64,000 nucleotides of DNA from Actinocatenispora thailandica. Its GTDB lineage: Bacteria > Actinomycetota > Actinomycetes > Mycobacteriales > Micromonosporaceae. The position numbers and the translations under genes were made by a program. The number at the start of each line of letters is the position of its first letter. Position 1 is the stretch's first letter. Below the pieces are notes generated by a model. It saw only the letters and a list, made by a program, of their open reading frames with translations, was not told where the DNA came from and ran no database searches. Below are positions 1 to 64,000 of the stretch, piece after piece. The stretch is from contig NZ_AP023355.1 in NCBI RefSeq assembly GCF_016865425.1, positions 1,982,198-2,046,197 on the forward strand, given 5' to 3'.

Positions 1-1
1 G

Positions 2-334
2 CCGGTCGCCGGCCGCCGCTTCGTGGTGGAGAACTACGACACCTTCGCCGCGCTGGGCTACCTGCGCCGCGGCGAGCTGGGTCTCCGAGCCTGGCTGCGC
101 AGCCTGCGCGGGGTCGACGAGGCCGCCTGGTTCGCGGCCGACGACCTCGCCCCGTTCGGCCTGATGTGCCTGCGCACCGCGTGGCGTGCGGCGCACCGCC
201 CGATCGGTCGGCGCCGGCTCGGCGGCTCGGCGCTCCCGTCCCGGCCGGCGAGGTCGGGGCGGCTGACCACACCGCTGAGGCCGGCGCGTTCGGCCGGACC
301 GGTACCGATCGACGGGGCGGAAGGAACGGCGTGA
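2..334 (+). CDS. C-terminal part of an ATP-grasp-like protein (5' end outside window)
   Basis: The reading frame is open from the first bases and ends at the TGA at 332-334, so only about 110 C-terminal codons are present. The visible stretch (VENYDTFAALGYLRRGEL, then a Leu/Arg/Trp-rich segment and WFAADDLAPF) resembles the tail of actinobacterial ATP-grasp carboxylate ligases found in polysaccharide and secondary-metabolite clusters. That likeness is from memory and the catalytic domain is not visible. The last 40 residues are low-complexity Arg/Pro/Gly. The stop overlaps the next gene's ATG by one base, so it is the promoter-proximal partner of the exopolysaccharide operon. Function is tentative; the coding call is firmer. 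Confidence 0.5.
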   Translation, partial: PVAGRRFVVENYDTFAALGYLRRGELGLRAWLRSLRGVDEAAWFAADDLAPFGLMCLRTAWRAAHRPIGRRRLGGSALPSRPARSGRLTTPLRPARSAGPVPIDGAEGTA

Positions 335-1560
335 TGAACAGGATGATCGATGTGGCCATCGTGGGTGCCGGGCCGTACGGGCTGTCGCTGGCGGCGCACC
401 TGCGCGGCAGTGGCCTGGCAGTCCGGGTGTTCGGCCGGCCGATGGCGCTGTGGCGCACGGCGATGCCGGCGGGGATGCAGCTGAAGTCCCAGCCGTACGC
501 CTCGAACCTGTCCGACCCGGCCGGCGCGGCGACGCTCGCCGCCTACTGCGCGCACCGCGGCGAGCCGTACGTGCCGTACGGCAGGCCGGTGCGGCTGGCC
601 GACTTCGTCGCCTACGGCGGGTGGTTCCAGCACACCCAGGTGCCGGACGTGGCCGAGACGCTGGTGCGGCGGATCGGGCCGGTGGGGAACCGGTTCGAGC
701 TGGCGCTCGACGACAGGGAGACGCTGCTGGCCCGGCGGGTGGTGGTGGCGGTCGGTGTCGAGCACTTCGACCGCATCCCGCCGTTGCTGGCCGACCTGCC
801 GGACACCCTGGTCACGCATTCGTCGGCGCACACCGACCTGAGCCGCTTCGCCGGTACCGACCTGACCGTGCTGGGTGGCGGCCAGGCGGCGCTGGAGACC
901 GCCGCGCTCGCCGCCGAGGCCGGTGCCACGGTACGGGTCGTGGTGCGGGCGCCGCGCGTCGTCTGGAACGGCGACCCGCTGCGGGCCCGGCGCTCGCTGC
1001 GGGTACGGCTGCGGGAACCGGAGGCGCCGCTCGGTTCCGGCTGGACCACGCTGCTCTACTCGACCCGGCCGGATCTGCTGCACCGGCTGCCGGCCCGCCG
1101 CCGGGCCCGGATCGCCCGTACCGCACTGGGGCCCGCCGGTGCGTACTGGCTGCGCCCGCGGGTGGAGGGCCGGCTGCCGGTGCTCACCGACCACGAGCTG
1201 GTGGGGGTCGAGCCCGGCGCCGACTCCGTCCGGTTGACCCTGCGCGACGGTTCCGGGCCGGTACGCATCACCACCGACCACGTCATCGCGGCCACCGGCT
1301 TCCGCCCGGAGCTGTCCCGGCTGGCGTTCCTGGACGAGCGGCTCGCCGCCGACATCGCCACCCTGGACGGCGCTCCCGCGGTCGACCACGCCTTCCAGTC
1401 CTCGGTGCCCGGCCTGTACTTCACCGGGCCGGTGGTGGCCAACTCGTTCGGCCCGGTGATGCGGTTCGTGCACGGCTGCGACTTCGCCGCGCGCCGGATC
1501 GCCCGGCACCTGACCGGCACCGTACCGGCGGGACGGCCCTTGGCCCGGGCGGCCGGATGA
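334..1560 (+). CDS. FAD/NAD(P)-binding oxidoreductase (flavin monooxygenase-like)
   Basis: A 408-residue two-dinucleotide-fold flavoprotein. The FAD-binding Rossmann motif GAGPYG is at residues 11-16, a second glycine-rich motif (LGGGQAALETA) for NAD(P)H near residue 180, and the ATGFRPE signature near residue 320. This layout matches the flavin-containing/N-hydroxylating monooxygenase superfamily (class B). ATG 334 was chosen over upstream in-frame starts because it overlaps the preceding TGA and the Rossmann fold begins at once. The stop overlaps the next ATG (ATGA). The substrate is unknown. Sitting between an ATP-grasp-like gene and a sugar transferase, it may oxidise a nucleotide-sugar or carrier-bound group, which is inference. 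A siderophore role is less likely given the neighbours. Confidence 0.75.
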   Translation: MNRMIDVAIVGAGPYGLSLAAHLRGSGLAVRVFGRPMALWRTAMPAGMQLKSQPYASNLSDPAGAATLAAYCAHRGEPYVPYGRPVRLADFVAYGGWFQHTQVPDVAETLVRRIGPVGNRFELALDDRETLLARRVVVAVGVEHFDRIPPLLADLPDTLVTHSSAHTDLSRFAGTDLTVLGGGQAALETAALAAEAGATVRVVVRAPRVVWNGDPLRARRSLRVRLREPEAPLGSGWTTLLYSTRPDLLHRLPARRRARIARTALGPAGAYWLRPRVEGRLPVLTDHELVGVEPGADSVRLTLRDGSGPVRITTDHVIAATGFRPELSRLAFLDERLAADIATLDGAPAVDHAFQSSVPGLYFTGPVVANSFGPVMRFVHGCDFAARRIARHLTGTVPAGRPLARAAG

Positions 1561-2249
1561 GCGCCCAGACCACCCCTCGTGCCGGGGCGCGGCCCATCCG
1601 CGCCGGATCCGGGTACCGCGCGGATCCGGCGTCGTGCAGGGCAGTCGTGCGCGCCCCGGCAGCGGGCTACCGCGGCGTCCTGGTGCGGCGGTACCGGCGC
1701 AAGCGGGCGCTGGATCTGGTCCTGGGGGTACCGCTGCTCGCGGTGGCCGCGCCGCTGATCGCGCTGCTGGCGCTGGCGATCCGCCTGCTGGACGGCGGGC
1801 CGGTCCTGTTCCGGCAGGTCCGGCTGACCGCCGGCGGCGCACCGTTCGAGCTGGTCAAGCTGCGCACCGTGGCGCCCGACCCGGACGCCGACGTGCGCTG
1901 GACGGTGCCGGCCGGCGCGGTGACCGGCTTCGGCGCGGCGCTGCGCCGCAGCCACCTGGACGAGCTGCCGCAGCTGGTCAACGTGCTGCGGGGGGAGATG
2001 TCGCTGGTCGGGCCGCGCCCGGAGCGGCCGCACTTCGCCGAGCTGTTCGCCGCGACGGTGCCCGGCTACCCGGACCGGTACCGGATGCCGGCCGGCCTCA
2101 CCGGCGCCGCCCAGGTCCGCGGCCTGTGCGGGGACACCCCGTTGAACGCCCGGGTGGTCGCCGACAACGGCTACATCGACGGCTGGACGCTGCGCCGCGA
2201 CCTGAAGATCCTCACCACGACGGTACGGGAGTGGCGGCCATGGCGGTGA
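1557..2249 (+). CDS. Undecaprenyl-phosphate sugar phosphotransferase (bacterial sugar transferase)
   Basis: A 230-residue priming enzyme of the WbaP/WecX-like bacterial sugar transferase family. It would move a sugar-1-phosphate from a nucleotide sugar to the lipid carrier at the inner membrane face and so start a repeat unit. A hydrophobic membrane helix lies at residues 50-75 after a basic RRYRRKRALDL stretch. KLRT follows near residue 100, and the catalytic block SHLDELPQLVNVLRGEMSLV then GPRPE covers residues 131-156. It lacks the long multi-helix N-terminus of full WbaP, as is usual for the short class. The start overlaps the preceding stop (ATGA), implying translational coupling. A 76-bp spacer with a degenerate repeat separates it from the deacetylase. 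Confidence 0.88.
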   Translation: MSAQTTPRAGARPIRAGSGYRADPASCRAVVRAPAAGYRGVLVRRYRRKRALDLVLGVPLLAVAAPLIALLALAIRLLDGGPVLFRQVRLTAGGAPFELVKLRTVAPDPDADVRWTVPAGAVTGFGAALRRSHLDELPQLVNVLRGEMSLVGPRPERPHFAELFAATVPGYPDRYRMPAGLTGAAQVRGLCGDTPLNARVVADNGYIDGWTLRRDLKILTTTVREWRPWR

Positions 2250-2254
2250 GCGCG

Positions 2255-2314
2255 GGCGCCGCGACGGTGGCGCCACGGGGAGTCGCAGGCGCCGCGACGG
2301 CGGCGTCACGGGGA
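2255..2314. repeat. Two near-identical 27-bp direct repeats between coupled genes
   Basis: Bases 2255-2281 and 2288-2314 match at 25 of 27 positions (both start GGCGCCGCGACGG and end CACGGGGA) and are separated by 6 bp. They fill the only real gap in an otherwise overlapping operon, and the second copy runs into the ribosome binding site of the deacetylase. The first copy contains the palindrome GTGGCGCCAC. Role unknown. Confidence 0.7.
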
Positions 2315-2325
2315 GGTGATCGGCG

Positions 2326-3078
2326 ATGGCGGTGATCGAGCGGACCCGGCCGGCGGCGCCGTGGCGCTGGCGCGACGTACCGCTGGTGCTGATGTACCAC
2401 ACCGTCGACCGGTTGGCCGCCGACCCGCACCGGCTCGCGGTGTCGCCGCGCCGGTTCGGCGCGCAACTGGCCACGCTGCGCAGGCTCGGGCTGCGCGGGG
2501 TCGGCGTCGGTCAACTTCTCGCGGCGCGCCGGGCCGGGCGCGGTGCCGGCCTGGTCGGCATCACCTTCGACGACGGGTACGCCGGCGTGGTCCGGCACGC
2601 GCTGCCGCTGATGCGCCGGTTCGGCTGCACCGCGACCGTGTTCGTGGTGGCCGACCGGATCGGCGCGGTCAACGACTGGGACGGCGGCGAGCTGGCGCTG
2701 CTGGACGGGCCGGACCTCGCCGCGCTCGCCGGGGCGGGCTGGGAGATCGGCGCGCACGGGGCGCGACACGTACCGCTCGCCGGGCTCGCCGGCGGGACGC
2801 TGCACGACGAGGTGGCCGGCAGCCGGGACCGGTTGGCCGCGGTGCTGGGCGGCCCCGTCGACGGCTTCTGCTACCCGTACGGGTCGATGGACGCCGCCGC
2901 GCGCGCCGCCGTCACCGCCGCCGGCTACCGGTACGCGTGCGCGGTGGACGCGCCGCGGTCGGCGCTCGGCGTCGCCGCGGTACCGCGGATCTACGTCGGC
3001 CAGCGCGACGGCGGGCTGCGGCTGACCGGCAAGCGGCTGCTCTACCGGGCCCGGCTGGCCAGGGGAGGGCGATCGTGA
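2326..3078 (+). CDS. Polysaccharide deacetylase (NodB homology, CE4)
   Basis: A 250-residue carbohydrate esterase 4 protein, expected to remove N-acetyl groups from a GlcNAc-containing polymer or lipid-linked intermediate using a divalent metal. The opening VLMYHTVD strand (residues 21-28), the metal-binding TFDDGY motif (80-85) and the second motif GAHGARH (about 142-148; GAHTxxH/SHxxxH type) are present. A FCYPYGSMD segment corresponds to motif 3. There is no obvious signal peptide, so a cytoplasmic or membrane-associated role is possible. The GGGGAGG ribosome binding site lies 8-9 bases before ATG 2326. Its stop overlaps the next gene's GTG. With the PgaC-like synthase and GH18-like lipoprotein in the same operon, poly-GlcNAc is a reasonable substrate guess. 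Confidence 0.85.
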   Translation: MAVIERTRPAAPWRWRDVPLVLMYHTVDRLAADPHRLAVSPRRFGAQLATLRRLGLRGVGVGQLLAARRAGRGAGLVGITFDDGYAGVVRHALPLMRRFGCTATVFVVADRIGAVNDWDGGELALLDGPDLAALAGAGWEIGAHGARHVPLAGLAGGTLHDEVAGSRDRLAAVLGGPVDGFCYPYGSMDAAARAAVTAAGYRYACAVDAPRSALGVAAVPRIYVGQRDGGLRLTGKRLLYRARLARGGRS

Positions 3079-4172
3079 AGGTGCTGCACGTGATCACCGG
3101 GCTGGGCGTCGGCGGCGCCGAGCTGCAGCTGCCGACGATCCTGTCGCACACCCGGCACCACGCCGACGTGCTCAGCCTGTACAACCCGGGGCCGGTCGCC
3201 GACCGGCTGACCGCCGCCGGCATCGGGGTGCGCGACCTCGGCATGCGCCGCAACACCCAGGTGTCCGCGCTGCCGCGGCTGACCCGGCTGATCGCCGCCG
3301 GCCGCTACGACGTGGTGCACGCGCACCTCTACCGCGCCCAGATCTACGGGCGGGCGGCGGCCCGGCTGGCCCGGACACCGGTGATCGTGTCCACCGAGCA
3401 CTCGATCGGCGAGACGCACCTGGAGCGGCGCCGGATGAGCGCCGGGGTGCGCGCGCTGTACCTGGCGAGCGAACGGTGCGGCCAGGTCACCGTCGCGGTG
3501 TCCGAGACGGTACGCGACCGGCTGGTGCGGTGGGGCGTGCCCGCGGCCCGGATCACGGTGATTCCCAACGCCGTGGACCTGGACCGGTCCCGGTTCGATC
3601 CGGTCGCCCGGAACCGGCTGCGGGCCGAGCTTCGGGTGCCGCCCGGCACCGTGGTGCTCGGCATGCTGGGCCGGCTGGACCCGGTGAAACGGGTCGACCT
3701 GGCGCTGCGGGCGGTGACTCCGCTGCTGACCGAGGGACGGCTGTTCCTGGTGGTGGGCGACGGCCCGGAGCTGGCCGCACTGCGCGCCCTGGCCGCCGAA
3801 CTCGGCGTCGCCGACCGGGTCCGGTTCACCGGCGAACGGCACGACGTCGGGCCGCTGCTGTCCACCATGGACGTCTTCCTGACCGCCTCGGCCCAGGAGA
3901 CGTTCGGGCTGTCGGCGCTGGAAGCGCTGGCGGCCGGGTTGCCGGTGCGCTACACCACCTGCCCGGCGCTGGCCGGGCTGGACGTGCCGCAGGCGCGCCG
4001 GGTGCCGGGCACCGTGGCCGGGCTGCGCGCCGAACTGGCTGCGGTACTGGCCGCACCGCACGCCGACCGCCGGCCGGTCGAGGCGATCACCGACCGGTAC
4101 GGCGTGGCCTCGGTCGCCGACCGGATCGACGCGCTGTACGAGCGGCTCGCCGCCGCAACCACGGGGGGATGA
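3075..4172 (+). CDS. Glycosyltransferase family 4 (GT-B)
   Basis: A 365-residue GT-B glycosyltransferase. The N-terminal GLGVGGAE loop (residues 9-16) is the acceptor-domain signature of GT4 enzymes. The nucleotide-sugar domain starts around GMLGRLDPVKR, and the EX7E-type motif is ETFGLSALEALAAG at 275-288. It should add a sugar to a lipid-linked intermediate in the cytoplasm. The GTG start at 3075 overlaps the deacetylase stop (GTGA) with GGGAGGG just upstream, giving tight coupling. The downstream epimerase starts 1 bp after its stop. Donor and acceptor cannot be read from sequence. Confidence 0.88.
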   Translation: MKVLHVITGLGVGGAELQLPTILSHTRHHADVLSLYNPGPVADRLTAAGIGVRDLGMRRNTQVSALPRLTRLIAAGRYDVVHAHLYRAQIYGRAAARLARTPVIVSTEHSIGETHLERRRMSAGVRALYLASERCGQVTVAVSETVRDRLVRWGVPAARITVIPNAVDLDRSRFDPVARNRLRAELRVPPGTVVLGMLGRLDPVKRVDLALRAVTPLLTEGRLFLVVGDGPELAALRALAAELGVADRVRFTGERHDVGPLLSTMDVFLTASAQETFGLSALEALAAGLPVRYTTCPALAGLDVPQARRVPGTVAGLRAELAAVLAAPHADRRPVEAITDRYGVASVADRIDALYERLAAATTGG

Positions 4173-4173
4173 G

Positions 4174-5163
4174 ATGCGGACACTGATCACCGGGGGAGCC
4201 GGCTTCATCGGCTCGCACCTGACCGAGACCCTGCTCGCCGCCGGCGAACGGGTCACCGTGCTCGACGACCTGAGTACCGGCCGGTGGGAGAACCTCGCCG
4301 CGGTCGCCGACCATCCCGGGCTGCGGCTGGTGCGTGGCTCGGTGCTGGACGCCGACCTGGTCGACCGGCTGGTGCTGGGCGCGGACACCGTCTACCACCT
4401 GGCCGCCGCGGTCGGCGCGTTCACCATCCGGGACCGCACCCTGGACAGCCTGCGCACCAACCTGCACGGCACCGAACACGTGGTCGCCGCGGCGCACCGG
4501 TACGACGTGCGGCTGCTGCTCGCCTCCACCAGCGAGATCTACGGCAAGAACGACCGGGTCGGGCTGCGCGAGGACGACGACCGGATCATCGGCTCGCCGA
4601 CCAAGAGCCGCTGGTCCTACTCGGAGGCGAAGGCGATCGACGAGACGCTGGTCACCGCGTACGGGAGGGCCGGGTTGCGCTCCGTCACGGTGCGGCTGTT
4701 CAACACCGTCGGGCCGCGCCAGACCGGGCGGTACGGGATGGTGGTGCCCCGGTTCGTCGGCCAGGCGCTGACCGGGGTGCCGCTGACCGTGTACGGCACC
4801 GGCGACCAGATCCGCTGCTTCTGTCACGTCGCGGACGTGGCCGGTACGCTGCCCGCACTGCTGGCGCACCGCGACGCGATCGGCGGCGTGTTCAACCTCG
4901 GCTCCGCCGAGCAGGTGACCATCGGTGGGCTGGCCGAGCGGGTACTGGCGCTGACCGGGTCGCACTCGACGATCGACCGCATCCCGTACCAGGTGGCGTA
5001 CGGCGACGGTTACGAGGACATGATGCGCCGGGTGCCGGACTGCCGGCGGGCCCGGGAGCTGGTCGGGTTCGTCCCGAGCCGCGATCTGGACGCGATCCTG
5101 CGTGACGTCATCGACGAGCATCGCGCCACCCCGCTGGAAGACCGGATGCTCACCACCTCATGA
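4174..5163 (+). CDS. NAD-dependent sugar-nucleotide epimerase/dehydratase (extended SDR)
   Basis: A 329-residue extended short-chain dehydrogenase acting on nucleotide sugars. The NAD-binding TGGAGFIG motif is at the N-terminus, DDLS follows strand 2, the active-site serine/threonine stretch LASTSEIYG precedes the catalytic Tyr149/Lys153 (YSEAK), and RLFNTVGPRQ is a typical substrate-binding segment. Overall it resembles UDP-glucuronate decarboxylase and UDP-glucose 4-epimerase-like enzymes (PRK/WbpP group). Which reaction it runs cannot be settled without structure-guided comparison. It sits in the exopolysaccharide operon to supply an activated sugar, and its 3' end overlaps the following lipoprotein gene by four bases. 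Confidence 0.87.
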   Translation: MRTLITGGAGFIGSHLTETLLAAGERVTVLDDLSTGRWENLAAVADHPGLRLVRGSVLDADLVDRLVLGADTVYHLAAAVGAFTIRDRTLDSLRTNLHGTEHVVAAAHRYDVRLLLASTSEIYGKNDRVGLREDDDRIIGSPTKSRWSYSEAKAIDETLVTAYGRAGLRSVTVRLFNTVGPRQTGRYGMVVPRFVGQALTGVPLTVYGTGDQIRCFCHVADVAGTLPALLAHRDAIGGVFNLGSAEQVTIGGLAERVLALTGSHSTIDRIPYQVAYGDGYEDMMRRVPDCRRARELVGFVPSRDLDAILRDVIDEHRATPLEDRMLTTS

Positions 5164-6212
5164 ACCACCGCGGCACGAGGTACCGACCGCCGGCGCTCGC
5201 GGCGGTGCTGCTGCTGCTGATCGGAACGCTCGTGGGCTGCACGCGACAGGAACATCCACAGTGGAGGGACGGGGTGCTCGCCGCGGTACCGTACTGGAAC
5301 TTCGGCACGGCCGGGCTGGCCGGCCAAACCGGCCGGATCGACACGTACTCGCCCTGGGTGTACGGCATCGCCGCCGACGGCACCGTCGTGCCGCAGCATC
5401 CGGGCGCGGACACCGCGGCGTTGCGGTCCCGGCCGCCCGGCACCCGGTACGTGCCGACCGTCGCCAACGCGCTCGACGGCACCTTCTCCTACGGCCCGGT
5501 GTCGCGGGTGCTGCACGACCCGGCCGCCCGGGCCCGGCACGTCCGGTCCCTGATCGCGCTCGCGCAGGCCCCGCACGTGTCCGGGATCGACCTGGACTAC
5601 GAGGACCTGCGCGCCGGCGACCGGGCCGCGTTCACCGCGCTGGTACGGCAGGTCGCCGCCGCGCTGCACGCGCGGGGCCGCACCCTCAGCGTCGACCTGT
5701 TCGCCAAGGACAGCGCTGCCGGCTACGCGCCGCGCAACGTCGCGCAGGACTACCCGCGGCTCGGCCGCGCCGTCGACCAGGTGCGGCTGATGGCCTACGA
5801 CTACCACTGGGAGACCTCCGGCCCCGGGCCGATCTCGCCGACCCCGTGGGTACGCCGGGTGGTGCGCTACGCCACCGCGACCATCGGCGCCGGCAAGCTC
5901 GTCCTGGGCATGTCGCTGTCCGGGTACGACTGGGTCGGTCACCGCGGCACCGACCGCAGCGCCGCCGCGCTGGAACGCGCCGCGACCGACCGGCACGTCC
6001 CGGTCCGGTGGGACGCCGCCGCCCAGGCACCGTGGTACCGGTACCGGGACGCGCAGGGCCGCCGGCACGAGGTGTGGTTCGAGAACGACCGCAGCGTGGC
6101 CGCGAAGCTGGCGCTGGCCCGGTCCGCGCATCTGGCCGGGGTGTTCTTCTGGCTCAACGAGGGCGCCGCGGACGGCGCGATCTGGCGCGCCGCCGCGCGC
6201 GGAGGTGGCTGA
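5160..6212 (+). CDS. Lipoprotein with glycoside hydrolase 18-like domain
   Basis: A 350-residue exported lipoprotein. A basic N-terminus and hydrophobic helix end in the lipobox LVGC with Cys27 as the lipidation site. The rest is a GH18-type TIM barrel. The catalytic signature appears as GIDLDYED, giving D144-x-D146-x-E148 with Glu148 the expected acid/base. PYWNFG near the start and MAYDYHWE later are typical barrel strands. GH18-like proteins cleave beta-1,4 or beta-1,6 GlcNAc polymers. Next to a PgaC-like synthase and a NodB deacetylase it may trim the exported polymer, as the PgaB C-terminal domain does. Its stop overlaps the next ATG (TGATG). Confidence 0.85.
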   Translation: MNHRGTRYRPPALAAVLLLLIGTLVGCTRQEHPQWRDGVLAAVPYWNFGTAGLAGQTGRIDTYSPWVYGIAADGTVVPQHPGADTAALRSRPPGTRYVPTVANALDGTFSYGPVSRVLHDPAARARHVRSLIALAQAPHVSGIDLDYEDLRAGDRAAFTALVRQVAAALHARGRTLSVDLFAKDSAAGYAPRNVAQDYPRLGRAVDQVRLMAYDYHWETSGPGPISPTPWVRRVVRYATATIGAGKLVLGMSLSGYDWVGHRGTDRSAAALERAATDRHVPVRWDAAAQAPWYRYRDAQGRRHEVWFENDRSVAAKLALARSAHLAGVFFWLNEGAADGAIWRAAARGGG

Positions 6213-7537
6213 TGTTCCCCTGGCTGCTGTTGGTGTTCGTGTTCGGCCTCAACTTCACGCTGTGGGGCCTGATCGGGCTGCTGCGGCTGGTCGACGACCG
6301 TTTCGTCCGCCGGCGTGACCGGCCCGAGGCGGCGCCCGGACCGCGGCTGCTGCGCGACCCGGACGCACCCCGTACCGGCCCGATCGGGCTGGACGAGGTC
6401 GCCGTGCTGATCCCGGCGCACAACGAGTCGGTGGTGCTCGCGGCGTCGATCGCCGCCGTGCGGCGGCTGGTACCGGCCGGTGCGGTGCACGTGGTCTCGG
6501 ACGGTTCCACCGACGACACCGTCGCCATCGCCCGCCGCTGCGGCGCCCGGGTCGTCGCCACCCCGGGCAACCTCGGCAAGGCCGGCGCGCTGCAGTACGC
6601 GATCCGGCGTTTCGGGCTGGTCCGCCGGTACCGGGCGGTGCTGCTGCTGGACGCCGACACCCAGTTGGCCGACGGGTACTTCGACGCGGCGCTGCCGCTG
6701 TTCGACGACCCGGCGGTCGTCGCGGTCGCCGGCTGCGCCCGTACCCACTGGTCGCCGGACACGCTGTCGCACACCGGCCAGCTGATCGTGGCGCACCGGG
6801 AGCGCATCTACACGATGACCCAGCGGCTGCTCAAGTACGGCCAGACCTGGCGGTCGCTCAACGCCACGCACATCGTGCCGGGCTTCGCCAGCCTGTACCG
6901 CACCGAGATCCTGCCCCGCATCGACATGAACCCACCGGGACTGGTCATCGAGGACTTCAACATGACCTTCGAGGTGTACCGCCGGCGGCTGGGCCGGGTC
7001 GGCTTCCGGCTCGCCGCCGCGGCCACCACCCAGGACCCGGACACCTTCCGTGACTACCTCACGCAGACCACCCGGTGGTCGCTCGGCCTGTGGCAGACGG
7101 TGCGCCGGCACGGGTTGCGCCGCAACCTGTTCTCCGTGGTCCTTGCCCTCACGCTGCTGGAACTGGTCTCCAGCAGCGTGCTGTTCGTGCTGTTGCCGCT
7201 GCTGTTCCTGCTGCTCGCGGTGCCGGAGTTGGCACCGGCGGCGGCCAGCCTGCCCGGCCTGTCCACGGTGCACGGCTACGTCCGGCTGGAGACCCTCGCG
7301 GTCGGCGTGCTGCTGCCGGACTACCTGACCACGGTGCTGGTGGCATGCCTGCAGCGCCGGCCGCGGTACCTGCTGTACCTGCCGTTCTTCGTGCTGCTGC
7401 GGGTGGTGGACGCGGCGGTGACGCTCTACACGCTGCCGCGGGCGTTCGTGGCCCGCTCCACCGGGCGGTGGACCTCGCCGACCAGGCGCCCGCCGGATCC
7501 GGTCACCGCACCCTCGACGCTGGACACCGCCAGTTGA
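6212..7537 (+). CDS. Processive glycosyltransferase family 2 (PgaC/IcaA-like membrane synthase)
   Basis: A 441-residue membrane GT2 enzyme. An N-terminal helix (about 2-28) precedes the GT-A domain with IPAHNE, DGSTDDT (about residue 97), the metal-binding DADT (about 148), ED (about 247) and the polymerase signature QTTRW (about 285-289). Three or more C-terminal hydrophobic helices follow between about 310 and 410. This topology and the QxxRW motif mark processive synthases such as poly-beta-1,6-GlcNAc, cellulose and hyaluronan synthases. It is the last gene of the plus-strand operon. The product is probably a secreted homopolymer or repeat polymer, with poly-GlcNAc the best guess from the deacetylase and GH18 neighbours. 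Confidence 0.88.
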   Translation: MFPWLLLVFVFGLNFTLWGLIGLLRLVDDRFVRRRDRPEAAPGPRLLRDPDAPRTGPIGLDEVAVLIPAHNESVVLAASIAAVRRLVPAGAVHVVSDGSTDDTVAIARRCGARVVATPGNLGKAGALQYAIRRFGLVRRYRAVLLLDADTQLADGYFDAALPLFDDPAVVAVAGCARTHWSPDTLSHTGQLIVAHRERIYTMTQRLLKYGQTWRSLNATHIVPGFASLYRTEILPRIDMNPPGLVIEDFNMTFEVYRRRLGRVGFRLAAAATTQDPDTFRDYLTQTTRWSLGLWQTVRRHGLRRNLFSVVLALTLLELVSSSVLFVLLPLLFLLLAVPELAPAAASLPGLSTVHGYVRLETLAVGVLLPDYLTTVLVACLQRRPRYLLYLPFFVLLRVVDAAVTLYTLPRAFVARSTGRWTSPTRRPPDPVTAPSTLDTAS

Positions 7538-7543
7538 CGGGGC

Positions 7544-8320
7544 TCAGCCGGCGAGCCACTCGCCGCTCGCGGCGTCGACCAGGCCACACCGTACGGCGGC
7601 GGTGACCGCCTCCAGGCGGGTGTGCGCGCCGAGCTTGGTCAGCACGTTCTGGACGTGGCAGCGGGCGGTCGCCGGGGTGACGCCCATCGACCGGGCCAGC
7701 GCCGCGGTGTGCTCCCCGCGGACCAGCCGGCACAGCACCTCGCGTTCGCGCGGGGTCAGGAACGCGGCCAGCCGGAACAGCTCCGGCACCGAACCGCGGC
7801 GGGGCAACTGCTGGTACGGCGGGCCGACGACGGTGTCGCCGGCGCACACCCGCGCCACCGTGTCCAGGATCGCCGCGACGTGCTGGCCCTTGTCGACGAG
7901 CCCCGACACCCCGGCGGCGAGCGCCGCCGGTGCCACCTGCCGTTGCCGGCGGCCGGCCAGCAGGACCAGGCGCGTCGCCGGCGCGGCCGCACGAATCTCG
8001 GCGAGCCGCTCGAACCGGTCGCCGAGATCCAGTCCCACATCGAGCACGCACACGTCCACCGGAAAGGCGTGCAGCACCCCGAGCACCTCGTCGAGGCTGC
8101 GGGTCACCGCGGTGACCTGGTACCCGGCGTCCACGAACACCATGGCCAGCGACTCGGCGAACACCAGGTGGTCGTCGCACACGAGCACCCGGGCGCCGGC
8201 CGATCCGGTACCGGCGCGGCCCGGTACCGCCGCCGGCCCGGTCGCTGTCACCGCCGCGGTGCGCGGGGCGGAACGCAGCGCCGCGCCGGCCGGGGCGGTG
8301 ATCGTTCCGGTGGCGGTCAT
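7544..8320 (-). CDS. LuxR-type response regulator with altered receiver
   Basis: A 258-residue protein with a receiver-like domain (VLVCDDHLVFAESL onward) and a C-terminal LuxR/NarL helix-turn-helix (LTPREREVLCRLVRGEHTAALA). The acidic pair, a candidate phospho-Asp (CVLDVGL) and the conserved Lys (GLVDKG) are present. The switch Ser/Thr position reads Ala (VLLAGR), so classical phosphorylation switching may be weakened. ATG 8320 overlaps the stop of the small upstream gene (ATGA). About 35 extra residues, rich in Ala/Thr, precede the receiver. The stop lies 6 bp from the convergent end of the exopolysaccharide operon, which it may control. It is paralogous to the regulator at 11063-11734. Confidence 0.85.
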   Translation of the reverse strand: MTATGTITAPAGAALRSAPRTAAVTATGPAAVPGRAGTGSAGARVLVCDDHLVFAESLAMVFVDAGYQVTAVTRSLDEVLGVLHAFPVDVCVLDVGLDLGDRFERLAEIRAAAPATRLVLLAGRRQRQVAPAALAAGVSGLVDKGQHVAAILDTVARVCAGDTVVGPPYQQLPRRGSVPELFRLAAFLTPREREVLCRLVRGEHTAALARSMGVTPATARCHVQNVLTKLGAHTRLEAVTAAVRCGLVDAASGEWLAG

Positions 8321-8514
8321 GGTCGGGCACCACCCGGTGACAGCAGCTGGTCGAGCCGGGCCCGGCTGTCCGGGCCGACGTCGACGGCGTCGGTGACCGC
8401 CCGGGTCAGCAGCATGATCGTGACGATCTCGTGCCGGACGTCGGGTCCGAGCCGCCGGTGCGGGCCGGCCGAGTCGCCGGGTTGGCGCCCCATGGGCTGG
8501 TGGTGGCCAGGCAT
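8317..8514 (-). CDS. 65-residue protein resembling an isolated histidine-kinase phosphoacceptor (DHp-like) helix
   Basis: A short gene with a strong GGGGGGAA ribosome binding site before ATG 8514 and a stop overlapping the next regulator's start by four bases, a layout typical of genuine coupled genes. The segment LGPDVRHEIVTIMLLTRAV followed by an amphipathic helix (SRARLDQLL) looks like the H-box helix of a histidine kinase, with His-Glu as the candidate phosphoacceptor pair. No ATP-binding domain exists on either side. It could be a minimal phosphotransfer or dimerisation partner of the downstream response regulator, or a decayed kinase remnant. The likeness rests on one helix, so function is uncertain. 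Confidence 0.55.
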   Translation of the reverse strand: MPGHHQPMGRQPGDSAGPHRRLGPDVRHEIVTIMLLTRAVTDAVDVGPDSRARLDQLLSPGGARP

Positions 8515-8539
8515 GATGTTCCCCCCGTCGGGTCGGTGA

Positions 8540-8558
8540 CCGCACCTGGCTGGTGCGG
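8540..8558. promoter_or_regulatory. 7-bp inverted repeat in the leader of the LuxR operon
   Basis: CCGCACC-TGGCT-GGTGCGG forms a perfect stem of seven pairs with a five-base loop, 26 bp upstream of the small DHp-like gene. It lies in the 235-bp spacer between that gene and the unknown gene ending at 8750. It could be an operator or a leader hairpin; it is not placed to terminate either neighbour clearly. Confidence 0.4.
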
Positions 8559-8749
8559 GTCGGCGGCCCGGAAGATCTCGTCCCACGACAGCACACAATC
8601 CGGGGCGGGGCCGAGGTGCCTGGCGAGTAATGGACGGCCGGACCGCGAACGAACCGTCAGTACCGCGCCCGGGTGTCCGTTCGTCGGATCGGCACCGTCC
8701 GGCGGGTGGCCGGACCGGCCGAACGGACCGGCCACCCCGGTCCGGCGGC

Positions 8750-9646
8750 TCAGTCGACGCCGACCGCCAGGTACACGTCGGTACAGGCGGTGGCGATCAT
8801 CGCCAGATCCGCGCCGACGGTGCGTTCCGGAGCGCCGGGATCCAGGTGGGTCAGCAGCCGGGTGCCGGCACCGTGCCGGGCCACCAGCCCGTCCCACAGC
8901 AGGTTGCGGCGCGGGCCGGGGTCGGCCAGCCGCGCCACCCAGCCCAGGTACGGGCGGCGCCAGGTCCACGCGTCGACCGCCTCGGCGCCAGCGCGCAGCG
9001 GTACGTCGACCGCGCCGCGGAGCCGCCGTGCGGCCGAGTCCGCGTCGCCGGGGTAGGCGCCCGGATGGGTCAGATCGGCACGCGCGTAGAGCCGGACCAG
9101 CCGGCCCCAGTAACCGACGGTGGCCGACCAGGCGGACCGTTGCGCGGTGTCGTCGTCCACACCCCACCCGGCGTAGGTGGCCGACGAGCGGGGCAGCGTC
9201 GCCACCTGCGCCACATCCGCCGCACCGAGCCGCAGGTAGTCGTGCACGTGGTCGATCGCCAGCTGCGGGTACCGGCCGCGCAGTCGCGCCGCCGCGACCG
9301 TCGCCAGGTGCGGCCGGGCCGGGTCGTCGGGCAGGCAGGACAGTTCCGGTACGGCGAGGTCCAGCAGCCGAAGCCGTCCCGGCGCGGCGCCGGCGAGCGC
9401 GTCGCCCACCTCGGTGAGGAACCGGCCGATTCGCCCCGGAACGGTCAACCCGTCGGCGTAGCCGAGCGCCTCGGTGAACTTGACCCCGACCACGCCGGGT
9501 TCCCGGGCCAGTCCGTGCACGGTACGCAGCGCCGCGTGCAACCGGGCCGGCCCGTCCTGCCACGGCCGGACCAGGTCGGCCTCCAGCCAGATGCGCAGGC
9601 CGAGCCGGTGCGCCTCGACCATGGCGGCAGTCTGCGGCCCGGTCAT
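8750..9646 (-). CDS. Uncharacterised protein coupled to a GT4 glycosyltransferase
   Basis: A 298-residue soluble protein I do not recognise. ATG 9646 overlaps the glycosyltransferase stop (ATGA), so the two are made together. Features seen: an early LRIWLEADLVRPWQDG segment, a GVVGVKFTEALGYADGL stretch, an aspartate/histidine-rich YPQLAIDHVHDYLRLG segment, and many Trp/Tyr/Arg residues. Alternating hydrophobic strands and helices suggest an alpha/beta barrel, perhaps a glycoside-hydrolase-like TIM barrel, but I cannot assign catalytic residues with confidence. There is no signal peptide or membrane helix. The context implies a job in making or editing a glycan. Coding status is well supported by coupling and third-position GC. 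Confidence 0.75.
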   Translation of the reverse strand: MTGPQTAAMVEAHRLGLRIWLEADLVRPWQDGPARLHAALRTVHGLAREPGVVGVKFTEALGYADGLTVPGRIGRFLTEVGDALAGAAPGRLRLLDLAVPELSCLPDDPARPHLATVAAARLRGRYPQLAIDHVHDYLRLGAADVAQVATLPRSSATYAGWGVDDDTAQRSAWSATVGYWGRLVRLYARADLTHPGAYPGDADSAARRLRGAVDVPLRAGAEAVDAWTWRRPYLGWVARLADPGPRRNLLWDGLVARHGAGTRLLTHLDPGAPERTVGADLAMIATACTDVYLAVGVD

Positions 9647-10977
9647 GACACCGCCGGGTCCGTGGCGTCGCGCCACCGCCGCGCCGCGCGGTCGCCGCCG
9701 GGCCGCGGCGCCGGACCGCGTTCCGGGCCGGGTCGTGGGCCGGTGCCCGGCGCCGGTCCCGGACCCGGCGCCGGTTCGGCGTCGCGGGCGTCGTCGACGC
9801 CGGTGTACGTGGCGGCCAGGACCGCGCCCAGCGCCGCCGGCTCGTACCGGTCGTCCAGCCGGTTCGCCGCCGCGGCGGCGAACCGGCGCGCCGTGTCCGG
9901 TTCGGCGAGCAGCCGCCGGGCCGCCCGGCCGAGCAGTTCCGGCCGGCCCGGCGGCACCAGCAGGCCGGTCACCTCCGGCACCACCAGCTCGGGTACCGCG
10001 TCCACGGCGGTGGCGACCACCGGCACTCCGGCCCGCATCGCCTCCACCAGCACGCACGGCATCCCCTCGTACCGGCTGGCCAGCGTGAACACGTCGAACG
10101 CGGGGAGCAGTGCCGGCACGTCGTCGCGGTGGCCGACCAGCCGGACCCGGTCGGTGAGCCCACGCCGGGCGACCCGGTCCCGCAGCGCCGCGCGCAGCGG
10201 CCCGTCGCCGACCCACACCCCCCAGATCGACGGCCCGCTGGCGGCGAGCCCGTCGACCCAGTCCAGCGGCGCCTTCTGGGTGTCGATCCGCCCGACGGTA
10301 CCGACCACCGGTACGCCGGCGGGCAGGCCGAGCCGGCGGCGTGCCGCGGCCCGGTCGGCCGGTGCCGGATCGGGGTCGACCACCGGCCAGATGGTCCGGA
10401 TCGCGCCGGGCGCGGCGAGCCCGTGCCGGATCGCCGCCGCCCGTACCGCGGCACCCACGGCGAGGAACGCGTCGGTCCGGCCGGCCAGCCGGCGCTCGAT
10501 CCGCCGGTACGCCAGCCGCCGCCAGGCGGGCTGGTCGTCGTGCCACGGCAGCCCGTGCAGGGTGTGCACGATGCGGGGCACGCCGCGCCGGTACGCGGCC
10601 GCGCGGCCCAGCGCGCCCGCCTTCGCGCAGTGCGTGTGGACCACGTCGAAGTCGGCCAGCAACCGGGCCAGCGCGGCGAACGCCAGCGCGTCGGCAGCCG
10701 GCGCCGGCTGCGGCAGCAGCGCCGGGATCCGGCGTACCGCGAGGCCGGCCGCCGCCGCACGGGCCAGCAGGTCGCCCGGCTCGGCGACCGCGAGCGCCGC
10801 GTCGCCGGCGAGCACCCCGGGCCGCGCCGACCGGCCCGGGAACAGCGCCGCGGCACCGGTCACCACGGTCACCGCGAACCGTTCCGGGTCCAGGGCGAGC
10901 GCACCGCGCAGCGCCACCCCGCCGGCCCCGGCGGCCAGCCTGGTGATCACGGTGGCGACCCGGATCCGGTGTCCCAT
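9643..10977 (-). CDS. Glycosyltransferase family 4 (GT-B)
   Basis: A 444-residue GT-B enzyme. The N-terminal strand VATVITRLAAGAGGVALRGAL carries the acceptor-side glycine loop, VVHTHCAKAGALGR is a typical GT4 helix, VGTVGRIDTQKAPLDW opens the donor domain, and SRYEGMPCVLVEAMRAGVPVV supplies the EX7E motif. ATG 10977 was preferred over GTG 10980 because GGGAGGG lies 7 bases before it. The last 55 residues are a Pro/Gly tail with PGPGPAPG-like repeats, unusual for the family and probably disordered. It pairs with the coupled unknown gene at 8750-9646 and belongs with the exopolysaccharide genes. Sugar specificity is unknown. Confidence 0.87.
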   Translation of the reverse strand: MGHRIRVATVITRLAAGAGGVALRGALALDPERFAVTVVTGAAALFPGRSARPGVLAGDAALAVAEPGDLLARAAAAGLAVRRIPALLPQPAPAADALAFAALARLLADFDVVHTHCAKAGALGRAAAYRRGVPRIVHTLHGLPWHDDQPAWRRLAYRRIERRLAGRTDAFLAVGAAVRAAAIRHGLAAPGAIRTIWPVVDPDPAPADRAAARRRLGLPAGVPVVGTVGRIDTQKAPLDWVDGLAASGPSIWGVWVGDGPLRAALRDRVARRGLTDRVRLVGHRDDVPALLPAFDVFTLASRYEGMPCVLVEAMRAGVPVVATAVDAVPELVVPEVTGLLVPPGRPELLGRAARRLLAEPDTARRFAAAAANRLDDRYEPAALGAVLAATYTGVDDARDAEPAPGPGPAPGTGPRPGPERGPAPRPGGDRAARRWRDATDPAVS

Positions 10978-11062
10978 CACACGACCCTCCCGCGGCGGGT
11001 TCCTCGACGCTAACCCCCGCCGCGGCGCGGTGAACCTCGCGAACTGACCAGCCGGCGCTACG

Positions 11063-11734
11063 TCATTCGGCGGATGCCCGACGCGGGCCGACGTCGTTGG
11101 GTCGCATCCCGCACCGCAACGCGACCGACACCGCCTCCAACGCCGAGTGCGCCGGCAGCTTGCCGAGCAGGTTCTGGGTGTGGGTACGCACCGTGTTCGG
11201 CGACATGAACAGCAACTCGGCGATCTGCGCCCGGGTCATGCCGTCCACCAGGCACTGCAACACCTGGCGTTCCCGTACGGTCAGCCGGTCCAGTACCGGG
11301 CTGCCGGCCGGTTCGGTGAGGGTGCGCAGCAGGCCGGCGAGCAGCTCCGGCGGGATCCAGGACTCGTCCCGCAGCACCCCGCGCAGCACCTGCAGCAGGG
11401 TGTCCCCGTCGGCGGTCTTGGACAGCCAGGACACCGCGCCGTGCCGTACCGCGGTGGCCACCGCCTCCGGGGACCGCGACGCGCTGAGGATCACCGAGCG
11501 CAGCAGCGGGTACCGGTCCCGGGCGTGATCGAGCAGCTCGACCCCCGAATCGGCGCCGAGATCCAGATCGACCAGTTGCACGTCGACGTGCGCGCCGGCC
11601 AGCAGTTCCCGGGCCGCGGCGACGGTCTGCACCGCGCCGACGACCTCGAACCCCGGCTGCCGTGCCAGCCACACCGCCAACGCCTCGGCGAACAGCGGCT
11701 GGTCGTCGACGACCAGTACCCGGATCGGGTCCAC
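11063..11734 (-). CDS. LuxR/NarL-family response regulator
   Basis: A 223-residue two-domain response regulator. The receiver (IRVLVVDDQPLFAEAL) keeps the acidic pair, phospho-Asp in LVDLDL, the switch Ser (VILSAS) and the Lys (SWLSK). The C-terminal helix-turn-helix is LTVRERQVLQCLVDGMTRAQ to NTVRTHTQNLLGKL. The GTG at 11734 was chosen because the receiver begins five residues later; further upstream in-frame GTGs exist, so the N-terminus is uncertain. No histidine kinase is adjacent. It resembles the regulator at 7544-8320 closely enough in the effector domain (ALEAVSVALRCG versus RLEAVTAAVRCG) to be a paralogue, and the pair bracket the glycosyltransferase genes. Confidence 0.85.
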   Translation of the reverse strand: MDPIRVLVVDDQPLFAEALAVWLARQPGFEVVGAVQTVAAARELLAGAHVDVQLVDLDLGADSGVELLDHARDRYPLLRSVILSASRSPEAVATAVRHGAVSWLSKTADGDTLLQVLRGVLRDESWIPPELLAGLLRTLTEPAGSPVLDRLTVRERQVLQCLVDGMTRAQIAELLFMSPNTVRTHTQNLLGKLPAHSALEAVSVALRCGMRPNDVGPRRASAE

Positions 11735-11893
11735 CCACCGATGCTGCGCCGGCACCGTCGTTCTGTCATCGTCCGAACGACGGAGCACCGGCCCCACCGT
11801 CGTGCCGCCCGGATCGTCGGCCGGTATCAGGCGCCGAACGGTCGTCGCGGGTGGCGGGGCGATCGGCCGGCGGGCGCGGCAGAATGGTTCGTC

Positions 11894-12247
11894 ATGACCG
11901 ACACGGCGCAGCTTCGGGGCTGGGCGATGGCGTTGCCCGAGGCGACCGAGACGCAGCACTTCCGGTTCCGGACGCCGAAGTGGTCGGTGCACGGCCGCAC
12001 CTTCCTCGGCCTGGGCGCCGACGAGTCCACCGTCGTCTGCTGCCTCACCGAGGAGGCGGCGGTGCGCGCCGCGACCGCCGACCCCGAGCACACCAGGGTG
12101 GTCCGGCGAAGCGATGCCCGGCGCAGCTTCCTCGGCCTGGAGGTCAGGCTGGCCGGGGTCGCGGCCGACCAGCTGCACGACTGGGTACGCCAGGCGTGGG
12201 CCGCGCAGGCACCGAAACGGCTGGTGGCCCGGTACCTGCCGGACTGA
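11894..12247 (+). CDS. MmcQ/YjbR-family small protein
   Basis: A 117-residue single-domain protein. The opening LRGWAMALPEATETQHF and the PKWSVHGRTFLGLG strand are characteristic of the MmcQ/YjbR (CyaY-like fold) family, which usually has the pattern A-LPEA-E--HF---P-F-V-GK-F. Family members are small cytosolic proteins with suspected DNA binding; no biochemical role is established. It is divergent from the LuxR regulator and convergent with the beta-lactamase-like gene, so it stands alone. ATG 11894 fits the family's N-terminus. No ribosome binding site is obvious (AGAATGGTTCGTC before ATG). Confidence 0.82.
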   Translation: MTDTAQLRGWAMALPEATETQHFRFRTPKWSVHGRTFLGLGADESTVVCCLTEEAAVRAATADPEHTRVVRRSDARRSFLGLEVRLAGVAADQLHDWVRQAWAAQAPKRLVARYLPD

Positions 12248-12384
12248 CAGCATCCACAAGGGACGGTTCGCCGGCAGCGGCTTGGTACCGGCGAGCCGGG
12301 GCAGTGCCGCTCAGCGCGGCCCGGATCCGGCCGGCGGTGGGCACCGCACGGAGCCCCGCCGGGCCCGGGCTCCCGGTATCGCGG

Positions 12385-13728
12385 TCAACGGGGGATCAGC
12401 CGGACAGGGTGGCTCAGCAGGTTGCCGAGCCAGCCGGTGCGGTCGCCGTCCCGGTACGTGCGGGCCGCGCCGGTCAGCGCACCCTGGGTGGCGCTCACGG
12501 TGAGGCCGAGCAGCGGGCTGTTGCGCCGGGCGTCGGCGGTGGGCAGCTGGAGGTCGAAGGTGGCGGAGAGGTCCCACTCACCGGACGGGACCGCGGTCGC
12601 GGTCGCAGTGCCACCGGCCAGCGTCAGATCGGCCGGGCCGTCCCGGCGCACCCGCAGCGTGACCGGCACCGGCCCGTCCGGGGTGGTGATCTCGCCCGAC
12701 CAGTCGCCGACGGCCGGTGCGACCGGGCGCGCCGGTGCGGTACCCGCGGTGCTGATCATCGCCGGCCGGTAACCGGGGACCTCGCTCCGCAGCAGGTGGT
12801 CGACGATGGCGTCGCGGGCCGCCTTGCCGGTGCTGTTGGTCAGCACCGCCACCGACAGCGCCAGCTCGGGCACGGCGACCACCATCGTCGCGACACCGCC
12901 CATGCCGCCGCCGTGGCTGACGATCAGCGGCCCGGCGCCGCGGGACACGCACCAACCCAGCCCGTACCCGAGGTGGTCGCTGATCGGGGCGGCGGTCCGG
13001 GTGGCGGCGACCGTCGACGGCGCCAGCAGCGTCTCGTGCCGGTGCCCGAACAGCGCCAGGTCGGCCGCCGTCGCCCGGCCCAGCGTGGCGCCGGGGTGGC
13101 TGGTCGACAGCTCCGCCGGGTAGCCGCGGCCGTCGATGCTGTACCGGGTGGCGACCGGGCCCGGTGCGTCCGTGCCGAGCGCGCAGCTGGCCAACCGCAG
13201 CGGCGCGAACACCTCCCGGGCCAGCAGCCGCGGCAGCGGCAGCCCGCTCGCGGTCTCCGCCAGGGTGCCCAGCAGCCGGTAGCCGAGATTGGCGTACTCG
13301 TAGCCGGAGCCGGGCCGCCGGTACGCCCGGGTGTAGAAGGACACGTCGATCGGCGGCTCGGGATCCTTCCCGTACTGGAAGTCGTAGTGGCCGGTGAGGC
13401 CACCGCGGTGCTGGAGCAGCTGGCGCGGGGTCGGCGCCGGCCAGTCGACGCCCGCCGGCATCGCCAGCTCGGCCGCCGGCAACGGCGCGTCGAGGTCCAG
13501 CAGCCCGCGGTCGGCGAGGACGCACACCGCGGTGGCCGTCATCGGCTTGGTGACCGACGCCAGCAGGTATCCGGTGTCGGGGGTCGCCGGGCGGCCCGCG
13601 GCGACGTCGGCCAGCCCGTACGCCTCGGCCAGTACCACGGTGCCGTCCCGGACCACCGCGACCGAGGCCGACGGGCAGCCGTGCGCGGCCAACGCCGCGG
13701 TGCAGAACTCGCCGAGCCGTTCCAGCAT
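12385..13728 (-). CDS. Serine beta-lactamase-like hydrolase (class C/esterase family)
   Basis: A 447-residue enzyme of the beta-lactamase/D-alanyl carboxypeptidase-like family. The catalytic Ser58-Val-Thr-Lys61 tetrad (LASVTKPM), Tyr145-Ala-Asn147 and His272-Gly-Gly-Gly cover the three family motifs. Members include esterases, D-aminopeptidases and EstB-like proteins, and most are not resistance enzymes. No signal peptide is visible, arguing for a cytosolic esterase or peptidase. A C-terminal beta-rich extension of about 120 residues follows the catalytic domain, like the lipocalin-type tails in this family. ATG 13728 has GAGGGA six bases upstream, which decides against GTG 13734. No operon partner. 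Confidence 0.85.
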   Translation of the reverse strand: MLERLGEFCTAALAAHGCPSASVAVVRDGTVVLAEAYGLADVAAGRPATPDTGYLLASVTKPMTATAVCVLADRGLLDLDAPLPAAELAMPAGVDWPAPTPRQLLQHRGGLTGHYDFQYGKDPEPPIDVSFYTRAYRRPGSGYEYANLGYRLLGTLAETASGLPLPRLLAREVFAPLRLASCALGTDAPGPVATRYSIDGRGYPAELSTSHPGATLGRATAADLALFGHRHETLLAPSTVAATRTAAPISDHLGYGLGWCVSRGAGPLIVSHGGGMGGVATMVVAVPELALSVAVLTNSTGKAARDAIVDHLLRSEVPGYRPAMISTAGTAPARPVAPAVGDWSGEITTPDGPVPVTLRVRRDGPADLTLAGGTATATAVPSGEWDLSATFDLQLPTADARRNSPLLGLTVSATQGALTGAARTYRDGDRTGWLGNLLSHPVRLIPR

Positions 13729-13855
13729 CCGCACTCCCTCGCCACGGCGACCTCCGGACCGTCATCGTCCCAGCCGCCCGGTCGGCGCGGTGCGGTCCGG
13801 GGCGCGGTGTGAGGCCAACCACCGCGGCCGGCGCCGGCCACGATGGTGGCCGCGG

Positions 13856-14791
13856 TCAGCCGAGATGGTGGTTGAGGTAGGTCCAGGACGCGGTGCTGTC
13901 CGCGCTGATGTCGTGCGGGCGGCGCAGTTCGGTGACGTAGCTGGCGATGTCGGCCAGCGCCCACCACCGCCGGTACAGCTCCAGCGCGGCGGCCGAGACC
14001 GACCGGCCGGTGCGGCGGGCGTACTCGGCGTGCAGGCCGGCGCCGCCCAGCATCCACAGGTCGCGTTCCGGCGGGGCGAGCCGCACGGTGTCCCAGTCGA
14101 TCAGGCGCGGCCCGTCCGGTCCGCGCAGCACGTTGCCCGGATGCGGTTCACCGTGCGTGACGACCCACCCGCCGGCGGCGCCGCGCACCCGCTCGACGAG
14201 CCGGTCGAACTCGGCCAGCAGCGACCAAATCCGGTCGGCGCGGCGGATCAGCAGCGCCCGCGTCGGCTCGGCGTACGGGCCACCGGTCCATACCCGGTCG
14301 AGGGTGCGCAGGGCGTCCTCCAGGCGGTCCCGGCCGGGGAGGGCGAGCTCGGTGCGCGGCGCGTCCACGGTGGCCGCGTGCAGCCGGATCAGCAGGTTCA
14401 GGACCTGGGGTGCGTCCTGCTCGCGGTGCGCGCCGAACCGGCCCGCCTCGCCTGAGACCAGCGGAAACACCGCCACGGAGTGCCGGTCGCCGAGCGGCAG
14501 CACGGACGCGCCGGTACCGGCCGGGAGCGGCGCGACGACGAACTCCAGGCCCGCGTCACGGTGCAGCGCGAGCGCGGTGTCGAGCGCGCGGCCCAGTCGG
14601 CGCAGCCCGGCGGCCGCGTCGTCGTGGAACACGTCGACGGTCGCGAACAGCGGGCGGCCGGCGTCCAGCTCCCAGTGGTAGCTGCCGAACCCGACCGGCC
14701 GGTAGGTCACCGACCGGACCTCGACTCCCCACCCGTCGCTCACCGCGGCGGCGAGCTGCTCGTCCGACACGCCGGCCGGCCTGTCCTTCAT
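13856..14791 (-). CDS. Aminoglycoside phosphotransferase-family kinase
   Basis: A 311-residue kinase-fold protein. The catalytic loop THGEPHPGNVL (HGEPHPGN at 213-220) and the metal-binding LIDWDTV (Asp232 or Asp234 of residues 231-236) are intact, and the N-terminal GFGSYHWELD is the nucleotide-loop region. The family phosphorylates aminoglycosides, macrolides, homoserine, choline, sugars and other small molecules, so resistance cannot be assumed. Nothing nearby indicates a substrate. The stop of the MFS gene lies 73 bp upstream on the same strand. Codon use matches neighbours and gives no sign of recent transfer. Confidence 0.82.
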   Translation of the reverse strand: MKDRPAGVSDEQLAAAVSDGWGVEVRSVTYRPVGFGSYHWELDAGRPLFATVDVFHDDAAAGLRRLGRALDTALALHRDAGLEFVVAPLPAGTGASVLPLGDRHSVAVFPLVSGEAGRFGAHREQDAPQVLNLLIRLHAATVDAPRTELALPGRDRLEDALRTLDRVWTGGPYAEPTRALLIRRADRIWSLLAEFDRLVERVRGAAGGWVVTHGEPHPGNVLRGPDGPRLIDWDTVRLAPPERDLWMLGGAGLHAEYARRTGRSVSAAALELYRRWWALADIASYVTELRRPHDISADSTASWTYLNHHLG

Positions 14792-14864
14792 GGCCGCAGT
14801 ATCGCGAGGCGTCCACCGCCACCCAACCGCATTTCGGCCGGACCTGCCGGTTGCCGGCGGCGGG

Positions 14865-16163
14865 TCAGCCTTCGCCGGCAGCGCCGGCAGCGCCGGCAGC
14901 ACCGGCAGCACCGGCGGCGCCGGCGGTGGCCGTGGTGGGGGCGGCGTCGGTGGGGATGGTGCGGCGGCGGTGAACCGCCGGGACCAGGCACCCGGCGGCG
15001 ACCGCGAGCGGGATCAGGGTCAGCAACGCGGTCCGGTCCCAGCCGATCGTGGCAAGCAGCGCGCCCGCGGACAGCGAGCCGGCCGCCGAAGCGACCCGCG
15101 CCATGGTCTGCGCCGCGGTCTGGGTGCGCACCCGCTCGCTGGGCCGGTAGCTGGCGGCAACGAGCGTGGTGGCGGCGACGAACATCAGGTTCCAGCCGAC
15201 CCCGACCAGGATCAGCGCCACCATGAACGTGATCACGCCGGTCCCGCTGGCGGCGACGGCGGCGCCGGCCACGGCCAGTACGATCCCGGCGACGAGCACC
15301 GGCACCGGTCGCAGCCGCTGCACCAGGTGCCCGCTGACCAGCGCCGGCAGGAACATCCCGACCAGGTGCCACTGCACCACGCTGGCGCCCTGCGCGACGG
15401 AGTGGTGCTCGTCGACCGCGGCGATCGGCGCGGCGGTCATCAGCAGCGACATCACCAGGTAGGCGACCGCACCACCGACGCCGCCGGCGACGAACCGCGG
15501 GGTACGCACGATCACCCGCAGCGGTCGCGCCCGCGCGGCGTCCGGCTCGTCGGCCGGTGCGGTCACGGGCGCCTCCCGGAGCAGCCGCAGCAGCCCGGCC
15601 GAACCCAGCGCCAGCACGGTGACCAGCAGGTACGCCCCGGCGAACGGGACCGGGAGGGCGTGCACGCCGGTGGTGGCGAGGAACGGTCCGACGACCGCGG
15701 CGAGCACCCCGCCGACCAGTACGGTGCCGACGGCCCGGCCGCGTCGGCCGGCGGGCGCGTCGTCGGCGGCGGCGAAGCTGTAGTACCCGGCCGCTGCCTG
15801 GTAGCCACCGACCAGCGCGGTACCGAGGCAGAACAGCGGGAAGCTCGCCACGCTCACCGCCAGGACCGAGACCAGCCCGCCGGCGGCCGCGGTGATCGAA
15901 CCGGCCGGGAACGCGACCCGCCGGCCGTACCGGGCGAGCAGCGCCGCAGCGGGCCCGGTGCCGGCCAGCGTCGCCACCGTGATCAGTGCCGCGGGCAGGG
16001 TGGCGAGCGTCGGCGTCGGCGCCAACCGGTACCCGACGAGTCCGGTGAGGGTGAGATCCACGCTGGTGCCGCACAGGAACAGCGCCTGCGCGACGGTCAG
16101 GATCGCCAGGTTGCGCCGGTACCGGGTCGGCCCGGCCGCCTCGGTGGTGCTGGTCTGCGTCAC
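14865..16163 (-). CDS. Major facilitator superfamily exporter
   Basis: A 432-residue membrane protein with about 12 hydrophobic helices and a central hydrophilic loop around residue 210 (EAPVTAPADEPDAARARP). The loop RYGRRVAFPAG between helices 2 and 3 corresponds to MFS motif A. It is likely a drug or metabolite efflux pump of the DHA1/YcaD-like type. The C-terminus ends in a Gly-Ala-Ala repeat encoded by six 9-bp tandem units. It is divergent from the GlxA-type regulator, with 95 bp between starts holding a strong inverted repeat, so that regulator may control it. Confidence 0.85.
   Translation of the reverse strand: MTQTSTTEAAGPTRYRRNLAILTVAQALFLCGTSVDLTLTGLVGYRLAPTPTLATLPAALITVATLAGTGPAAALLARYGRRVAFPAGSITAAAGGLVSVLAVSVASFPLFCLGTALVGGYQAAAGYYSFAAADDAPAGRRGRAVGTVLVGGVLAAVVGPFLATTGVHALPVPFAGAYLLVTVLALGSAGLLRLLREAPVTAPADEPDAARARPLRVIVRTPRFVAGGVGGAVAYLVMSLLMTAAPIAAVDEHHSVAQGASVVQWHLVGMFLPALVSGHLVQRLRPVPVLVAGIVLAVAGAAVAASGTGVITFMVALILVGVGWNLMFVAATTLVAASYRPSERVRTQTAAQTMARVASAAGSLSAGALLATIGWDRTALLTLIPLAVAAGCLVPAVHRRRTIPTDAAPTTATAGAAGAAGAAGAAGAAGEG
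14874..14927. repeat. Six tandem copies of a 9-bp unit in the MFS 3' end
   Basis: Units of GCCGGCAGC or close variants repeat six times without interruption. Read on the minus strand they encode the Gly-Ala-Ala tail of the transporter. The 9-bp period keeps the frame, so length changes would alter the tail but not switch the gene off. Confidence 0.85.
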
Positions 16164-16224
16164 GCGTGGTCCCTTCTCGATCGGCCCGGAGGCAGCCTGG
16201 CAGGCCGGCGGCCGGAACGGGGAG

Positions 16225-16259
16225 TGGCTGGAAAGACATCTCAGGTAGGATTCCAGCCA
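16225..16259. promoter_or_regulatory. Perfect 9-bp inverted repeat enclosing the regulator's ribosome binding site
   Basis: TGGCTGGAA (16225-16233) and TTCCAGCCA (16251-16259) are exact inverted repeats 17 bases apart, ending on the A of the GlxA-type regulator's ATG. The loop contains AGGTAGGA, the ribosome binding site. As DNA it is a natural operator between the divergent MFS and regulator genes. As RNA it would fold into a hairpin presenting the ribosome binding site in the loop and pairing the start codon's first base. Confidence 0.7.
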
Positions 16260-17215
16260 TGCGATCGGTCGCGGTGTTGGCGTTGCCCGATGTGGTGCTG
16301 TTCGACCTGGCCATCCCGGTGCAGGTGCTCGGCGAGACGTTGCGCGACTTCGGCACCGGCGCGGACGGCTACCGGGTGCGCCTCTGCGGGCTCGCGCCCG
16401 GTCCGGTGCGCACCGGCACCGGGGTGCCGCTGGAGGTCGGGTACGGGCTGGACGAGGTGGCCCGCGCCGACACCGTGCTGGTGCCCGGTTTCGGCGGGCT
16501 GACCGAGCCGGTGCCGGCGGCGGCGTGCGCGGCGCTGCGCGCGGCGTACCAGCGGGGCGGCCGGTTCGCCTCGATCTGCACCGGCGCGTTCGCGCTGGCC
16601 GCCGCGGGTCTGCTGGACGGCCGGCGAGCGGTGACGCACTGGGCGCACGCGCCGCTGCTCGCCCAGCGGTACCCGTCGGTCCGGGTCGACCCGGACGTGC
16701 TCTACGTGGACGAGGGGAGGGTGCTCACCTCGGCCGGGCTCGCCGCCGGGATCGACCTGTGCCTGCATCTGATCCGGCGCGACCTGGGTGGCGCCGCGGC
16801 CAACCACGCGGCGCGCCGGATGGTGGTGCCGCCGCACCGGGACGGCGGACAGGCGCAGTTCATCGAGCGCCCGGTGCCCGGCCGGCCCGGCGACGACCTG
16901 GCGCAGCTGCGCCGGTACCTGACCGAGCACCTCGCCGAGCCGCACTCGCTCGGCTCGATGGCGGAGCGGGCCCGAATGTCGGCACGCACCCTGACCCGCC
17001 GGTTCCGCGCCGAGACCGGCCAGTCGCCGACCCGCTGGCTGCTCGAACAGCGGGTCCGGCGGGCCCGGGAACTGCTGGAGGACACCGACCTGCCGATCAC
17101 CGCCGTGGCACACCGGTGCGGCTTCGCCAGCCCGCTCGCCCTGCGCGAGCAGTTCGCCCGGCGCACCGGCACGACCCCCGGCCGGTACCGCGAGGCGTTC
17201 GGCGCCGCTCGCTGA
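16259..17215 (+). CDS. GlxA-family transcriptional regulator (DJ-1/PfpI domain plus AraC helix-turn-helix)
   Basis: A 318-residue regulator. Residues 1-185 form a DJ-1/PfpI (class I amidotransferase-like) domain, with VAVLALPDVVLFDLAIPVQV at the start and the nucleophile-elbow sequence SICTGAFALAAAGLLDGR carrying the Cys near residue 107. Residues 215-315 form an AraC double helix-turn-helix ending in the signature FASPLALREQFARRTGTTPG. Such proteins sense small ligands, often quaternary amines or amino-acid-like compounds, with a degenerate enzyme domain. ATG 16259 has AGGTAGGA eight bases upstream. It is divergent from the MFS exporter, its likely target. Confidence 0.9.
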   Translation: MRSVAVLALPDVVLFDLAIPVQVLGETLRDFGTGADGYRVRLCGLAPGPVRTGTGVPLEVGYGLDEVARADTVLVPGFGGLTEPVPAAACAALRAAYQRGGRFASICTGAFALAAAGLLDGRRAVTHWAHAPLLAQRYPSVRVDPDVLYVDEGRVLTSAGLAAGIDLCLHLIRRDLGGAAANHAARRMVVPPHRDGGQAQFIERPVPGRPGDDLAQLRRYLTEHLAEPHSLGSMAERARMSARTLTRRFRAETGQSPTRWLLEQRVRRARELLEDTDLPITAVAHRCGFASPLALREQFARRTGTTPGRYREAFGAAR

Positions 17216-17237
17216 AACCCGTTGCCGCGCAACCGGT

Positions 17238-18017
17238 TCAGTGCACCGAGAAGCCACCGTCGACGAAGACCGACTGGCCGGTGACGTACCCGGCGGAGCG
17301 GCTGGCGAGAAACACCGCGGCACCGGCGAAGTCGTCGGCCCGGCCGTTGCGGCCGACCATGGTGCGGGCGGCGAGCGCGGCCACCCGCTCCGGGTCACCT
17401 TGCAGCCGGGCGTTCGACGGGGTCAGGACGAAGCCCGGTACCAGCGCGTTGCAGGTGACGCCGTGCCGCGACCAGGCCTCCGCCTGGGATCGCGCCAGCG
17501 ACTCCAGCCCGCCCTTCGACACCCCGTACGCGCCGCTGTCCACGAACGCGCGATGCGCCTGCTGCGAGGTGACGTGGATGATCCGGCCGAAGCCGCGGTC
17601 GGCCATCCGCGGGCCGAACCGCTGCCCGAGCAGGTACGGCGCGGTCAGGTTGACGGCCATCGTGCTGTCCCAGTCCTGCTCGGTCAGCTCGCTCATCGGC
17701 GGTCGCAGGTTGATGCCGGCGCAGTTCACCAGGATGTCCGGCTCGCCGAAGGGGGCGACGGCCCGCTCGGCGGCGGACCGCACCCCGTCCCGGGTGGCCA
17801 GGTCGGCGTCGACCGCGGCGGCGCGGTGGCCGGCCGCGGTCAGCTCCGCGACCGTGCTGTCCAGCGCCGAACGGGTCCGCGCCACCACGACCACGCTCGC
17901 CCCGGCGCCGGCCAGCGCATCGGTGATGCCCCGGCCGATCCCGGAACTGCCGCCGGTCACCACCGCCACCAACCCGTCCAGCGAGAACAGCCCGGCCAGG
18001 TACTCACCCGTACTCAT
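17238..18017 (-). CDS. Short-chain dehydrogenase/reductase (gluconate 5-dehydrogenase-like)
   Basis: A 259-residue classical SDR. TGGSSGIG at 21-28 binds the cofactor, NCAGI is at 98-102, and the catalytic Ser151, Tyr164 and Lys168 (YGVSK) are all present. SLDGLVAVVTGG and the PGFVLTPSNA loop resemble the gluconate 5-dehydrogenase/2-deoxy-gluconate dehydrogenase group, so a sugar acid or polyol is a plausible substrate; this is family inference. ATG 18017 precedes the Rossmann fold by a normal 12-20 residues. The gene ends 22 bp from the convergent GlxA-type gene and its start is preceded by an 18-bp tandem repeat. Confidence 0.88.
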   Translation of the reverse strand: MSTGEYLAGLFSLDGLVAVVTGGSSGIGRGITDALAGAGASVVVVARTRSALDSTVAELTAAGHRAAAVDADLATRDGVRSAAERAVAPFGEPDILVNCAGINLRPPMSELTEQDWDSTMAVNLTAPYLLGQRFGPRMADRGFGRIIHVTSQQAHRAFVDSGAYGVSKGGLESLARSQAEAWSRHGVTCNALVPGFVLTPSNARLQGDPERVAALAARTMVGRNGRADDFAGAAVFLASRSAGYVTGQSVFVDGGFSVH

Positions 18018-18053
18018 GCCGACCGACTCTAGAGTGCCGACCGACTCCAGAGC
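18018..18053. repeat. Tandem 18-bp repeat at the SDR start
   Basis: GCCGACCGACTCTAGAGT (18018-18035) is followed directly by GCCGACCGACTCCAGAGC (18036-18053), 16 of 18 identical. It abuts the ATG of the SDR on its upstream side, and the first unit contains the palindrome ACTCTAGAGT. Two adjacent copies at a start codon suggest a repressor site or the remains of a duplication. Confidence 0.65.
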
Positions 18054-18124
18054 GTGCCGGCACGGCGGCCCGGCCGGCCACGACGGCCCGCGTCGGGAGT
18101 GACGGATTCGCGGGTCGCCCGAAC

Positions 18125-18622
18125 TCAGGCCGGTGCCGGGGCGGCGGCCGGGCGGACCAGGTACACGTCGACGGCATCCTCGCGCTCGAACACGAACCCG
18201 TGCCGTTCGTACAGCCGGCGCGCGGCACTGCCCCGCAGCACGATCAGCCGTACCGGCCGGCGCCGGGCGTCGGCGTCGGCCAGGAGGCGACGCAGTACGG
18301 CCGAGCCGACGCCGCCGCCCTGCCGGTGCGGGGCGAGGTAGAAGTGCTCCAACCACAGCCCGTCGTCGGCCGGCCGTACCGTGACGCAGCCGATCACCTC
18401 GCCGGCGGAGACGATCACCGACGTGTACCGCGGGGTGAAGCCGTCGCGCAGCCGCTGCCGGACCCGGTGCTCGTCGTACCGCCCGAGCCGGGTCAGATCC
18501 GCGCGCATCACGATGGCCCGCAGCTCGGCCAGCGGTTCGAGATCGTCGTCGACCGCGGCGCGCAGCGCCCAGCCCGGTCCGGTTCCCGGTTCCGACCCGG
18601 CACCCGTTTCGGTCTCGGCCAC
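18125..18622 (-). CDS. GNAT-family N-acetyltransferase
   Basis: A 165-residue acetyltransferase of the GCN5-related fold. WLEHFYLAPHRQGGGVGSAVLRRL is the acetyl-CoA-binding beta4/alpha3 segment (R/Q-x-x-G-x-G/A). The C-terminal LIVLRGSAARRLYERHGF with a VDVYLVRP strand is typical of the family. GTG 18622 was preferred over GTG 18640 because GGAAGGG sits seven bases before it. The substrate is unknown and cannot be inferred from neighbours; the gene lies alone between the SDR and the ABC transporter operon. Confidence 0.86.
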   Translation of the reverse strand: MAETETGAGSEPGTGPGWALRAAVDDDLEPLAELRAIVMRADLTRLGRYDEHRVRQRLRDGFTPRYTSVIVSAGEVIGCVTVRPADDGLWLEHFYLAPHRQGGGVGSAVLRRLLADADARRRPVRLIVLRGSAARRLYERHGFVFEREDAVDVYLVRPAAAPAPA

Positions 18623-18754
18623 GACGACGCCCTTCCGCACGGCTCCCGGGTTGCTCGCCCCCGGCCGGTCCCGAGTATGCCAACCGTGCCGCCGCCGGCC
18701 GCCGGGGCTGCTCCGGTTCGGTCGCGGGACCTTCGTCGGTCCTGCGCCGGTTGC

Positions 18755-20533
18755 TCAGTGGGTCTCGGCGCCGAGGACCGGGGCGACCGGCCGGCGGGCG
18801 TCCAGCCGGGCCGGGATCGCGCCGAGGACGGCGACACCCAGCACGATGCCGGCGGCGCCGAGCAGCAGCCACCAGGTCGGTGGCGTGGCAGCCATCCGGG
18901 CCCCGGCGTTGGACACCAGCCAGTACAGGCCGAGCCCGATCGGCATTCCGACCGCCGCACCGGCCGCCGCCGCCGGTAGCGGGGCGATCACCAGGGCCGC
19001 GGTGACCTGGGCCGGGGTGGCGCCGAACGCGCGCGCCACCGCGAGCGAGCGCCGCCCGTCCAGTGCGGTCGACCAGACGATGACGATCGCATCCAGCGCC
19101 GCCAGCGCGATCAGCGCGACGGTGATCGCGACGATCGCGTGGTACGTGTGCTCGGTGCGGGCGGTCAGCGAGCCGGACTGCGGCTGCGCGTGCCAGCACA
19201 GCAGCCCGGCGATCACCGCGGCCACCGCGGCGACTCCGGCGGCGGTGAGCACGGCCCGGCGCAGCCGCCGCGCGGCGAGCCGCAACCCGAGCATCAGCGG
19301 TACCGGCAGCGCGCCGGCCAGGCCGGTCAGCCCGGCCGGGTGGGTCAGCTCGCGACCGCCGGCGCCGGCCAGCGCGGCGACCGTCGGGGTGCGGGCCACC
19401 CGGATCGCCGGCCCGGCCGAGGTCAGCAGCGCGACCAGCAGCGCCAGCGCGCACACCGGTACCGCGGTGCCGGCGCCGATCGACACCGGCGCGTGCAGCA
19501 GGCTGTCGCTGGGGTGGCCGATCGCCGGCACGATGAGCCGGGCGGCCAGCAGCCCGGCCGCCGCCGCGGCGAGCGCGAGCACGGCGTACTCGGCGAGCAG
19601 CACCGTCCCGATCAGTCCGGGTGTCGCGCCGGCCGCCTTCAACCGGCCGGCCCGGCGGACCTGCTGGTCGGAACGCAGCGTCGCGAGGCTGGCCAGCCCG
19701 GCCAGCCCGGCGACGGCCATCAGCCAGCCGCCGATCTGCAGCACCGCCTCGGTGTCGGCCAGGACGCGGTTGCTGCTGTCCTCGGTGGTGAACGCGCCCC
19801 GGGTGTTGACCCGGACGTCCGGATTCGCCCGCAGCGCGGGCCTGATCGCGTTCTGGAATGCCTTGACGTTCGGGTCGGCCAGGGTCAACCCCATCGCGTA
19901 CCCGGGGCGCAGCGCGGGTGTGGTCAGCGGGCCGAGGTCGGCGTCGGTGAGCCAGATCAGGCCGGCGTAGTCGTTCGGCCCGACGTCGAGCCCGGCGCCC
20001 GGGTAGACGCCGGTGGCGGTGGTGACCGCGATGCCGACGACCGGGAACGACCGGCCGGCCAGCAGCACCCGGTCGCCGACCCGGATGTGCAGCGCGCTGG
20101 CGAAGCCCCGTTCGAGCACCGCGCCGCCCGGGCGCAGCCAGTGCCCGGCGGTGACCCGGGGCCGGTCCACGCTGCTGGGCGTCGTACCGCGACCTTCCAC
20201 CGTCGCCGTCATCCGCCGTCCGTGCACGGACAGCGTCGCGCCGCGCAGCAGCCGGTACGGCCCGACGTGCCCGGTGACGCCGTCCCGGCGGGCGATCGAG
20301 CGCAACGCCGCCCGCTCGGCGGGCAGCTGGTCGGCGGTGAGGATCATCAGGTCCGGGCCGTTGGTGGCGGCCCGGGTCGCGGCGTAGTCGGCCGCGGTGG
20401 TGCGGCCCAGCGCCATGCCCACCGCCAGGGTGCCCGCCGCGACCCCGACCACGATCACGAACAGCACCGCGGGCACCGGCCAGCGCCGCAGGTCGGTCCG
20501 GATCAACCGGCCGATCAGGAAGACTCGCCCCAT
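18755..20533 (-). CDS. FtsX-like ABC transporter permease (MacB/LolC type)
   Basis: A 592-residue permease with an N-terminal membrane helix (PVPAVLFVIVVGVAAGTLAVGM), a large extracytoplasmic domain (about residues 40-250), then helices near 275-300, 325-350, 375-400 and a second set after residue 430. It carries two FtsX-like modules. The loops SDQQVRRAGRLKAAGATPGL and DGRRSLAVARAFGATPAQV are the conserved cytoplasmic coupling segments. It is paired with the ATPase at 20539-21279 (5 bp apart) and PadR upstream in one minus-strand operon. Such systems export lipids, peptides or antibiotics, or transmit mechanical signals, and the cargo here is unknown. Confidence 0.87.
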   Translation of the reverse strand: MGRVFLIGRLIRTDLRRWPVPAVLFVIVVGVAAGTLAVGMALGRTTAADYAATRAATNGPDLMILTADQLPAERAALRSIARRDGVTGHVGPYRLLRGATLSVHGRRMTATVEGRGTTPSSVDRPRVTAGHWLRPGGAVLERGFASALHIRVGDRVLLAGRSFPVVGIAVTTATGVYPGAGLDVGPNDYAGLIWLTDADLGPLTTPALRPGYAMGLTLADPNVKAFQNAIRPALRANPDVRVNTRGAFTTEDSSNRVLADTEAVLQIGGWLMAVAGLAGLASLATLRSDQQVRRAGRLKAAGATPGLIGTVLLAEYAVLALAAAAAGLLAARLIVPAIGHPSDSLLHAPVSIGAGTAVPVCALALLVALLTSAGPAIRVARTPTVAALAGAGGRELTHPAGLTGLAGALPVPLMLGLRLAARRLRRAVLTAAGVAAVAAVIAGLLCWHAQPQSGSLTARTEHTYHAIVAITVALIALAALDAIVIVWSTALDGRRSLAVARAFGATPAQVTAALVIAPLPAAAAGAAVGMPIGLGLYWLVSNAGARMAATPPTWWLLLGAAGIVLGVAVLGAIPARLDARRPVAPVLGAETH

Positions 20534-20538
20534 CCGCG

Positions 20539-21275
<737 letters not shown>

Positions 21276-21279
<4 letters not shown>

Positions 21280-21800
21280 GCGTCGCCCCGGCGCGGCACC
21301 CAGGTCTTCTCGCACGTCTCCAACCAGCGCAGGTCGGCCTGCAACCGCAGCACGATCCCCTCCAACAGCAGTGCGGCCATCGAGTCGTCCGGTTCGGCCA
21401 GCGCCGCCCGCTGGGCGTCCCGCAGCCGGCGCAGCAGCTCGCGGCGCTGCGCGTCGATCACCGCGATCGGGTCGGCCAGCCGGCCGGCCGCCACCGCGAC
21501 GAGCTTGAGATGGAACTCCGCCAGGTCCGGCTTGGGCCAGCTGACCTCGCCGACCCACTCGGCGACGCGGTGCTGCCCGGCCGGGGTCAGCGCGTACGTC
21601 TTGCGGTCCCGGTCCGGTCCGGCGGACCGCTCGGCCGACACCAGCCCGGCCTTCTCCAGCCGCGCCAGCGTGACGTACACCTGGCCGGCGTTCAGCTCCG
21701 CACCCAGCGGGCCCAGCGCCGCGCGCAGTCGCGCGCGCAGCTGGTACCCGTGTGCGGGTTCCTTGGCCAGCAGGGCCAACACCACATCCTGCACCGACAC
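21276..21800 (-). CDS. PadR-family transcriptional regulator
   Basis: A 174-residue PadR protein. The winged helix covers residues 1-75 (VVLALLAKEPAHGYQLRARL, then VYVTLARLEKAGLV and KTYALTPAG), followed by the C-terminal dimerisation helices (about 90-170) of the Vir_act_alpha_C type. It starts at GTG 21800 and is the first gene of the operon with the ABC ATPase and permease, so it most likely represses its own operon until the transported compound or a stress signal binds. The promoter region just upstream has paired CGGTTAGCT repeats and a CTAAC-GTTAG dyad. Confidence 0.9.
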
Positions 21801-21802
21801 CC

Positions 21803-21835
21803 CTAACGGTTAGCTCTCATAGATAGCGGTTAGCT
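21803..21835. promoter_or_regulatory. Candidate PadR operator: CGGTTAGCT direct repeats with CTAAC-G-GTTAG dyad
   Basis: CGGTTAGCT occurs at 21807-21815 and 21827-21835, start-to-start 20 bp, which is two helical turns. The first copy is part of the palindrome CTAACGGTTAG (21803-21813). The site is within 35 bp of the PadR start codon in an AT-richer patch containing CTATCTATGAG on the minus strand, where a promoter is expected. Autoregulation by PadR is inferred. Confidence 0.5.
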
Positions 21836-21913
21836 GTCCGCTCGTCAAGATCAGCCGGATGGATCGGCGCCCTCACCCGATCTGGTACCGGCTGGGTGAT
21901 GGATCGCCGCGGC

Positions 21914-21925
21914 GCTCGATCGAGC
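21914..21925. promoter_or_regulatory. 12-bp perfect palindrome between PadR and IclR genes
   Basis: GCTCGATCGAGC is self-complementary over all 12 bases and lies between the divergent padR and iclR genes, 12 bp upstream of the likely -35 of the iclR promoter. It may be an additional protein-binding site; there is no further evidence. Confidence 0.3.
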
Positions 21926-21936
21926 AGCGGAAACGC

Positions 21937-21966
21937 TTGACCGGGTGCGTCCGGCCGGGCAATACT
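21937..21966 (+). promoter_or_regulatory. Putative vegetative promoter of the iclR-OPT operon
   Basis: TTGACC (21937-21942) and AATACT (21961-21966) are separated by 18 bp and resemble -35 and -10 elements. Transcription would start near 21973, so the palindromic operator at 21996-22014 would lie just downstream of the start, a repressing position. Confidence 0.45.
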
Positions 21967-21987
21967 CCCCGCAAGCGTGTCAGATAA

Positions 21988-22014
21988 TTGAACAATGTTT
22001 CAACTATTGAAACA
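21988..22014. promoter_or_regulatory. IclR-type palindromic operator
   Basis: TGTTTCAA-CTA-TTGAAACA (21996-22014) is a perfect inverted repeat with a three-base centre, and a third half-site TTGAACA (21988-21994) precedes it. It is the most AT-rich patch in the neighbourhood, 17 bp before the IclR gene's ATG, with GGAGGG between. IclR proteins commonly bind such 15-20 bp palindromes near their own promoters, so autoregulation and control of the downstream peptide operon are likely. Confidence 0.7.
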
Positions 22015-22031
22015 CGTCGAACGGAGGGTTC

Positions 22032-22808
22032 ATGAACGCAACCGGTGACGGCGACCGCGGTCCGGCCCGGACCGCCGATCGGGCGCTGCGGGTGCTGCTC
22101 GCGTTCCAGCGCCGACCCGAGTGGGGCGTCAGCGACCTCGCTCGCGAACTCGGCCTGGACAAGGCGGGCGTGCACCGGCTGCTGGCCACGCTCGCCGGCC
22201 GCGGCTTCGTGCTCGCCGACCCGCACAGCCGGCGGTACCGGCTCGGCCCGGCCATCGCCGTGCTGGCCCGCACCGCCGAACGCGGCGGCGGCCTCGAGAC
22301 GGCCGCCCGGCCGCTGCTCGCCGAACTGGTCGACGAGTTCGGCGAGAGCTCCGTGCTGAACGTGCCGCACGGCGCGCACTACCGGTGCGTGCTCGCGGTG
22401 GACTCGACCGGCCCGGTCCGCTACTCGGCCACCGTGGGGGAGACCATCCCCGGCCACGGTGGCGCGGCCGGTCACGCGATCTTCGCCTTCTACCCGAAGG
22501 ACCAGATCGACCAGTTGCTCGGCGAGGGACCGCTGCAGCGGTTCAACGAGCACACCATCGCCTCGCTCGACGAGCTGGCGGATCGCTACGCCAGGATCCG
22601 CGCGGAAGGCATCGCGGTCTCGCACGGCGAGTTCGACCAGAACGTGACCTCGGTGGCGGCGCCGGTCTTCGCCGCCGGCGAGGTCGTCGGCTCGCTGGTC
22701 GTCATCGGACCGCAGGACCGGATGTCGGGAAAGGTCGATCGCGTCGTCGACCGGGTGCGCGCCGCCGGAGCGGCACTGACCCGGCTGCTGGGCGGCGACG
22801 CCACGTAG
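22032..22808 (+). CDS. IclR-family transcriptional regulator
   Basis: A 258-residue regulator. The N-terminal winged helix (residues 14-75: TADRALRVLLAFQ, VSDLARELGLDKAGVHRLLATL, RRYRLGPA) precedes the GAF-like IclR effector domain (about 85-255) with SVAAPVFAAGEVVGSLVVIGP near its end. It is preceded by GGAGGG and the palindromic operator. It heads a plus-strand run of OPT transporter, peptidases, AroM, racemase and DUF1177 genes and should respond to an intermediate of that pathway. Its stop lies at the edge of the 36-bp tandem repeats that separate it from the transporter gene. Confidence 0.92.
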   Translation: MNATGDGDRGPARTADRALRVLLAFQRRPEWGVSDLARELGLDKAGVHRLLATLAGRGFVLADPHSRRYRLGPAIAVLARTAERGGGLETAARPLLAELVDEFGESSVLNVPHGAHYRCVLAVDSTGPVRYSATVGETIPGHGGAAGHAIFAFYPKDQIDQLLGEGPLQRFNEHTIASLDELADRYARIRAEGIAVSHGEFDQNVTSVAAPVFAAGEVVGSLVVIGPQDRMSGKVDRVVDRVRAAGAALTRLLGGDAT

Positions 22809-22902
22809 CGGCGACACGCCACGCCAGAGGGCGGCGCCACGAAGCGGCGACACGCCACGCCAGAGGGCGGCGCCACGAAGCGGCGACACGCCACGCCAAA
22901 GG
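22808..22902. repeat. 2.6 tandem copies of a 36-bp intergenic repeat
   Basis: The unit starts GCGGCGACACGCCACGCC and ends GGCGGCGCCACGAA. Copies run 22808-22843, 22844-22879 and a partial third at 22880-22902, identical except for the end of the last. A fainter related stretch precedes them inside the iclR 3' end (GGGCGGCGACGCCACGTA). They occupy the whole gap between iclR and the OPT gene, ending six bases before its ATG. Each unit holds the inverted-repeat-like GGCGGCGCC. There are no spacers, so it is not a CRISPR. Confidence 0.85.
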
Positions 22903-22908
22903 AGAGTC

Positions 22909-24588
22909 ATGACCAACCCGACGATCCCGAAGGGCGCCGTCCTGAACGGGCCCAGGTCGCATCCGCGCACCGTCGAGCCGGTGGTACTGGTCCTCACCAT
23001 CGTGCTGTCGGTCCTCGGTGCCTTCATCGGGCTGCACCTGATCACCACGCTGGGCGTCTCGGCCAACACCGCGGTCATCGGCGCGCTGGTGGCGATGCTG
23101 GTCGGGCGGATCCCGATCAACCAGCTGCGCAAGATGCGCTCGATCCACCGGCAGAACCTGGTGCAGAGCGCGATCTCCGGCGCCACGTTCGCCGCGGCGA
23201 ACTCGCTGCTGGTGCCGATCGCCGTCCCGTTCCTGATCGGTCGCCGCGACCTGGTCTGGCCGATGCTTGCCGGCGCCGCGATCGGCCTCGCGGTGGACGC
23301 CTGGGTGCTGTTCCGGGTGTTCGACTCCAAGCTCTACCCGGCGAAGGCGACCTGGCCGGCCGGGGTCGCCGCCGCGGAGACGATGATCGCCGGCGACGAG
23401 GGCGGCCGGAAGGCGGCACTGCTCGGGCTGTCCGGACTGGTCGGCTTCGCCGGCTCGTTCGTGAAGATCGCCGGTGCCGCGCTGCCGTTCTCCGCCGCCG
23501 GGGTCGCCCTGATCGGCAACATCTGGGCGCTCGGCATGTTCGGCGTCGGCCTGGGCTTCCGGCAGTACGCGCAGGAGTGGTTCGGCGTCGACCTCAACGC
23601 CATGTACATCCCGCACGGCTTCATGGTCGGCGCCGGACTGGTCGCCCTGGTCCAGGCGCTGGTGCTGTTGTTCCGCCGGGAGCGCGCCAAGCCGGTACCG
23701 GAGCGGGCCGCGGCGCCGGCGTCGCCGGAGGCCGAGGCCGCCGCGCCGGGGCTGGCCGACGAGCCGCCGAGCGTCGACTCCCGCGGGCTGCGCCGCGCGC
23801 TCGGCGAGGGGTACCTGCTGTTCGCCCTCGGCGCGGTGATCGTCGCGCTGCTGGGCGGCCTGATCGGGCACTTCTCGGTACCGGCGCTGATCGGCTGGTG
23901 CCTGCTCGCCGGTTTCGCCGCGCTGGTGCACGAGCTGATCGTCGGTCTCGCCGCGATGCACTCCGGCTGGTTCCCGGCGTTCGCGGTGACGCTGATCTTC
24001 CTGGTACTGGGACTGGTCATCGGGTTCCCGACGGTGCCGCTGGCGCTGTTCGTCGCCTACGTCGCGGCGACCGGCCCGGCCTTCGCCGACATGGGGTACG
24101 ACTTCAAGGCCGGCTGGATCGTCCGGCAGGGCGGCGTGCCGCACCGGCTGGTGGAGCGCGCCGGCCGCAAGCAGCAGTACCTCGCCGGCCTCGTCGGGTT
24201 CGCGGTGGCGCTGATCGTGGTCGCGCTGGTCTGGCAGTCCTACTTCGACTCCGGCCAGATCCCGCCGGTCGCGAAGGTCTACGCGGACACCGTCAGCCAC
24301 GGCCTGACCGACACCTCGATGCTGGTCAACATCCTGCTGTGGGCGATCCCCGGCGCGGCGATCCAGCTGATCGGCGGACCGAACCGGCAGATGGGCGTGC
24401 TGCTCGCCACCGGACTGCTGATCCTCAGCCCGTACGCGTGCTGGTTCGTGCTCGGCGCGCTGGTGTTCCGGATCGTCTGGGGCCGGGTGCGCGGCAGGGA
24501 CAAGGCAGCGACCGAACTGAACCTGTTCGGTGCCGGGTTGATCGCCGGCAGCTCCGTCACCGACGTGAGCCGGATCGTGAAGGGATGA
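22909..24588 (+). CDS. OPT-family oligopeptide transporter
   Basis: A 559-residue polytopic membrane protein with roughly 14 hydrophobic segments. Length, the N-terminal TVEPVVLVLTIVLSVLGAFIGL helix, IPINQLRKMRSIHRQNLVQS and the NIWALGMFGVGLGFRQYAQEWFGVD region fit bacterial OPT (oligopeptide/YSL-related) transporters, which import small peptides or metal-chelate-like compounds with protons. A charged Pro/Ala linker (about residues 260-290) splits two halves. The ribosome binding site GGAGAG lies directly after the tandem repeats. It is the uptake step of the iclR operon and overlaps the first in-frame ATG of the peptidase gene. Confidence 0.87.
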   Translation: MTNPTIPKGAVLNGPRSHPRTVEPVVLVLTIVLSVLGAFIGLHLITTLGVSANTAVIGALVAMLVGRIPINQLRKMRSIHRQNLVQSAISGATFAAANSLLVPIAVPFLIGRRDLVWPMLAGAAIGLAVDAWVLFRVFDSKLYPAKATWPAGVAAAETMIAGDEGGRKAALLGLSGLVGFAGSFVKIAGAALPFSAAGVALIGNIWALGMFGVGLGFRQYAQEWFGVDLNAMYIPHGFMVGAGLVALVQALVLLFRRERAKPVPERAAAPASPEAEAAAPGLADEPPSVDSRGLRRALGEGYLLFALGAVIVALLGGLIGHFSVPALIGWCLLAGFAALVHELIVGLAAMHSGWFPAFAVTLIFLVLGLVIGFPTVPLALFVAYVAATGPAFADMGYDFKAGWIVRQGGVPHRLVERAGRKQQYLAGLVGFAVALIVVALVWQSYFDSGQIPPVAKVYADTVSHGLTDTSMLVNILLWAIPGAAIQLIGGPNRQMGVLLATGLLILSPYACWFVLGALVFRIVWGRVRGRDKAATELNLFGAGLIAGSSVTDVSRIVKG

Positions 24589-24590
24589 GC

Positions 24591-25670
24591 ATGGAAGTAA
24601 CGAGTCGCATCGAGTCGCGCCCGGAGTACCTCTCGTTTGAGGCGGCGCTGGGCGCCCGCAAGCTCGTCGAGGAGATCATGCTCGTCAAGCCGGGTGAGAA
24701 CGTGGTCATCACCGGCGACACCGCCACCGACGGGCGAGTGCTGGAGCTGACCGCGCAGGCCGCCGCCGCTGCCGGCGCCACGCCGACGGTGATCCGCTAC
24801 GACACCCGGCCGACCGTGGCGATGGAACCGCCGGCCCCGGTCGCCGGGGCCATCGCGCACGCCGACGTGTGGATCGAGTACACCCTGAGCTACATCATGC
24901 ACTCGGACGCGTTCCGGGCCGCGATGGCCGCCGGCGCCCGGTACGCGAACCTGACCGGGATGGACGTCCAGATGCTGGTGGACACCGTCGGCCGGGTCGA
25001 CTTCGCCGGTACGACCGAGCTGGGCCGGGCGCTGGTGGCGCTGCTGTCCGCCGCCGACGAGGTACACGTCACCACCCCGGCCGGCACCGACCTGCGGGCC
25101 CGCAACGGCGGCCGGCCGGTGAACCTGCGCGGCAAGCCGGCCGAGAAGCCGGGGGAGACGGTGATGCTCGCCGGCCAGATCTCCTGGAATCCGCTGGAGG
25201 AGACGCAACAGGGGATCCTGGTCTTCGACGGCGCGTGCTGGCCGCCGAACGAGCTGGGCCTGCTGCGCGCGCCGATCCGGATGGCGGTCGAGAACGGCGT
25301 GGTGACCTCGATCGAGGGTGACGGTGCGGACGCCACCACGTTCCGCGGCTGGATGGACGCCCAGGCCGCGCTGCCCACCGGTGAGAACATGTTCCGCATC
25401 GCGCACTGGTCGCTCGGCTTCAACCCCGGCGTCACCAAACCGACCGGCCGCATCGTCGAGGACGAGCGGGTGTTCGGCTGCGTGGAACTGGGCATCGGTA
25501 CCAAGGGGGCCTGGATCGGCGGCGAGCACTGGGTGGCGCCGGCGCACACCGACGGCAGCCTGCTCAACCCGACCATCGAGCTGGACGGCGAAGCCATCGA
25601 GATCGACGGCCGGTACGTGCATCCGACCCTCGTCGAGATCTGCCACCGGCTCGGGATCGCGGGGTACTGA
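24591..25670 (+). CDS. M29/NicX-like metallopeptidase-family protein
   Basis: A 359-residue protein of the aminopeptidase T (M29)/NicX (2,5-dihydroxypyridine dioxygenase) superfamily. Seen: ARKLVEEIMLVKPGENVVITGDTATD, ADVWIEYTLSYIMHSDAFRAAMAAGARY, and the metal-ligand-rich C-terminal half (RIAHWSLGFNPGV, ELGIGTKG, GGEHWVAPAHTDG). The family uses a dinuclear or mononuclear metal centre. In this setting peptide hydrolysis is likelier than ring cleavage, but both remain open. ATG 24591 is preferred over ATG 24585 because GAAGGG lies six bases before it; 24585 overlaps the transporter stop. The next gene starts 1 bp after its stop. Confidence 0.8.
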   Translation: MEVTSRIESRPEYLSFEAALGARKLVEEIMLVKPGENVVITGDTATDGRVLELTAQAAAAAGATPTVIRYDTRPTVAMEPPAPVAGAIAHADVWIEYTLSYIMHSDAFRAAMAAGARYANLTGMDVQMLVDTVGRVDFAGTTELGRALVALLSAADEVHVTTPAGTDLRARNGGRPVNLRGKPAEKPGETVMLAGQISWNPLEETQQGILVFDGACWPPNELGLLRAPIRMAVENGVVTSIEGDGADATTFRGWMDAQAALPTGENMFRIAHWSLGFNPGVTKPTGRIVEDERVFGCVELGIGTKGAWIGGEHWVAPAHTDGSLLNPTIELDGEAIEIDGRYVHPTLVEICHRLGIAGY

Positions 25671-25671
25671 G

Positions 25672-26943
25672 ATGATCGTCGGAACCTTCCGCCAGCACGG
25701 CGTGGTCTACACCGATCACGTGATCGACGTGCCCCTGGACCACACCAACCCGGCCGGCGAGACGATCCAGCTGTTCGCCCGCGAGCTGGTCGATGCCGCC
25801 AAGGCCGACAGCGCGCTGCCCAGGCTGCTGTACCTGCAGGGCGGGCCGGGCGGCAAGGCGGTCCGCCCGGCCAACCGGGGCGGGTTCGTCGGCCGCGCCC
25901 TCGACGACTACCGGGTGGTGCTGCTCGACCAGCGCGGCACCGGCCGGTCCACCCCGGTCAACCGGCAGACGCTGCCGCAGTGCGGGGACACCGCCGCACA
26001 GGCCGGCTACCTGACCCACTTCCGCGCCGACTCGATCGTGGCCGACGCCGAGCTGCTGCGCCGCTACCTGGGTGGTGACGCGCAGTGGGACACGCTCGGC
26101 CAGAGCTACGGCGGGTTCGTCACGCTGACCTACCTGTCGTACGCCCCGGAGGGCATCCGCCGGGCGTTCGTCACCGGCGGGCTGTCCTCGCCGACCGCCT
26201 CGGCGGCCGACGTGTACCGGCTGACCTTCGACCGGACCGCCGAACGCAACGGCGCGTACTTCGCCCGGTACCCGGACGACCGGCCGCTCGCCGCCCGCAT
26301 CGCCGGGCACCTGGCCGAGCACGACGTGCGGCTGCCCACCGGGGAACGGCTCTCCCCGCGCCGGTTCCAGGGGCTCGGCGTCGGGCTGGGCCAGCGAAGC
26401 AGCTTCGACGCGCTGCACTTCCTGCTGGACGAGGCGTTCGTCGGCGGCGAACTGTCCGACACGTTCCTCGCCGGCGTGCAGGCGGAGGTCTCCCTCGCCA
26501 CCCGCCCGCTGTACGCGGTGTTCCAGGAGCTGATCTACAACCAGGGCGCCGCGTCGAACTGGGCCGCCGAGCGCGAGTACCGGCGGCGCGAGAACTTCGC
26601 GGTGGACAACCCGGAGTTCCTGTTCACCGGCGAGACCTACCACCCGTTCCACTTCGCCGAGGATCCGGCGCTGGTGCCGCTCGCCCCGGCGGCCGAGCTG
26701 CTCGCCGCGAAGGCCGACTGGCCCGCCCTGTACGACGTGGATCGGCTGCGGCGCAACGAGGTACCGGTGTACGCGGCGGTCTACCACGACGACATGTACG
26801 TACCCCGGGAACTGTCGCTGTCCACAGTGGACTTGGTTGGCGCGGTGCGCCCGTGGATCACCAACGCCTACCAGCACGACGGGCTGCGGGAGACCCCGGC
26901 GGTACTGGACACCCTGCTGCGGATGGCGGCGGAGGACCGGTGA
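25672..26943 (+). CDS. pip: Proline iminopeptidase-like alpha/beta hydrolase (S33)
   Basis: A 423-residue alpha/beta hydrolase of peptidase family S33. The oxyanion-hole motif GGPGG follows LLYLQ, then VVLLDQRGTGRSTPV and the nucleophile elbow GQSYGG with Ser145. A C-terminal AVYHDDMYVP holds the likely catalytic Asp and HDG the His (QHDGLRETP). The long size and the -PVNRQTLPQ- region match the larger prolyl aminopeptidase class. It would release N-terminal proline or a similar residue from imported peptides. It lies between the M29-like gene and aroM with minimal spacing, and its stop overlaps the next GTG. Confidence 0.87.
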   Translation: MIVGTFRQHGVVYTDHVIDVPLDHTNPAGETIQLFARELVDAAKADSALPRLLYLQGGPGGKAVRPANRGGFVGRALDDYRVVLLDQRGTGRSTPVNRQTLPQCGDTAAQAGYLTHFRADSIVADAELLRRYLGGDAQWDTLGQSYGGFVTLTYLSYAPEGIRRAFVTGGLSSPTASAADVYRLTFDRTAERNGAYFARYPDDRPLAARIAGHLAEHDVRLPTGERLSPRRFQGLGVGLGQRSSFDALHFLLDEAFVGGELSDTFLAGVQAEVSLATRPLYAVFQELIYNQGAASNWAAEREYRRRENFAVDNPEFLFTGETYHPFHFAEDPALVPLAPAAELLAAKADWPALYDVDRLRRNEVPVYAAVYHDDMYVPRELSLSTVDLVGAVRPWITNAYQHDGLRETPAVLDTLLRMAAEDR

Positions 26944-27617
26944 GCACCCTCGGTCTCGTCACCATCGGCCAGTCGCCGCGGGTCGACATGGTTCCGGAGA
27001 TGCTGCCGGCGCTGGGCCTCCCCGCCTCGGCGGTGACCGAACGCGGTGCGCTGGACGGGATGTCCGGTGCCCAGATCGCCGCGCTCGGGCCGGCGGCCGG
27101 CGCCGAGCACGTGCTGACCACCCGGCTCGCCGACGGCACCTCGGTGCTGCTCGACCACGATGCCGCGGTCGGCGCGGTGCAGGACGCGGTGACCGAGGTG
27201 GGGCGCGCCGTGCACGCCACCCTGGTGGTGTGCACCGGCACGTTCCCGCCGCTGGCGCACGACGGGCCGCTGCTGTTCGCCGAGCCGCTGCTGCTCGGCG
27301 GTGTCGCCGCGCTGTGCGCCGGTGAACCGGTCGGCATCGTGTGCCCGCTGCCGGAACAGGAAGCGATGAGCCGGCGCAAGTGGGAACCGGTCGTCGGTGC
27401 GGTCACCGTGGCGGCGGCGACTCCGTACGCGGACGGCGCGGTCGCGGCGGTCGCCGCCGCCGCGGCCCGGCTCGCTGCCGGCGGTGCGACCCGCATCGTG
27501 CTCGACTGCATGGGCTACACCGCCGCGATGCGCTCCGCCGCCACCGAAGCCGCCGGCGTACCGGTGCTGCTGGCCCGGTCGGTGGTCGCCCGCCTCGCCG
27601 GCGAGCTGGTCGCCTGA
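26940..27617 (+). CDS. aroM: AroM-family protein
   Basis: A 225-residue AroM-like protein. LGLVTIGQSPRVDMVPEM is the family's hallmark N-terminus (TIGQ-PR-D), ALDGM and the VCTGTFPPL strand follow, and PLPEQ and LDCMGYT appear in the C-terminal half with a Cys that recalls Asp/Glu racemase-fold enzymes. AroM has no established biochemical role; the name comes from linkage to aroL in E. coli. Here it belongs to a peptide-catabolic operon next to a racemase-like gene, supporting an isomerase-type role on an amino-acid product. GTG 26940 overlaps the previous stop (GTGA). Confidence 0.87.
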   Translation: MSTLGLVTIGQSPRVDMVPEMLPALGLPASAVTERGALDGMSGAQIAALGPAAGAEHVLTTRLADGTSVLLDHDAAVGAVQDAVTEVGRAVHATLVVCTGTFPPLAHDGPLLFAEPLLLGGVAALCAGEPVGIVCPLPEQEAMSRRKWEPVVGAVTVAAATPYADGAVAAVAAAAARLAAGGATRIVLDCMGYTAAMRSAATEAAGVPVLLARSVVARLAGELVA

Positions 27618-27708
27618 CCGGCGCCGGGGGAAGGGAACGAGAAACGGTGCTGCGCGAACCCGCGCGAGCGGCTGGATGCCGCGCCGTCCTCGCGAAGGAG
27701 GGACGACG

Positions 27709-28353
27709 ATGAGTGACGGACTGTTGGGCGTCGTCCGGGTGGTCACCAGCGACGACCCGGCGTTCGTCGGTGCGCACGGCGCGGCGATCCAGGCCAGGTA
27801 CCAGCTCGCGACGACCTCGGCGTGCATTCCGGACCAGCCGCACGGGATCCACGACGCGGCCACCGAACGGGCGGCCGAGCCGAAGATCCTCGACCTGGCG
27901 GCCGAGCTGGTCGACGGCGGCGCGACGGCGATCCTGATCAGCTGTGCCGCCGACCCGGCGCTCGTCGCGGCGCGCGCCGCCCTGCCGGTACCGGTGATCG
28001 GTGCCGGCTCGGCCGCCGCCGCGGTCGCGCTCGGGCTCGGCGGGCGGATCGGGGTGCTCGGGCTCAACGCCGAGCCGCCGGCCCCGGTGGCCGCCGTGCT
28101 CGGGGACCGGCTGGTCGGCTCGCTGCGGCCCGCGGGCGTGCACCAGACCACCGACCTGCTGGAACCAGGCGCCGTCGACCGCGCGGTCGACGCCGGCCGG
28201 GAGCTGGTCTCGGCCGGGGCCGAGGCGATCCTGTTCGCCTGTACCGGCATGACCACGATCGGCCTGGCCGGTCCGATCCGCGACCGGCTCGGCGTTCCGG
28301 CCGTCGACGCGGTGCTGGCCGGCGGCCTGCTCGCCTCGTACGCGATGCGCTGA
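27709..28353 (+). CDS. Asp/Glu/hydantoin racemase-like protein
   Basis: A 214-residue protein of the aspartate/glutamate/hydantoin racemase superfamily. The two active-site cysteines appear as Cys79 (ILISCAADPA) and Cys178 (LFACTGMTT), each in the usual strand-loop position, and GVVRVVTSDD opens the fold. It would invert the alpha-carbon of an amino acid or hydantoin-like compound without cofactor. GGAGGGACGACG-ATG fixes the start. A 91-bp spacer after aroM is the longest in the operon. Together with DUF1177 and AroM it suggests that the imported compound contains a D- or modified residue. Confidence 0.82.
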   Translation: MSDGLLGVVRVVTSDDPAFVGAHGAAIQARYQLATTSACIPDQPHGIHDAATERAAEPKILDLAAELVDGGATAILISCAADPALVAARAALPVPVIGAGSAAAAVALGLGGRIGVLGLNAEPPAPVAAVLGDRLVGSLRPAGVHQTTDLLEPGAVDRAVDAGRELVSAGAEAILFACTGMTTIGLAGPIRDRLGVPAVDAVLAGGLLASYAMR

Positions 28354-28397
28354 GCGACACCCGACACTCCACACAGGACAGAACGCAAGGGGGACCC

Positions 28398-29333
28398 ATG
28401 AGTTGGCGGCACGTGATCGACGCGTACGAGCTGCTCGACGACCCGGCCGTCACCGGAACCGCGGTGGCGGAGTACCTGGTGGCCTGCGGCGCGCCGCAGC
28501 CGGCGGTGCACACCGTGCGCGGCGACAAGGGCAGTACGGACTTCGTCCGGCTGACCGTCCCGGGCCGGCGTGGCGCGGCGGCCGGCGGCGACGCCCCGAC
28601 GCTGAGCGTGATCGGCCGGCTCGGCGGGCTCGGCGCCCGGCCGGAACAGATCGGCTTCGTCTCCGACGGCGACGGCGCGCTGACCGCGGTGTCGGTCGCC
28701 GCGAAGCTGTCGGCCATGCATGCCCGGGGCGACGTGCTCGACGGCGATGTGGTGGTCGCCACGCACATCTGCCCGGACGCACCGACCCGGCCGCACGATC
28801 CGGTCCCGTTCATGGACTCCCCGGTCGACCTGGCCGCGATGAACGAGCACGAGGTCGACCCGGACGCCGACGCGGTGCTGTCGGTGGACACCACGAAGGG
28901 CAACCGGATCGTCAACGTCAACGGCTTCGCGATCTCGCCGACCGTCAAGCAGGGCTGGATCCTGCGGGTGTCCGAGGATCTGCTGGCGGTGCAGCAACGG
29001 GTCACCGGTTCGCTGCCGGCGGTGCTGCCGCTGGCGATGGCGGACATCACGCCGTACGGCAACGGTGCCTACCACGTGAACTCGATCCTGCAGCCGACCA
29101 CCTCGACGGCGGCCCCGGTGGTCGGTGTCGCGATCACCACCGAGACGCCGGTCGCCGGGTCGGCCACCGGCGCCACCCAGCTGTCCAGCGTGGAGTCCGC
29201 AGTGCGGTTCTGCATCGAGGTGGCCAAGGACTTCGGCCGGGGCGCGCTGCGGTTTCACGACCAGGCGGAGTTCGAGCACCTGGTCACCCGGTACGGCCCG
29301 ATGACCGCGCTGCAGACCCAGGGCAACGCCTGA
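28398..29333 (+). CDS. DUF1177 protein
   Basis: A 311-residue member of DUF1177, a family of unknown function that I associate with OPT transporter and AroM gene neighbourhoods. Visible blocks: HVIDAYELLDDP at the N-terminus, TVRGDKGSTDFV, GDVVVATHICPDAPTRPHDPVPFM, HEVDPDADAVLSVDTTKGNRI, and VGVAITTETPVAGSATGA. The His/Asp/Glu-rich THICPDAPTRPHD and NEHEVDPDAD segments look like metal-ligand or catalytic sites, compatible with a metallohydrolase. AAGGGGGACCC precedes ATG 28398. It is the last gene of the iclR operon, followed by a strong hairpin. Confidence 0.85.
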   Translation: MSWRHVIDAYELLDDPAVTGTAVAEYLVACGAPQPAVHTVRGDKGSTDFVRLTVPGRRGAAAGGDAPTLSVIGRLGGLGARPEQIGFVSDGDGALTAVSVAAKLSAMHARGDVLDGDVVVATHICPDAPTRPHDPVPFMDSPVDLAAMNEHEVDPDADAVLSVDTTKGNRIVNVNGFAISPTVKQGWILRVSEDLLAVQQRVTGSLPAVLPLAMADITPYGNGAYHVNSILQPTTSTAAPVVGVAITTETPVAGSATGATQLSSVESAVRFCIEVAKDFGRGALRFHDQAEFEHLVTRYGPMTALQTQGNA

Positions 29334-29351
29334 GGCTGCCGGCCCAGGACC

Positions 29352-29385
29352 CCGGCCCGCCGGCCGGCACGGGGCGGCGGGCCGG
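29352..29385. terminator. Bidirectional terminator between DUF1177 and pepE
   Basis: CCGGCCCGCC (29352-29361) and GGCGGGCCGG (29376-29385) form a perfect 10-bp stem with a 14-base loop between two convergent genes. It lacks a T-run, as many actinobacterial terminators do. Confidence 0.6.
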
Positions 29386-29417
29386 TAGCAGACCCGCGCG
29401 AGGCGGGATCGCCGAGG

Positions 29418-30146
29418 TCAGGCCGGTGCGTCGAAGCGGGGCGTACCGGACAGCAGGAACGACACGTCGTCGCCGGGCACGAACTCGCGCGGCTCGGCGT
29501 CGCGGGTGAACAGCCGGGCGCCCTTCACCCCGCCCAACCGGGCGGATCGGTCCCGGACCCGGAGCAGGCCACCCTCGCGGATGCCGAGCACCGGCACGTC
29601 GTTGTCCTCCAGGAACTCGGTGATGCGCTGCTCGCGCGTCTCGCCCATGTGGGTCGACGACGGGTCCGGATCGACGTAGTGCGGGTTGATCTGGAACGGC
29701 ACCAGCCCCAGCGCCGCGAACGAGGCGGGCTCGGTGATCGGCATGTCGTTGGTGGTACGCAGCGTCGGGCAGGCCATGTTCGTGCCCGCCGAGGCGCCCA
29801 TGTAGCGCAGCGCCCCGGACCGCACCCGGCTGCCGATCGCCTCGACCAACCCGGTGTGCTGCAACGTCTTCAGCAACCGGAACGAGTTGCCGCCGCCGAC
29901 GAAAACGGCCGGCGCCGCGTCGATCGCCGCGCCCGGATCGGCCGCGGTGTGCACCCCGGTCACCGTCACCCCGAGCGGCCGGAGCGCGTCGGCGACGGTC
30001 GCCGTGTAGCCGTCGTGGTCGCGCAGCGCGTACGGCACGAAGGCCAGTTCGGTGGCGCCGGCCAGGAACTCGGTGATCTCGTCGCGCACGTGCTCCAGGT
30101 AGCCGTGGCCGTGGGTGCGCGAGTTCGACAGCAGCAGCAGGTCCAT
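29418..30146 (-). CDS. pepE: Peptidase E (alpha-aspartyl dipeptidase, S51)
   Basis: A 242-residue S51 serine peptidase with a class I glutamine-amidotransferase-like fold. GGGNSFRLL (84-92) and the nucleophile elbow MGASAGTNM with Ser119 match the family, His156 lies in INPHYVDP, and the HTAADPG and PTLRTTNDMPI segments are typical. It hydrolyses dipeptides with N-terminal aspartate in the cytoplasm. ATG 30146 gives the normal MDLLLLSNSRTHG start. Although a separate unit, it sits next to the OPT peptide operon and may share its physiology. Its promoter region is shared with the divergent ArsR-like gene. Confidence 0.92.
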   Translation of the reverse strand: MDLLLLSNSRTHGHGYLEHVRDEITEFLAGATELAFVPYALRDHDGYTATVADALRPLGVTVTGVHTAADPGAAIDAAPAVFVGGGNSFRLLKTLQHTGLVEAIGSRVRSGALRYMGASAGTNMACPTLRTTNDMPITEPASFAALGLVPFQINPHYVDPDPSSTHMGETREQRITEFLEDNDVPVLGIREGGLLRVRDRSARLGGVKGARLFTRDAEPREFVPGDDVSFLLSGTPRFDAPA

Positions 30147-30254
30147 GCGGCCATTCTTACGCGACGCGGTCGCCCGCGGTGTGCCGGGCGGGGGTGCGCG
30201 CGACCCGGTCGCCCGCCGTCGACCGGCCGTGGCGCTTGCGTCCGTACCTACAGT

Positions 30255-30267
30255 GAAATTCGATTTC
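30255..30267. promoter_or_regulatory. GAAAT-TCG-ATTTC operator candidate upstream of ArsR-like regulator
   Basis: A perfect 13-bp dyad, GAAAT (30255-30259) and ATTTC (30263-30267) around TCG, in a clear AT-rich island between pepE and the ArsR-like gene, 54 bp before the latter's ATG. ArsR/SmtB-type regulators bind AT-rich dyads like this, so autoregulation is plausible. Confidence 0.5.
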
Positions 30268-30320
30268 CGATTTGCGCGCTCTGCCGGGCGCGGGCGAGAC
30301 ACCAGCGCGGGGACGGGTCG

Positions 30321-31313
30321 ATGGATCGGCGGGGGACGGACGAGGTGCACTGCGCCTGCTGGGACGGGCTGCGGGTCAGCGTGGCGCTGCATCCGATGCT
30401 CAGCGCGCTGACCGCACTGTACGACGCGGTCGGCGGCTGGGACCGGGACGTGCATCCGCAGTGGCGGCGGGAGTTGCGGCACGCCATGCCCGAGCATGCG
30501 GCCGAGACGCTGCACCCGCTGACCGCCGGCAGCGCGCGCACCCCAGACCTGCTGACCCTGCCGTACCGCCGGGTCGACCGCGACGTCGGCTTCGACGCGG
30601 CGATGGCGGCGCTGTCCGCGCTGCGCGGCGAGGACATCGTGGCCGACATCGGGCAGGCGTTCCCGGACGGCGCGCCGGCGCTGTGGGACCCGGTGCTGCG
30701 CGCGCCGCGCACCTGGCTCGGCCGCTACGTGGACGTGCTGCGCGCCGCGTGGACGGTGCTCGGGCCGGTGTGGCGCCGGGCCGAGCACCTGATCGCGACC
30801 GAGATCGCCCGGGCCGGTGAGACGCTCGTCCGGCGCACCGTGCCGGACCTGCTCACGACCGTACTGCCGGGCGCCAGCTTCGCCGCCGGCGTGCTGCGGC
30901 TGCCGTCGGTGCAGCCGGGCCGGCTGGACGTGCGGGGGCGGGCGCTCACCCTGATCCCGCTGGTGTCCGGCCGCCGGGTGATGGCACACGACCTGGACGA
31001 CCCGGAGCGGTCCTGGATCGCGTACGGGCTGCCCGGCCTGGAGACGCTGTGGCCGGGCGCGGGGGAGTCGGCCGACTCGCTGCTCGCCGCGGCACTCGGC
31101 GGCTCGCGGGCCGAGGTTCTGCAACGGCTGTCGGTACCGCTGACGATGAGCGAGCTGGCCGATGCCACCTACCGCTCGCGCAGCGCCGTCACCGGCATCG
31201 TCGATGCCCTGTCCGGCGCCGGGCTGGTCAGCCGGGAACGCCGCGGCCGGCACGTGTACGTGACCCTCACCCCGCGGGGCCGGCGGCTGCGCGATCTGCT
31301 CAACACGCCCTGA
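30321..31313 (+). CDS. ArsR-like winged-helix regulator with long N-terminal domain
   Basis: A 330-residue protein. Residues 1-245 form a domain seen with actinobacterial ArsR-like regulators (DUF5937 type; starts with RVSVALHPMLSALTAL). Residues about 255-330 form a winged helix (RAEVLQRLSVPLTMSELADA, RSRSAVTGIVDALSGAGLVS, RRGRHVYVTLTPRGRRLRDLL). This order, effector domain first and DNA-binding domain last, is the reverse of MarR/ArsR monodomain proteins. GGGGACG precedes ATG 30321. The target is unknown; its own AT-rich dyad upstream and the divergent pepE are the nearest candidates. Confidence 0.8.
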   Translation: MDRRGTDEVHCACWDGLRVSVALHPMLSALTALYDAVGGWDRDVHPQWRRELRHAMPEHAAETLHPLTAGSARTPDLLTLPYRRVDRDVGFDAAMAALSALRGEDIVADIGQAFPDGAPALWDPVLRAPRTWLGRYVDVLRAAWTVLGPVWRRAEHLIATEIARAGETLVRRTVPDLLTTVLPGASFAAGVLRLPSVQPGRLDVRGRALTLIPLVSGRRVMAHDLDDPERSWIAYGLPGLETLWPGAGESADSLLAAALGGSRAEVLQRLSVPLTMSELADATYRSRSAVTGIVDALSGAGLVSRERRGRHVYVTLTPRGRRLRDLLNTP

Positions 31314-31752
31314 CGGCGCGCCTCGGGCCGTCGCCGGGCTCCGGGCCGCCGGCGGACGGTTCGGAAGATTCGCGACCGACCCCGGCCCGCCGGGCGGCGG
31401 GCGCCGGCGCCCGGCACGGCCGACCCGCCGGGCGGGCACCCACCGTGTCGACGAGCTGACCGATGGTCCGGACCGCGGCCGCGCGAGGATTCGGAAACAT
31501 CCGAACCGTCGTCGAGGCGGTGATCGACGCCGTTGCCGGCCGCGGGACGCGCGGTTACGGTCCATCGCGGGCGCCGGAAACCCCGTCGTACCAGCGGAAA
31601 CCGCTGCGGGCAGGGCGCCACGCCCGATCGCCGGCGCCGGCGCCGACCGGTTGCGTCCATTGTGCAGTGTCGTGTGTGGACATGAACCGAGCCGCCGAGC
31701 CGGACGAGGCGCCGCGGTGTGATCGACCGAAACCAGTGCTGGAGGAAGCCAG
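31314..31752. other. 439-bp non-coding stretch with one dyad
   Basis: No open frame here has codon structure like the neighbours. The first part (31320-31450) is extremely GC-rich. At 31490-31505 there is a perfect dyad, TTCGGA-AACA-TCCGAA, about 260 bp before the LPVTG-protein gene. The 3' end contains GTGCAGTGTCGTGTGTGG and then GGAGG, the ribosome binding site of that gene at 31741-31745. Promoter elements for the surface gene are expected here, but I see no convincing -35/-10 pair. Confidence 0.5.
31490..31505. promoter_or_regulatory. TTCGGA-AACA-TCCGAA inverted repeat
   Basis: Six-base perfect arms with a four-base centre in the long leader region of the LPVTG surface protein gene. Candidate operator or small hairpin; the binder is unknown. 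Confidence 0.4.
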
Positions 31753-32805
31753 ATGTCAGGGTTCGCAACGAGAAGGGTGCTCGCCGGCCTCGGCGCCGTC
31801 GTGGCCGCCGGTGCCGGTGCACTCGCCCTCGCCACGCCGGCCGCCGCCGATCCCGGCAGCGACCACGCGTTGCAGGCGACGATCACCAAGCCCGCCGCGG
31901 TCGCCCCGGGCGGCTCCGGCAGCTTCCACTACTCGGTGCAGAACGTCAGCGGGCAGGCCACCGACGGGGTGCTGATGAACGTGGCGATCCCGCGCTACGT
32001 CACGATTCCCGACATCCAGCAGGACAAGGCCTGCAAGCAGACCGAGGACCAGGGTGCGCAGACGCTCTGGAGCTGCGCCATCACCGACCAGAGCGGCAAG
32101 CTCGCGCCCGGCCAGCGGGCCGACAACGACGCGAAGTTCAGTGTGGCGGCCAACGCGCCCGGGCCGCAGTCGATCGGTACCGTCGTCGCGCTGGTGGTTC
32201 CGCTGGACGCCAGCGGGAAGCCGACGGAGGACTGGCACGACCTGAAGGGCCCGAACACGGTCAGCACGCCGATCACCACCACCGCGAACCACTACGACTA
32301 CGTGGTCTCGGCGACCAAGGCGAGCGGTGCGGTCGGCGACACCGTGACGGTCACCGCCAGGGGCGACAACACCGGCCCGTCCGACCTGATCGGCGGCACC
32401 ATCACCATCGTCGCACCGTCCGGCACCAGCCTGGCCGAGCTGCCGAAGGGCTGCGAGTGGGCCACCAAGGGCGCCAAGGCGACGTGCCACAGCGACGATG
32501 CCGTCGTCGCTGCCGGCAAGGGCGCCACGCTCGCGCTGAAGTTCACCATCGACAAGGCGGACGTCGGCCACGACGGCGGCATCACGGTGACGACCAAGAC
32601 GCCGGGTGACACCAACGCCAAGAACAACAGCGCAGCGTTCGACATCACCGCCACCGGCGGCCAGGGCGGCGGCGACGGCTCCACCCTGCCGGTCACCGGC
32701 ACCAGCACCGGCGCGATCGCCGGCGGCGGTGCCGCGGTACTGCTGGCCGGTGCCGCCCTGTTCTTCCTCGGCCGGCGCCGCTACCTGGCCCGCCACCGCG
32801 GCTGA
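31753..32805 (+). CDS. LPVTG cell-wall-anchored surface protein with DUF11-like domains
   Basis: A 350-residue exported protein. A signal peptide (RRVLAGLGAVVAAGAGALALATPAAA, cleavage after Ala about 32) precedes two beta-sandwich repeats, residues about 40-175 and 185-295, each a DUF11/CARDB-like domain (ATITKPAAVAPGGSGSFHYSV and VSATKASGAVGDTVTVTARG openings). After a Gly-rich linker come LPVTG at 312-316, a hydrophobic helix and the positive tail GRRRYLARHRG: a complete sortase sorting signal. GGAGG lies seven bases before ATG 31753. The sortase at 34057-35166 is the likely processing enzyme. The gene is followed by a very strong terminator. Confidence 0.88.
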   Translation: MSGFATRRVLAGLGAVVAAGAGALALATPAAADPGSDHALQATITKPAAVAPGGSGSFHYSVQNVSGQATDGVLMNVAIPRYVTIPDIQQDKACKQTEDQGAQTLWSCAITDQSGKLAPGQRADNDAKFSVAANAPGPQSIGTVVALVVPLDASGKPTEDWHDLKGPNTVSTPITTTANHYDYVVSATKASGAVGDTVTVTARGDNTGPSDLIGGTITIVAPSGTSLAELPKGCEWATKGAKATCHSDDAVVAAGKGATLALKFTIDKADVGHDGGITVTTKTPGDTNAKNNSAAFDITATGGQGGGDGSTLPVTGTSTGAIAGGGAAVLLAGAALFFLGRRRYLARHRG

Positions 32806-32821
32806 ACACTGCGGGCCGGAT

Positions 32822-32854
32822 CGGGTTCGGGGCGCCATCGGCGCCCCGAACCCG
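32822..32854. terminator. Very strong intrinsic terminator after the LPVTG gene
   Basis: CGGGTTCGGGGCGCC (32822-32836), loop ATC, and GGCGCCCCGAACCCG (32840-32854) pair perfectly over 15 bp, 17 bp after the stop codon. No T-run follows, consistent with actinobacterial hairpin-only terminators. Confidence 0.85.
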
Positions 32855-32868
32855 TCGTGCACGGGCTG

Positions 32869-32896
32869 CCCCGACCCCGGCCGCCGGGGGTCGGGG
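32869..32896. terminator. Second hairpin, probable back-up terminator
   Basis: CCCCGACCCC (32869-32878) and GGGGTCGGGG (32887-32896) pair over 10 bp with an eight-base loop, 14 bp after the first terminator. Tandem terminators would insulate the surface-protein transcript from the GH114 gene. Confidence 0.6.
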
Positions 32897-32963
32897 CCCT
32901 CGCCCGCTTCGGCCGGGCCCCGGGAGGGGCGCAGGCGTCGGCGCCGGCCCGGGGGCGGCGTCC

Positions 32964-32992
32964 TTGACAACCACGCCGGCCGACGGTTGTAT
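32964..32992 (+). promoter_or_regulatory. Putative promoter with overlapping ACAACC-N12-GGTTGT dyad
   Basis: TTGACA (32964-32969) is a consensus -35; TTGTAT (32987-32992), 17 bp on, is a weak -10. The perfect dyad ACAACC (32967-32972) and GGTTGT (32985-32990) overlaps both, so a regulator bound there would block the promoter of the GH114 gene. Confidence 0.5.
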
Positions 32993-33141
32993 GCACCCCG
33001 ACACGACACCGTGCCGAACGGGTCGTGCCGACCAGGTAGATCGGGCCCGGTCGACGCCGGTGTTCTCCGGTGCCGGCACCAAGGTCGCCAGGGCGTCGTC
33101 GCCCGAGGCGGGGCCGATCCCGAACGGCTCGGAGTGTCGTC

Positions 33142-33963
33142 GTGATCGACCGTTCCCGTTCCGGTACCCGTCGCGCGCTCTCGGCCGTGATCGTGCTGGC
33201 CGCGACGCTGGTCGCCGCCGGCGTGCCGGCCGGTGGGGTGCCGGACGTCGTGGCCCCGCCGGGCAACGCCGGTGTCGACTACCAGCTCGGCGCGCCCTAC
33301 CCGCCGCCGAGCGGGGTGCGGGTGGTGTCCCGGGACCGCAGCGCGCGGCCGGCGCCGGGCGTCTACACCATCTGCTACGTGAACGCCTACCAGACCCAGC
33401 CGGGCGAGCTCGGATGGTGGCGCGCCCACCACGATGACCTGTTGCTGCACGATGCGGACGGCAACGAGGTGGTCGACCCCGACTGGGGCGAGGTGCTGCT
33501 GGACACCTCGACCGCGGCGAAGCGCGCCACGCTGGCCGCCGTCGTCGGCCGCTGGATGCACGGGTGTGCCAGGGACGGCTTCCGCGCCGTCGAGCCGGAC
33601 AACCTGGACTCGTGGACCCGCTCGCGGCGGCTGCTGGACCGCTCCGACGCGCTGGCGTACGCAGGGCTGCTGATTGCCCGGGCGCATGCGGACGGGCTCG
33701 CGATCGGCCAGAAGAACACCGCCGAGGTGTCGGCCGCCGGCCGGCGGGCCGGGTTCGACTTCGCGGTCGCCGAGGAGTGCGCCGAGTACGGCGAGTGCGG
33801 CGACTACACGGCGGTGTACGGCGACGAGGTGTTCGTCATCGAGTACGACCGGGCCGGATTCGTCCGGGCCTGCCGCACCGTGGGCGAGCGACTCTCGGTG
33901 GTGTTGCGCGACCGGGAGGTCACGGCGCCCGGCTCCGCCAGCTACGTCCACGACGCCTGCTGA
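33142..33963 (+). CDS. Secreted GH114 protein (endo-alpha-1,4-polygalactosaminidase-like)
   Basis: A 273-residue exported TIM-barrel protein. A signal peptide (RRALSAVIVLAATLVAAGVPAGG) leads to the GH114 domain with WQ-like VDYQLG, TICYVNAYQTQPGE, AVEPDNLDSW and IGQKNTAEV. These are hallmark blocks of the family, in which Asp/Glu residues of EPDNLD and the late EECAEYGECGDY segment are catalytic candidates. GH114 enzymes cleave galactosamine-containing exopolysaccharides such as Pel or fungal galactosaminogalactan. GTG 33142 was chosen because GGAG lies seven bases before it and it directly precedes the signal peptide. It may remodel the organism's own matrix or a competitor's. Confidence 0.85.
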   Translation: MIDRSRSGTRRALSAVIVLAATLVAAGVPAGGVPDVVAPPGNAGVDYQLGAPYPPPSGVRVVSRDRSARPAPGVYTICYVNAYQTQPGELGWWRAHHDDLLLHDADGNEVVDPDWGEVLLDTSTAAKRATLAAVVGRWMHGCARDGFRAVEPDNLDSWTRSRRLLDRSDALAYAGLLIARAHADGLAIGQKNTAEVSAAGRRAGFDFAVAEECAEYGECGDYTAVYGDEVFVIEYDRAGFVRACRTVGERLSVVLRDREVTAPGSASYVHDAC

Positions 33964-34010
33964 TCCTCCCGCCCGAACCCAGGGGGAGCGCACGCCGATC
34001 GACCGGACCA

Positions 34011-34028
34011 GGCGGCGGCCCCGCCGCC
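34011..34028. terminator. Hairpin between convergent GH114 and sortase genes
   Basis: GGCGGCGG-CC-CCGCCGCC is fully self-complementary, giving a stem of seven pairs with a four-base loop, in the 93-bp gap between the two convergent genes. It could end transcription from both sides. Confidence 0.5.
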
Positions 34029-34056
34029 CGGCGCGGGCGCCGGGTGCAGCGGTCGG

Positions 34057-35166
34057 TCAGGAGGTGGTCTGCAGTGGCCGGGCCGCTTCCGCGGCGGTCT
34101 CCCGGTGCGACGAGGTCAGGCTCGCGAACACCACCACGTTGCGTTCGTAGCTGTGGGTTCGCTCGTCGAACCGGCCGCCGCAGGTCACCAGCCGCAGGCT
34201 CGGCCCGGCAGTCGGCCCGTACACCGCGGTCGCCGGGAACCGGGTCTTCTCGTACCCGGCGACGCCGTCGACGGTGAACACCGCGACCGTGTGGTCGGCC
34301 CGGGTCACCTGGACGGTGTCGCCGCGGGTGAGCGCGCCGAGGTAGTAGAACACGGCGGGGCCGGTGCGGTGCGAGTCGACGTGGCCGAGCAGCACGGCGG
34401 CGCCGGACTGTCCAGGCGTCACGCTCCGGTCGTACCAGCCGGTCAGGTACGGGTGGTCGATCGGCGGCACCGCGACGGTGTCGTCCGCGTCCAGGCCGGT
34501 GGCGATGATCGGCGCGTGGATGTGGGCCCGCGCCACGTCGATGCGTACCGGTGTCGACGGCGGCAGCGGGGCGGCAGCCGACGGCGCTGGTGTCGCGCTG
34601 GTGCTCGGCGCGGGCGGTGCGACGACGGCGCTGGGCGGCGCCTGCGCCGCGGTCGGTTGCGGCGGCGGCGTCGGGGCCCGCATCATCGCGAGGACCAGCA
34701 GTGTCGCGCCGAGCACGCCGCCCAGGACCAGCAGCACGCCGAGCACCGTCCGCCAACCCGCCGCCCCACCGTGCGCCAGCGGATCCCACTCGGCCGGGGG
34801 CGGTCCGTCGCGTTCCCCGCCCCGCTCGTGCGCGCCGTCTCGTTCGGGCCGGCCGGGCCGCTCGCGTTCGACGTCTCGCTCGGGTTGCTTGCCCCGCTCG
34901 TGCGCGCCGTCACCCTCGGGGCGCCCGCGCGGCTCGCGTTCGGCGCCCCGCTCGGGTAGCTCGACGGTGTCGGCTCCGGCGCCCGGATGCCCGGCGGTCG
35001 GCGGCACCGGGGCCGGGGCCGCGGGTGCCCGGAAGTCGGATGCCGGGAAGTCGGGTGCCGGGAAGGCGGGTGCCCGCAACTCGGGTGCCGGGAAGGCGGG
35101 CGCCGGGAACTCGACGGTCGGGGCCTCGGAGTCCCGGCCGCCGGGGTCGCTCGCCGGCTGCGTCAT
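34057..35166 (-). CDS. Sortase (class E/F type) with long disordered cytoplasmic N-terminus
   Basis: A 369-residue sortase. Residues 1-165 are disordered and charged, with six FPAP/FRAP-like five-residue units (about 20-50) and repeated GRPExDGAHERG blocks. A single membrane helix (WRTVLGVLLVLGGVLGATLLVLAMM) and a Pro/Ala/Ser linker follow, then the sortase barrel with His262 (LLGHVDSH), Cys329 (LVTCGG) and Arg342 (SYERNVV). The barrel's motifs fit actinobacterial class F/E sortases. It would cut LPxTG-type signals and join the protein to peptidoglycan. Two candidate substrates are encoded nearby (LPVTG at 31753-32805 and NPDTG at 35218-35703). ATG 35166 is preceded by GGAGGGG at very short spacing. 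Confidence 0.87.
   Translation of the reverse strand: MTQPASDPGGRDSEAPTVEFPAPAFPAPELRAPAFPAPDFPASDFRAPAAPAPVPPTAGHPGAGADTVELPERGAEREPRGRPEGDGAHERGKQPERDVERERPGRPERDGAHERGGERDGPPPAEWDPLAHGGAAGWRTVLGVLLVLGGVLGATLLVLAMMRAPTPPPQPTAAQAPPSAVVAPPAPSTSATPAPSAAAPLPPSTPVRIDVARAHIHAPIIATGLDADDTVAVPPIDHPYLTGWYDRSVTPGQSGAAVLLGHVDSHRTGPAVFYYLGALTRGDTVQVTRADHTVAVFTVDGVAGYEKTRFPATAVYGPTAGPSLRLVTCGGRFDERTHSYERNVVVFASLTSSHRETAAEAARPLQTTS
35023..35112. repeat. Six tandem 15-bp units inside the sortase N-terminus
   Basis: Variants of GGGTGCCGGGAAGGC repeat six times without gaps, encoding pentapeptides such as AFPAP, DFPAS and ELRAP on the minus strand. The period keeps the frame, so copy number can change without disrupting the sortase. 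Confidence 0.85.
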
Positions 35167-35217
35167 CACCCCTCCGTCCCGGTGCCCGAGCGGCCCGCGG
35201 CCCGACACCGTGACGCG

Positions 35218-35703
35218 TCAGTGCTTCTTCGGGCGCCGTACCAGCAGCAGCACGCCGCCTGCCGCGACCACGCCGAGCACGCCCAGGCCCGCCGCGGCGA
35301 GGGCGGTGCTGCCGCCGCCCAGCTGCGCCGTCGCCCCGTCACCGGTGTCCGGGTTGCCGCCCGGCGTCACCGTGAACTGTTTGGTACCGGGGTCGGGTGT
35401 CGAGGTGTTCTTGCAGTTGACGGTGGCGGTGTAGGTGCCGGGTTGGACGTTGCTGAACGTCGCGCTCAGCACGCCGCTCGCCTCCGGGTTGCCCGCCATG
35501 TCCTGCTCGGTGGCGTCGTTGGAGCCGGTCTGGATGGCTGCGACGGCGCCGGTCGAGGCGCAGTCGGAGGTGCTCACCGTGACCGTGCTGCCCTGCACCA
35601 CGACCGCGACGACCGGCGCCGCGGAGGCACCGGACGACAGGGCCAGGGATGCACCAGCGGCACCGAACGCCCCGGCGACGACGATCCTGCGCACGAAGGA
35701 CAT
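35218..35703 (-). CDS. Small exported protein with NPDTG-helix-positive tail (sortase-signal-like)
   Basis: A 161-residue protein. A signal peptide (RRIVVAGAFGAAGASLALSSGASA, cleavage near Ala28) is followed by about 85 residues of beta-rich domain with two Cys (TSDC and VNCK), then NPDTG at 117-121, a Gly/Ala/Leu membrane helix and RRPKKH. The C-terminus has the layout of a cell-wall sorting signal, with Asn in place of Leu in the recognition pentapeptide. The sortase gene lies 51 bp downstream on the same strand, so the two are probably cotranscribed and enzyme-substrate partners. The family is otherwise unknown to me. ATG 35703 has a GGGGGG ribosome binding site nine bases upstream. Confidence 0.8.
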   Translation of the reverse strand: MSFVRRIVVAGAFGAAGASLALSSGASAAPVVAVVVQGSTVTVSTSDCASTGAVAAIQTGSNDATEQDMAGNPEASGVLSATFSNVQPGTYTATVNCKNTSTPDPGTKQFTVTPGGNPDTGDGATAQLGGGSTALAAAGLGVLGVVAAGGVLLLVRRPKKH

Positions 35704-35730
35704 CCCCTACACCCCCCAAATCGCATATGA

Positions 35731-35745
35731 GGTGACTCAGTCACC
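35731..35745. promoter_or_regulatory. GGTGACT-C-AGTCACC palindrome upstream of the NPDTG-protein gene
   Basis: A perfect 15-bp palindrome with seven-base arms, 28 bp before the start codon and next to the AT-rich CATATG (35723-35728), in the promoter region of the NPDTG-protein/sortase unit. A further palindrome, CGTGATCACG, lies at 35765-35774. Likely operator; the regulator is not identified. Confidence 0.5.
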
Positions 35746-35802
35746 GTAAACGTTGCCGGCCGTTCGTGATCACGTTCTGGCCAGCTGCCACCCTGCCGGG
35801 TG

Positions 35803-36639
35803 TCACGGCCGGTCGGGCAGCCCCGCCGGCTCGGCCGTCAGTGCAGCGACGTCCTCAGTGGACAGTTGCAGTGTCGCGGCGGCGACGTTCTCGGCCAGGT
35901 GGCGCTGGCTCGCCGTGCCGGGGATCGGCAGCAGCACCCGGGAGCGCTGCAGCAGCCAGGCCAGCGCGACCTGGGGCGGCGTCGCGTCGTGCCGGGCGGC
36001 GACCGCCCGCGCGGCCGGCGTGAGCGTACGGGGCGCCACCGGCAGCCACGGCAGGAACGCGATGCCGTGCCGCTCGCAGTACGCCAGCACGTCCTCGTGC
36101 CGCCGGTCGCTCAGGTTGTACCGGTTCTGCACGGCGGCGACCGGCACGATCCGGCGGGCAGCCTCGATCTCGGCCACCGACACCTCGGAGAGCCCGACGT
36201 GTCGCACCTTGCCCTCGTCGCGCAGCTGCCGCAACGCCCCGTACTGGTCGGCCGGCGGCACCGTCGCGTCGATGCGGTGCAGCTGGAACAGGTCGATGCG
36301 GTCCAGCCGCAGCCGGCGCAGGCTCAGTTCGGCCTGCTGCCGCAGGTACTCCGGCCGGCCGCAGTCGTACCAGGCGTCGCCGAGGTTGATCCGGCCGGCC
36401 TTGGTGGCGAGCACGAGCGAGTCCGGGTACGGGTGCAGCGCCTCGGCGAGCAACGTTTCGTTGTCGCCCAGGTCGTACGAGTCGGCGGTGTCGATCAGCG
36501 TGACGCCGAGGTCGACCGCCCGTCGGGCCACCGCGACGGCGCGGGTGCGTGCCGCGGCCGGTCTCCCGGGCAGCCGCAGCGCACCGAATCCGATCCGGCG
36601 CACCGGCAGGTCACCGCCGAGCAGGAACGTGTCTGTCAT
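35803..36639 (-). CDS. Aldo/keto reductase
   Basis: A 278-residue NADPH-dependent aldo/keto reductase. The catalytic tetrad is Asp50, Tyr55, Lys79 and His120 (LIDTADSYD, LATKAG, FQLHRID). IGFGALRLPG opens the barrel, and IPGTASQRHLAENVAA is the cofactor phosphate-binding end. It belongs to the bacterial AKR group related to IolS/YajO. AAGGGAG precedes ATG 36639. It is divergent from a LysR regulator across an 87-bp spacer with a nested dyad, so LysR control is the simplest model. The physiological carbonyl substrate is unknown. Confidence 0.9.
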   Translation of the reverse strand: MTDTFLLGGDLPVRRIGFGALRLPGRPAAARTRAVAVARRAVDLGVTLIDTADSYDLGDNETLLAEALHPYPDSLVLATKAGRINLGDAWYDCGRPEYLRQQAELSLRRLRLDRIDLFQLHRIDATVPPADQYGALRQLRDEGKVRHVGLSEVSVAEIEAARRIVPVAAVQNRYNLSDRRHEDVLAYCERHGIAFLPWLPVAPRTLTPAARAVAARHDATPPQVALAWLLQRSRVLLPIPGTASQRHLAENVAAATLQLSTEDVAALTAEPAGLPDRP

Positions 36640-36682
36640 GGGTCTCCCTTCGCCCGCTCCACTGTGCGGGACGCATATCGTT

Positions 36683-36706
36683 AAGACAAGCAAGACTGTC
36701 TTTGTC
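36683..36706. promoter_or_regulatory. Nested inverted repeats between aldo/keto reductase and LysR genes
   Basis: AAGACA (36683-36688)/TGTCTT (36697-36702) and GACAA (36685-36689)/TTGTC (36702-36706) form two overlapping perfect dyads in an AT-rich island between divergent genes. LysR proteins bind such dyads (T-N11-A type) in exactly this position to control themselves and the divergent target. Confidence 0.6.
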
Positions 36707-36726
36707 GAATCGCGTAGCATCACTAC

Positions 36727-37611
36727 GTGCTCAATCTGGAACGGCTGCGAGTGCTGCGTGCGATCGCGGCGACCGGCTCGGTCCGCGGCGCCGCGGCCAC
36801 CCTGCACGTCACCACCTCCGCCGTCTCCCAGCAGATGGCCCGGCTGGAGCGGGAGATCGGCCAGCCGCTGGTGGAACGCAACGGTCGCGGCATCCGGCTC
36901 ACCGACGCCGCGCTGCTGCTGTCCGAGCACGCCGGTGCGCTGCTGGCCCAGGCCGAGGCGGTCGAGACGGACCTCGCCCGGCACCGCGGCGCGGTGGTCG
37001 GTGAGCTGCGGCTCGCCGCGTTCGCCACCGCCGCCCGCGGCCTGCTGCCGACCGCCCTCGCGGCGCTGCACGACCGGTACCCGGCGCTGCGAACACGCAC
37101 CGCGGAGCAGGAGCCGGACGTGGCGCTCCCGGCCGTCGCCAGCGGGGATCTCGACCTCGCGATCGCCCAGGACTGGCCGGAGTCGCCGTTGACCCTGCCG
37201 GCCGGCTCGGCCCGGACCGGCCTGCTCGACGACGTGTTCGACGTCGCGCTGCCCGCCGGGCACCGGCTCGCCGACCGCCCGACCCTCGACCTGGTCGAAC
37301 TCGCCGCCGACGACTGGGTCGGCTGGTCGGCCGGGCAGCTGTGTCACGACTGGCTGCGCCGCACCGTGCCGGACGCCCGGGTCCCGCACACCGCGAGCGA
37401 ACACGCCACCCAGCTGGCGCTGGTCGCCGCCGGGCTCGGCGTCGCGCTGCTGCCCCGGCTCGGCCGCGATCCGGTACCGGACGGGGTTCGGTTCGCCGCG
37501 GTGCGGCCGGCACCGGTACGCCGGGTGTTCGCGGTCTGGCGGTCCGCGGCGGCCCGCCAGCCCGCCATCCGGGCAGCCCTCGCCGCGCTGCGCGACGCCG
37601 GCCGCCGCTGA
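36727..37611 (+). CDS. LysR-family transcriptional regulator
   Basis: A 294-residue LysR regulator. The N-terminal helix-turn-helix is LERLRVLRAIAATGSVRGAAATLHVTTSAVSQQMARLE (residues 4-42), and the periplasmic-binding-protein-like effector domain runs from about 90 (GELRLAAFATAARGLLPTAL) to 285. The GTG at 36727 gives the canonical short lead into the DNA-binding helix. No ribosome binding site is visible before it, so translation may be leaderless or weak. It is divergent from the aldo/keto reductase, its likely target. Confidence 0.92.
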   Translation: MLNLERLRVLRAIAATGSVRGAAATLHVTTSAVSQQMARLEREIGQPLVERNGRGIRLTDAALLLSEHAGALLAQAEAVETDLARHRGAVVGELRLAAFATAARGLLPTALAALHDRYPALRTRTAEQEPDVALPAVASGDLDLAIAQDWPESPLTLPAGSARTGLLDDVFDVALPAGHRLADRPTLDLVELAADDWVGWSAGQLCHDWLRRTVPDARVPHTASEHATQLALVAAGLGVALLPRLGRDPVPDGVRFAAVRPAPVRRVFAVWRSAAARQPAIRAALAALRDAGRR

Positions 37612-37842
37612 CTCGGGTACTGCGGGTCCGCTGGTCACCGCGGCTCGTGCGGGCCGGCGACCGGCCGCGCCGGCAGGTCCGGGCACTGATCGGAGAGGAC
37701 GTCGCCGGCGGCGCGGCGTGGCCGGCCGGCCGACCCGTCGACCGGAGGTACCGGAGCGGTTGTGCGACAGGGCATCCGGCGCGAACCGATCGGCGCGCGC
37801 GAGCAGCCGACCGGCTGAGCTGCCCGGCCCGGCCCGAAAGCT

Positions 37843-37858
37843 ACGGTGTGATCACCGT
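37843..37858. promoter_or_regulatory. ACGGTG-TGAT-CACCGT inverted repeat upstream of lamin-tail gene
   Basis: Six-base perfect arms around TGAT, 37 bp before the secreted lamin-tail gene, in a 284-bp spacer that otherwise shows nothing recognisable. It contains GTGATCAC, also present in the palindrome at 35765-35774. Possible operator. Confidence 0.35.
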
Positions 37859-37895
37859 GCGTCGCCGGGTGGCGGCGCGAGCGAAGGAGCGGCGT

Positions 37896-38345
37896 ATGCG
37901 TGCGGCGATGCGGGTCGGAATCGGGGCGGCCGCGGCCGGTCTGGCGGCCGTGGTGCTGACGGCGACACCGGGCACGGCGGCGACCCCGGCGGTGCACTTC
38001 GCCGGCATCCAGTACAACGCCCCCGGCGCCGACACCACCAGGAACGTCAACGGTGAGTACGTGAAGATCTCGAACTCCGGTAGCAGGGCGGTCAGCATCC
38101 GGGGCTGGTCGGTACGGGACGCGGCCGGCCACCGGTACACGTTCCCCACCTACACCATCAAGGCGCACGACAGCCTCTGGCTGCACTCCGGCAAGGGCAG
38201 GCACACGCACCGCACCTTCTACTGGGGCTCCGGCTGGCACATCTGGAACAACAACGGGGACACCGCGACGCTGCGGGACACCCACCGCGTGCACGACACC
38301 TGCCGCTGGACCCGGTCGACCTCGTCCGGCTGGAAGACCTGCTGA
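37896..38345 (+). CDS. Secreted lamin-tail-domain protein
   Basis: A 149-residue exported protein. A signal peptide (MRVGIGAAAAGLAAVVLTATPGTAA, ending near residue 30) precedes a single lamin tail domain with VHFAGIQYNAPGADTTRNVNGEYV, ISNSGSRAVSIRGWSVRDAAGHRY, and NNNGDTATLRD. Such small secreted LTD proteins are common in Streptomyces and relatives, with no assigned function; the fold is immunoglobulin-like and may bind surfaces or nucleic acid. GAAGGAG is eight bases before ATG 37896. It is not in an operon. Confidence 0.88.
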   Translation: MRAAMRVGIGAAAAGLAAVVLTATPGTAATPAVHFAGIQYNAPGADTTRNVNGEYVKISNSGSRAVSIRGWSVRDAAGHRYTFPTYTIKAHDSLWLHSGKGRHTHRTFYWGSGWHIWNNNGDTATLRDTHRVHDTCRWTRSTSSGWKTC

Positions 38346-38460
38346 GGCCCGCGCCGGCCGCGGTGGCCCGCCCGGCGCCACGGAACCGGCACGGTTTCGG
38401 TGCACCGTGTGCACGGCGGATCCCGGGAATCCGCACAACCGGTGAGTAGCTTCGCCGGGC

Positions 38461-39918
38461 ATGAGAGTCACGATGGTGCTGCCGGCGCTGACCGAGGCGA
38501 CCAGCCCGCGGCTGCGGCCGATCAAGTACTCGCTGTTTCCCCCGCTGGGGCTGGCCACGCTGGCCGGCTACCTGTCCGACTCCGACGAGGTGCGGATCGT
38601 CGACGAGCACGTGCAACCGTTGCGGCTGGACGACGACCGGCCCGATCTCGCGGTGATCCAGCCGTACATCACGTCGGCCCGGCGGGCCTACCGGCTCGCG
38701 GCGGCGTACCGGGCGAAGGGCGTGCACGTGGCGATGGGCGGGCTGCACGTCACGTCGCTGCCGGAGGAGGCGGCCCGGCACGCCGACACGATCTTCCTCG
38801 GCCCGGGCGAGGACATCTGGCCGGCGTTCCTGGCCGACTTCCGGGCGCGCCGCCCGAGACCGCGGTACGAGTCGCGCGAGCGCACCCTGGTCCGGCTGCC
38901 GCCGGTGCGGCGCGACCTGATCGACCGGCGCCGCTACCTGGTGCCGAACTCGCTGGTGGTGTCCCGCGGCTGCCCGCACCACTGCGACTTCTGTTACAAG
39001 GACGCCTTCTTCACCGGCGGGAAGTCGTTCTACACCCAGGCGGTCGACGACGCGCTCGCCGAGATCGAGCGGCTACCCGGCCGGCACCTGTACTTCCTGG
39101 ACGACCACCTGTTCGGCAACCGGCGCTTCGCAGAGGCGCTGTTCGACGGGATGCGGGGGATGGGCCGGGTCTGGCAGGCCGCCGGCACCGTCGACTCGGT
39201 GCTCGCGCCGGGTTTGCTGGAGCGCGCGGTCGACGCCGGCCTGCGCAGCCTGTTCGTCGGTTTCGAGACCGTCAACGACGCCAACCTGCCGGCCCAGCGG
39301 AAGCGGCAGAACATCGGCCGGGACTACGCGGCTGTCGTGCGGCGGCTGCACGGGGCCGGGGTGATGGTCAACGCCAGCTTCGTGTTCGGCATGGACGACG
39401 ACGGACCGGACGTGTTCGACCGCACCGTCGACTGGGCGGTCGGCCAGGGGATCGAGACCGCGACCTTCCACATCATGACGCCCTACCCGGGAACCGCGCT
39501 GTACCAACGGATGCAGCAGGCCGGCAGGATCCTGCACACCGACTGGGACCGGTACGACACCCGGCACGTGGTGTACCGGCCGGCCAGGTTGACCGCGGCC
39601 GAGCTGACCGACGGGTACCGGCGGGCGTACCGGGACTTCTACCGCTGGCCGGCGATCTGGCGCGGCGCCGGGACCAAACCGCCCGGTCGGGACCGGCTGC
39701 GGCACCTGGCCTACGCGGGCGGCTGGAAGAAGCTCTCCCCGCTGTGGCACCCGCTGATCCGGGCCCGCCAGGTGTCCCGCGCGCTGCCGTTCCTGGAGTC
39801 GCTGCTGGGCAGCTTCGGTGCCCGCCGCTCGGCCCCGCCCGCTCGCACCGCACGGGCTGCCCGCCCGGGAGCGTCACCGTCTCTCGACACCGCCCGCCCG
39901 CGAGACCCGGCCAGGTAG
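38461..39918 (+). CDS. B12-binding-domain radical SAM protein
   Basis: A 485-residue radical SAM enzyme. The N-terminal 1-140 region is a cobalamin-binding-like Rossmann domain (FPPLGLATLAGYL, VIQPYITSARRAYRLAAAYR, VAMGGLHVTSLPEEAARHAD). The radical SAM core starts at SRGCPHHCDFCY, with Cys171, Cys175 and Cys178 binding the 4Fe-4S cluster. The C-terminal third (HIMTPYPGTALYQRM, RHVVYRPARLTAAEL) matches the DUF4070-containing subgroup. Such enzymes methylate or rearrange unreactive carbons. No classic DxHxxG motif is seen in the B12 domain, so it may not bind cobalamin tightly. No partner genes indicate a substrate. No clear ribosome binding site precedes ATG 38461; ATG 38473 is an alternative. 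Confidence 0.86.
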   Translation: MRVTMVLPALTEATSPRLRPIKYSLFPPLGLATLAGYLSDSDEVRIVDEHVQPLRLDDDRPDLAVIQPYITSARRAYRLAAAYRAKGVHVAMGGLHVTSLPEEAARHADTIFLGPGEDIWPAFLADFRARRPRPRYESRERTLVRLPPVRRDLIDRRRYLVPNSLVVSRGCPHHCDFCYKDAFFTGGKSFYTQAVDDALAEIERLPGRHLYFLDDHLFGNRRFAEALFDGMRGMGRVWQAAGTVDSVLAPGLLERAVDAGLRSLFVGFETVNDANLPAQRKRQNIGRDYAAVVRRLHGAGVMVNASFVFGMDDDGPDVFDRTVDWAVGQGIETATFHIMTPYPGTALYQRMQQAGRILHTDWDRYDTRHVVYRPARLTAAELTDGYRRAYRDFYRWPAIWRGAGTKPPGRDRLRHLAYAGGWKKLSPLWHPLIRARQVSRALPFLESLLGSFGARRSAPPARTARAARPGASPSLDTARPRDPAR

Positions 39919-39987
39919 CCGTCCGGGATCGGCGCCGGCGCCGCGACAGCTCCGGCCCGCGCGGGCGGGGCGGGGTAGCGTCGGGGT

Positions 39988-40608
39988 ATGGAGTCGAGGA
40001 CCGACGCGGACACCGCCCTGCAGCTCGCCGACTGGCGCCGCACCGTCGCCGAGCTGTACGCCCAGGTGCGCGCCGCCGCCGACCCGGTCGCCGGGCACGC
40101 CCGCTGGCGAGCCGGGCGCGACGCGTTGTTCGGCCGGCACCCGCAGAGCCCGCTCGCGGCCACCGATCCGTTGCGGGGCACCGGCCTGCCCTACTGGCCG
40201 TACGATCCGGCGCTGCGCTTCGAGCTGCCGGTGACGCCGCCGGACGCGCCGCAGCGCCGGGAGGTCGACACCGGCGCCGACGGCGTCACCAGCTACGAGC
40301 TGATCGGCTCGGTGCGGCTGCCCGCGCCGGTGTCCGGCACGCTCGCGGTGTGGTGGACGCGGCAGTACGGCGGCGGGTTGTTCCTGCCGGTGCGCGACGG
40401 CACCGCCGGGCGCACCAGCTACGGGGCCGGCCGCTACCTGCTGGACACCGCCAAGGGCGCCGACCTCGGCGGCTCCGGCGGCAGCCTGCTGCTGGACCTC
40501 AACTTCCTCTACCACCCGTCCTGCCGGTACGACGACAGCTGGGTGTGCCCGCTCGCGCCGGCCGAGAACACGCTCGCCGCCGAGATCCGCGCCGGCGAGC
40601 GCCTCTGA
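39988..40608 (+). CDS. DUF1684 protein
   Basis: A 206-residue cytosolic protein of the DUF1684 family. The hallmark C-terminal half is present: RTSYGAGRYLLDTAKGADLG, LLLDLNFLYHPSCRYDDSWVCPLAPAENTL. The N-terminal half (DWRRTVAELYAQVR, HPQSPL) also fits. Function is unknown; the conserved Tyr/His/Cys cluster (YHPSC-YD--WVCPLAP-EN) suggests a ligand or metal site. It stands alone between the radical SAM gene and the molybdenum-cofactor gene. ATG 39988 lacks a strong ribosome binding site (GGGGTAGCGTCGGGGT upstream). Confidence 0.85.
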   Translation: MESRTDADTALQLADWRRTVAELYAQVRAAADPVAGHARWRAGRDALFGRHPQSPLAATDPLRGTGLPYWPYDPALRFELPVTPPDAPQRREVDTGADGVTSYELIGSVRLPAPVSGTLAVWWTRQYGGGLFLPVRDGTAGRTSYGAGRYLLDTAKGADLGGSGGSLLLDLNFLYHPSCRYDDSWVCPLAPAENTLAAEIRAGERL

Positions 40609-40759
40609 CCGACGGCGGTCACGGGTGCCGGGTGGCGCGGGACGCGAGCGCCCGGTGCGGTAGCGGGACGCTCCGATTCCGGGCAGTGCCGCGTTCCGGA
40701 TCGCCGGCAGCACCGGATCGCCGAGCAGCACCGAAACCCGGGCCGGTGCCAGCGGGTGC

Positions 40760-41332
40760 TCAGCCGGACAGCGAGTCCAGGTCCTCGGGGGTGTCGATGT
40801 CGGCCGGCGACCCGGTACCGTCGCAGTCGACCAGCGTCACCAGCTCCGGATGGCTCCGCAGGTACCCGCGTGCCCCCCGGTCACCCCGGGCCGACGCCAG
40901 CACGCCCGGCCAGTACTCCCGGCTCAGCAGCACCGGATTGCGCGGCCGACCGGCATAGCCGGCCACCGCGAGCCGGGCACCGCGGCGGTACGCCGCCAGC
41001 AACCGGCGCACCGCCGCCGGCCCGACGAGCGGCTGATCCACCAGCGCGACGACGACCGCGTCGACGCGGGCCGGCAACGCCTCGACGCCGGCCCGCAGCG
41101 ACGATCCCATCCCGGTAGCCCAGCCAGGGTTGGCCACCACGGTGGCGCCCGGGCAGGTCAGCGGCGCGGCGCCGGACACCACGTAGACCGGATCGCAGCC
41201 ACCGCCGGTCAGCAGGGCGACGCCGTGCTCCAGCAGCGTCCGGCCGCGAAACGACACCAGTGCCTTGGGCCGCCCGAACCGGCGCCCCGCTCCCGCCGCG
41301 AGCAGCAGCCCGGCCACCGTCGTACCGGTCAT
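40760..41332 (-). CDS. Molybdenum cofactor nucleotidyltransferase (MocA/MobA-like)
   Basis: A 190-residue NTP transferase. GLLLAAGAGRRFGRPKAL (7-24) is the nucleotide-binding signature, VVALVDQPLVGPA holds the metal-binding Asp, and AVAGYAGRPRNPVLLSREYWP is typical of MocA-type CTP:molybdopterin cytidylyltransferases. The final DIDTPEDL is a family hallmark. It matures the cofactor for the xanthine dehydrogenase encoded downstream, which explains its place beside pucR. ATG 41332 immediately precedes the fold. CTP-versus-GTP use cannot be read with certainty. Confidence 0.88.
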   Translation of the reverse strand: MTGTTVAGLLLAAGAGRRFGRPKALVSFRGRTLLEHGVALLTGGGCDPVYVVSGAAPLTCPGATVVANPGWATGMGSSLRAGVEALPARVDAVVVALVDQPLVGPAAVRRLLAAYRRGARLAVAGYAGRPRNPVLLSREYWPGVLASARGDRGARGYLRSHPELVTLVDCDGTGSPADIDTPEDLDSLSG

Positions 41333-41441
41333 GGCCGACCTCCGCGGCGCTTCGAGCGGCGGTGGCGCACGCACCGGTGGTCGGCCGGTCCGGTGCGGTC
41401 CGGGGTCCGCCCGCGTGCCGCCCGCGCGCCGCGCCGGCTGC

Positions 41442-42974
41442 TCATGCGAGCTTCAGCGCGAGGTAGAGGTCGACCCGCCCGGGAAAGGTGGACAGGTCGC
41501 GGCCGGTCAGCCGCTCGATCCGGCCGATCCGGTACCGCAGTGTGTTGACGTGCAGGTGCAGCCGGGCGGCGCAGCGGGTCCACGACCCGTCGCAGTCCAG
41601 GAACGCCTCCAGGGTGGCCAGCAGGTCGGTGCGGTGCGCCGCGTCGTACCCGACGAGCGGGCCGAGCAGCCGGTCGGTGTACGAGCGACGCAACTCGTCC
41701 GGCACGGTGGCGAGCAGCAGCCCGTGCGAGGTCAGTTCCCCGGAACCGGCCACCCGCACCTGGCCGGGCCGGTGCTCGCCGAGCCTGCGTACCGCCCGGG
41801 CCTCCTCCAACGCGCCGTGCAGCCCGGCCGCGCAGGCCGGCGCCGCCGCCACCCCGATGCCGACCCGGGAACCGGACAGGCCGGGTCGCAGCGCCTCGGC
41901 CTGGGCGCGGACGTACTCGACGAACTCGCCGAACCGGTCGATGTCGGTCGCGACGATCGCAACGGACTCGCCGTCGACCCCGGTGACCAGCGACCGGTCC
42001 GACCGCCCGGCACAGATCTCCCCCAGCAGCGCGGTCGGCGGTGTGGCGCCGGTGGCGGCGGCCACCACCACCGCGATCGGTTCATCCGGCGCGAAACCCG
42101 CGACCTGCAACCGGGACGCGACGTCGGCGGGTGCGGCGGAGTCGGAGCCGGCCAGCCGGACCAGCTGGGCGCCCTGCCGGTCGGCGACCTGGCGGGCTTC
42201 CTCCTGCCGGGACCACTCCAGCGCGAGCAGCGTGCACACCTCGCCGACCGGGCCGCGTACCCCCGGATCGTCGGCGTCGAGATCGCCGGCGACGGCGAGG
42301 CACCAGCCCGCGATGCGCGGCTGCCGCGGTGAGATCGCCAGCAGCGTGTACCGGCCGGCGGGCAGCCGTTCGGTGGCCGGCAGCGGCTCGGCGGACAGGT
42401 AGCGGCGGGCGAGGCGGCGGCGGTCGTCGGCAGGCAGCAGGCCGGTTCCGGCGACCCGGCGGCCGGCCGCGGACAGCACGACGCAGTCGGCGCCGATCCG
42501 GTCGGTGAGCAGGCGGCACATGTCGTCCGGCCCCGCGCCGGTGGCCACCAGGGTGTGCAGCCGGTCCCGCCAGCGTTGCTCGGCGCCGCCGGGCCGTTCC
42601 TCGGTGACCGCGCGGACCACCCGTTCGGTGACGGTCGCGAACGACACGTCCGGCGGCACCTCGAACAGCACCACACCGCGCCGCCGGCACTCCTGGACCA
42701 GATCGTCCGGTACCGCCTGGGTTTCGTCGTCCGCGTACCCGGCGGCGAGCGCGGCGATCCCGCCCTCGGCGAGGGCGGCGACGAACGCGGCCGAATCCGC
42801 CGGACCGTGCCGCCACAGCATTCCGGTGAGCACGAGTTCGCCACCGGTCAGATACCGCCGCGGATCGGGCAGATCGGTCGTGTACACCCAGCGGACCGCC
42901 CGGTCCAGCTGGGAGCCACCGGTGAGCAGGCGGAGCCGCAGATCCGGCGCGTCGAGCAGGGCACGTAGCCGCAC
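41442..42974 (-). CDS. pucR: PucR-family purine catabolism regulator
   Basis: A 510-residue regulator. Residues 1-120 are the PucR N-terminal domain (VRLRALLDAPDLRLRLLTGG, TDLPDPRRYLTGGELVLT). A variable middle follows, and residues about 440-510 form the PucR C-terminal helix-turn-helix (LLATLEAFLDCDGSWTRCAARLHLHVNTLRYRIGRIERLTGRDL). GTG 42974 gives the standard VRLRALL start; a TTG at 43013 is possible but less likely. It is divergent from the uric-acid genes, separated by 208 bp with a 6-bp-arm dyad, and should control the degradative operon in response to allantoin or another ureide. Confidence 0.9.
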   Translation of the reverse strand: MRLRALLDAPDLRLRLLTGGSQLDRAVRWVYTTDLPDPRRYLTGGELVLTGMLWRHGPADSAAFVAALAEGGIAALAAGYADDETQAVPDDLVQECRRRGVVLFEVPPDVSFATVTERVVRAVTEERPGGAEQRWRDRLHTLVATGAGPDDMCRLLTDRIGADCVVLSAAGRRVAGTGLLPADDRRRLARRYLSAEPLPATERLPAGRYTLLAISPRQPRIAGWCLAVAGDLDADDPGVRGPVGEVCTLLALEWSRQEEARQVADRQGAQLVRLAGSDSAAPADVASRLQVAGFAPDEPIAVVVAAATGATPPTALLGEICAGRSDRSLVTGVDGESVAIVATDIDRFGEFVEYVRAQAEALRPGLSGSRVGIGVAAAPACAAGLHGALEEARAVRRLGEHRPGQVRVAGSGELTSHGLLLATVPDELRRSYTDRLLGPLVGYDAAHRTDLLATLEAFLDCDGSWTRCAARLHLHVNTLRYRIGRIERLTGRDLSTFPGRVDLYLALKLA

Positions 42975-42994
42975 GTACCCACGGTAGCCGCCGG

Positions 42995-43016
42995 GTCTTG
43001 GAGGAACGTACAAGAC
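42995..43016. promoter_or_regulatory. GTCTTG-N10-CAAGAC dyad between pucR and the uric-acid operon
   Basis: GTCTTG (42995-43000) and CAAGAC (43011-43016) are exact inverted repeats centred 32 bp before the pucR start. The centre contains GAGGAACGTA. The position between divergent regulator and pathway genes makes it the leading candidate PucR-binding site. Confidence 0.55.
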
Positions 43017-43182
43017 GGGGGTTCGGGACCGGTCGTCCTTTCGGAGCTTCGGTGCCTGGCCGGGCCCGCCCGCGGCGGGTTCTACTACCGACGGGCCGGC
43101 CGGGTGTCAGCCGATCCGGTCCGGGTAGTGCTGGCAGGTCGGTACCGCGACATCGGCGCGGCACCGACGAGGGGAGTGGCGG

Positions 43183-43728
43183 ATGGACCGGGGGCTGCGG
43201 GTGTTCAACGCGTTGCCGGCACCGAGGGCGTCGCTCGCCGGGTGCTGCGGTGCGCCCGGCTGGGCCGAGACCGTGGCCGCCGGCCGCCCGTACCGGGACC
43301 GGGCCGCGCTGCGGGCCGCCGCGGACGCGGCGCTGGCCAGCGCGGACTGGTCCGCGGTCGCGACCGCGCTGGCCGACCATCCCCGGATCGGCGCGCCGCC
43401 CCGCGGTGACGACCGGCGGGCCGCCTGGTCCCGCGCCGAACAGTCGGCCGCGTCCGTACCGGCCGGGGCCGCGCCCGCGGGCGGCGGTGCGGGCGACCCG
43501 CTGGTCGCCGCGAACGAGGCGTACGAGCGGCGGTTCGGGCACGTGTTCCTGATCTGCGCGACCGGCCGCAGCCGGGCGCAGATCCTCGCCGCGCTGGCCG
43601 AGCGGCTGCGCAACGACGAGGCGACCGAACGCGTCGTGGTACGCCGGGAACTCGCCGCGATCGCCGCGCTGCGGTTGGACCGGCTGCTGGCGGAGCTGGC
43701 GGCGGCCGACGAGCCGGCGATGCCATGA
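43183..43728 (+). CDS. uraD: 2-oxo-4-hydroxy-4-carboxy-5-ureidoimidazoline (OHCU) decarboxylase
   Basis: A 181-residue helical enzyme that decarboxylates OHCU to S-allantoin, the last step of uricolysis. FNALPAPRASLAGCCGAPGWAETVAAGRPY opens the family, the catalytic His lies in ADHPRIG, and FGHVFLICATGRSRAQILAAL is the C-terminal signature. GAGGGGAG nine bases before ATG 43183 is a strong ribosome binding site. It is the first gene of the plus-strand purine operon, 61 bp ahead of the HIU hydrolase gene. The length is typical of actinobacterial members. Confidence 0.92.
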   Translation: MDRGLRVFNALPAPRASLAGCCGAPGWAETVAAGRPYRDRAALRAAADAALASADWSAVATALADHPRIGAPPRGDDRRAAWSRAEQSAASVPAGAAPAGGGAGDPLVAANEAYERRFGHVFLICATGRSRAQILAALAERLRNDEATERVVVRRELAAIAALRLDRLLAELAAADEPAMP

Positions 43729-43789
43729 GCGAGCAGAGCCGCGGCTGCGGCCGGTGGCGCCTCGCCGGGCGGCCGACCGAGGAGGGCCG

Positions 43790-44107
43790 ATGAGCCTGTC
43801 GACCCACGTGCTGGACACCGGCCGGGGCCGGCCCGCGGCCGGTGTGCCGGTCCGGCTGGAGTCGGCCGACGGCACCGCACTCGGCGCGGGGGTCACCGAC
43901 GGCGACGGCCGGTTGGCCGGGTTGCCGCTGGCCGCGCCCGGCCGGTACCGGCTGGTGTTCGACACCGCGGCCTGGTTCGCGGCGACCGGCACCGAGGGGT
44001 TCTTCCCCGAGGTGGCGATCACCTTCACGGTGACCGATGCCGGGGCGCGGCACCACGTGCCGCTGCTGCTGAGCCCGTTCGCGTACTCGACCTACCGAGG
44101 GAGCTGA
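43790..44107 (+). CDS. uraH: 5-hydroxyisourate hydrolase (transthyretin-like)
   Basis: A 105-residue transthyretin-related enzyme that opens hydroxyisourate to OHCU. The N-terminal signature LSTHVLDTGRGRPAAGVPV, the central FFPEVAITF strand and the C-terminal YSTYRGS (normally YRGS) with its active-site Arg/Ser are all present. The catalytic His is in STHVLD. The ribosome binding site GGAGGG lies four bases before ATG 43790. The urate oxidase gene follows 2 bp after the stop. It would act as a tetramer in the cytoplasm. Confidence 0.94.
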   Translation: MSLSTHVLDTGRGRPAAGVPVRLESADGTALGAGVTDGDGRLAGLPLAAPGRYRLVFDTAAWFAATGTEGFFPEVAITFTVTDAGARHHVPLLLSPFAYSTYRGS

Positions 44108-44109
44108 CC

Positions 44110-44979
44110 GTGGGGATCGTGCTCGGTGACAACCGGTACGGCAAGGCGGAGGTGCACCTGGTCCGGGTGGACCGCGCCGCCGACCGGCACGCCCTGGCCG
44201 ACGTGACGGTCAGCGTGTCGCTGTCCGGTGAGCTGGCGGACGTGCACCTGCGCGGCGACAACAGGAACGTGCTGACCACCGACGCGCAGAAGAACACCGT
44301 GTTCGCGTTCGCCGCCGACGGGGTCGGGCAGATCGAGGAGTTCGGGTTGCGGCTGGCGCGGCACTTCGTGGCGAGCCAGCCGGCCATCCGCCGTGCCGTG
44401 GTGCGGCTGACCGAGCAGCCGTGGGACCGCATCGAGGGCGACGGCGGACCGGCGCCGCACTCGTTCGCCCGCAACGGGACCTGCCTGCGTACCGCCCAGG
44501 TGTGCGGCACCGCCGACGGGGTCGAGGTGGGGTCCGGGCTGACCGGGCTGACGCTGCTCAACACCACCGATTCGGAGTTCTGGGGTTTCGCGAGGGACCG
44601 GTACACCACGCTCGCCGAGACGCGGGACCGGGTCCTCGCCACCGCCGTGGACGCGCGCTGGCGGCACCGGTCCGCCGACGGCGACTTCGGCACGTCGTAC
44701 CGGGACGTCCGGCGGCTGCTGACGACCGCGTTCGCGGAGACCTACAGCTACTCGCTGCAGCAGACGCTGTACGCGATGGGGGAGCGGGTGCTCGCCGCGC
44801 ATCCGGAGATCGCCGAGATCCGGTTGTCGCTGCCGAACAAGCACCACTTCCTGGTGGACCTGTCCCCGCACGGCATCGAGAACGCCGACACCGTCTACTA
44901 CGCGGCGGACCGCCCGTACGGGCTGATCGAGGGGACGGTGACCCGCGACGACGCGGCACCGTCCATGATGGACTGGTAG
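44110..44979 (+). CDS. Urate oxidase (uricase)
   Basis: A 289-residue cofactor-free uricase converting urate to 5-hydroxyisourate. YGKAEVHLVRV near the start carries the catalytic Lys, TTDAQKNTVFAFA contains the catalytic Thr (TTDxxKNT), SGLTGLTLLNTTDSEFWGF and LPNKHHFLVDL hold the substrate-binding and catalytic His residues. The domain is a tandem T-fold pair of the usual 290-300 residues. The GTG start at 44110 follows the HIU hydrolase stop by 2 bp and lies within its GGGAGC ribosome binding site context. It is cytoplasmic, since no peroxisomal targeting is expected in bacteria. Confidence 0.95.
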   Translation: MGIVLGDNRYGKAEVHLVRVDRAADRHALADVTVSVSLSGELADVHLRGDNRNVLTTDAQKNTVFAFAADGVGQIEEFGLRLARHFVASQPAIRRAVVRLTEQPWDRIEGDGGPAPHSFARNGTCLRTAQVCGTADGVEVGSGLTGLTLLNTTDSEFWGFARDRYTTLAETRDRVLATAVDARWRHRSADGDFGTSYRDVRRLLTTAFAETYSYSLQQTLYAMGERVLAAHPEIAEIRLSLPNKHHFLVDLSPHGIENADTVYYAADRPYGLIEGTVTRDDAAPSMMDW

Positions 44980-44985
44980 GGCACG

Positions 44986-45867
44986 ATGGACTTCCTGCGA
45001 CCGCGCGGGCTGGCCGAGGCGCTGGCGATCCGCGCGCGGCGGCCGGACGCGGTACCGATCCGCGGCGGCACCGACCTGATGGTCGAGCTCAACTTCGACC
45101 GCGGCCGGCCCGGCGCGCTGCTCGATCTCGGCCGGCTCGACGAACTCGACGGCTGGGACCGGGACGGCGACACGATCAGGGTCGGCGCCGGGCTGCCCTA
45201 CCAGCGGATCGTGGCGGAACTGGCGACCGCACTGCCGGCGCTCGCGATGGCCTCGCGGACGGTCGGGTCGCCGCAGATCCGCAACCGGGGCACCGTGGGC
45301 GGCAACCTCGGCTCCGCCTCGCCGGCCGGCGACGCGCACCCGCCGCTGCTGGTGTCCGACGCCTCGATCGAGGTTGCCTCGGTGCGCGGCGCCAGGCGGA
45401 TCCCGGCGACCGAGTTCTACCAGGGGGTCAAGCGGTCCGCGCTGGCCGCCGACGAGCTGATCGTCGCGGTGCACCTGCCGGCGGCGGCCGGGCCGCAGCA
45501 GTTCGCCAAGGTCGGTACCCGCAACGCGATGGTGATCGCGGTCTGCTCGCTGGCGCTCGCGCTGGACCCGGCCACCGAGCGGGTACGGGTGGCGCTCGGC
45601 TCGGCGGCCCCGACACCGCGCCGGTGCGCCGAGGCCGAACGGTTCCTCACCGCCGAACTGGCCGACCGTCGCTGGTGGACGGTGGGTACCCCGGTGTCGG
45701 AGCCGGTGCTGCGGCGGTTCGGTGCGCTGGTCGCCGCCGCGGCGGCGCCGATCGACGACGTGCGCGGCACCGCGGACTACCGGCGCCGGGCGCTGGCCGT
45801 ACTGGCCCGGCGGACGGCGACGTGGAGCCTCCGGGAGTACCGACAGGGGGGTCGGACATGCGCCTGA
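44986..45867 (+). CDS. Xanthine dehydrogenase FAD-binding subunit
   Basis: A 293-residue flavoprotein of the CO/xanthine dehydrogenase medium-subunit family. VPIRGGTDLMVELN binds FAD near residue 24, and TVGSPQIRNRGTVGGNLGSASPAGD is the second FAD signature. The C-terminal half (DDVRGTADYRRRALAVLARR) is the CODH_FAD_C domain. It passes electrons from the iron-sulphur subunit to NAD. It lies 6 bp after uricase and overlaps the iron-sulphur gene by 10 bp. The E. coli counterpart is XdhB. Confidence 0.93.
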   Translation: MDFLRPRGLAEALAIRARRPDAVPIRGGTDLMVELNFDRGRPGALLDLGRLDELDGWDRDGDTIRVGAGLPYQRIVAELATALPALAMASRTVGSPQIRNRGTVGGNLGSASPAGDAHPPLLVSDASIEVASVRGARRIPATEFYQGVKRSALAADELIVAVHLPAAAGPQQFAKVGTRNAMVIAVCSLALALDPATERVRVALGSAAPTPRRCAEAERFLTAELADRRWWTVGTPVSEPVLRRFGALVAAAAAPIDDVRGTADYRRRALAVLARRTATWSLREYRQGGRTCA

Positions 45868-46340
45868 CGATGACCGTGAACGGGACCGAACGGGTGGTCG
45901 ACGACGTCTGGGCGGGTGAGAGCCTGCTCTACGTGCTGCGCGAACGGGCCGGCCTGCCCGGCTCGAAGAACGCCTGCGAGCAGGGCGAGTGCGGCTCCTG
46001 CACGGTGTACCTGGACGGTGCGCCGGTGTGCGCCTGCCTGGTCGCCGCGGGGCAGGCGGCGGGCCGGCAGGTGCGTACCGTCGAGGGGCTGTGCGACGGG
46101 GACGCGCTGGACGTGGTGCAGCAGGCGTTCCTCGCCGCCGGTGCGGTGCAGTGCGGGTTCTGCACGCCGGGGCTGATCGTCGCCGCGCACGACCTGCTCG
46201 CCCGCAACCCGGCGCCGGACGACGCGACGATCCGCGAGGCGCTGTCCGGCAACCTGTGCCGGTGCACCGGGTACGAGAAGATCCTCGATGCGGTACGCCT
46301 CGCGGCGGCGCGGCGCGCCGGCCGGGAGGTGGCCCGATGA
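45858..46340 (+). CDS. Xanthine dehydrogenase 2Fe-2S subunit
   Basis: A 160-residue small subunit with two 2Fe-2S clusters. The plant-type ferredoxin cluster uses Cys40, Cys45, Cys48 and Cys58/60 (NACEQGECGSCTVYLDGAPVC). The helical second domain carries VQCGFCTPG and NLCRCTGYEKI. These eight cysteines match the family. It carries electrons from the molybdenum centre to FAD. ATG 45858 is preceded by GGGGGG; its stop overlaps the amidohydrolase ATG (ATGA). Counterpart of E. coli XdhC. Confidence 0.95.
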   Translation: MRLTMTVNGTERVVDDVWAGESLLYVLRERAGLPGSKNACEQGECGSCTVYLDGAPVCACLVAAGQAAGRQVRTVEGLCDGDALDVVQQAFLAAGAVQCGFCTPGLIVAAHDLLARNPAPDDATIREALSGNLCRCTGYEKILDAVRLAAARRAGREVAR

Positions 46341-47692
46341 GCCTCGTTCTCACCGGCGGCGTGGTGGCCACCGTGGACGGCCGGGACACCGAGTACGAGA
46401 CGGGGTACGTGGTGGTCGAGGACGGCCGGATCGCCGCGGTCGGCGCGGGTGCCGCGCCGGACTCGGTGGCCGGGCGACGGATCGACACCGCGGGGTGCCT
46501 GGTCACCCCGGGGCTGGTCAACGCGCACCACCACCTCTACCAGTGGGCGTACCGCGGGCTCGCGACCGACTCGACGCTGTTCGAATGGCTGGTCACGCTG
46601 TACCCGGCGTGGACCCGGATGGACGCCGACGTGGTGCACGCCGCGTCGGTGGCGGGGCTGGCCCGGTTGGCACTGACCGGCTGCACCACCACCGCCGACC
46701 ACCACTACCTCTTCCCGGCCGGCCGCGGCGACCTGTTCGGTGCCGGCGTCGCCGCCGCCGACCAGGTCGGGCTGCGGTTCCACCCGACCCGCGGGTCGAT
46801 GGACCGGGGCGCGTCCGACGGCGGGCTGCCGCCGGACGAGGCGGTGGAGCGCACCGACGACGTGCTGGCCGCGACGGCCGAGACGATCGAGCGGTACCAC
46901 GACCCGAGCCCGGACGCGATGCTGCGGGTCGGCGTCGCGCCGTGCTCGCCGTTCTCGGTCAGCTCCCGGCTGCTCGCCGAGTCCGCCGAGCTGGCCCGCC
47001 GGTACGGGGTGCGGCTGCACACCCACCTGGCCGAAACCGGCGACGAGGAACGGCAGTGCCTGGCCGAGCACGGCTGCACCCCCACCGAGTACCTGGAGGG
47101 CCTGGGCTGGCTCGGCCCGGACGTGTGGTTCGCGCACACCGTGCACCTGTCCGACGAGAACATCAAGCGGCTCGCCGCGACCGGCAGCGCCACCGCGCAC
47201 TGCCCGAGTTCCAACGCCCGGCTCGGCGCCGGGACGAGCCCGGTGCGCGAGCTGCTGGACGCCGGTACCCCGGTCGGTCTCGGCGTGGACGGCCCGGCGT
47301 CCAACGAGGACGGTGGGCTGGTCACCGAGCTGCGCCAGGCGGTACTGACCGCGCGCGGTCGCGGCGGCCCGACCGCGATGCGGATCCGGGTGGCGCTGCG
47401 GCTGGCGACGATGGGTGGTGCCGCGTGCCTCGGCCGGACCAGCGAGCTCGGTTCGCTGGAGGTGGGCAAGCTCGCCGACGTCGCGGTGTGGCGGATCGAC
47501 GACCTGGCGCACGCCGACATCGCCGACCCGGTGGCCGCGCTGGTGCTGGGCGCCGCGCCGGCGGTGGACACGCTGCTGGTGGGCGGCCGCCCGGTGATCG
47601 AGCACGGGGCGCTGCGCACCGTGTCGACGGCGACGGCGAGCCGGGACCTGGCCAGGCAGGCGGCCCGGATGCGGGAGGTGCGCGAACGATGA
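46337..47692 (+). CDS. 8-oxoguanine/guanine deaminase-like amidohydrolase
   Basis: A 451-residue amidohydrolase-superfamily deaminase of the cytosine/guanine deaminase group, close to 8-oxoguanine deaminases. Metal ligands are visible in VNAHHHLYQW, RLHTHLAETGDEE, FAHTVHL and GLGVDGPASNEDG. ALTGCTTTADHHYLFP is typical of the 8-oxoguanine deaminase/triazine hydrolase branch. Deaminating guanine would yield xanthine, or 8-oxoguanine would yield urate, both feeding the adjacent enzymes. It is unusually placed between the iron-sulphur and molybdenum subunit genes and overlaps both by four bases. Confidence 0.87.
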   Translation: MSLVLTGGVVATVDGRDTEYETGYVVVEDGRIAAVGAGAAPDSVAGRRIDTAGCLVTPGLVNAHHHLYQWAYRGLATDSTLFEWLVTLYPAWTRMDADVVHAASVAGLARLALTGCTTTADHHYLFPAGRGDLFGAGVAAADQVGLRFHPTRGSMDRGASDGGLPPDEAVERTDDVLAATAETIERYHDPSPDAMLRVGVAPCSPFSVSSRLLAESAELARRYGVRLHTHLAETGDEERQCLAEHGCTPTEYLEGLGWLGPDVWFAHTVHLSDENIKRLAATGSATAHCPSSNARLGAGTSPVRELLDAGTPVGLGVDGPASNEDGGLVTELRQAVLTARGRGGPTAMRIRVALRLATMGGAACLGRTSELGSLEVGKLADVAVWRIDDLAHADIADPVAALVLGAAPAVDTLLVGGRPVIEHGALRTVSTATASRDLARQAARMREVRER

Positions 47693-50043
47693 GTGCACCG
47701 ACCCGGCCCACCGCCGGCGCTCGATCGGGGGCGGCGCGGGCTGAAGGGGCGGCGGCGGGCCCGCCGACCCGGTCCGCCCAGGACCTCAGCCTGCCGATCG
47801 CCGGCGGCGTCGGCGCCAGCCCGGACCGGCCGGACGGCATCCTCAAGGTACGGGGCGAGTTCGCCTACTCCTCCGACCTGTGGACCGACGACATGCTGTG
47901 GGGCGCCACGCTGCGCAGCCCGCACCCGAGCGCCCGGATCCGCGGCGTCGACCTGACCGCCGCGGTGGCCATGCCCGGGGTGTCCGCGGTGCTCACCCAC
48001 GACGACATCCCCGGGCCGAGCAAGCACTTCGGGCTGGACCGGGTCGACCAGCCGGTGCTCGCCATCGACCGGGTGCGCTACCAGGGCGAGCCGGTCGCGA
48101 TCGTGGCCGCCGACCACCCGGAGACCGCCCGCCGGGCCATCGCCGCGATCGCGGTCGACTACCAGGTGTGCGAGCCGGTCACCGACCCGCGCGCGGCCCG
48201 CGCCGAGGACGCGCCGAGGGTGCACGAGGACGGCAACGTGGTGCGGTACGCGAGGATCCGCCGCGGCGATCCGGCCGCGGTCGCCGACGTGGTGGTGCGC
48301 GGCGAGTACCAGGTCGGGATGCAGGACCAGGCGTTCCTCGGGCCCGAGTCGGGTCTCGCGGTACCGGCCGCCGACGGCGGCGTCGACCTCTACGTCGCGA
48401 CCCAGTGGCTGCACGGCGACCAACGCCAGATCGCGCCCTGCCTGGGGCTGCCCGCCGACAAGGTACGGCTGACGCTCGCCGGTGTCGGCGGCGCGTTCGG
48501 CGCCCGCGAGGACCTGTCCATGCAGATCCACGCCTGCCTGCTCGCGTTGCGTACCGGCCGGCCGGTCAAGTTCTGCTACTCGCGCGAGGAGTCGTTCTTC
48601 GGCCACGTGCACCGGCATCCGGCCACCCTGCGGTACGAGACCGGGGCGGACCGGGACGGGAAGCTGGTGTACGTCAAGGGGGACATCGTGCTGGACGGCG
48701 GCGCGTACGCGTCGACCACCACCGCGGTGACCGGCAACGCGGTGAGCCTCGGCGCCGGCCCGTACGAGGTGCCGAACGTGACTATGGACGTCTGGGGGAT
48801 GTACACCAACAACCCGCCGTGCGGCGCGATGCGCGGGTTCGGCTCGGTGCAGGCCGCCTTCGCGTACGAGGCGCAGATGGACCGGCTGGCCGACGCGCTG
48901 GGCCTGGACCCGGTGGAGCTGCGGCTGCGCAACGCGCTGCACGAGGGCTCCAGCATGCCCACCGGCCAGCTGCTGGACAGCGCCGCCGCGGTGCGCGAGA
49001 TCCTCACCGCGGTACGGGACCTTCCGCTGCCGGCCGACCCGGACCCGGTCCGCGACCCGCTCGGCCTGCCCGGCGGCGCCGGCAACACCACGCACGGCGA
49101 GGGGGTGCGGCGCGGGGTCGGCTACGCCGTCGGGTTCAAGAACGTCGGCTACTCGGAGGGCTTCGACGACTACTCGACGGCCCGGGTCGCGCTGCGCGTC
49201 CTCGGCGGCGAAGCCGTCGCGGTGGTGACCACCGCGGCGGTCGAGGTCGGCCAGGGGCACGTCACGTTGCAGCAGCAGATCGCCCGGACCGAACTCGGCG
49301 TGGCGAAGGTGGTGATCCCGCCGGCCGACACCGGCATCGGCAGCGCCGGCTCCTCGTCGGCGTCCCGGCAGACGTACCTGACCGGTGGCGCCGTGCAGGA
49401 GGCGTGCCGCCGGGTCCGGCGCCGGGTGTTCGACCGCGTCGGCGGTGATCGGGCGCTGGAGCTGGTCGGCGGCAAGGTGGTCACGGCGGCCGGCGAGACC
49501 GTCGCCGACCTCGTCGAGGTACTGGGTGACGACACGGTGCAGGAGACCGTCGAGTGGCATCCGCGCCGAACCGGGCGGCTCGACCCGGAGACCGGGCAGC
49601 AGCGCTTCGCGCACCTCCAGTTCGGGTTCTGCGCGCACCGCGCGGTCGTCGACGTGGACACCGAACTCGGCCTGGTGAAGGTGGTGCAGCTGGCCGCGGC
49701 GCAGGACGTCGGCAAGGCGATGAACCCCGAGGCGGTTCGGGGCCAGATCCACGGCGGCAGCGCCCAGGGCATGGGCCTGGCGCTGATGGAGGAGATCCAG
49801 GTGTCCGGCGGGAAGGTCCGCAACCCGTCGTTCACCGACTACCTGATCCCGACGATCCTCGACATGCCGTCGATGTCGGTGCGGGTGCTGGAGCTGGCCG
49901 ACCCGAACGCGCCGTACGGGGTGCGCGGCGCCGCCGAGCCGCCGACGATCTCGGCGGGCCCGGCGGTCCTGGCGGCGATCCGGGCGGCCACCGGCAAGCC
50001 GGTCCGCCGGGTCCCGATCCGGCCACCGGACCTCATCGACTGA
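47689..50043 (+). CDS. Xanthine dehydrogenase molybdenum-binding subunit
   Basis: A 784-residue large subunit. GILKVRGEFAYSSDL opens the aldehyde-oxidase/xanthine-dehydrogenase a/b hammerhead domain, GVGGAFGARED is the first molybdopterin loop, CGAMRGFGSVQAAFAYE the second, and GVRGAAEPPTISAGPAVLAAI carries the catalytic Glu. An N-terminal 40-residue Ala/Arg/Gly extension precedes the fold and is probably disordered. With the two smaller subunits it forms the enzyme oxidising hypoxanthine and xanthine to urate. Some loops (Arg instead of Lys after GGAFG, LGPESG instead of the usual LEPE-type loop) differ from textbook xanthine dehydrogenase, so a related heterocycle cannot be excluded. ATG 47689 overlaps the previous stop. 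Confidence 0.9.
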   Translation: MSAPTRPTAGARSGAARAEGAAAGPPTRSAQDLSLPIAGGVGASPDRPDGILKVRGEFAYSSDLWTDDMLWGATLRSPHPSARIRGVDLTAAVAMPGVSAVLTHDDIPGPSKHFGLDRVDQPVLAIDRVRYQGEPVAIVAADHPETARRAIAAIAVDYQVCEPVTDPRAARAEDAPRVHEDGNVVRYARIRRGDPAAVADVVVRGEYQVGMQDQAFLGPESGLAVPAADGGVDLYVATQWLHGDQRQIAPCLGLPADKVRLTLAGVGGAFGAREDLSMQIHACLLALRTGRPVKFCYSREESFFGHVHRHPATLRYETGADRDGKLVYVKGDIVLDGGAYASTTTAVTGNAVSLGAGPYEVPNVTMDVWGMYTNNPPCGAMRGFGSVQAAFAYEAQMDRLADALGLDPVELRLRNALHEGSSMPTGQLLDSAAAVREILTAVRDLPLPADPDPVRDPLGLPGGAGNTTHGEGVRRGVGYAVGFKNVGYSEGFDDYSTARVALRVLGGEAVAVVTTAAVEVGQGHVTLQQQIARTELGVAKVVIPPADTGIGSAGSSSASRQTYLTGGAVQEACRRVRRRVFDRVGGDRALELVGGKVVTAAGETVADLVEVLGDDTVQETVEWHPRRTGRLDPETGQQRFAHLQFGFCAHRAVVDVDTELGLVKVVQLAAAQDVGKAMNPEAVRGQIHGGSAQGMGLALMEEIQVSGGKVRNPSFTDYLIPTILDMPSMSVRVLELADPNAPYGVRGAAEPPTISAGPAVLAAIRAATGKPVRRVPIRPPDLID

Positions 50044-50082
50044 TTCCACCGCGACCACCCACCGATCGACCGGGAGACGACG

Positions 50083-50475
50083 ATGACACTGCTGTTCCTG
50101 ACCGGGGACGGGATGCGCGGCGGGCGGCTGCACGACCGGCTCGGCGGCGCCCCGCTGGTCGCGGTCACCCGGACCGTCCCGGCGTACCGGATGTACGCGG
50201 TGGACGACCGCTTCCCGGCCCTGGAACGGGTCGGCGCCGGCGGGGTGGCGGTGCGCGGTGAGCTGTACGACGTGCCGCTGGCGACCGTCGGTGGCGCGCT
50301 GCTGCCGGCGGAGCCGGCCGAGCTGGAACTCGGCGCGGTGGAACTCGCCGAGGGCGCCTGGGCGCTCGCGACGGTGCTGCGCCGCGAGCACCGCGGCACC
50401 GCGAGGCTGGATGTCATCGACCGGTTCGCCGACTGGCGCGCCTACCGCGCCGACCAGCCGGGCGCCGCCACGTGA
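50083..50475 (+). CDS. Standalone AtzF C-terminal-like (gamma-glutamylcyclotransferase-fold) protein
   Basis: A 130-residue protein resembling the C-terminal domain of allophanate hydrolase. Seen: LLFLTGDGMRGGRLHDRLGG, VPAYRMYAVDDRFPALERV, VRGELYDVPLATVGGALLPAEPAELELG. Those blocks correspond to that domain's N-G-x-M-x-G, AP-YR-Y-V-D-FPGL and GE-YDVP segments. In full-length allophanate hydrolase the domain acts on the N-carboxy product of the amidase domain; here the amidase is absent. Its position between xanthine dehydrogenase and allantoinase implies a ureide-related decarboxylase or cyclotransferase-type step. GGGAGACG precedes ATG 50083. The 166 bp to the next gene show nothing recognisable. 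Confidence 0.78.
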   Translation: MTLLFLTGDGMRGGRLHDRLGGAPLVAVTRTVPAYRMYAVDDRFPALERVGAGGVAVRGELYDVPLATVGGALLPAEPAELELGAVELAEGAWALATVLRREHRGTARLDVIDRFADWRAYRADQPGAAT

Positions 50476-50641
50476 CGGTGCGCCCCGGCGGCTGCCGGCT
50501 GTCGGCCGGCGACCCGGTACCGGTCGGTGACCGGCGGCCCGGTGCCGGTCGCCGCGGCCTCGTGGTGGCACGTTCCCGCTTCGACGCGGGCGGACGGATC
50601 CGCCGGCGGTGCCCGGCGGACGATCGGTGAAGGGAGGGCGG

Positions 50642-51940
50642 ATGGACGAGTGGCGGGTCCGGTCCCGGCGGGTGGTGCTGCCCGACGGCGAGCGGCCGGC
50701 GACCGTGCAGGTGCGGGCCGGCCGCATCACCGGGATCTCGGCGTACCACGGCGGCGGCGGGACCGATCTGGGCGACCTCGCGCTGCTGCCCGGCCTGGTG
50801 GACAGCCACGTGCACGTCGACGAGCCGGGCCGGACCGAGTGGGAGGGGTTCGCCACCGCGACCCGGGCCGCCGCCGCCGGCGGCGTGACGACGCTGATCG
50901 ACATGCCGCTCAACAGCATCCCGCCCACCGTCGACCCCGATGCGCTGGCGTGCAAGCGGTCCGCGGCCGACGGCCAGTGCACGATCGACGTCGGGTTCTT
51001 CGGCGGCGCGGTGCCGGGGAACCTGGACCGGATCGCCGCGCTGCACGAGGCCGGCGTGTTCGGCATCAAGTGCTTCCTGACCGACTCGGGCGTGCCGGAG
51101 TTCCCGCCGCTGTCGGCCACCGAGTTGACCGCGGTGGCGCACCGGCTGGCCGAGCTGGACGCGCTGCTGTTGGTGCACGCCGAGGACGCGGCCGAGCTGG
51201 GCCGCCCGTCCGGCGGCGGCTACGCCGAGTTCCTCGCCGCCCGGCCGGAACGTGCCGAGCGCGCCGCCGTCCGCCGCCTGGTCCGGCTCGCCGCGACCAC
51301 CGGGGTGCGCATCCACGTGCTGCACGTCTCGGCGGCGAGCGCGCTGGAGCCGCTGGCCGGTACCGGCCTGACCGCGGAGACCTGCCCGCACTACCTGACG
51401 CTCGCCGCCGAGGAGATCGCCGACGACCAGACCGCGGCGAAGTGCTGCCCCCCGGTACGGTCGGCGGCGAACCGGGAGGAGCTGTGGCGGGCCCTGGCGC
51501 GGGGCCGGCTCGACTGCGTGGTCAGCGACCACTCGCCGGCCCCGCCGGAGCTCAAGCGCGGCGGGTTCGACCGCGCGTGGGGCGGCATCGCCTCGGTACA
51601 GCTCGGCCTGCCGCTGGTGTGGACGCAGGCCCGGCGCCGCGGGCACACCCTGTCCGACGTGGTGCGCTGGATGGCAGCCGGACCGGCCCGGCTGGTCGGC
51701 CTGGCGGCCAAGGGGCGGATCGCGGTCGGCGCCGACGCCGACCTGGTCGCGTTCGCGCCGGACGAGACGTTCACCGTCGATCCGGCCGCGCTGCACCACC
51801 GGCACCCGGTCACGCCGTACGCCGGGTGGCGGCTGACCGGGGTCGTGCACCGCACCTGGCTGCGCGGCCAGGTCGTCGACCCGGCCGAGCCGTCCGGCCG
51901 GCTGCTGCGCCGGCCGGCCGCTGCGACGACAGGGAGTTGA
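50642..51940 (+). CDS. allB: Allantoinase
   Basis: A 432-residue dihydroorotase-type amidohydrolase hydrolysing allantoin to allantoate. LVDSHVHVDEPGRTEWEGF supplies the first His pair and the family's allantoinase motif. Lys143 in GIKCFLTDSG is the likely carboxylated metal bridge. HAEDAAEL, HVSAASALE, ETCPHYLTL, and VVSDHSPAPPELK with the catalytic Asp complete the site. GAAGGGAGGG precedes ATG 50642. Allantoicase follows 4 bp after the stop, so the pair work in sequence. Confidence 0.94.
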   Translation: MDEWRVRSRRVVLPDGERPATVQVRAGRITGISAYHGGGGTDLGDLALLPGLVDSHVHVDEPGRTEWEGFATATRAAAAGGVTTLIDMPLNSIPPTVDPDALACKRSAADGQCTIDVGFFGGAVPGNLDRIAALHEAGVFGIKCFLTDSGVPEFPPLSATELTAVAHRLAELDALLLVHAEDAAELGRPSGGGYAEFLAARPERAERAAVRRLVRLAATTGVRIHVLHVSAASALEPLAGTGLTAETCPHYLTLAAEEIADDQTAAKCCPPVRSAANREELWRALARGRLDCVVSDHSPAPPELKRGGFDRAWGGIASVQLGLPLVWTQARRRGHTLSDVVRWMAAGPARLVGLAAKGRIAVGADADLVAFAPDETFTVDPAALHHRHPVTPYAGWRLTGVVHRTWLRGQVVDPAEPSGRLLRRPAAATTGS

Positions 51941-51944
51941 CCGC

Positions 51945-53021
51945 ATGCTGGATCTCGCCTCGGTCGCCGTTCGCGGTACGGTCATCGCCGCCAACGACGA
52001 GTTCTTCGCCGGCAAGGAGAACCTGATCGAACCGGCCGCGCCGAGCTTCGCGGCTCGCACCTTCGGCCCGCACGGCCAGATCTACGACGGCTGGGAGACC
52101 AGGCGGCGGCGCAGCCCCGGCGCCGACTGGGCCGTGGTCCGGCTCGGCGCGCCCGGCGTGGTCCGCCGGGTGGTGGTCGACACCGCGCACTTCACCGGCA
52201 ACTTCCCGGAGCGGTGCGCGGTGGAGGCGACCGCCGCCGAGGGCTACCCGGGCGTCGACGAACTCACCGACTGGACCACCCTGGTACCGGTCCGGTCGCT
52301 GCGCGGCGACACCGCGCACGAGTTCGCGGTGACCGACGAGCATCGGTACACGCACGTGCGGCTGCGGATCTTCCCGGACGGCGGGGTGGCCCGGCTGCGG
52401 GTGTTCGGTGCGCCGCTGCCCGATCCGCGCGACCTCGCCGGCTGCCCGGCCGAGCTGACCGGCGCCGCGCTCGGCGGGTACGTGGCGGACCGCAGCGACA
52501 GCTTCTTCGCCCCGGCCGACAACCTGCTGCTGCCCGACCCGGCAGCGGTGATGGGTGACGGCTTCGAGACCCGGCGCCGCCGCGCGGACGGCAACGACTG
52601 GGTCGAGCTGGCCCTCGGCATCCCCGGCGTGCCCCACCTGGCGGAGATCGACGCCCGGCACTTCCTCGGGAACGCGCCGGGCGCGGTCCGGTTGACCGGG
52701 CAGGCCGCCGACGGGACGCCGATCCGGGAGGTGCTGCCGGAGACCGGGTTGCAGCCCGGCACCTGCCACCGCTTCCGGCTCGCGGCCGGCGAGCCGGTGC
52801 ACCGGGTCCGGCTGGATCTGGTGCCGGACGGCGGCCTGGCCCGGTTCCGGCTGTACGGGTCGCCCACCACCGCGGCGCTCGACGAGCTGGCGCTGCGCTA
52901 TGCCAACGCGCTGCCCGAGCCGCACGCCCGCGTCGTGCTGGGGGCCGCCGCGGCGGAACGCCCGTACCGGGCGCTACCCGACCCGGTCCGGGCTGCGCTG
53001 CTCGGCGCCGGCGCGGGCTAG
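51945..53021 (+). CDS. alc: Allantoicase
   Basis: A 358-residue enzyme splitting allantoate into ureidoglycolate and urea. It has the family's two homologous jelly-roll halves: VIAANDEFFAGKENLIEP...YDGWETRRRRSPGADW in the first and RSDSFFAPADNLLLPD...GDGFETRRRRADGNDW in the second. VDTAHFTGNFPE and IDARHFLGNAPG are matching metal-site strands. Length fits bacterial members. It closes the purine operon. Its last 48 bp overlap the convergent MFS gene, an unusual arrangement. No ureidoglycolate lyase or urease is present in the window. Confidence 0.95.
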   Translation: MLDLASVAVRGTVIAANDEFFAGKENLIEPAAPSFAARTFGPHGQIYDGWETRRRRSPGADWAVVRLGAPGVVRRVVVDTAHFTGNFPERCAVEATAAEGYPGVDELTDWTTLVPVRSLRGDTAHEFAVTDEHRYTHVRLRIFPDGGVARLRVFGAPLPDPRDLAGCPAELTGAALGGYVADRSDSFFAPADNLLLPDPAAVMGDGFETRRRRADGNDWVELALGIPGVPHLAEIDARHFLGNAPGAVRLTGQAADGTPIREVLPETGLQPGTCHRFRLAAGEPVHRVRLDLVPDGGLARFRLYGSPTTAALDELALRYANALPEPHARVVLGAAAAERPYRALPDPVRAALLGAGAG

Positions 53022-54440
53022 GTTCTGCCCGGCGGCCCTGCCCCGGCCGGGCAGGAACGCGGCGACGCCGAGGGCGACCACGGCCGCCGCCGCGGCGACC
53101 GCCAGCACCACCCGGAACGCGGCCTGGGTGGGCAGCGTGGCCGGGCCGAGCGTCATCGTCAGCTGCGCCAGGATGACCCCGGCCACCGCGCTGGCCACCG
53201 AGGTGCCGATCGAGCGCATCAGCGTGTTCAGCCCGTTCGCCGCCGCCGTCTCCGAGGTCGGCACGGCGCCCATGATCAGGGCCGGCAGCGCCCCGTAGGC
53301 CAGGCCGATCCCGGCGCCGATCACCGCCGAGACCACGACCAGCTGCCAGGCGGCCGACATCAGCACGATGCCCGCGCCGTACCCGATCGCCACGATCAGG
53401 GCACCGGTCATCAGCGTCACCTTCGGTCCCCGGCTGGCGGTGATCCGCGACGACAGCGGCGCGACGGCCATCATCACCAGGCCGGACGGCGCCATCACCA
53501 GGCCGGCGGCGAGCATGCTGCGGCCCAGCCCGTACCCGGTGGCGGTGGGTGCCTGCAGCAGTTGGGGCAGCACCAGCGACTGGGCGAACATGGCGAAGCC
53601 GAACACCATCGACGCGAGGTTGGTCAGCAGTACCTGCCGGCGGATGGTGGTGCGCAGGTCGACCAGCGGCTGGCCGTGCGACAGCTCCCAGGCGCCCCAG
53701 GCCACCAGCAGCACCGCGGCGGCGACGAACAGCACGATCGTGGTGCCGCTGCCCCAGCCCCAGTCGGCGCCCTTGGACACGCCGAGCAGCAGGCAGACCA
53801 GTGCCGCGGACAACCCGACCGCGCCGACCACGTCGAACCGCCCGCCGGTGCGGGCCGGCGCCGGGGGGACGAGCAGCGCGACGAGCACCGCCACCACCGC
53901 GCCCAGCCCGGCCGAGACCCAGAACAGCACGTGCCAGTTGGTGCGCTCGGCCAGCAGCGCGGCGAGCGGCAGCCCGAGTGCGCCGCCGACCCCGAGCGAG
54001 GCGCTCATCAGCGCGATGGCCGAGCCGAGCCGCTCGCGCGGCAGCTCGTCGCGCATGATGCTGATGCCCAGCGGGATCACGCCGGCGGCCAGGCCCTGCA
54101 GCGCGCGCCCGACGATCATCGGGGCGAGTGAACTGCTCAGCGCGGCGACGGTGGAACCGACGGCGAGCATCGCCAGGCTCACCAGCAGCATCCGGCGCTT
54201 GCCGTACATGTCGCCGAGGCGGCCCATCACCGGGGTGGCGACCGCGCCGGCGAGCAGCGTGACGGTCACCGCCCAGGTGGCGTCGCCGGTATCGGCGTGC
54301 AGCAGCGTCGGCAGCTGCGGCACCAGCGGGATGACGAGGGTCTGCATCAGCGAGACCACGATCCCGGCGAGGGCCAGCACGGTCACGACGACCATCGGCC
54401 GGGGCGGTGCGGCAGGCGGTGCCGAGGTGTCGACGGGCAT
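52974..54440 (-). CDS. Major facilitator superfamily drug exporter (DHA2/EmrB-like)
   Basis: A 488-residue polytopic protein with about 14 hydrophobic segments, consistent with the 14-helix DHA2 family. GRLGDMYGKRRMLL is MFS motif A between helices 2 and 3, and the GRALQGLAAGVIPLGISIMRDELP region is motif B/C-like. It probably exports toxic compounds in exchange for protons. The divergent TetR gene and the intervening 20-bp palindrome (54469-54488) make it a classic repressed efflux pump. Its 3' end overlaps the convergent allantoicase by 48 bp. Confidence 0.9.
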   Translation of the reverse strand: MPVDTSAPPAAPPRPMVVVTVLALAGIVVSLMQTLVIPLVPQLPTLLHADTGDATWAVTVTLLAGAVATPVMGRLGDMYGKRRMLLVSLAMLAVGSTVAALSSSLAPMIVGRALQGLAAGVIPLGISIMRDELPRERLGSAIALMSASLGVGGALGLPLAALLAERTNWHVLFWVSAGLGAVVAVLVALLVPPAPARTGGRFDVVGAVGLSAALVCLLLGVSKGADWGWGSGTTIVLFVAAAVLLVAWGAWELSHGQPLVDLRTTIRRQVLLTNLASMVFGFAMFAQSLVLPQLLQAPTATGYGLGRSMLAAGLVMAPSGLVMMAVAPLSSRITASRGPKVTLMTGALIVAIGYGAGIVLMSAAWQLVVVSAVIGAGIGLAYGALPALIMGAVPTSETAAANGLNTLMRSIGTSVASAVAGVILAQLTMTLGPATLPTQAAFRVVLAVAAAAAVVALGVAAFLPGRGRAAGQNLARAGAEQRSPDRVG

Positions 54441-54468
54441 GGCGGGAACCTCCGGAAGGGTGCTGCGA

Positions 54469-54488
54469 TAAGTCAGTCGCCTGACTTA
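54469..54488. promoter_or_regulatory. TetR operator between the MFS pump and TetR gene
   Basis: TAAGTCAG-TCGC-CTGACTTA is a perfect 20-bp inverted repeat with eight-base arms, 29 bp upstream of the MFS start codon in an AT-richer promoter region. This is the size and symmetry of TetR-family operators, and a TetR gene lies divergently. Confidence 0.8.
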
Positions 54489-54631
54489 AAGTAACACTGC
54501 CAGCTGGTCCGCTTCGGGCCGCGCGGGACGTTGCCGGAACCGGCGTGACGGAGGCCACGCCGCCACGGCGCCCGGTACCCGGTGCCGGCCGGCGGCGCGC
54601 GGCGGGCAACATGGCAGGTGAGGTGGTGGCG

Positions 54632-55297
54632 ATGTCCGGCAGAGCCGCACGGACCGAGCGGTCCGACACGACGAAGGAACAGATCCTGCTCGCGGCCGAG
54701 CGGCTGTTCGCCGAGCGCGGTCTCGCCGCCGTGTCCAACCGCCAGGTCGGCGAGGCCGCCGGGCAGGGCAACAACTTCGCCGTCGGCTACCACTTCGGTA
54801 CCAAGGCCGACCTGATCCGGGCGATCTTTCGCCGGCACAACGACCGGATCGAGGAGATCAGGGTCGAGCTGGTGGCCGAGACCGCCGGCTCCGACAGCGT
54901 GCGGGACTGGGTCGGCTGCCTGGTGCGGCCGCTCACCGACCACCTGGCCGAGCTGGGCAGCCCCAGCTGGTTCGGCCGGTTCGGAGCGCAGGTGACCACC
55001 GATCCGGCGCTGCGCGCGCTGACCACCGACGAGGCGCTGGCCCGCCCGTCGATCCAGCGGATCCTTGCCGGGCTCGGGCGCTGCCTGCCCGAGCTGCCCG
55101 ACGAGGTCGGCCGGGAGCGGTCCGACATGACCCGGCTGATGCTCGTGCACATGGTCGCCGAACGCGAGCAGGCGCTGGCCGACGGCCGAACGCTGCGCCG
55201 CGCCACCTGGCGCGACACGGCGGACGGACTGATCGACGCGATCGTCGGCGTGTGGTTGGCGCCGGTCACCCGCCACCGGCGCAGCCCCCGGCGGTGA
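54632..55297 (+). CDS. TetR-family transcriptional regulator
   Basis: A 221-residue TetR repressor. The N-terminal DNA-binding domain is TKEQILLAAERLFAERGLAAVSNRQVGEAAGQGNNFAVGYHFGTKADLIRAIF (residues about 14-64). The C-terminal ligand/dimerisation domain runs to about 205. The helix-turn-helix has an extra QGN-NFAVGYHF form found in a subgroup. ATG 54632 is chosen over ATG 54611 because GTGAGG lies eight bases upstream and the DNA-binding domain begins soon after. It should repress the divergent MFS pump. Confidence 0.9.
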   Translation: MSGRAARTERSDTTKEQILLAAERLFAERGLAAVSNRQVGEAAGQGNNFAVGYHFGTKADLIRAIFRRHNDRIEEIRVELVAETAGSDSVRDWVGCLVRPLTDHLAELGSPSWFGRFGAQVTTDPALRALTTDEALARPSIQRILAGLGRCLPELPDEVGRERSDMTRLMLVHMVAEREQALADGRTLRRATWRDTADGLIDAIVGVWLAPVTRHRRSPRR

Positions 55298-55330
55298 ACG
55301 AGGGCCCCGGCACGACCGGCGCCGGGGCGG

Positions 55331-56161
55331 TCAGCCCGCCGCGGCCGGGCCGGGGGCGCCGCCGCGGGCGGCGAGGTACTCGGCGAGGTTCGCCTCGGTG
55401 AGCGGGTAGTAGTCGGACAGCCGGCCGCCCTCGTCGAGGCGGCGCCGGGCGAACGCCTCCCGGTCCTGGTGCTCCATCGAGTCCTGCCCGATCGTCAGCG
55501 CGCTGTGCTGCGGTACGACGACCGCGCCGTCCTCGTCGGCGACGATCAGGTCGCCGGGGGTGACGAGCACGCCGCCGGCGCCGACCGGCACGTTGAACGC
55601 GGCGGGGAACAGTTCGCTCTGCGAGGCGTAGTGCGGTGTCACGCCGGTGCACCAGACGGGTACGCCGAGGGCACGGATGCGGGCCGCGTCGCGCACCCGG
55701 CCGTCGACGACGATGCCGGCACCGCCGCGCAGCTTGAAGTAGCGCACCAGCATGTCGCCGAGGCAGCCGGTGAAGTGGCTGGCGTAGGCGGAGACCACGA
55801 GGACGTCGCCGGGCCGGATCGACTCCAGTACCTGCCAGAGCGCGGTCCTGCGCTCGGCGTCCTCCTGCGCGGTACCGGAGAACACGTCCTCGCGCTGCGG
55901 GAGGAACTGCAGGGTCACCGCGCCGCCGACGACCTTGACGTCGGGGGTGCGGTGCAGCGGCACCGGGCCGTCGATGAAGGTACGGGTGATGCCGAGCTGG
56001 TGCAGCTTGGCGCACGCGGTGGCGGCGCCGACGTCGGCCAGCGCGGTCACCATCGGCTCGGTGGGCCGGGTGAACGAGGCGGCCTGCACCGGCGCCAGCA
56101 TCGAGTCGTAGGTCTCGGTGTCGCTCGTCGTCGGCGCCGTCGGGCCGCCTGTCGGGTTCAT
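55331..56161 (-). CDS. RraA-family protein (HMG/CHA aldolase-like)
   Basis: A 276-residue RraA-fold protein. The family core is clear: VGAATACAKLHQLGITRTFIDGPVPL, RPGDVLVVSAYASHFTGCLGDMLVRYFKLRGGAGIVVDGRVRDAARI, GVTPHYAS, and VTPGDLIVADEDGAVVVPQ. GDML and GRVRD hold the metal/substrate residues of the class II pyruvate aldolase-like group. In catabolic loci such proteins act as aldolases or decarboxylases on 2-oxo acids rather than RNase E regulators. ATG 56161 has GGAGAGG seven bases upstream. It is divergent from the GH29 gene and shares its regulatory region. Confidence 0.88.
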   Translation of the reverse strand: MNPTGGPTAPTTSDTETYDSMLAPVQAASFTRPTEPMVTALADVGAATACAKLHQLGITRTFIDGPVPLHRTPDVKVVGGAVTLQFLPQREDVFSGTAQEDAERRTALWQVLESIRPGDVLVVSAYASHFTGCLGDMLVRYFKLRGGAGIVVDGRVRDAARIRALGVPVWCTGVTPHYASQSELFPAAFNVPVGAGGVLVTPGDLIVADEDGAVVVPQHSALTIGQDSMEHQDREAFARRRLDEGGRLSDYYPLTEANLAEYLAARGGAPGPAAAG

Positions 56162-56240
56162 TGCACTGCCTCTCCATGCGCGTCGGTGGCCGCCCGGCAC
56201 CGGGTCGTGCGGCGGCCGGCGCACATCGGTCATGACATTA

Positions 56241-56262
56241 TCGTCTATCGATGGTAGATAGA
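56241..56262. promoter_or_regulatory. Operator candidate TCGTCTATCGAT with TCTATC-N7-GATAGA dyad
   Basis: TCTATC (56244-56249) and GATAGA (56257-56262) form a perfect 19-bp dyad between the divergent RraA-like and GH29 genes. The left part, TCGTCTATCGAT (56241-56252), matches 11 of 12 bases of the sequence before the ABC importer (59698-59709). A shared regulator, perhaps GntR- or LacI-like and not in this window, is implied. Confidence 0.6.
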
Positions 56263-56309
56263 TGTAACAGCCGCGGTACGACGGCTGTCAACCTGGGGGA
56301 GGTCCCGCG

Positions 56310-57563
56310 GTGCCCGACGGTGCACGCGGCGCGTGGTTCGACGCCGCACGGTTCGGACTGTTCGTCCACTTCGGCCTGTACAGCCTCGCGGCACGGCACG
56401 AGTGGGTGCGCAGCCGGGAACGGATGACGCAGGCCGACTACGACCGCTACCTCGACCGGTTCGACCCGGACCGGTTCGACGCCGCCGCGCTCGCCCGCGC
56501 GGCCAAGGACGCCGGCATGCGGTACGCGGTGCTGACCGCCAAGCACCACGACGGGTTCTGCCTGTACGACTCGGCGTCGACCGACTACACCAGCATGCGC
56601 GCCGCCGGGCGGGACCTGGTCGGCGAGTTCGTCGCCGCGATGCGGGCCGAGGGGCTGCGCGTCGGCCTGTACTACTCGCTGCTGGACTGGCACCATCCCG
56701 ACTTCACCGTCGACCGGCACCACCCGCTGCGCGACGACGAGGCCGCCGGCCGGGGACGCGAGCTGCGCCGCTACCGCGAGTACCTGCACGGGCAGGTCCG
56801 CGAGCTGCTCACCGGCTACGGCCCGATCGACCTGCTGTTCTTCGACTTCAGCTACCCCGGCAAGGGGCCGGACGCCTGGGGCGCGCGCGAACTGCTCGAC
56901 CTGGTTCGGGGCCTGCAACCCGGCATCCTGGTCAACGACCGGCTCGGTCTCGGCGGCGACTACGTGACACCCGAGCAGTACCAGCCGGACCGGCCGCTGA
57001 CCCGCGCCGGCGTCCCGGTGCGCTGGGAGGCGTGCCACACGCTCAACGGTTCCTGGGGCTACGACCGGGACAACCACGAGTACAAGGATCCGGGGCTGCT
57101 GGTCCGGATGCTGGTGCAGTCGGTGGCCTGCGGCGGCAACCTGCTGCTCAACGTCGGCCCGACCGGACGCGGCGGCGTGGATCGGCGGGCAGCCGGGACG
57201 CTGCGGGCGATCGGCGAGTGGATGGACCTGCATGCCCGGTCGGTCCATGGCGCCGGCCCGAGCCCGTTCCCGCCGCCGCCGAACGCGCTGTACACCCAGC
57301 GCGGCAACCGGCTCTACCTGCACCTGCCGTCCTGGCCGCTCAAGCACGTGCACCTCGCCGGTCTCGCCGGCCGGGTGCGCTACGCGCAGCTGCTGCACGA
57401 CGGGTCGGAGGTGCGGTGCACCGCGCTGGACGGAGCCGCGCACGAGCACAACAACCTCGCGCCACCCGGTCAGGACGCCGGCACGCTCACGCTGACCCTG
57501 CCGGTGGTGGCGCCGGAGGTGGCGTTGCCGGTGGTCGAGCTGATCCTCACCGACGATGCCTGA
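56310..57563 (+). CDS. Alpha-L-fucosidase (GH29)
   Basis: A 417-residue GH29 retaining fucosidase. WFDAARFGLFVHFGLYSLAARHEW and YAVLTAKHHDGFCLYDS are hallmark strands, YSLLDWHHP follows, and the nucleophile is Asp179 in LLFFDFSYPG. SVACGGNLLLNVGPTGRGGV is the C-terminal signature of the catalytic barrel, with a beta-sandwich tail to residue 417. There is no signal peptide, so it acts in the cytoplasm on imported oligosaccharides. GGGGGAGG precedes GTG 56310. The lyase gene overlaps its end by eight bases, indicating coupled expression. Confidence 0.92.
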   Translation: MPDGARGAWFDAARFGLFVHFGLYSLAARHEWVRSRERMTQADYDRYLDRFDPDRFDAAALARAAKDAGMRYAVLTAKHHDGFCLYDSASTDYTSMRAAGRDLVGEFVAAMRAEGLRVGLYYSLLDWHHPDFTVDRHHPLRDDEAAGRGRELRRYREYLHGQVRELLTGYGPIDLLFFDFSYPGKGPDAWGARELLDLVRGLQPGILVNDRLGLGGDYVTPEQYQPDRPLTRAGVPVRWEACHTLNGSWGYDRDNHEYKDPGLLVRMLVQSVACGGNLLLNVGPTGRGGVDRRAAGTLRAIGEWMDLHARSVHGAGPSPFPPPPNALYTQRGNRLYLHLPSWPLKHVHLAGLAGRVRYAQLLHDGSEVRCTALDGAAHEHNNLAPPGQDAGTLTLTLPVVAPEVALPVVELILTDDA

Positions 57564-59670
57564 TCCGGCCGGCGGTGGCGCACCGCGCGTCCCGGCGCGG
57601 CCGATCACCGGGATGCTCCCGACCGACGCCGAGCTGGTGCGGCTGCTCGCCGATCCCGGGCGCCGGATCGGCGTCGCCGATGTCACCGACCGGGCCCGGT
57701 GGGACCGGGTGGAGCCGAGGACCCGGGCGACGGTGCTCGCGGCGGCGACCGAGGAACTGGCCGGCCCGGCGCCGCAGCCGCTCGCCGGCAGCTGGGCGAG
57801 GACCTTCCGGGACGGCGCCCGCGGCGAGTACGAGACGACCGTGTGGCGGCTGCGCGACCGGATCACCCGGCTGACCCTCGCGGCGGTACTGACCGGAGAG
57901 GTGGCGCCGGCGGCTGCCCCGGCCGGTGACTGCCCGCACCTGGACGCGGCGATCGACGGGCTGGTGCTGCTCGCCGAGGCGACCACCTGGTGCTGGGCCC
58001 CGCACGACCGGTACACGGCGGCGCGCGGCGAGCTGTTGGCCGACCCGGACCAGCCCTACCTCGACCTCGGCGCGGCGGAGGTCGTGTCCCTGTTCGCCTG
58101 GGCCGACCACGCGCTCGGCCGGTACCTGGACGTCCGGTTGCCGGGGCTGCGCCGCCGGCTGCGGCGCGAGGCGGACCGGCGGGTGCTCGGCCCGTTCGAA
58201 CGGACCCGGGACTGGCCGTGGATCGGCGCCGGCGGCCGGCCGAACAACTGGAACCCGTGGATCCACGGTGCCGTCCTCGCGGCGTCGCTGTTGCTGTGCG
58301 ACGACCCGGCGCGGCGGGCCCGGCTGGTCCGGCTCGCCGCTGCCGGGCTGGACCACTACCTCGCGGCGCTGCCGCCGGACGGCGGTCTCGACGAGGGGAT
58401 CGCGTACTGGTGGCAGGGGCCGTGCCGACTGCTGGAGGCGCTGGACCTGCTCGCCGCGGTCGACGCGGTACCCGGCATCCAGCGGGTGCCGGTACTGGCC
58501 GCGGTACTGCGATACCCGCAGCGGGTGCATCTGGGTGCCGACTGGTACGTCAACGTCGGCGATGCGCCCGCCCGGCTGCCGGGCGAGCAGCCCTGGCAGG
58601 TGCCGTACCGGTGGGGCCGGCGGCTGGCGCAGCCGGCGACGGTGGCGCACGCGCTCGCCGGGGCACGGGCCACCGGCCGCGCGGTGCACCCGGCTGGCGG
58701 CCTCGGCCGCGCCCTCGCCGCCCTCGCCGACCCCGACTGGTGCGCCGCGGCCACCGCGACCGCACCCCCCGGCATGCTCGTCCCGGACGCCGTGTCCCTG
58801 GACGCCGCGTGTCGGGACGTGGTGCGCCCGGACGTGCCGCCGGCGGGCGGGGAGCGGCTGGACAACACCGAGGCGAGCGGCCGGGGACCGATCGTGTCCG
58901 GTCCGGGAGGGGCGGCCGCGCAGCCGTGGTTGCCGGACCGTTGCTGGTTTCCGGGTACCCAGCTGCTGGTGGCTCGCGAGGCGGCGGGTACCAGTGCCGG
59001 GTTGGCCGTGGCGGTGAAGGCGGGGCACAACGGCGAGCACCACAACCATCTGGACGTCGGCAGCTACTGGGTGGCGCTGGACGGGACGCCGCTGGTCGTC
59101 GACGCGGGCCGGCCGACCTACACCGCGGCCACGTTCGGGCCGGACCGGTACGCCGGGTGGCCGATGCGCAGCGACTGGCACAACGTGCCCGAGCCCGGCG
59201 CGGGGCAGCGACCGGGCGACCGGTACCGGGCCCGGGACGTCGAGGTGGTGCTCGATGCCGGTATGGCGGCGTTGCGCGCCGAGCTCGCCGGCGCGTACCC
59301 TCCCGGCGCCGTGACGAGCCTGCGCCGGGAGGTGCGGCTGACCGGCCGGGCCGCGGGCGAGCCGGCCCGGGTGCTGGTGACCGACGAGTGGGCCGGTGCC
59401 GCCGGGCCGGTGCTGCTGCGGCAGCTGCTCGCCGGCGAGGTACGGCTCGGTGATGGCTTCGCGCTCGTGGCGGGCGTGTTGCGGATCGAGTGGGATGCCC
59501 GGCGGGCCACCGGTTCGCTGTCCCGGCAGGAGATCGACGATCCGGTGTTGCGGCGCAGCTGGGGACCCGCGCTGACCCGGCTGACGCTGACCGCGACCGA
59601 CGAGCACGGCGCTGGCACGGTCCGCGACGGACGGGTCGTCGTCGCGTTCCGCGCGGCGGGAGTGTGTTGA
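57556..59670 (+). CDS. Heparinase II/III-family protein (uronate polysaccharide lyase-like)
   Basis: A 704-residue protein. An N-terminal (alpha/alpha) toroid (about 80-400; GGRPNNWNPWIHGAVLAASLLL, GGLDEGIAYWWQGPCRLLEALD) is followed by the heparinase II/III C-terminal beta-sandwich with VAVKAGHNGEHHNHLDVGSYWVALDG, VVDAGRPTYT and MRSDWHNVPE. Tyr and His residues of EGIAYWW and HHNHLD are catalytic candidates for beta-elimination of uronic-acid-containing glycans (alginate-lyase PL15/PL17-like). No signal peptide is seen, so it probably depolymerises imported oligosaccharides. It ends 68 bp before the ABC importer, whose -35 lies inside its stop region. Confidence 0.86.
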   Translation: MPDPAGGGAPRVPARPITGMLPTDAELVRLLADPGRRIGVADVTDRARWDRVEPRTRATVLAAATEELAGPAPQPLAGSWARTFRDGARGEYETTVWRLRDRITRLTLAAVLTGEVAPAAAPAGDCPHLDAAIDGLVLLAEATTWCWAPHDRYTAARGELLADPDQPYLDLGAAEVVSLFAWADHALGRYLDVRLPGLRRRLRREADRRVLGPFERTRDWPWIGAGGRPNNWNPWIHGAVLAASLLLCDDPARRARLVRLAAAGLDHYLAALPPDGGLDEGIAYWWQGPCRLLEALDLLAAVDAVPGIQRVPVLAAVLRYPQRVHLGADWYVNVGDAPARLPGEQPWQVPYRWGRRLAQPATVAHALAGARATGRAVHPAGGLGRALAALADPDWCAAATATAPPGMLVPDAVSLDAACRDVVRPDVPPAGGERLDNTEASGRGPIVSGPGGAAAQPWLPDRCWFPGTQLLVAREAAGTSAGLAVAVKAGHNGEHHNHLDVGSYWVALDGTPLVVDAGRPTYTAATFGPDRYAGWPMRSDWHNVPEPGAGQRPGDRYRARDVEVVLDAGMAALRAELAGAYPPGAVTSLRREVRLTGRAAGEPARVLVTDEWAGAAGPVLLRQLLAGEVRLGDGFALVAGVLRIEWDARRATGSLSRQEIDDPVLRRSWGPALTRLTLTATDEHGAGTVRDGRVVVAFRAAGVC

Positions 59671-59709
59671 CCTTCACTCCCACTCGTGGTTACATCTTCG
59701 ACTATCGAT
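59667..59709 (+). promoter_or_regulatory. Promoter with downstream TCGACTATCGAT operator motif for the ABC importer
   Basis: TTGACC (59667-59672) overlaps the lyase stop codon and TTACAT (59690-59695), 17 bp on, is a weak -10. TCGACTATCGAT (59698-59709) lies just after it, in a repressing position, and repeats the motif found before the GH29 gene at 56241. GGAGG at 59729-59733 precedes the start. Confidence 0.5.
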
Positions 59710-59738
59710 TATTTACGACTCTGTTAACGGAGGCGGAC

Positions 59739-60983
59739 ATGAGACGTCTGTTGCGTCGGGCCGGCATCGCCGTTGTCGCGGCCACCGCCGTGCTGGCCTC
59801 GACCGCGGCATGTGGCGGCTCAGGCGACAAGCCCGGCCAGACGACGCTGCGCATCATCGTCAACATCACGCCGAACCTGACGCAGCAGTACTGGACGAAG
59901 CTGTTCGCCACGTACGAGAAGGCGCACCCCGGCGTGCACGTCAAGCTGGAGCTGACCGGAACCATCTCGGCCAGCGCGAAACTCAACCAGGACCTCGCCG
60001 CCGGCGACCCGCCGGACATCGCCCAGCAGATCACCCCGACCAAGGACAACGCCAGCCTGTTCGCCGACCTGACCGACCAGGCCTGGACGAAGCAGACTCC
60101 GCTCGCCGACCAGTACGCGGTCGACGGCAAGCGCTACCTCGTCGGTGTCGGAGAACAGATCCAGTCGCTGGTGTTCTACAACAAGGCGGCGTTCGCCAAG
60201 GCGAAGCTCGATCCGGCGTCGATCAAGACCCTCGACCAGCTGACCGCGGCGATGGGCGCGCTGAAGAAGGCGGGCTACACGCCGCTGCAGACCGCCGGGC
60301 AATGGGTGCCGGGCGCGCAGTTCTCGCTGCTGGCCGACTCCGGCGTGCTCACCGCCGACCCGGACTGGACCACCAAGCGCGCCAGCGGCAAGGTCAGCTT
60401 CGCCACCAGCGGCTACCTCGACTACCTGAAACGGTACAAGAGCTGGATCGACGCCGGGTACCTGCAGAAGAGCGCGCTCGGGCTCACCTACGCCGACGGC
60501 CAGAACGCCTTCCTCAACGGCAAGTCCGCGATGTACATGATGGGCTCGTTCTTCGTCCCCGCGGCCGACCAGGCCAAGAAGAGCGACCAGCTCGGCGTGT
60601 TCACCATGCCGACCGACGGGAGGTACCCGTCCGGGCAGTTCGGCAACATCGCCGACCCCTACCTGGTGGTGAACAACTCGCCGCACAAGGCCGAGGCGAT
60701 CGAGTTCGTCAGGTGGCTCGTCACCGACCCGACGGCGGTCAAGAGCCAGCTCGCCGCCGACGGCAACCTGCGCCGGGGGATGCCCTACGACATGTCCAGC
60801 CTGGGCGCCTCGGTGCAGAAGATCCTGGACGCCGCGCCGTCGGTGTTCGTCAAGGCCGGCGCGCGGCAACCGATCGACGGCTACAGCAACGAACTCAACA
60901 CCGAGGTCCAGTCGCTGTACTCGGGGGCCTCGGCCAGCAAGGTCGCGAACGGGTTGGACACGTGGTGGAACTCGCAGAGCTGA
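59739..60983 (+). CDS. ABC sugar transporter substrate-binding lipoprotein
   Basis: A 414-residue family 1 extracellular solute-binding protein. A lipobox STAAC puts the lipid on Cys25. The mature protein has the two-lobed fold with TTLRIIVNITPNLTQQYWTKLFATYEKAHPG, DLAAGDPPDIAQ, YNKAAFAKAKLD and DGQNAFLNGKSAMYMMGSFF. It captures an oligosaccharide for the permeases downstream. ATG 59739 follows GGAGGCGG. The final 22 bp overlap the permease gene. No ATPase is encoded in the visible part; such importers often share the MsiK ATPase, which would act in trans. Confidence 0.93.
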   Translation: MRRLLRRAGIAVVAATAVLASTAACGGSGDKPGQTTLRIIVNITPNLTQQYWTKLFATYEKAHPGVHVKLELTGTISASAKLNQDLAAGDPPDIAQQITPTKDNASLFADLTDQAWTKQTPLADQYAVDGKRYLVGVGEQIQSLVFYNKAAFAKAKLDPASIKTLDQLTAAMGALKKAGYTPLQTAGQWVPGAQFSLLADSGVLTADPDWTTKRASGKVSFATSGYLDYLKRYKSWIDAGYLQKSALGLTYADGQNAFLNGKSAMYMMGSFFVPAADQAKKSDQLGVFTMPTDGRYPSGQFGNIADPYLVVNNSPHKAEAIEFVRWLVTDPTAVKSQLAADGNLRRGMPYDMSSLGASVQKILDAAPSVFVKAGARQPIDGYSNELNTEVQSLYSGASASKVANGLDTWWNSQS

Positions 60984-61900
60984 TCCGCCGGCGGGCCGCG
61001 GCCGGCGAGCGCGCCGGCCGCGGTTCGACCCGGCTGCGCGAGACCGCCGTGTCGCTGGGCATGGCCGGGCCGGCCGTCGCGCTGTACACCGTGATGACGG
61101 TGGTCCCCGTCGGGGTGGCGGTCTACCTGAGCCTGACCAACTGGAACGGGTTCTCCGACGCGCTGTTCGTCGGGCTCGCCAACTACCGGCACCTGTTCGC
61201 CGATCCGGACTCGACGCACGCCTGGTACGTCACGGCGGCCATCGCGGTCGTCGGCACGATCGGCATGGTGGGCGGCGGACTCGCGTACGCCCTGCTGCTC
61301 AAGGGACGGTCGCGGTCCAACTCGTTCTTCCGCGCCCTCGCCTACTACCCGCACGTGATCAGCGCGCTGATCCTCGGCTACCTGTGGGCGGCGATCCTGG
61401 GCACCAACGGCGCGGTCAACTCCACGCTGGCCAAGCTCGGGATCGGCCCGGTCGGCTTCCTGTTCGACGAGCACCTCGCGCTGGTCTCGCTGATCTGGGT
61501 GATCGTGTGGGCCGGGTTCGGATTCAACGTGGTGCTGTTCGTCGCCGCGCTGCAGACGGTGCCGGCCGAACTGCTGGAGGCGGCGGCGATCGACGGCGCG
61601 TCGAGGTGGCAGACCAACCGCCGGGTGGTGGTGCCGATGATCGCGCCGGTGGTCACCGTCGCCACGGTGCTCAACCTGGTCGGGCTGATCCGCGCGTACG
61701 ACCTGATCGTCAGCCTCACCGGAGGCGGCCCGGCCGGTTCCACCCAGACCTACTCGTACCTGATCCTCGCCCGGTCGTTCGCCGGTACCAAGGTCGGCTA
61801 CGCGACCGCGCAGGCGGTGTTCCTGATGGTGGTGTCGGCGGCGCTGGCGCTGCTGGTGACCGCGCTGCGCAACCGGCAGGACCAGGCGGCGGCAGGATAG
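60962..61900 (+). CDS. ABC sugar transporter permease 1 (MalF/UgpA-like)
   Basis: A 312-residue permease with six hydrophobic segments beginning GMAGPAVALYTVMTVVPVGVAVYLSLTNW. The cytoplasmic EAA loop is LLEAAAIDGASRWQTNRRVVVPMIAP, where the ATPase docks. GTG 60962 (or GTG 60965) starts inside the end of the binding-protein gene; ATG 61061 would cut off the first helix's lead, so the longer form is preferred. It overlaps upstream and is followed 10 bp later by its partner. Confidence 0.9.
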   Translation: MVELAELIRRRAAAGERAGRGSTRLRETAVSLGMAGPAVALYTVMTVVPVGVAVYLSLTNWNGFSDALFVGLANYRHLFADPDSTHAWYVTAAIAVVGTIGMVGGGLAYALLLKGRSRSNSFFRALAYYPHVISALILGYLWAAILGTNGAVNSTLAKLGIGPVGFLFDEHLALVSLIWVIVWAGFGFNVVLFVAALQTVPAELLEAAAIDGASRWQTNRRVVVPMIAPVVTVATVLNLVGLIRAYDLIVSLTGGGPAGSTQTYSYLILARSFAGTKVGYATAQAVFLMVVSAALALLVTALRNRQDQAAAG

Positions 61901-61910
61901 GAGAGCGCAC

Positions 61911-62813
61911 GTGGTGGTACAGACCGAGACCGAGGCGACGCCGTCCGCCTTCCGCGCGCCCGAGTCGCTTCGGCCGCGGCGGCGCCGGCGGCCGTCGCCG
62001 CTGCGGCTGGTCATGCTCGGGCTGCTGTTCGTCGCGATGGCGGTGCCGGTCTACCTGCTCCTGGTGAACAGCTTCAAGCCGCAGCAGCAGATCGCGGACA
62101 ACCCGTTCGGCATTCCGCTGAGCGAGCTGACCGGGCGGTACCTGCTGGACGCCATCGAGAGCCCGCAGTTCAACGTGATCGGCGGGTACGGCTTCACCGT
62201 CTTCCTGGTCGTGGTGGTCGACGTGCTGTGCATCGCGATGGCCGGCCCGGCCGCGTACGTGATCGCGCGCAGCGCGCGGCGCCGGACCAGGTTGCTGTTG
62301 CTGTACTTCCTCGCCGGCACCTTCATTCCCGGCGCCGCGGTGGTCATCCCGGTCATCTACGTACTGCGCGCGGTCGGACTGGTGAACACGATCACCGGCC
62401 TGGTCGCGCACGACGTGGCGTCCACCCTGCCGGTGAGCATCTTCCTGTTCGTCGGGTTCATCCGGACGATCCCGGTCGACATCGACCACGCGGCGGCGAT
62501 CGACGGCGCCGGCCGCTACCGGACGTTCTGGCGGATCGTGTTCCCGCTGATGCGGCCGGCGGTGGTGACGGTGCTGATCCTCAACTCGATCGGCATCTGG
62601 AACGACTTCGTCAGCCCGCAGATGCTGCTCAGCCCCGGCTCCGGGCACTACACCGTGACCACCGCGATCTACGCCGGGATCAGCCAGTACTCCACGGATC
62701 TGACGAAGGTGTTCCCGAACCTGCTGCTCGCGGTCGCGCCGGTGATCATCTTCTTCATCTACCTGCAACGGCACATCGTCAGCGGGCTCACCGTCGGAGC
62801 CGTGAAGGGCTGA
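61911..62813 (+). CDS. ABC sugar transporter permease 2 (MalG/UgpE-like)
   Basis: A 300-residue permease with six hydrophobic segments (first: LVMLGLLFVAMAVPVYLLLVNSF). The EAA loop is HAAAIDGAGRYRTFWRIVFPLMRP. It pairs with permease 1 to form the translocation channel. GTG 61911 has GGAGAG upstream. After it lies a hairpin (62819-62844) before the beta-helix gene, which may lower downstream transcription. Confidence 0.93.
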   Translation: MVVQTETEATPSAFRAPESLRPRRRRRPSPLRLVMLGLLFVAMAVPVYLLLVNSFKPQQQIADNPFGIPLSELTGRYLLDAIESPQFNVIGGYGFTVFLVVVVDVLCIAMAGPAAYVIARSARRRTRLLLLYFLAGTFIPGAAVVIPVIYVLRAVGLVNTITGLVAHDVASTLPVSIFLFVGFIRTIPVDIDHAAAIDGAGRYRTFWRIVFPLMRPAVVTVLILNSIGIWNDFVSPQMLLSPGSGHYTVTTAIYAGISQYSTDLTKVFPNLLLAVAPVIIFFIYLQRHIVSGLTVGAVKG

Positions 62814-62818
62814 CACCC

Positions 62819-62844
62819 GGGCCGGCCCGCGTCCGGGCCGGCCC
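62819..62844. terminator. 10-bp hairpin between the importer and the beta-helix gene
   Basis: GGGCCGGCCC occurs twice (62819-62828 and 62835-62844) inside a 14-bp direct repeat CCGGGCCGGCCCGC (62817-62830, 62833-62846). Because each copy is palindromic they can pair with each other, giving a 10-bp stem with a six-base loop. It could be an attenuator that reduces read-through into the next gene. Confidence 0.5.
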
Positions 62845-62898
62845 GCTGCACGGGGGACCGTCCACAGTGAACCGTCCGAGTACCGGAAGGACACGCAC

Positions 62899-64000
62899 GT
62901 GCGGAGAACCAGACTCTTCGCGCCGGCACTGGCCGGCGCGTTCGCCGCGGTGGCGCTCGGCGCCACCGGCACCCCCGCCGTCGCCGGGCACCTGCACGGC
63001 GCCGGCGCCACCTACTACGTCTCACCCAGCGGCAACGACGCGGCACCCGGCCGCTCGATGGCGACCGCGTTCCGGCACCTGCAGCGGTGCGCCGACGTGC
63101 TCGAACCGGGCGACACCTGCCTGATCGGCTCCGGCACCTACGCCGAGACGGTCACACCGGCCCGATCCGGCCTGCAGGGCCGGCCCATCACCTACCGGCC
63201 GGTACCCGGGGCACACGTCACGGTCACCGGCGCCGATCCGGTGACCGGCTTCGCCCGGGTCACCAGCGCCGACGTCGACCGGATCGCGAAGACCGACCCG
63301 TACGCCGCGGACTCGGCGTTCAGCGCCGCCGTGGCCGACGGCCACGTGTACCGAGCGGGCGTCGACCTCGGCGCGGACGTGACGACGGTGCAGGTGTTCA
63401 CCGACCGGCGGATGGACGTGGAGGCGCAGTTCCCCTATCCGGGGCTGGATCTGGTCACGCCGACGATCGAGCACGCGGGCGCGGGCAGCGCCGACGCGAC
63501 CATCGTCGACGCGGCGCTGGACCGGCCCGCCGGCTACTGGACCGGTGCCCGCGCGCTGACCGGCTACTGGTACGTCTCCGCCACCACCACGGTACAGAGC
63601 TCCGAGGTGGGATCGGTGGTGCTCAGCGCGGCGCCGCCGTGCGTGCACAAGGTGGTGCCCACCGACACCCGGTACGCGCTGTCCGGCAAGATCGGGGAAC
63701 TCGCCCACCCGGGGGAGTGGTTCTACGATCCGGCGGCGAAGCAGCTCTACATCTACAGCGCGGACGACCCGGCGGGGCACCGGATCACCGCCAAGCGGCG
63801 GCAGTTCGCCTTCGACCTGGACGAGGCCAGCTACACCACCGTCACCGGTCTCGGCCTGTTCGCCTCGACCGTGCGCACCGGGACGGCCAGCAGCCACGTG
63901 CTGCTCGACCACCTCACCGGGCGGTACCTGTCGCACTACACCGACATCACCCGGGGCGCCACCGACTGCGGCTCCACGGTGACCCGAGGTGTCGCGGACA
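62899..64000 (+). CDS. Secreted right-handed beta-helix protein (polysaccharide lyase-like), 3' end outside window
   Basis: At least 367 residues, with no stop before the window end. A signal peptide (LFAPALAGAFAAVALGATGTPAVAG) leads to the diagnostic N-cap of parallel beta-helix enzymes: TYYVSPSGNDAAPGRSMATAF, ADVLEPGDTCLIGSGTYAE, GRPITYRPVPGA. Later TVTGLGLFAS and the VLLDHLTGRYLSHY segments are beta-helix coils. Such proteins include PL6 alginate/chondroitin lyases and other surface polysaccharide-cleaving enzymes. GGAAGG precedes GTG 62899. As the only secreted enzyme of the locus it would start outside the cell, feeding the importer and the cytoplasmic lyase and fucosidase. Catalytic residues lie mostly beyond the window. 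Confidence 0.82.
   Translation, partial: MRRTRLFAPALAGAFAAVALGATGTPAVAGHLHGAGATYYVSPSGNDAAPGRSMATAFRHLQRCADVLEPGDTCLIGSGTYAETVTPARSGLQGRPITYRPVPGAHVTVTGADPVTGFARVTSADVDRIAKTDPYAADSAFSAAVADGHVYRAGVDLGADVTTVQVFTDRRMDVEAQFPYPGLDLVTPTIEHAGAGSADATIVDAALDRPAGYWTGARALTGYWYVSATTTVQSSEVGSVVLSAAPPCVHKVVPTDTRYALSGKIGELAHPGEWFYDPAAKQLYIYSADDPAGHRITAKRRQFAFDLDEASYTTVTGLGLFASTVRTGTASSHVLLDHLTGRYLSHYTDITRGATDCGSTVTRGVAD

Follow-up and report, generated by a model that had tools for sequence, protein, structure and literature searches.

The short gene, its regulator and their surroundings

The window analysed here is a stretch of 64,000 nucleotides of the genome of Actinocatenispora thailandica, which is assembled as one contig of 7.43 Mb. 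It contains a 65-codon gene followed by the gene of a LuxR-family response regulator (Table 1). The ORF described by the initial annotation is present, together with its RHEIVTIMLL segment, and its TGA stop codon overlaps the ATG of the regulator gene, as had been noted, in the tetranucleotide ATGA. The absence of an ATPase domain also holds, since no Pfam or NCBIfam family, HPt included, matches the 65-residue protein at E ≤ 1. AlphaFold predicts a helical hairpin comprising residues 24-41 and 48-58, with a mean pLDDT of 77. The occurrence of orthologues within the genus and the homology to the DHp of full-length kinases, both detailed below, indicate that the gene is real and not a chance reading frame.

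The regulator matches Response_reg and GerE. Its switch residue is indeed an Ala, as first reported, while Asp94 and Lys144 are intact. The term degenerate, which had been applied to this protein, suits the replacement of the Thr/Ser switch but not the remaining residues: the acidic residues, the phospho-Asp and the Lys are present in all three genomes that carry the short gene, and none of the three regulators is a pseudo-receiver in the sense of having lost the acidic pair, the phospho-Asp or the Lys. Upstream of the short gene, the intergenic leader harbors similar inverted repeats of the CGAACG/CGTTCG type in all three of these genomes, as well as a conserved block, ATTGTGTG(C/T)TGTCGTGGGACGAGATCTTCCGG; the leader is a candidate promoter or operator region.

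The genes around the locus encode a polysaccharide deacetylase, a NAD-dependent epimerase, a GH18 protein, and GT2 and GT4 glycosyltransferases, which suggests surface polysaccharide genes of this lineage as possible targets of the regulator. This link is tentative, because in A. rupis a second regulator precedes the kinase gene with no glycosyltransferase in between. The counterpart of that second regulator in the window (73% identity) is separated from the short gene by the GT4 gene and a gene of no assigned function.

Table 1. Features of the locus, in positions of the window
Feature	Positions	Strand	Remarks
LuxR-family response regulator gene	7544..8320	-	receiver and GerE HTH; Asp94, Ala122 (switch), Lys144; low-complexity N-terminal extension of ~42 residues
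ATGA stop/start overlap of short ORF and regulator gene	8317..8320	-	the regulator's own Shine-Dalgarno site is weaker, -5.4 kcal/mol
Short ORF, 65 codons	8317..8514	-	kinase remnant with DHp helix 1, the hairpin and the initial ~11 residues of helix 2, then a short tail ending PGGARP*
His28 codon	8431..8433	-	His singled out initially; corresponds to H+4 in the kinase H-box and is not the phosphoacceptor
Pro24 codon	8443..8445	-	replaces the phosphoacceptor His of full-length kinases (His in 30/30 aligned kinases, Pro in 3/3 short forms)
Shine-Dalgarno-like G-run of short ORF	8520..8526	-	-11.2 kcal/mol; same G-run in the three short-form genomes
Intergenic leader	8527..8680	-	strongly conserved in the three short-form genomes, long stretches nearly identical; possibly its own promoter/regulatory region
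ORF of 297 residues	8753..9643	-	between the GT4 glycosyltransferase gene and the short gene; no Pfam family at E ≤ 0.001
Second LuxR-type regulator gene	11066..11770	-	

Orthologous loci and the full-length kinase

The short form occurs in three of the four Actinocatenispora genomes examined, with lengths of 65 residues in the window, 67 in A. comari and 95 in a third genome (G003). The two orthologues are 83% and 76% identical to the protein of the window (E 3.3e-29 and 7.9e-23), and the accompanying regulators are 90% and 89% identical to that of the window. The fourth genome, A. rupis, encodes at the same place, directly before an orthologous regulator (72% identity), a 223-residue protein with a HATPase_c domain; this domain is missing from all three short proteins (no Pfam match at E ≤ 1). 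That the second regulator is also shared with A. rupis identifies the two as the same locus. In the AlphaFold model of the A. rupis kinase, the DHp helices span residues 27-54 and 60-85 (mean pLDDT 86). The small protein is 55% identical to the full-kinase DHp over 40 residues, with an E-value of 6e-12 for this single comparison, and its DHp part is thus homologous to a HisKA-type kinase located at the same place beside the same regulator. The short proteins align with the kinase as far as the DQLL sequence at the start of DHp helix 2, then end, leaving ~11 of the 26 residues of this helix. The DNA alignment between A. comari and A. rupis breaks off at the same DQLL point. To note, the G003 gene contains, just past the shared core, an in-frame insertion of 84 nt (1675-1779 of locus L009) that resembles, as a partial repeat, the DHp stretch before it. 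The short form ending in PGGARP and the ATGA overlap is found in three separate assemblies, which makes a sequencing or assembly artefact, a reading for which no supporting point was found, exceedingly improbable.

Among 354 genomes of the family, the A. rupis kinase has matches at E ≤ 1e-23 in 11, which count A. rupis itself and G004, where the kinase is split over two frames, while a regulator profile retrieved 17 of the same genomes at E ≤ 1e-40. Named genomes were also scanned with the regulator, and the best 80 of 305 loci, which were used, add Actinomadura, Actinoallomurus, Dactylosporangium, Rugosimonospora, Longispora, Nonomuraea and others. After removal of nine repeat loci recognized by equal kinase scores (L042, L043, L084, L094, L096-L099 and L134), 91 non-duplicate loci with a related regulator were compared. 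A long histidine kinase match covering DHp and ATPase domains is found at 67 of them, the kinase being counted when it scores above 60 bits on the regulator's strand anywhere in the locus, and adjacency being taken from the coordinates. This match is full-length at 62 loci, including L117, from a draft genome, where a frameshift interrupts the kinase. At the five others, most of the profile is matched in one piece: the best match spans only profile positions 2 to 153-162, with a second piece reaching position 194 in four of the five and none among the matches listed for L081. The remaining 24 loci comprise the three short forms, one interrupted kinase (L022) and 20 without a match above 60 bits, of which three (L045, L088, L100) are truncated by the end of the contig directly upstream and 17 belong to distant regulator homologues scoring at most 178 bits against the profile.

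Among the 91 loci, the short form is therefore restricted to the three Actinocatenispora genomes and, judged from these locus counts, is the derived state. The small gene is best described, from the full kinase at 67 loci and in A. rupis and the short form at three, as a lineage-specific in-frame truncation of an ordinary bacterial sensor histidine kinase. The initial annotation had tied its proposal of a stand-alone phosphoacceptor protein to the lack of a full histidine kinase at orthologous loci; such a kinase is what A. rupis and most of the related loci encode. A separate case is locus L022 (genome G004, completeness 77), which was left out of the short-form count: a kinase of the same family lies there in two overlapping frames (1172-1905 in reverse-complement coordinates) beside a regulator with Gly as switch residue, and candidate readings are an assembly error or a second, independent decay.

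The regulators of the short-form genomes have Ala (window), Gly (A. comari) and Ala (G003) at the switch position. At the 62 full-kinase loci, taking the best-scoring regulator ORF of each locus, which in a few cases (e.g. L017, L110, L115) may align poorly or be a neighbouring regulator instead, this residue is Thr in 44, Ser in 13, Cys in L014, Gly in L015, Ala in the distant L110 and L115, and a gap in L116; the L110 regulator even has Ala at the phospho-Asp column. All five one-piece loci have Thr. The initial annotation's link between the degenerate switch and the reduction of the kinase is accordingly weak, as full-kinase relatives (L015, L014) and two distant loci also lack Thr/Ser, and a strict coupling of the two losses is not supported. 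A lost switch residue may promote loss of the kinase or come after it, yet is not specific to it. A relaxation of the receiver after kinase loss was also discarded: its divergence within the short-form clade (0.09-0.13) does not exceed that of other pairs among 35 regulators caught by motif, nor does the receiver evolve faster relative to the HTH than in those pairs. The N-terminal extension of the regulator, rich in Ala, Thr, Pro and Gly, is common to the three short-form genomes and absent from A. rupis, and hence co-occurs with the kinase truncation. An origin as leftover kinase DNA is not supported, with local alignment scores of 29, 26 and 28 that fall below the 95th percentile of 500 shuffles in all three cases.

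The phosphoacceptor column

Thirty full-length kinases, selected by us from the loci with kinase matches, were aligned. All have HATPase_c, whereas Pfam HisKA is detected in only 13 at E ≤ 1. Their H-box motif reads HDIRHELGTI, and motifs that we take to be the N box and G1/G2-like boxes are also present. The first His of HDIRHE is invariant (30/30), while the second is nearly so, being replaced by Gln in two distant kinases (L110 and L115). The profile of the full-length kinases sets the first His on the H-box His of EnvZ (SHDLRTPL) and ZraS (VAHEIR), the residue that carries the phosphate in these proteins. A profile restricted to the DHp, short forms included, finds no kinase of the PDB at E ≤ 1; the register of the H-box consequently rests on the full-length profile. 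This result and the low count of HisKA matches characterize the DHp of these kinases, at the level of profile comparison, as divergent.

The short forms read GPDVRHE or GPEVRHE: the phosphoacceptor column is occupied by Pro in all three. His28 and Glu29 are kept in the three proteins, so the conservation expected of the originally noted His is observed, but this His aligns with H+4 and not with the phosphoacceptor. By the numbering of HK853, for which H260 and T264 are named in PDB titles, His28 of the window protein stands at the T264 place. The proposal that the His of RHEIVTIMLL is an H-box phosphoacceptor, the true position being Pro24, was hence dropped, on the column analysis of the 30 kinases and the profile alignment to solved kinases. 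As far as can be predicted from these alignments, the kinase relic is unable to autophosphorylate or to hold a phosphate on an H-box His. The wider idea that the product is a minimal phosphoacceptor or phosphotransfer protein retains in its favour the constant His-Glu pair, and is confronted with the displaced His, its replacement by Gln in the two distant kinases, the lack of an HPt family match and a bundle that AlphaFold depicts as truncated; it is considered very improbable. The reduced signalling pair initially proposed is right as a reduced two-component system in origin, because the two genes derive from a kinase-regulator operon, while its phosphotransfer part fails on the full kinase found elsewhere and the lost His.

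The H+4 position is relevant to another activity of histidine kinases. The phosphatase activity of CrdS depends on its H+4 residue, N375, which matters little for kinase activity, and is only modestly reduced in the H371A mutant; conversely, mutation of the H-box His of PleC abolished phosphatase activity as well (PMC3510030). The small protein might then be a docking remnant, a mini-DHp that still binds the receiver of its former partner and keeps it sequestered, shields it from other kinases or assists in its dephosphorylation. The retained part (helix 1, the hairpin and the start of helix 2) corresponds approximately to the regulator-contacting half of the DHp, the predicted hairpin is compatible with such a role, and His28 occupies the phosphatase position. 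Besides, A268, A271, T275, V294 and D297 of HK853, belonging to a rewired interface according to a PDB title, are inferred to lie in or near the kept part, the register of helix 2 not being aligned. The PleC result speaks against this reading, as does the shortness of helix 2, with which a normal dimeric four-helix bundle is unlikely for the small protein on model grounds.

Translation signals, selection and the role of the short gene

The Shine-Dalgarno-like site of the short ORF, whose pairing energy was calculated with what we take to be the anti-Shine-Dalgarno tail, reaches the value given in Table 1 in all three short-form genomes, beyond the 1% tail (-9.8 kcal/mol) of random 17-mers of the window and near that of the full kinase of A. 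rupis (-11.1). The regulator's own site, identical in energy in the three genomes, is stronger than the median random site (-2.4) but falls short of the best 5% (-6.7); for the A. rupis regulator, the value (-6.8) was read one base away from the GTG start. All three short forms thus present the sequence features of a leader ORF: a strong first site, a weaker second one and the ATGA overlap. Since the strong site and the stop/start overlap have been kept, a translated leader is the best-supported role of the small ORF.

Evidence for selection on the small ORF itself appears weak from the substitution patterns. Its dN/dS amounts to 0.52, 0.44 and 0.59 in the three pairs, which share branches and are not independent, as compared to 0.31, 0.39 and 0.45 for the regulator. 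Within the 37-codon DHp core, the window and A. comari differ at 8 of 111 nt with two amino acid changes (P 0.001-0.013), while 16 of 66 nt differ in the N-terminal part. A second pair is borderline, with five amino acid changes in 11 nt changes (P 0.016-0.12), and the A. comari/G003 pair is neutral, with five in eight (P 0.27-0.53). No constraint is detected in the N-terminal part (P 0.10-0.63). The lengths of the short ORFs differ by 6 and 84 nt, both multiples of three, while gaps of other lengths, for example 1 nt, occur in the alignment of the leader. High-GC DNA, however, keeps frames open: with 24-45 changes, only 25-53% of simulated neutral copies acquired a stop, and frame retention is therefore weak evidence. 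The last 21 nt of the small ORF, ATGA included, are identical in the three genomes.

These data bear on three readings. In the first, the small gene is a relic of the regulator's cognate histidine kinase: most simply, the ancestor of the three Actinocatenispora species would have lost the ATPase domain entirely, along with most of DHp helix 2, through an in-frame deletion, and Pro would have replaced the phosphoacceptor His. The strong ribosome-binding site has been kept, and translation of the leader, terminating over the regulator start, would deliver ribosomes to the regulator gene by translational coupling. The regulator would work without this kinase, unphosphorylated or phosphorylated by another donor. 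Of this account, the descent from the kinase, the truncation, the missing His and the conserved Shine-Dalgarno-like site and overlap are demonstrated, while translation of the peptide, its coupling to the regulator and the present mode of regulator activation are proposed. This account, of a kinase relic that is now mainly a translated leader for regulator synthesis, is modestly probable as a whole. It is consistent with the full kinase at the orthologous place, the match of the short forms to it up to DQLL in protein and DNA, the Pro in the phosphoacceptor column, the contrast between the two ribosome-binding sites, the length changes by multiples of three and the unaccelerated receiver. It is weakened by the regulator's own site, which exceeds the random median and might suffice although it is outside the best 5%, by the low power of frame retention, and by the core having fewer amino acid changes than neutral in one of the three pairs, which would fit a retained protein function.

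The latter point, the two changes in a core that differs far less than the N-terminal part between the window and A. comari, also counts in favour of the docking remnant. The neutral A. comari/G003 pair and the G003 insertion just after the core speak against a docking role, and this reading is rather unlikely. Its more elaborate version, in which a ~40-residue DHp fragment without phosphoacceptor was selected as a binding partner of the regulator (antagonist or phosphatase helper) while the regulator drifted to a switch-less receiver, is judged improbable. Alternatively, the gene is a functionless leftover of the truncated kinase, not yet gone, with neither peptide nor coupling of any importance. 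The dN/dS over the ORF, the unconstrained N-terminal part, the G003 insertion and the ease with which frames persist all agree with this possibility; the open frame, the same G-run and the identical last nucleotides, in genomes whose regulators are 90% and 89% identical to that of the window, do not, and it is regarded as doubtful.

With the leader account preferred, the small gene is probably to be regarded as a curiosity produced by gene decay, and not as a signalling protein of a new kind. A single genus displays both states of a two-component system, with the kinase and after its loss, the regulator and the kinase translation start being kept. If the coupling is true, it would explain why kinase relics persist in frame before regulators. 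The locus also carries a warning: a single HE in a small helix should not be read as an H-box.

No title on two-component systems of Actinocatenispora is among the matches listed in the literature search. The nearest known systems include the HisKA-type kinases such as EnvZ, HK853, ZraS and KdpD; the small protein retains the DHp helix 1 of its full-length relatives of this type, but lacks the ATPase domain, the phosphoacceptor His and more than half of helix 2. HPt and other minimal phosphotransfer proteins resemble it as small helical proteins adjoining a regulator, but it has no HPt match and no His at the H-box phosphoacceptor place. DivL shares with it the nature of a kinase-derived protein in which the phosphoacceptor His is replaced. 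The solved C-terminal part of DivL aligns with the full-kinase model over 221 columns and hence keeps DHp and ATPase-like parts, whereas the small protein is a ~40-residue DHp piece only. DivL belongs to the degenerate (pseudo) histidine kinases (PMC9430884). The closest precedent for the leader account is cbrX of the Pseudomonas putida CbrAB system, as presented in PMC6591292: a short ORF preceded by a recognisable ribosome-binding site overlaps a two-component gene, and CbrA synthesis requires that this ORF be translated but does not require its product. The cbrX ORF and the kinase gene share 17 nt, and the product of cbrX is a putative membrane peptide, while the small ORF is a kinase remnant before a regulator; coupling has been shown for cbrX (PMC6591292) and is inferred here.
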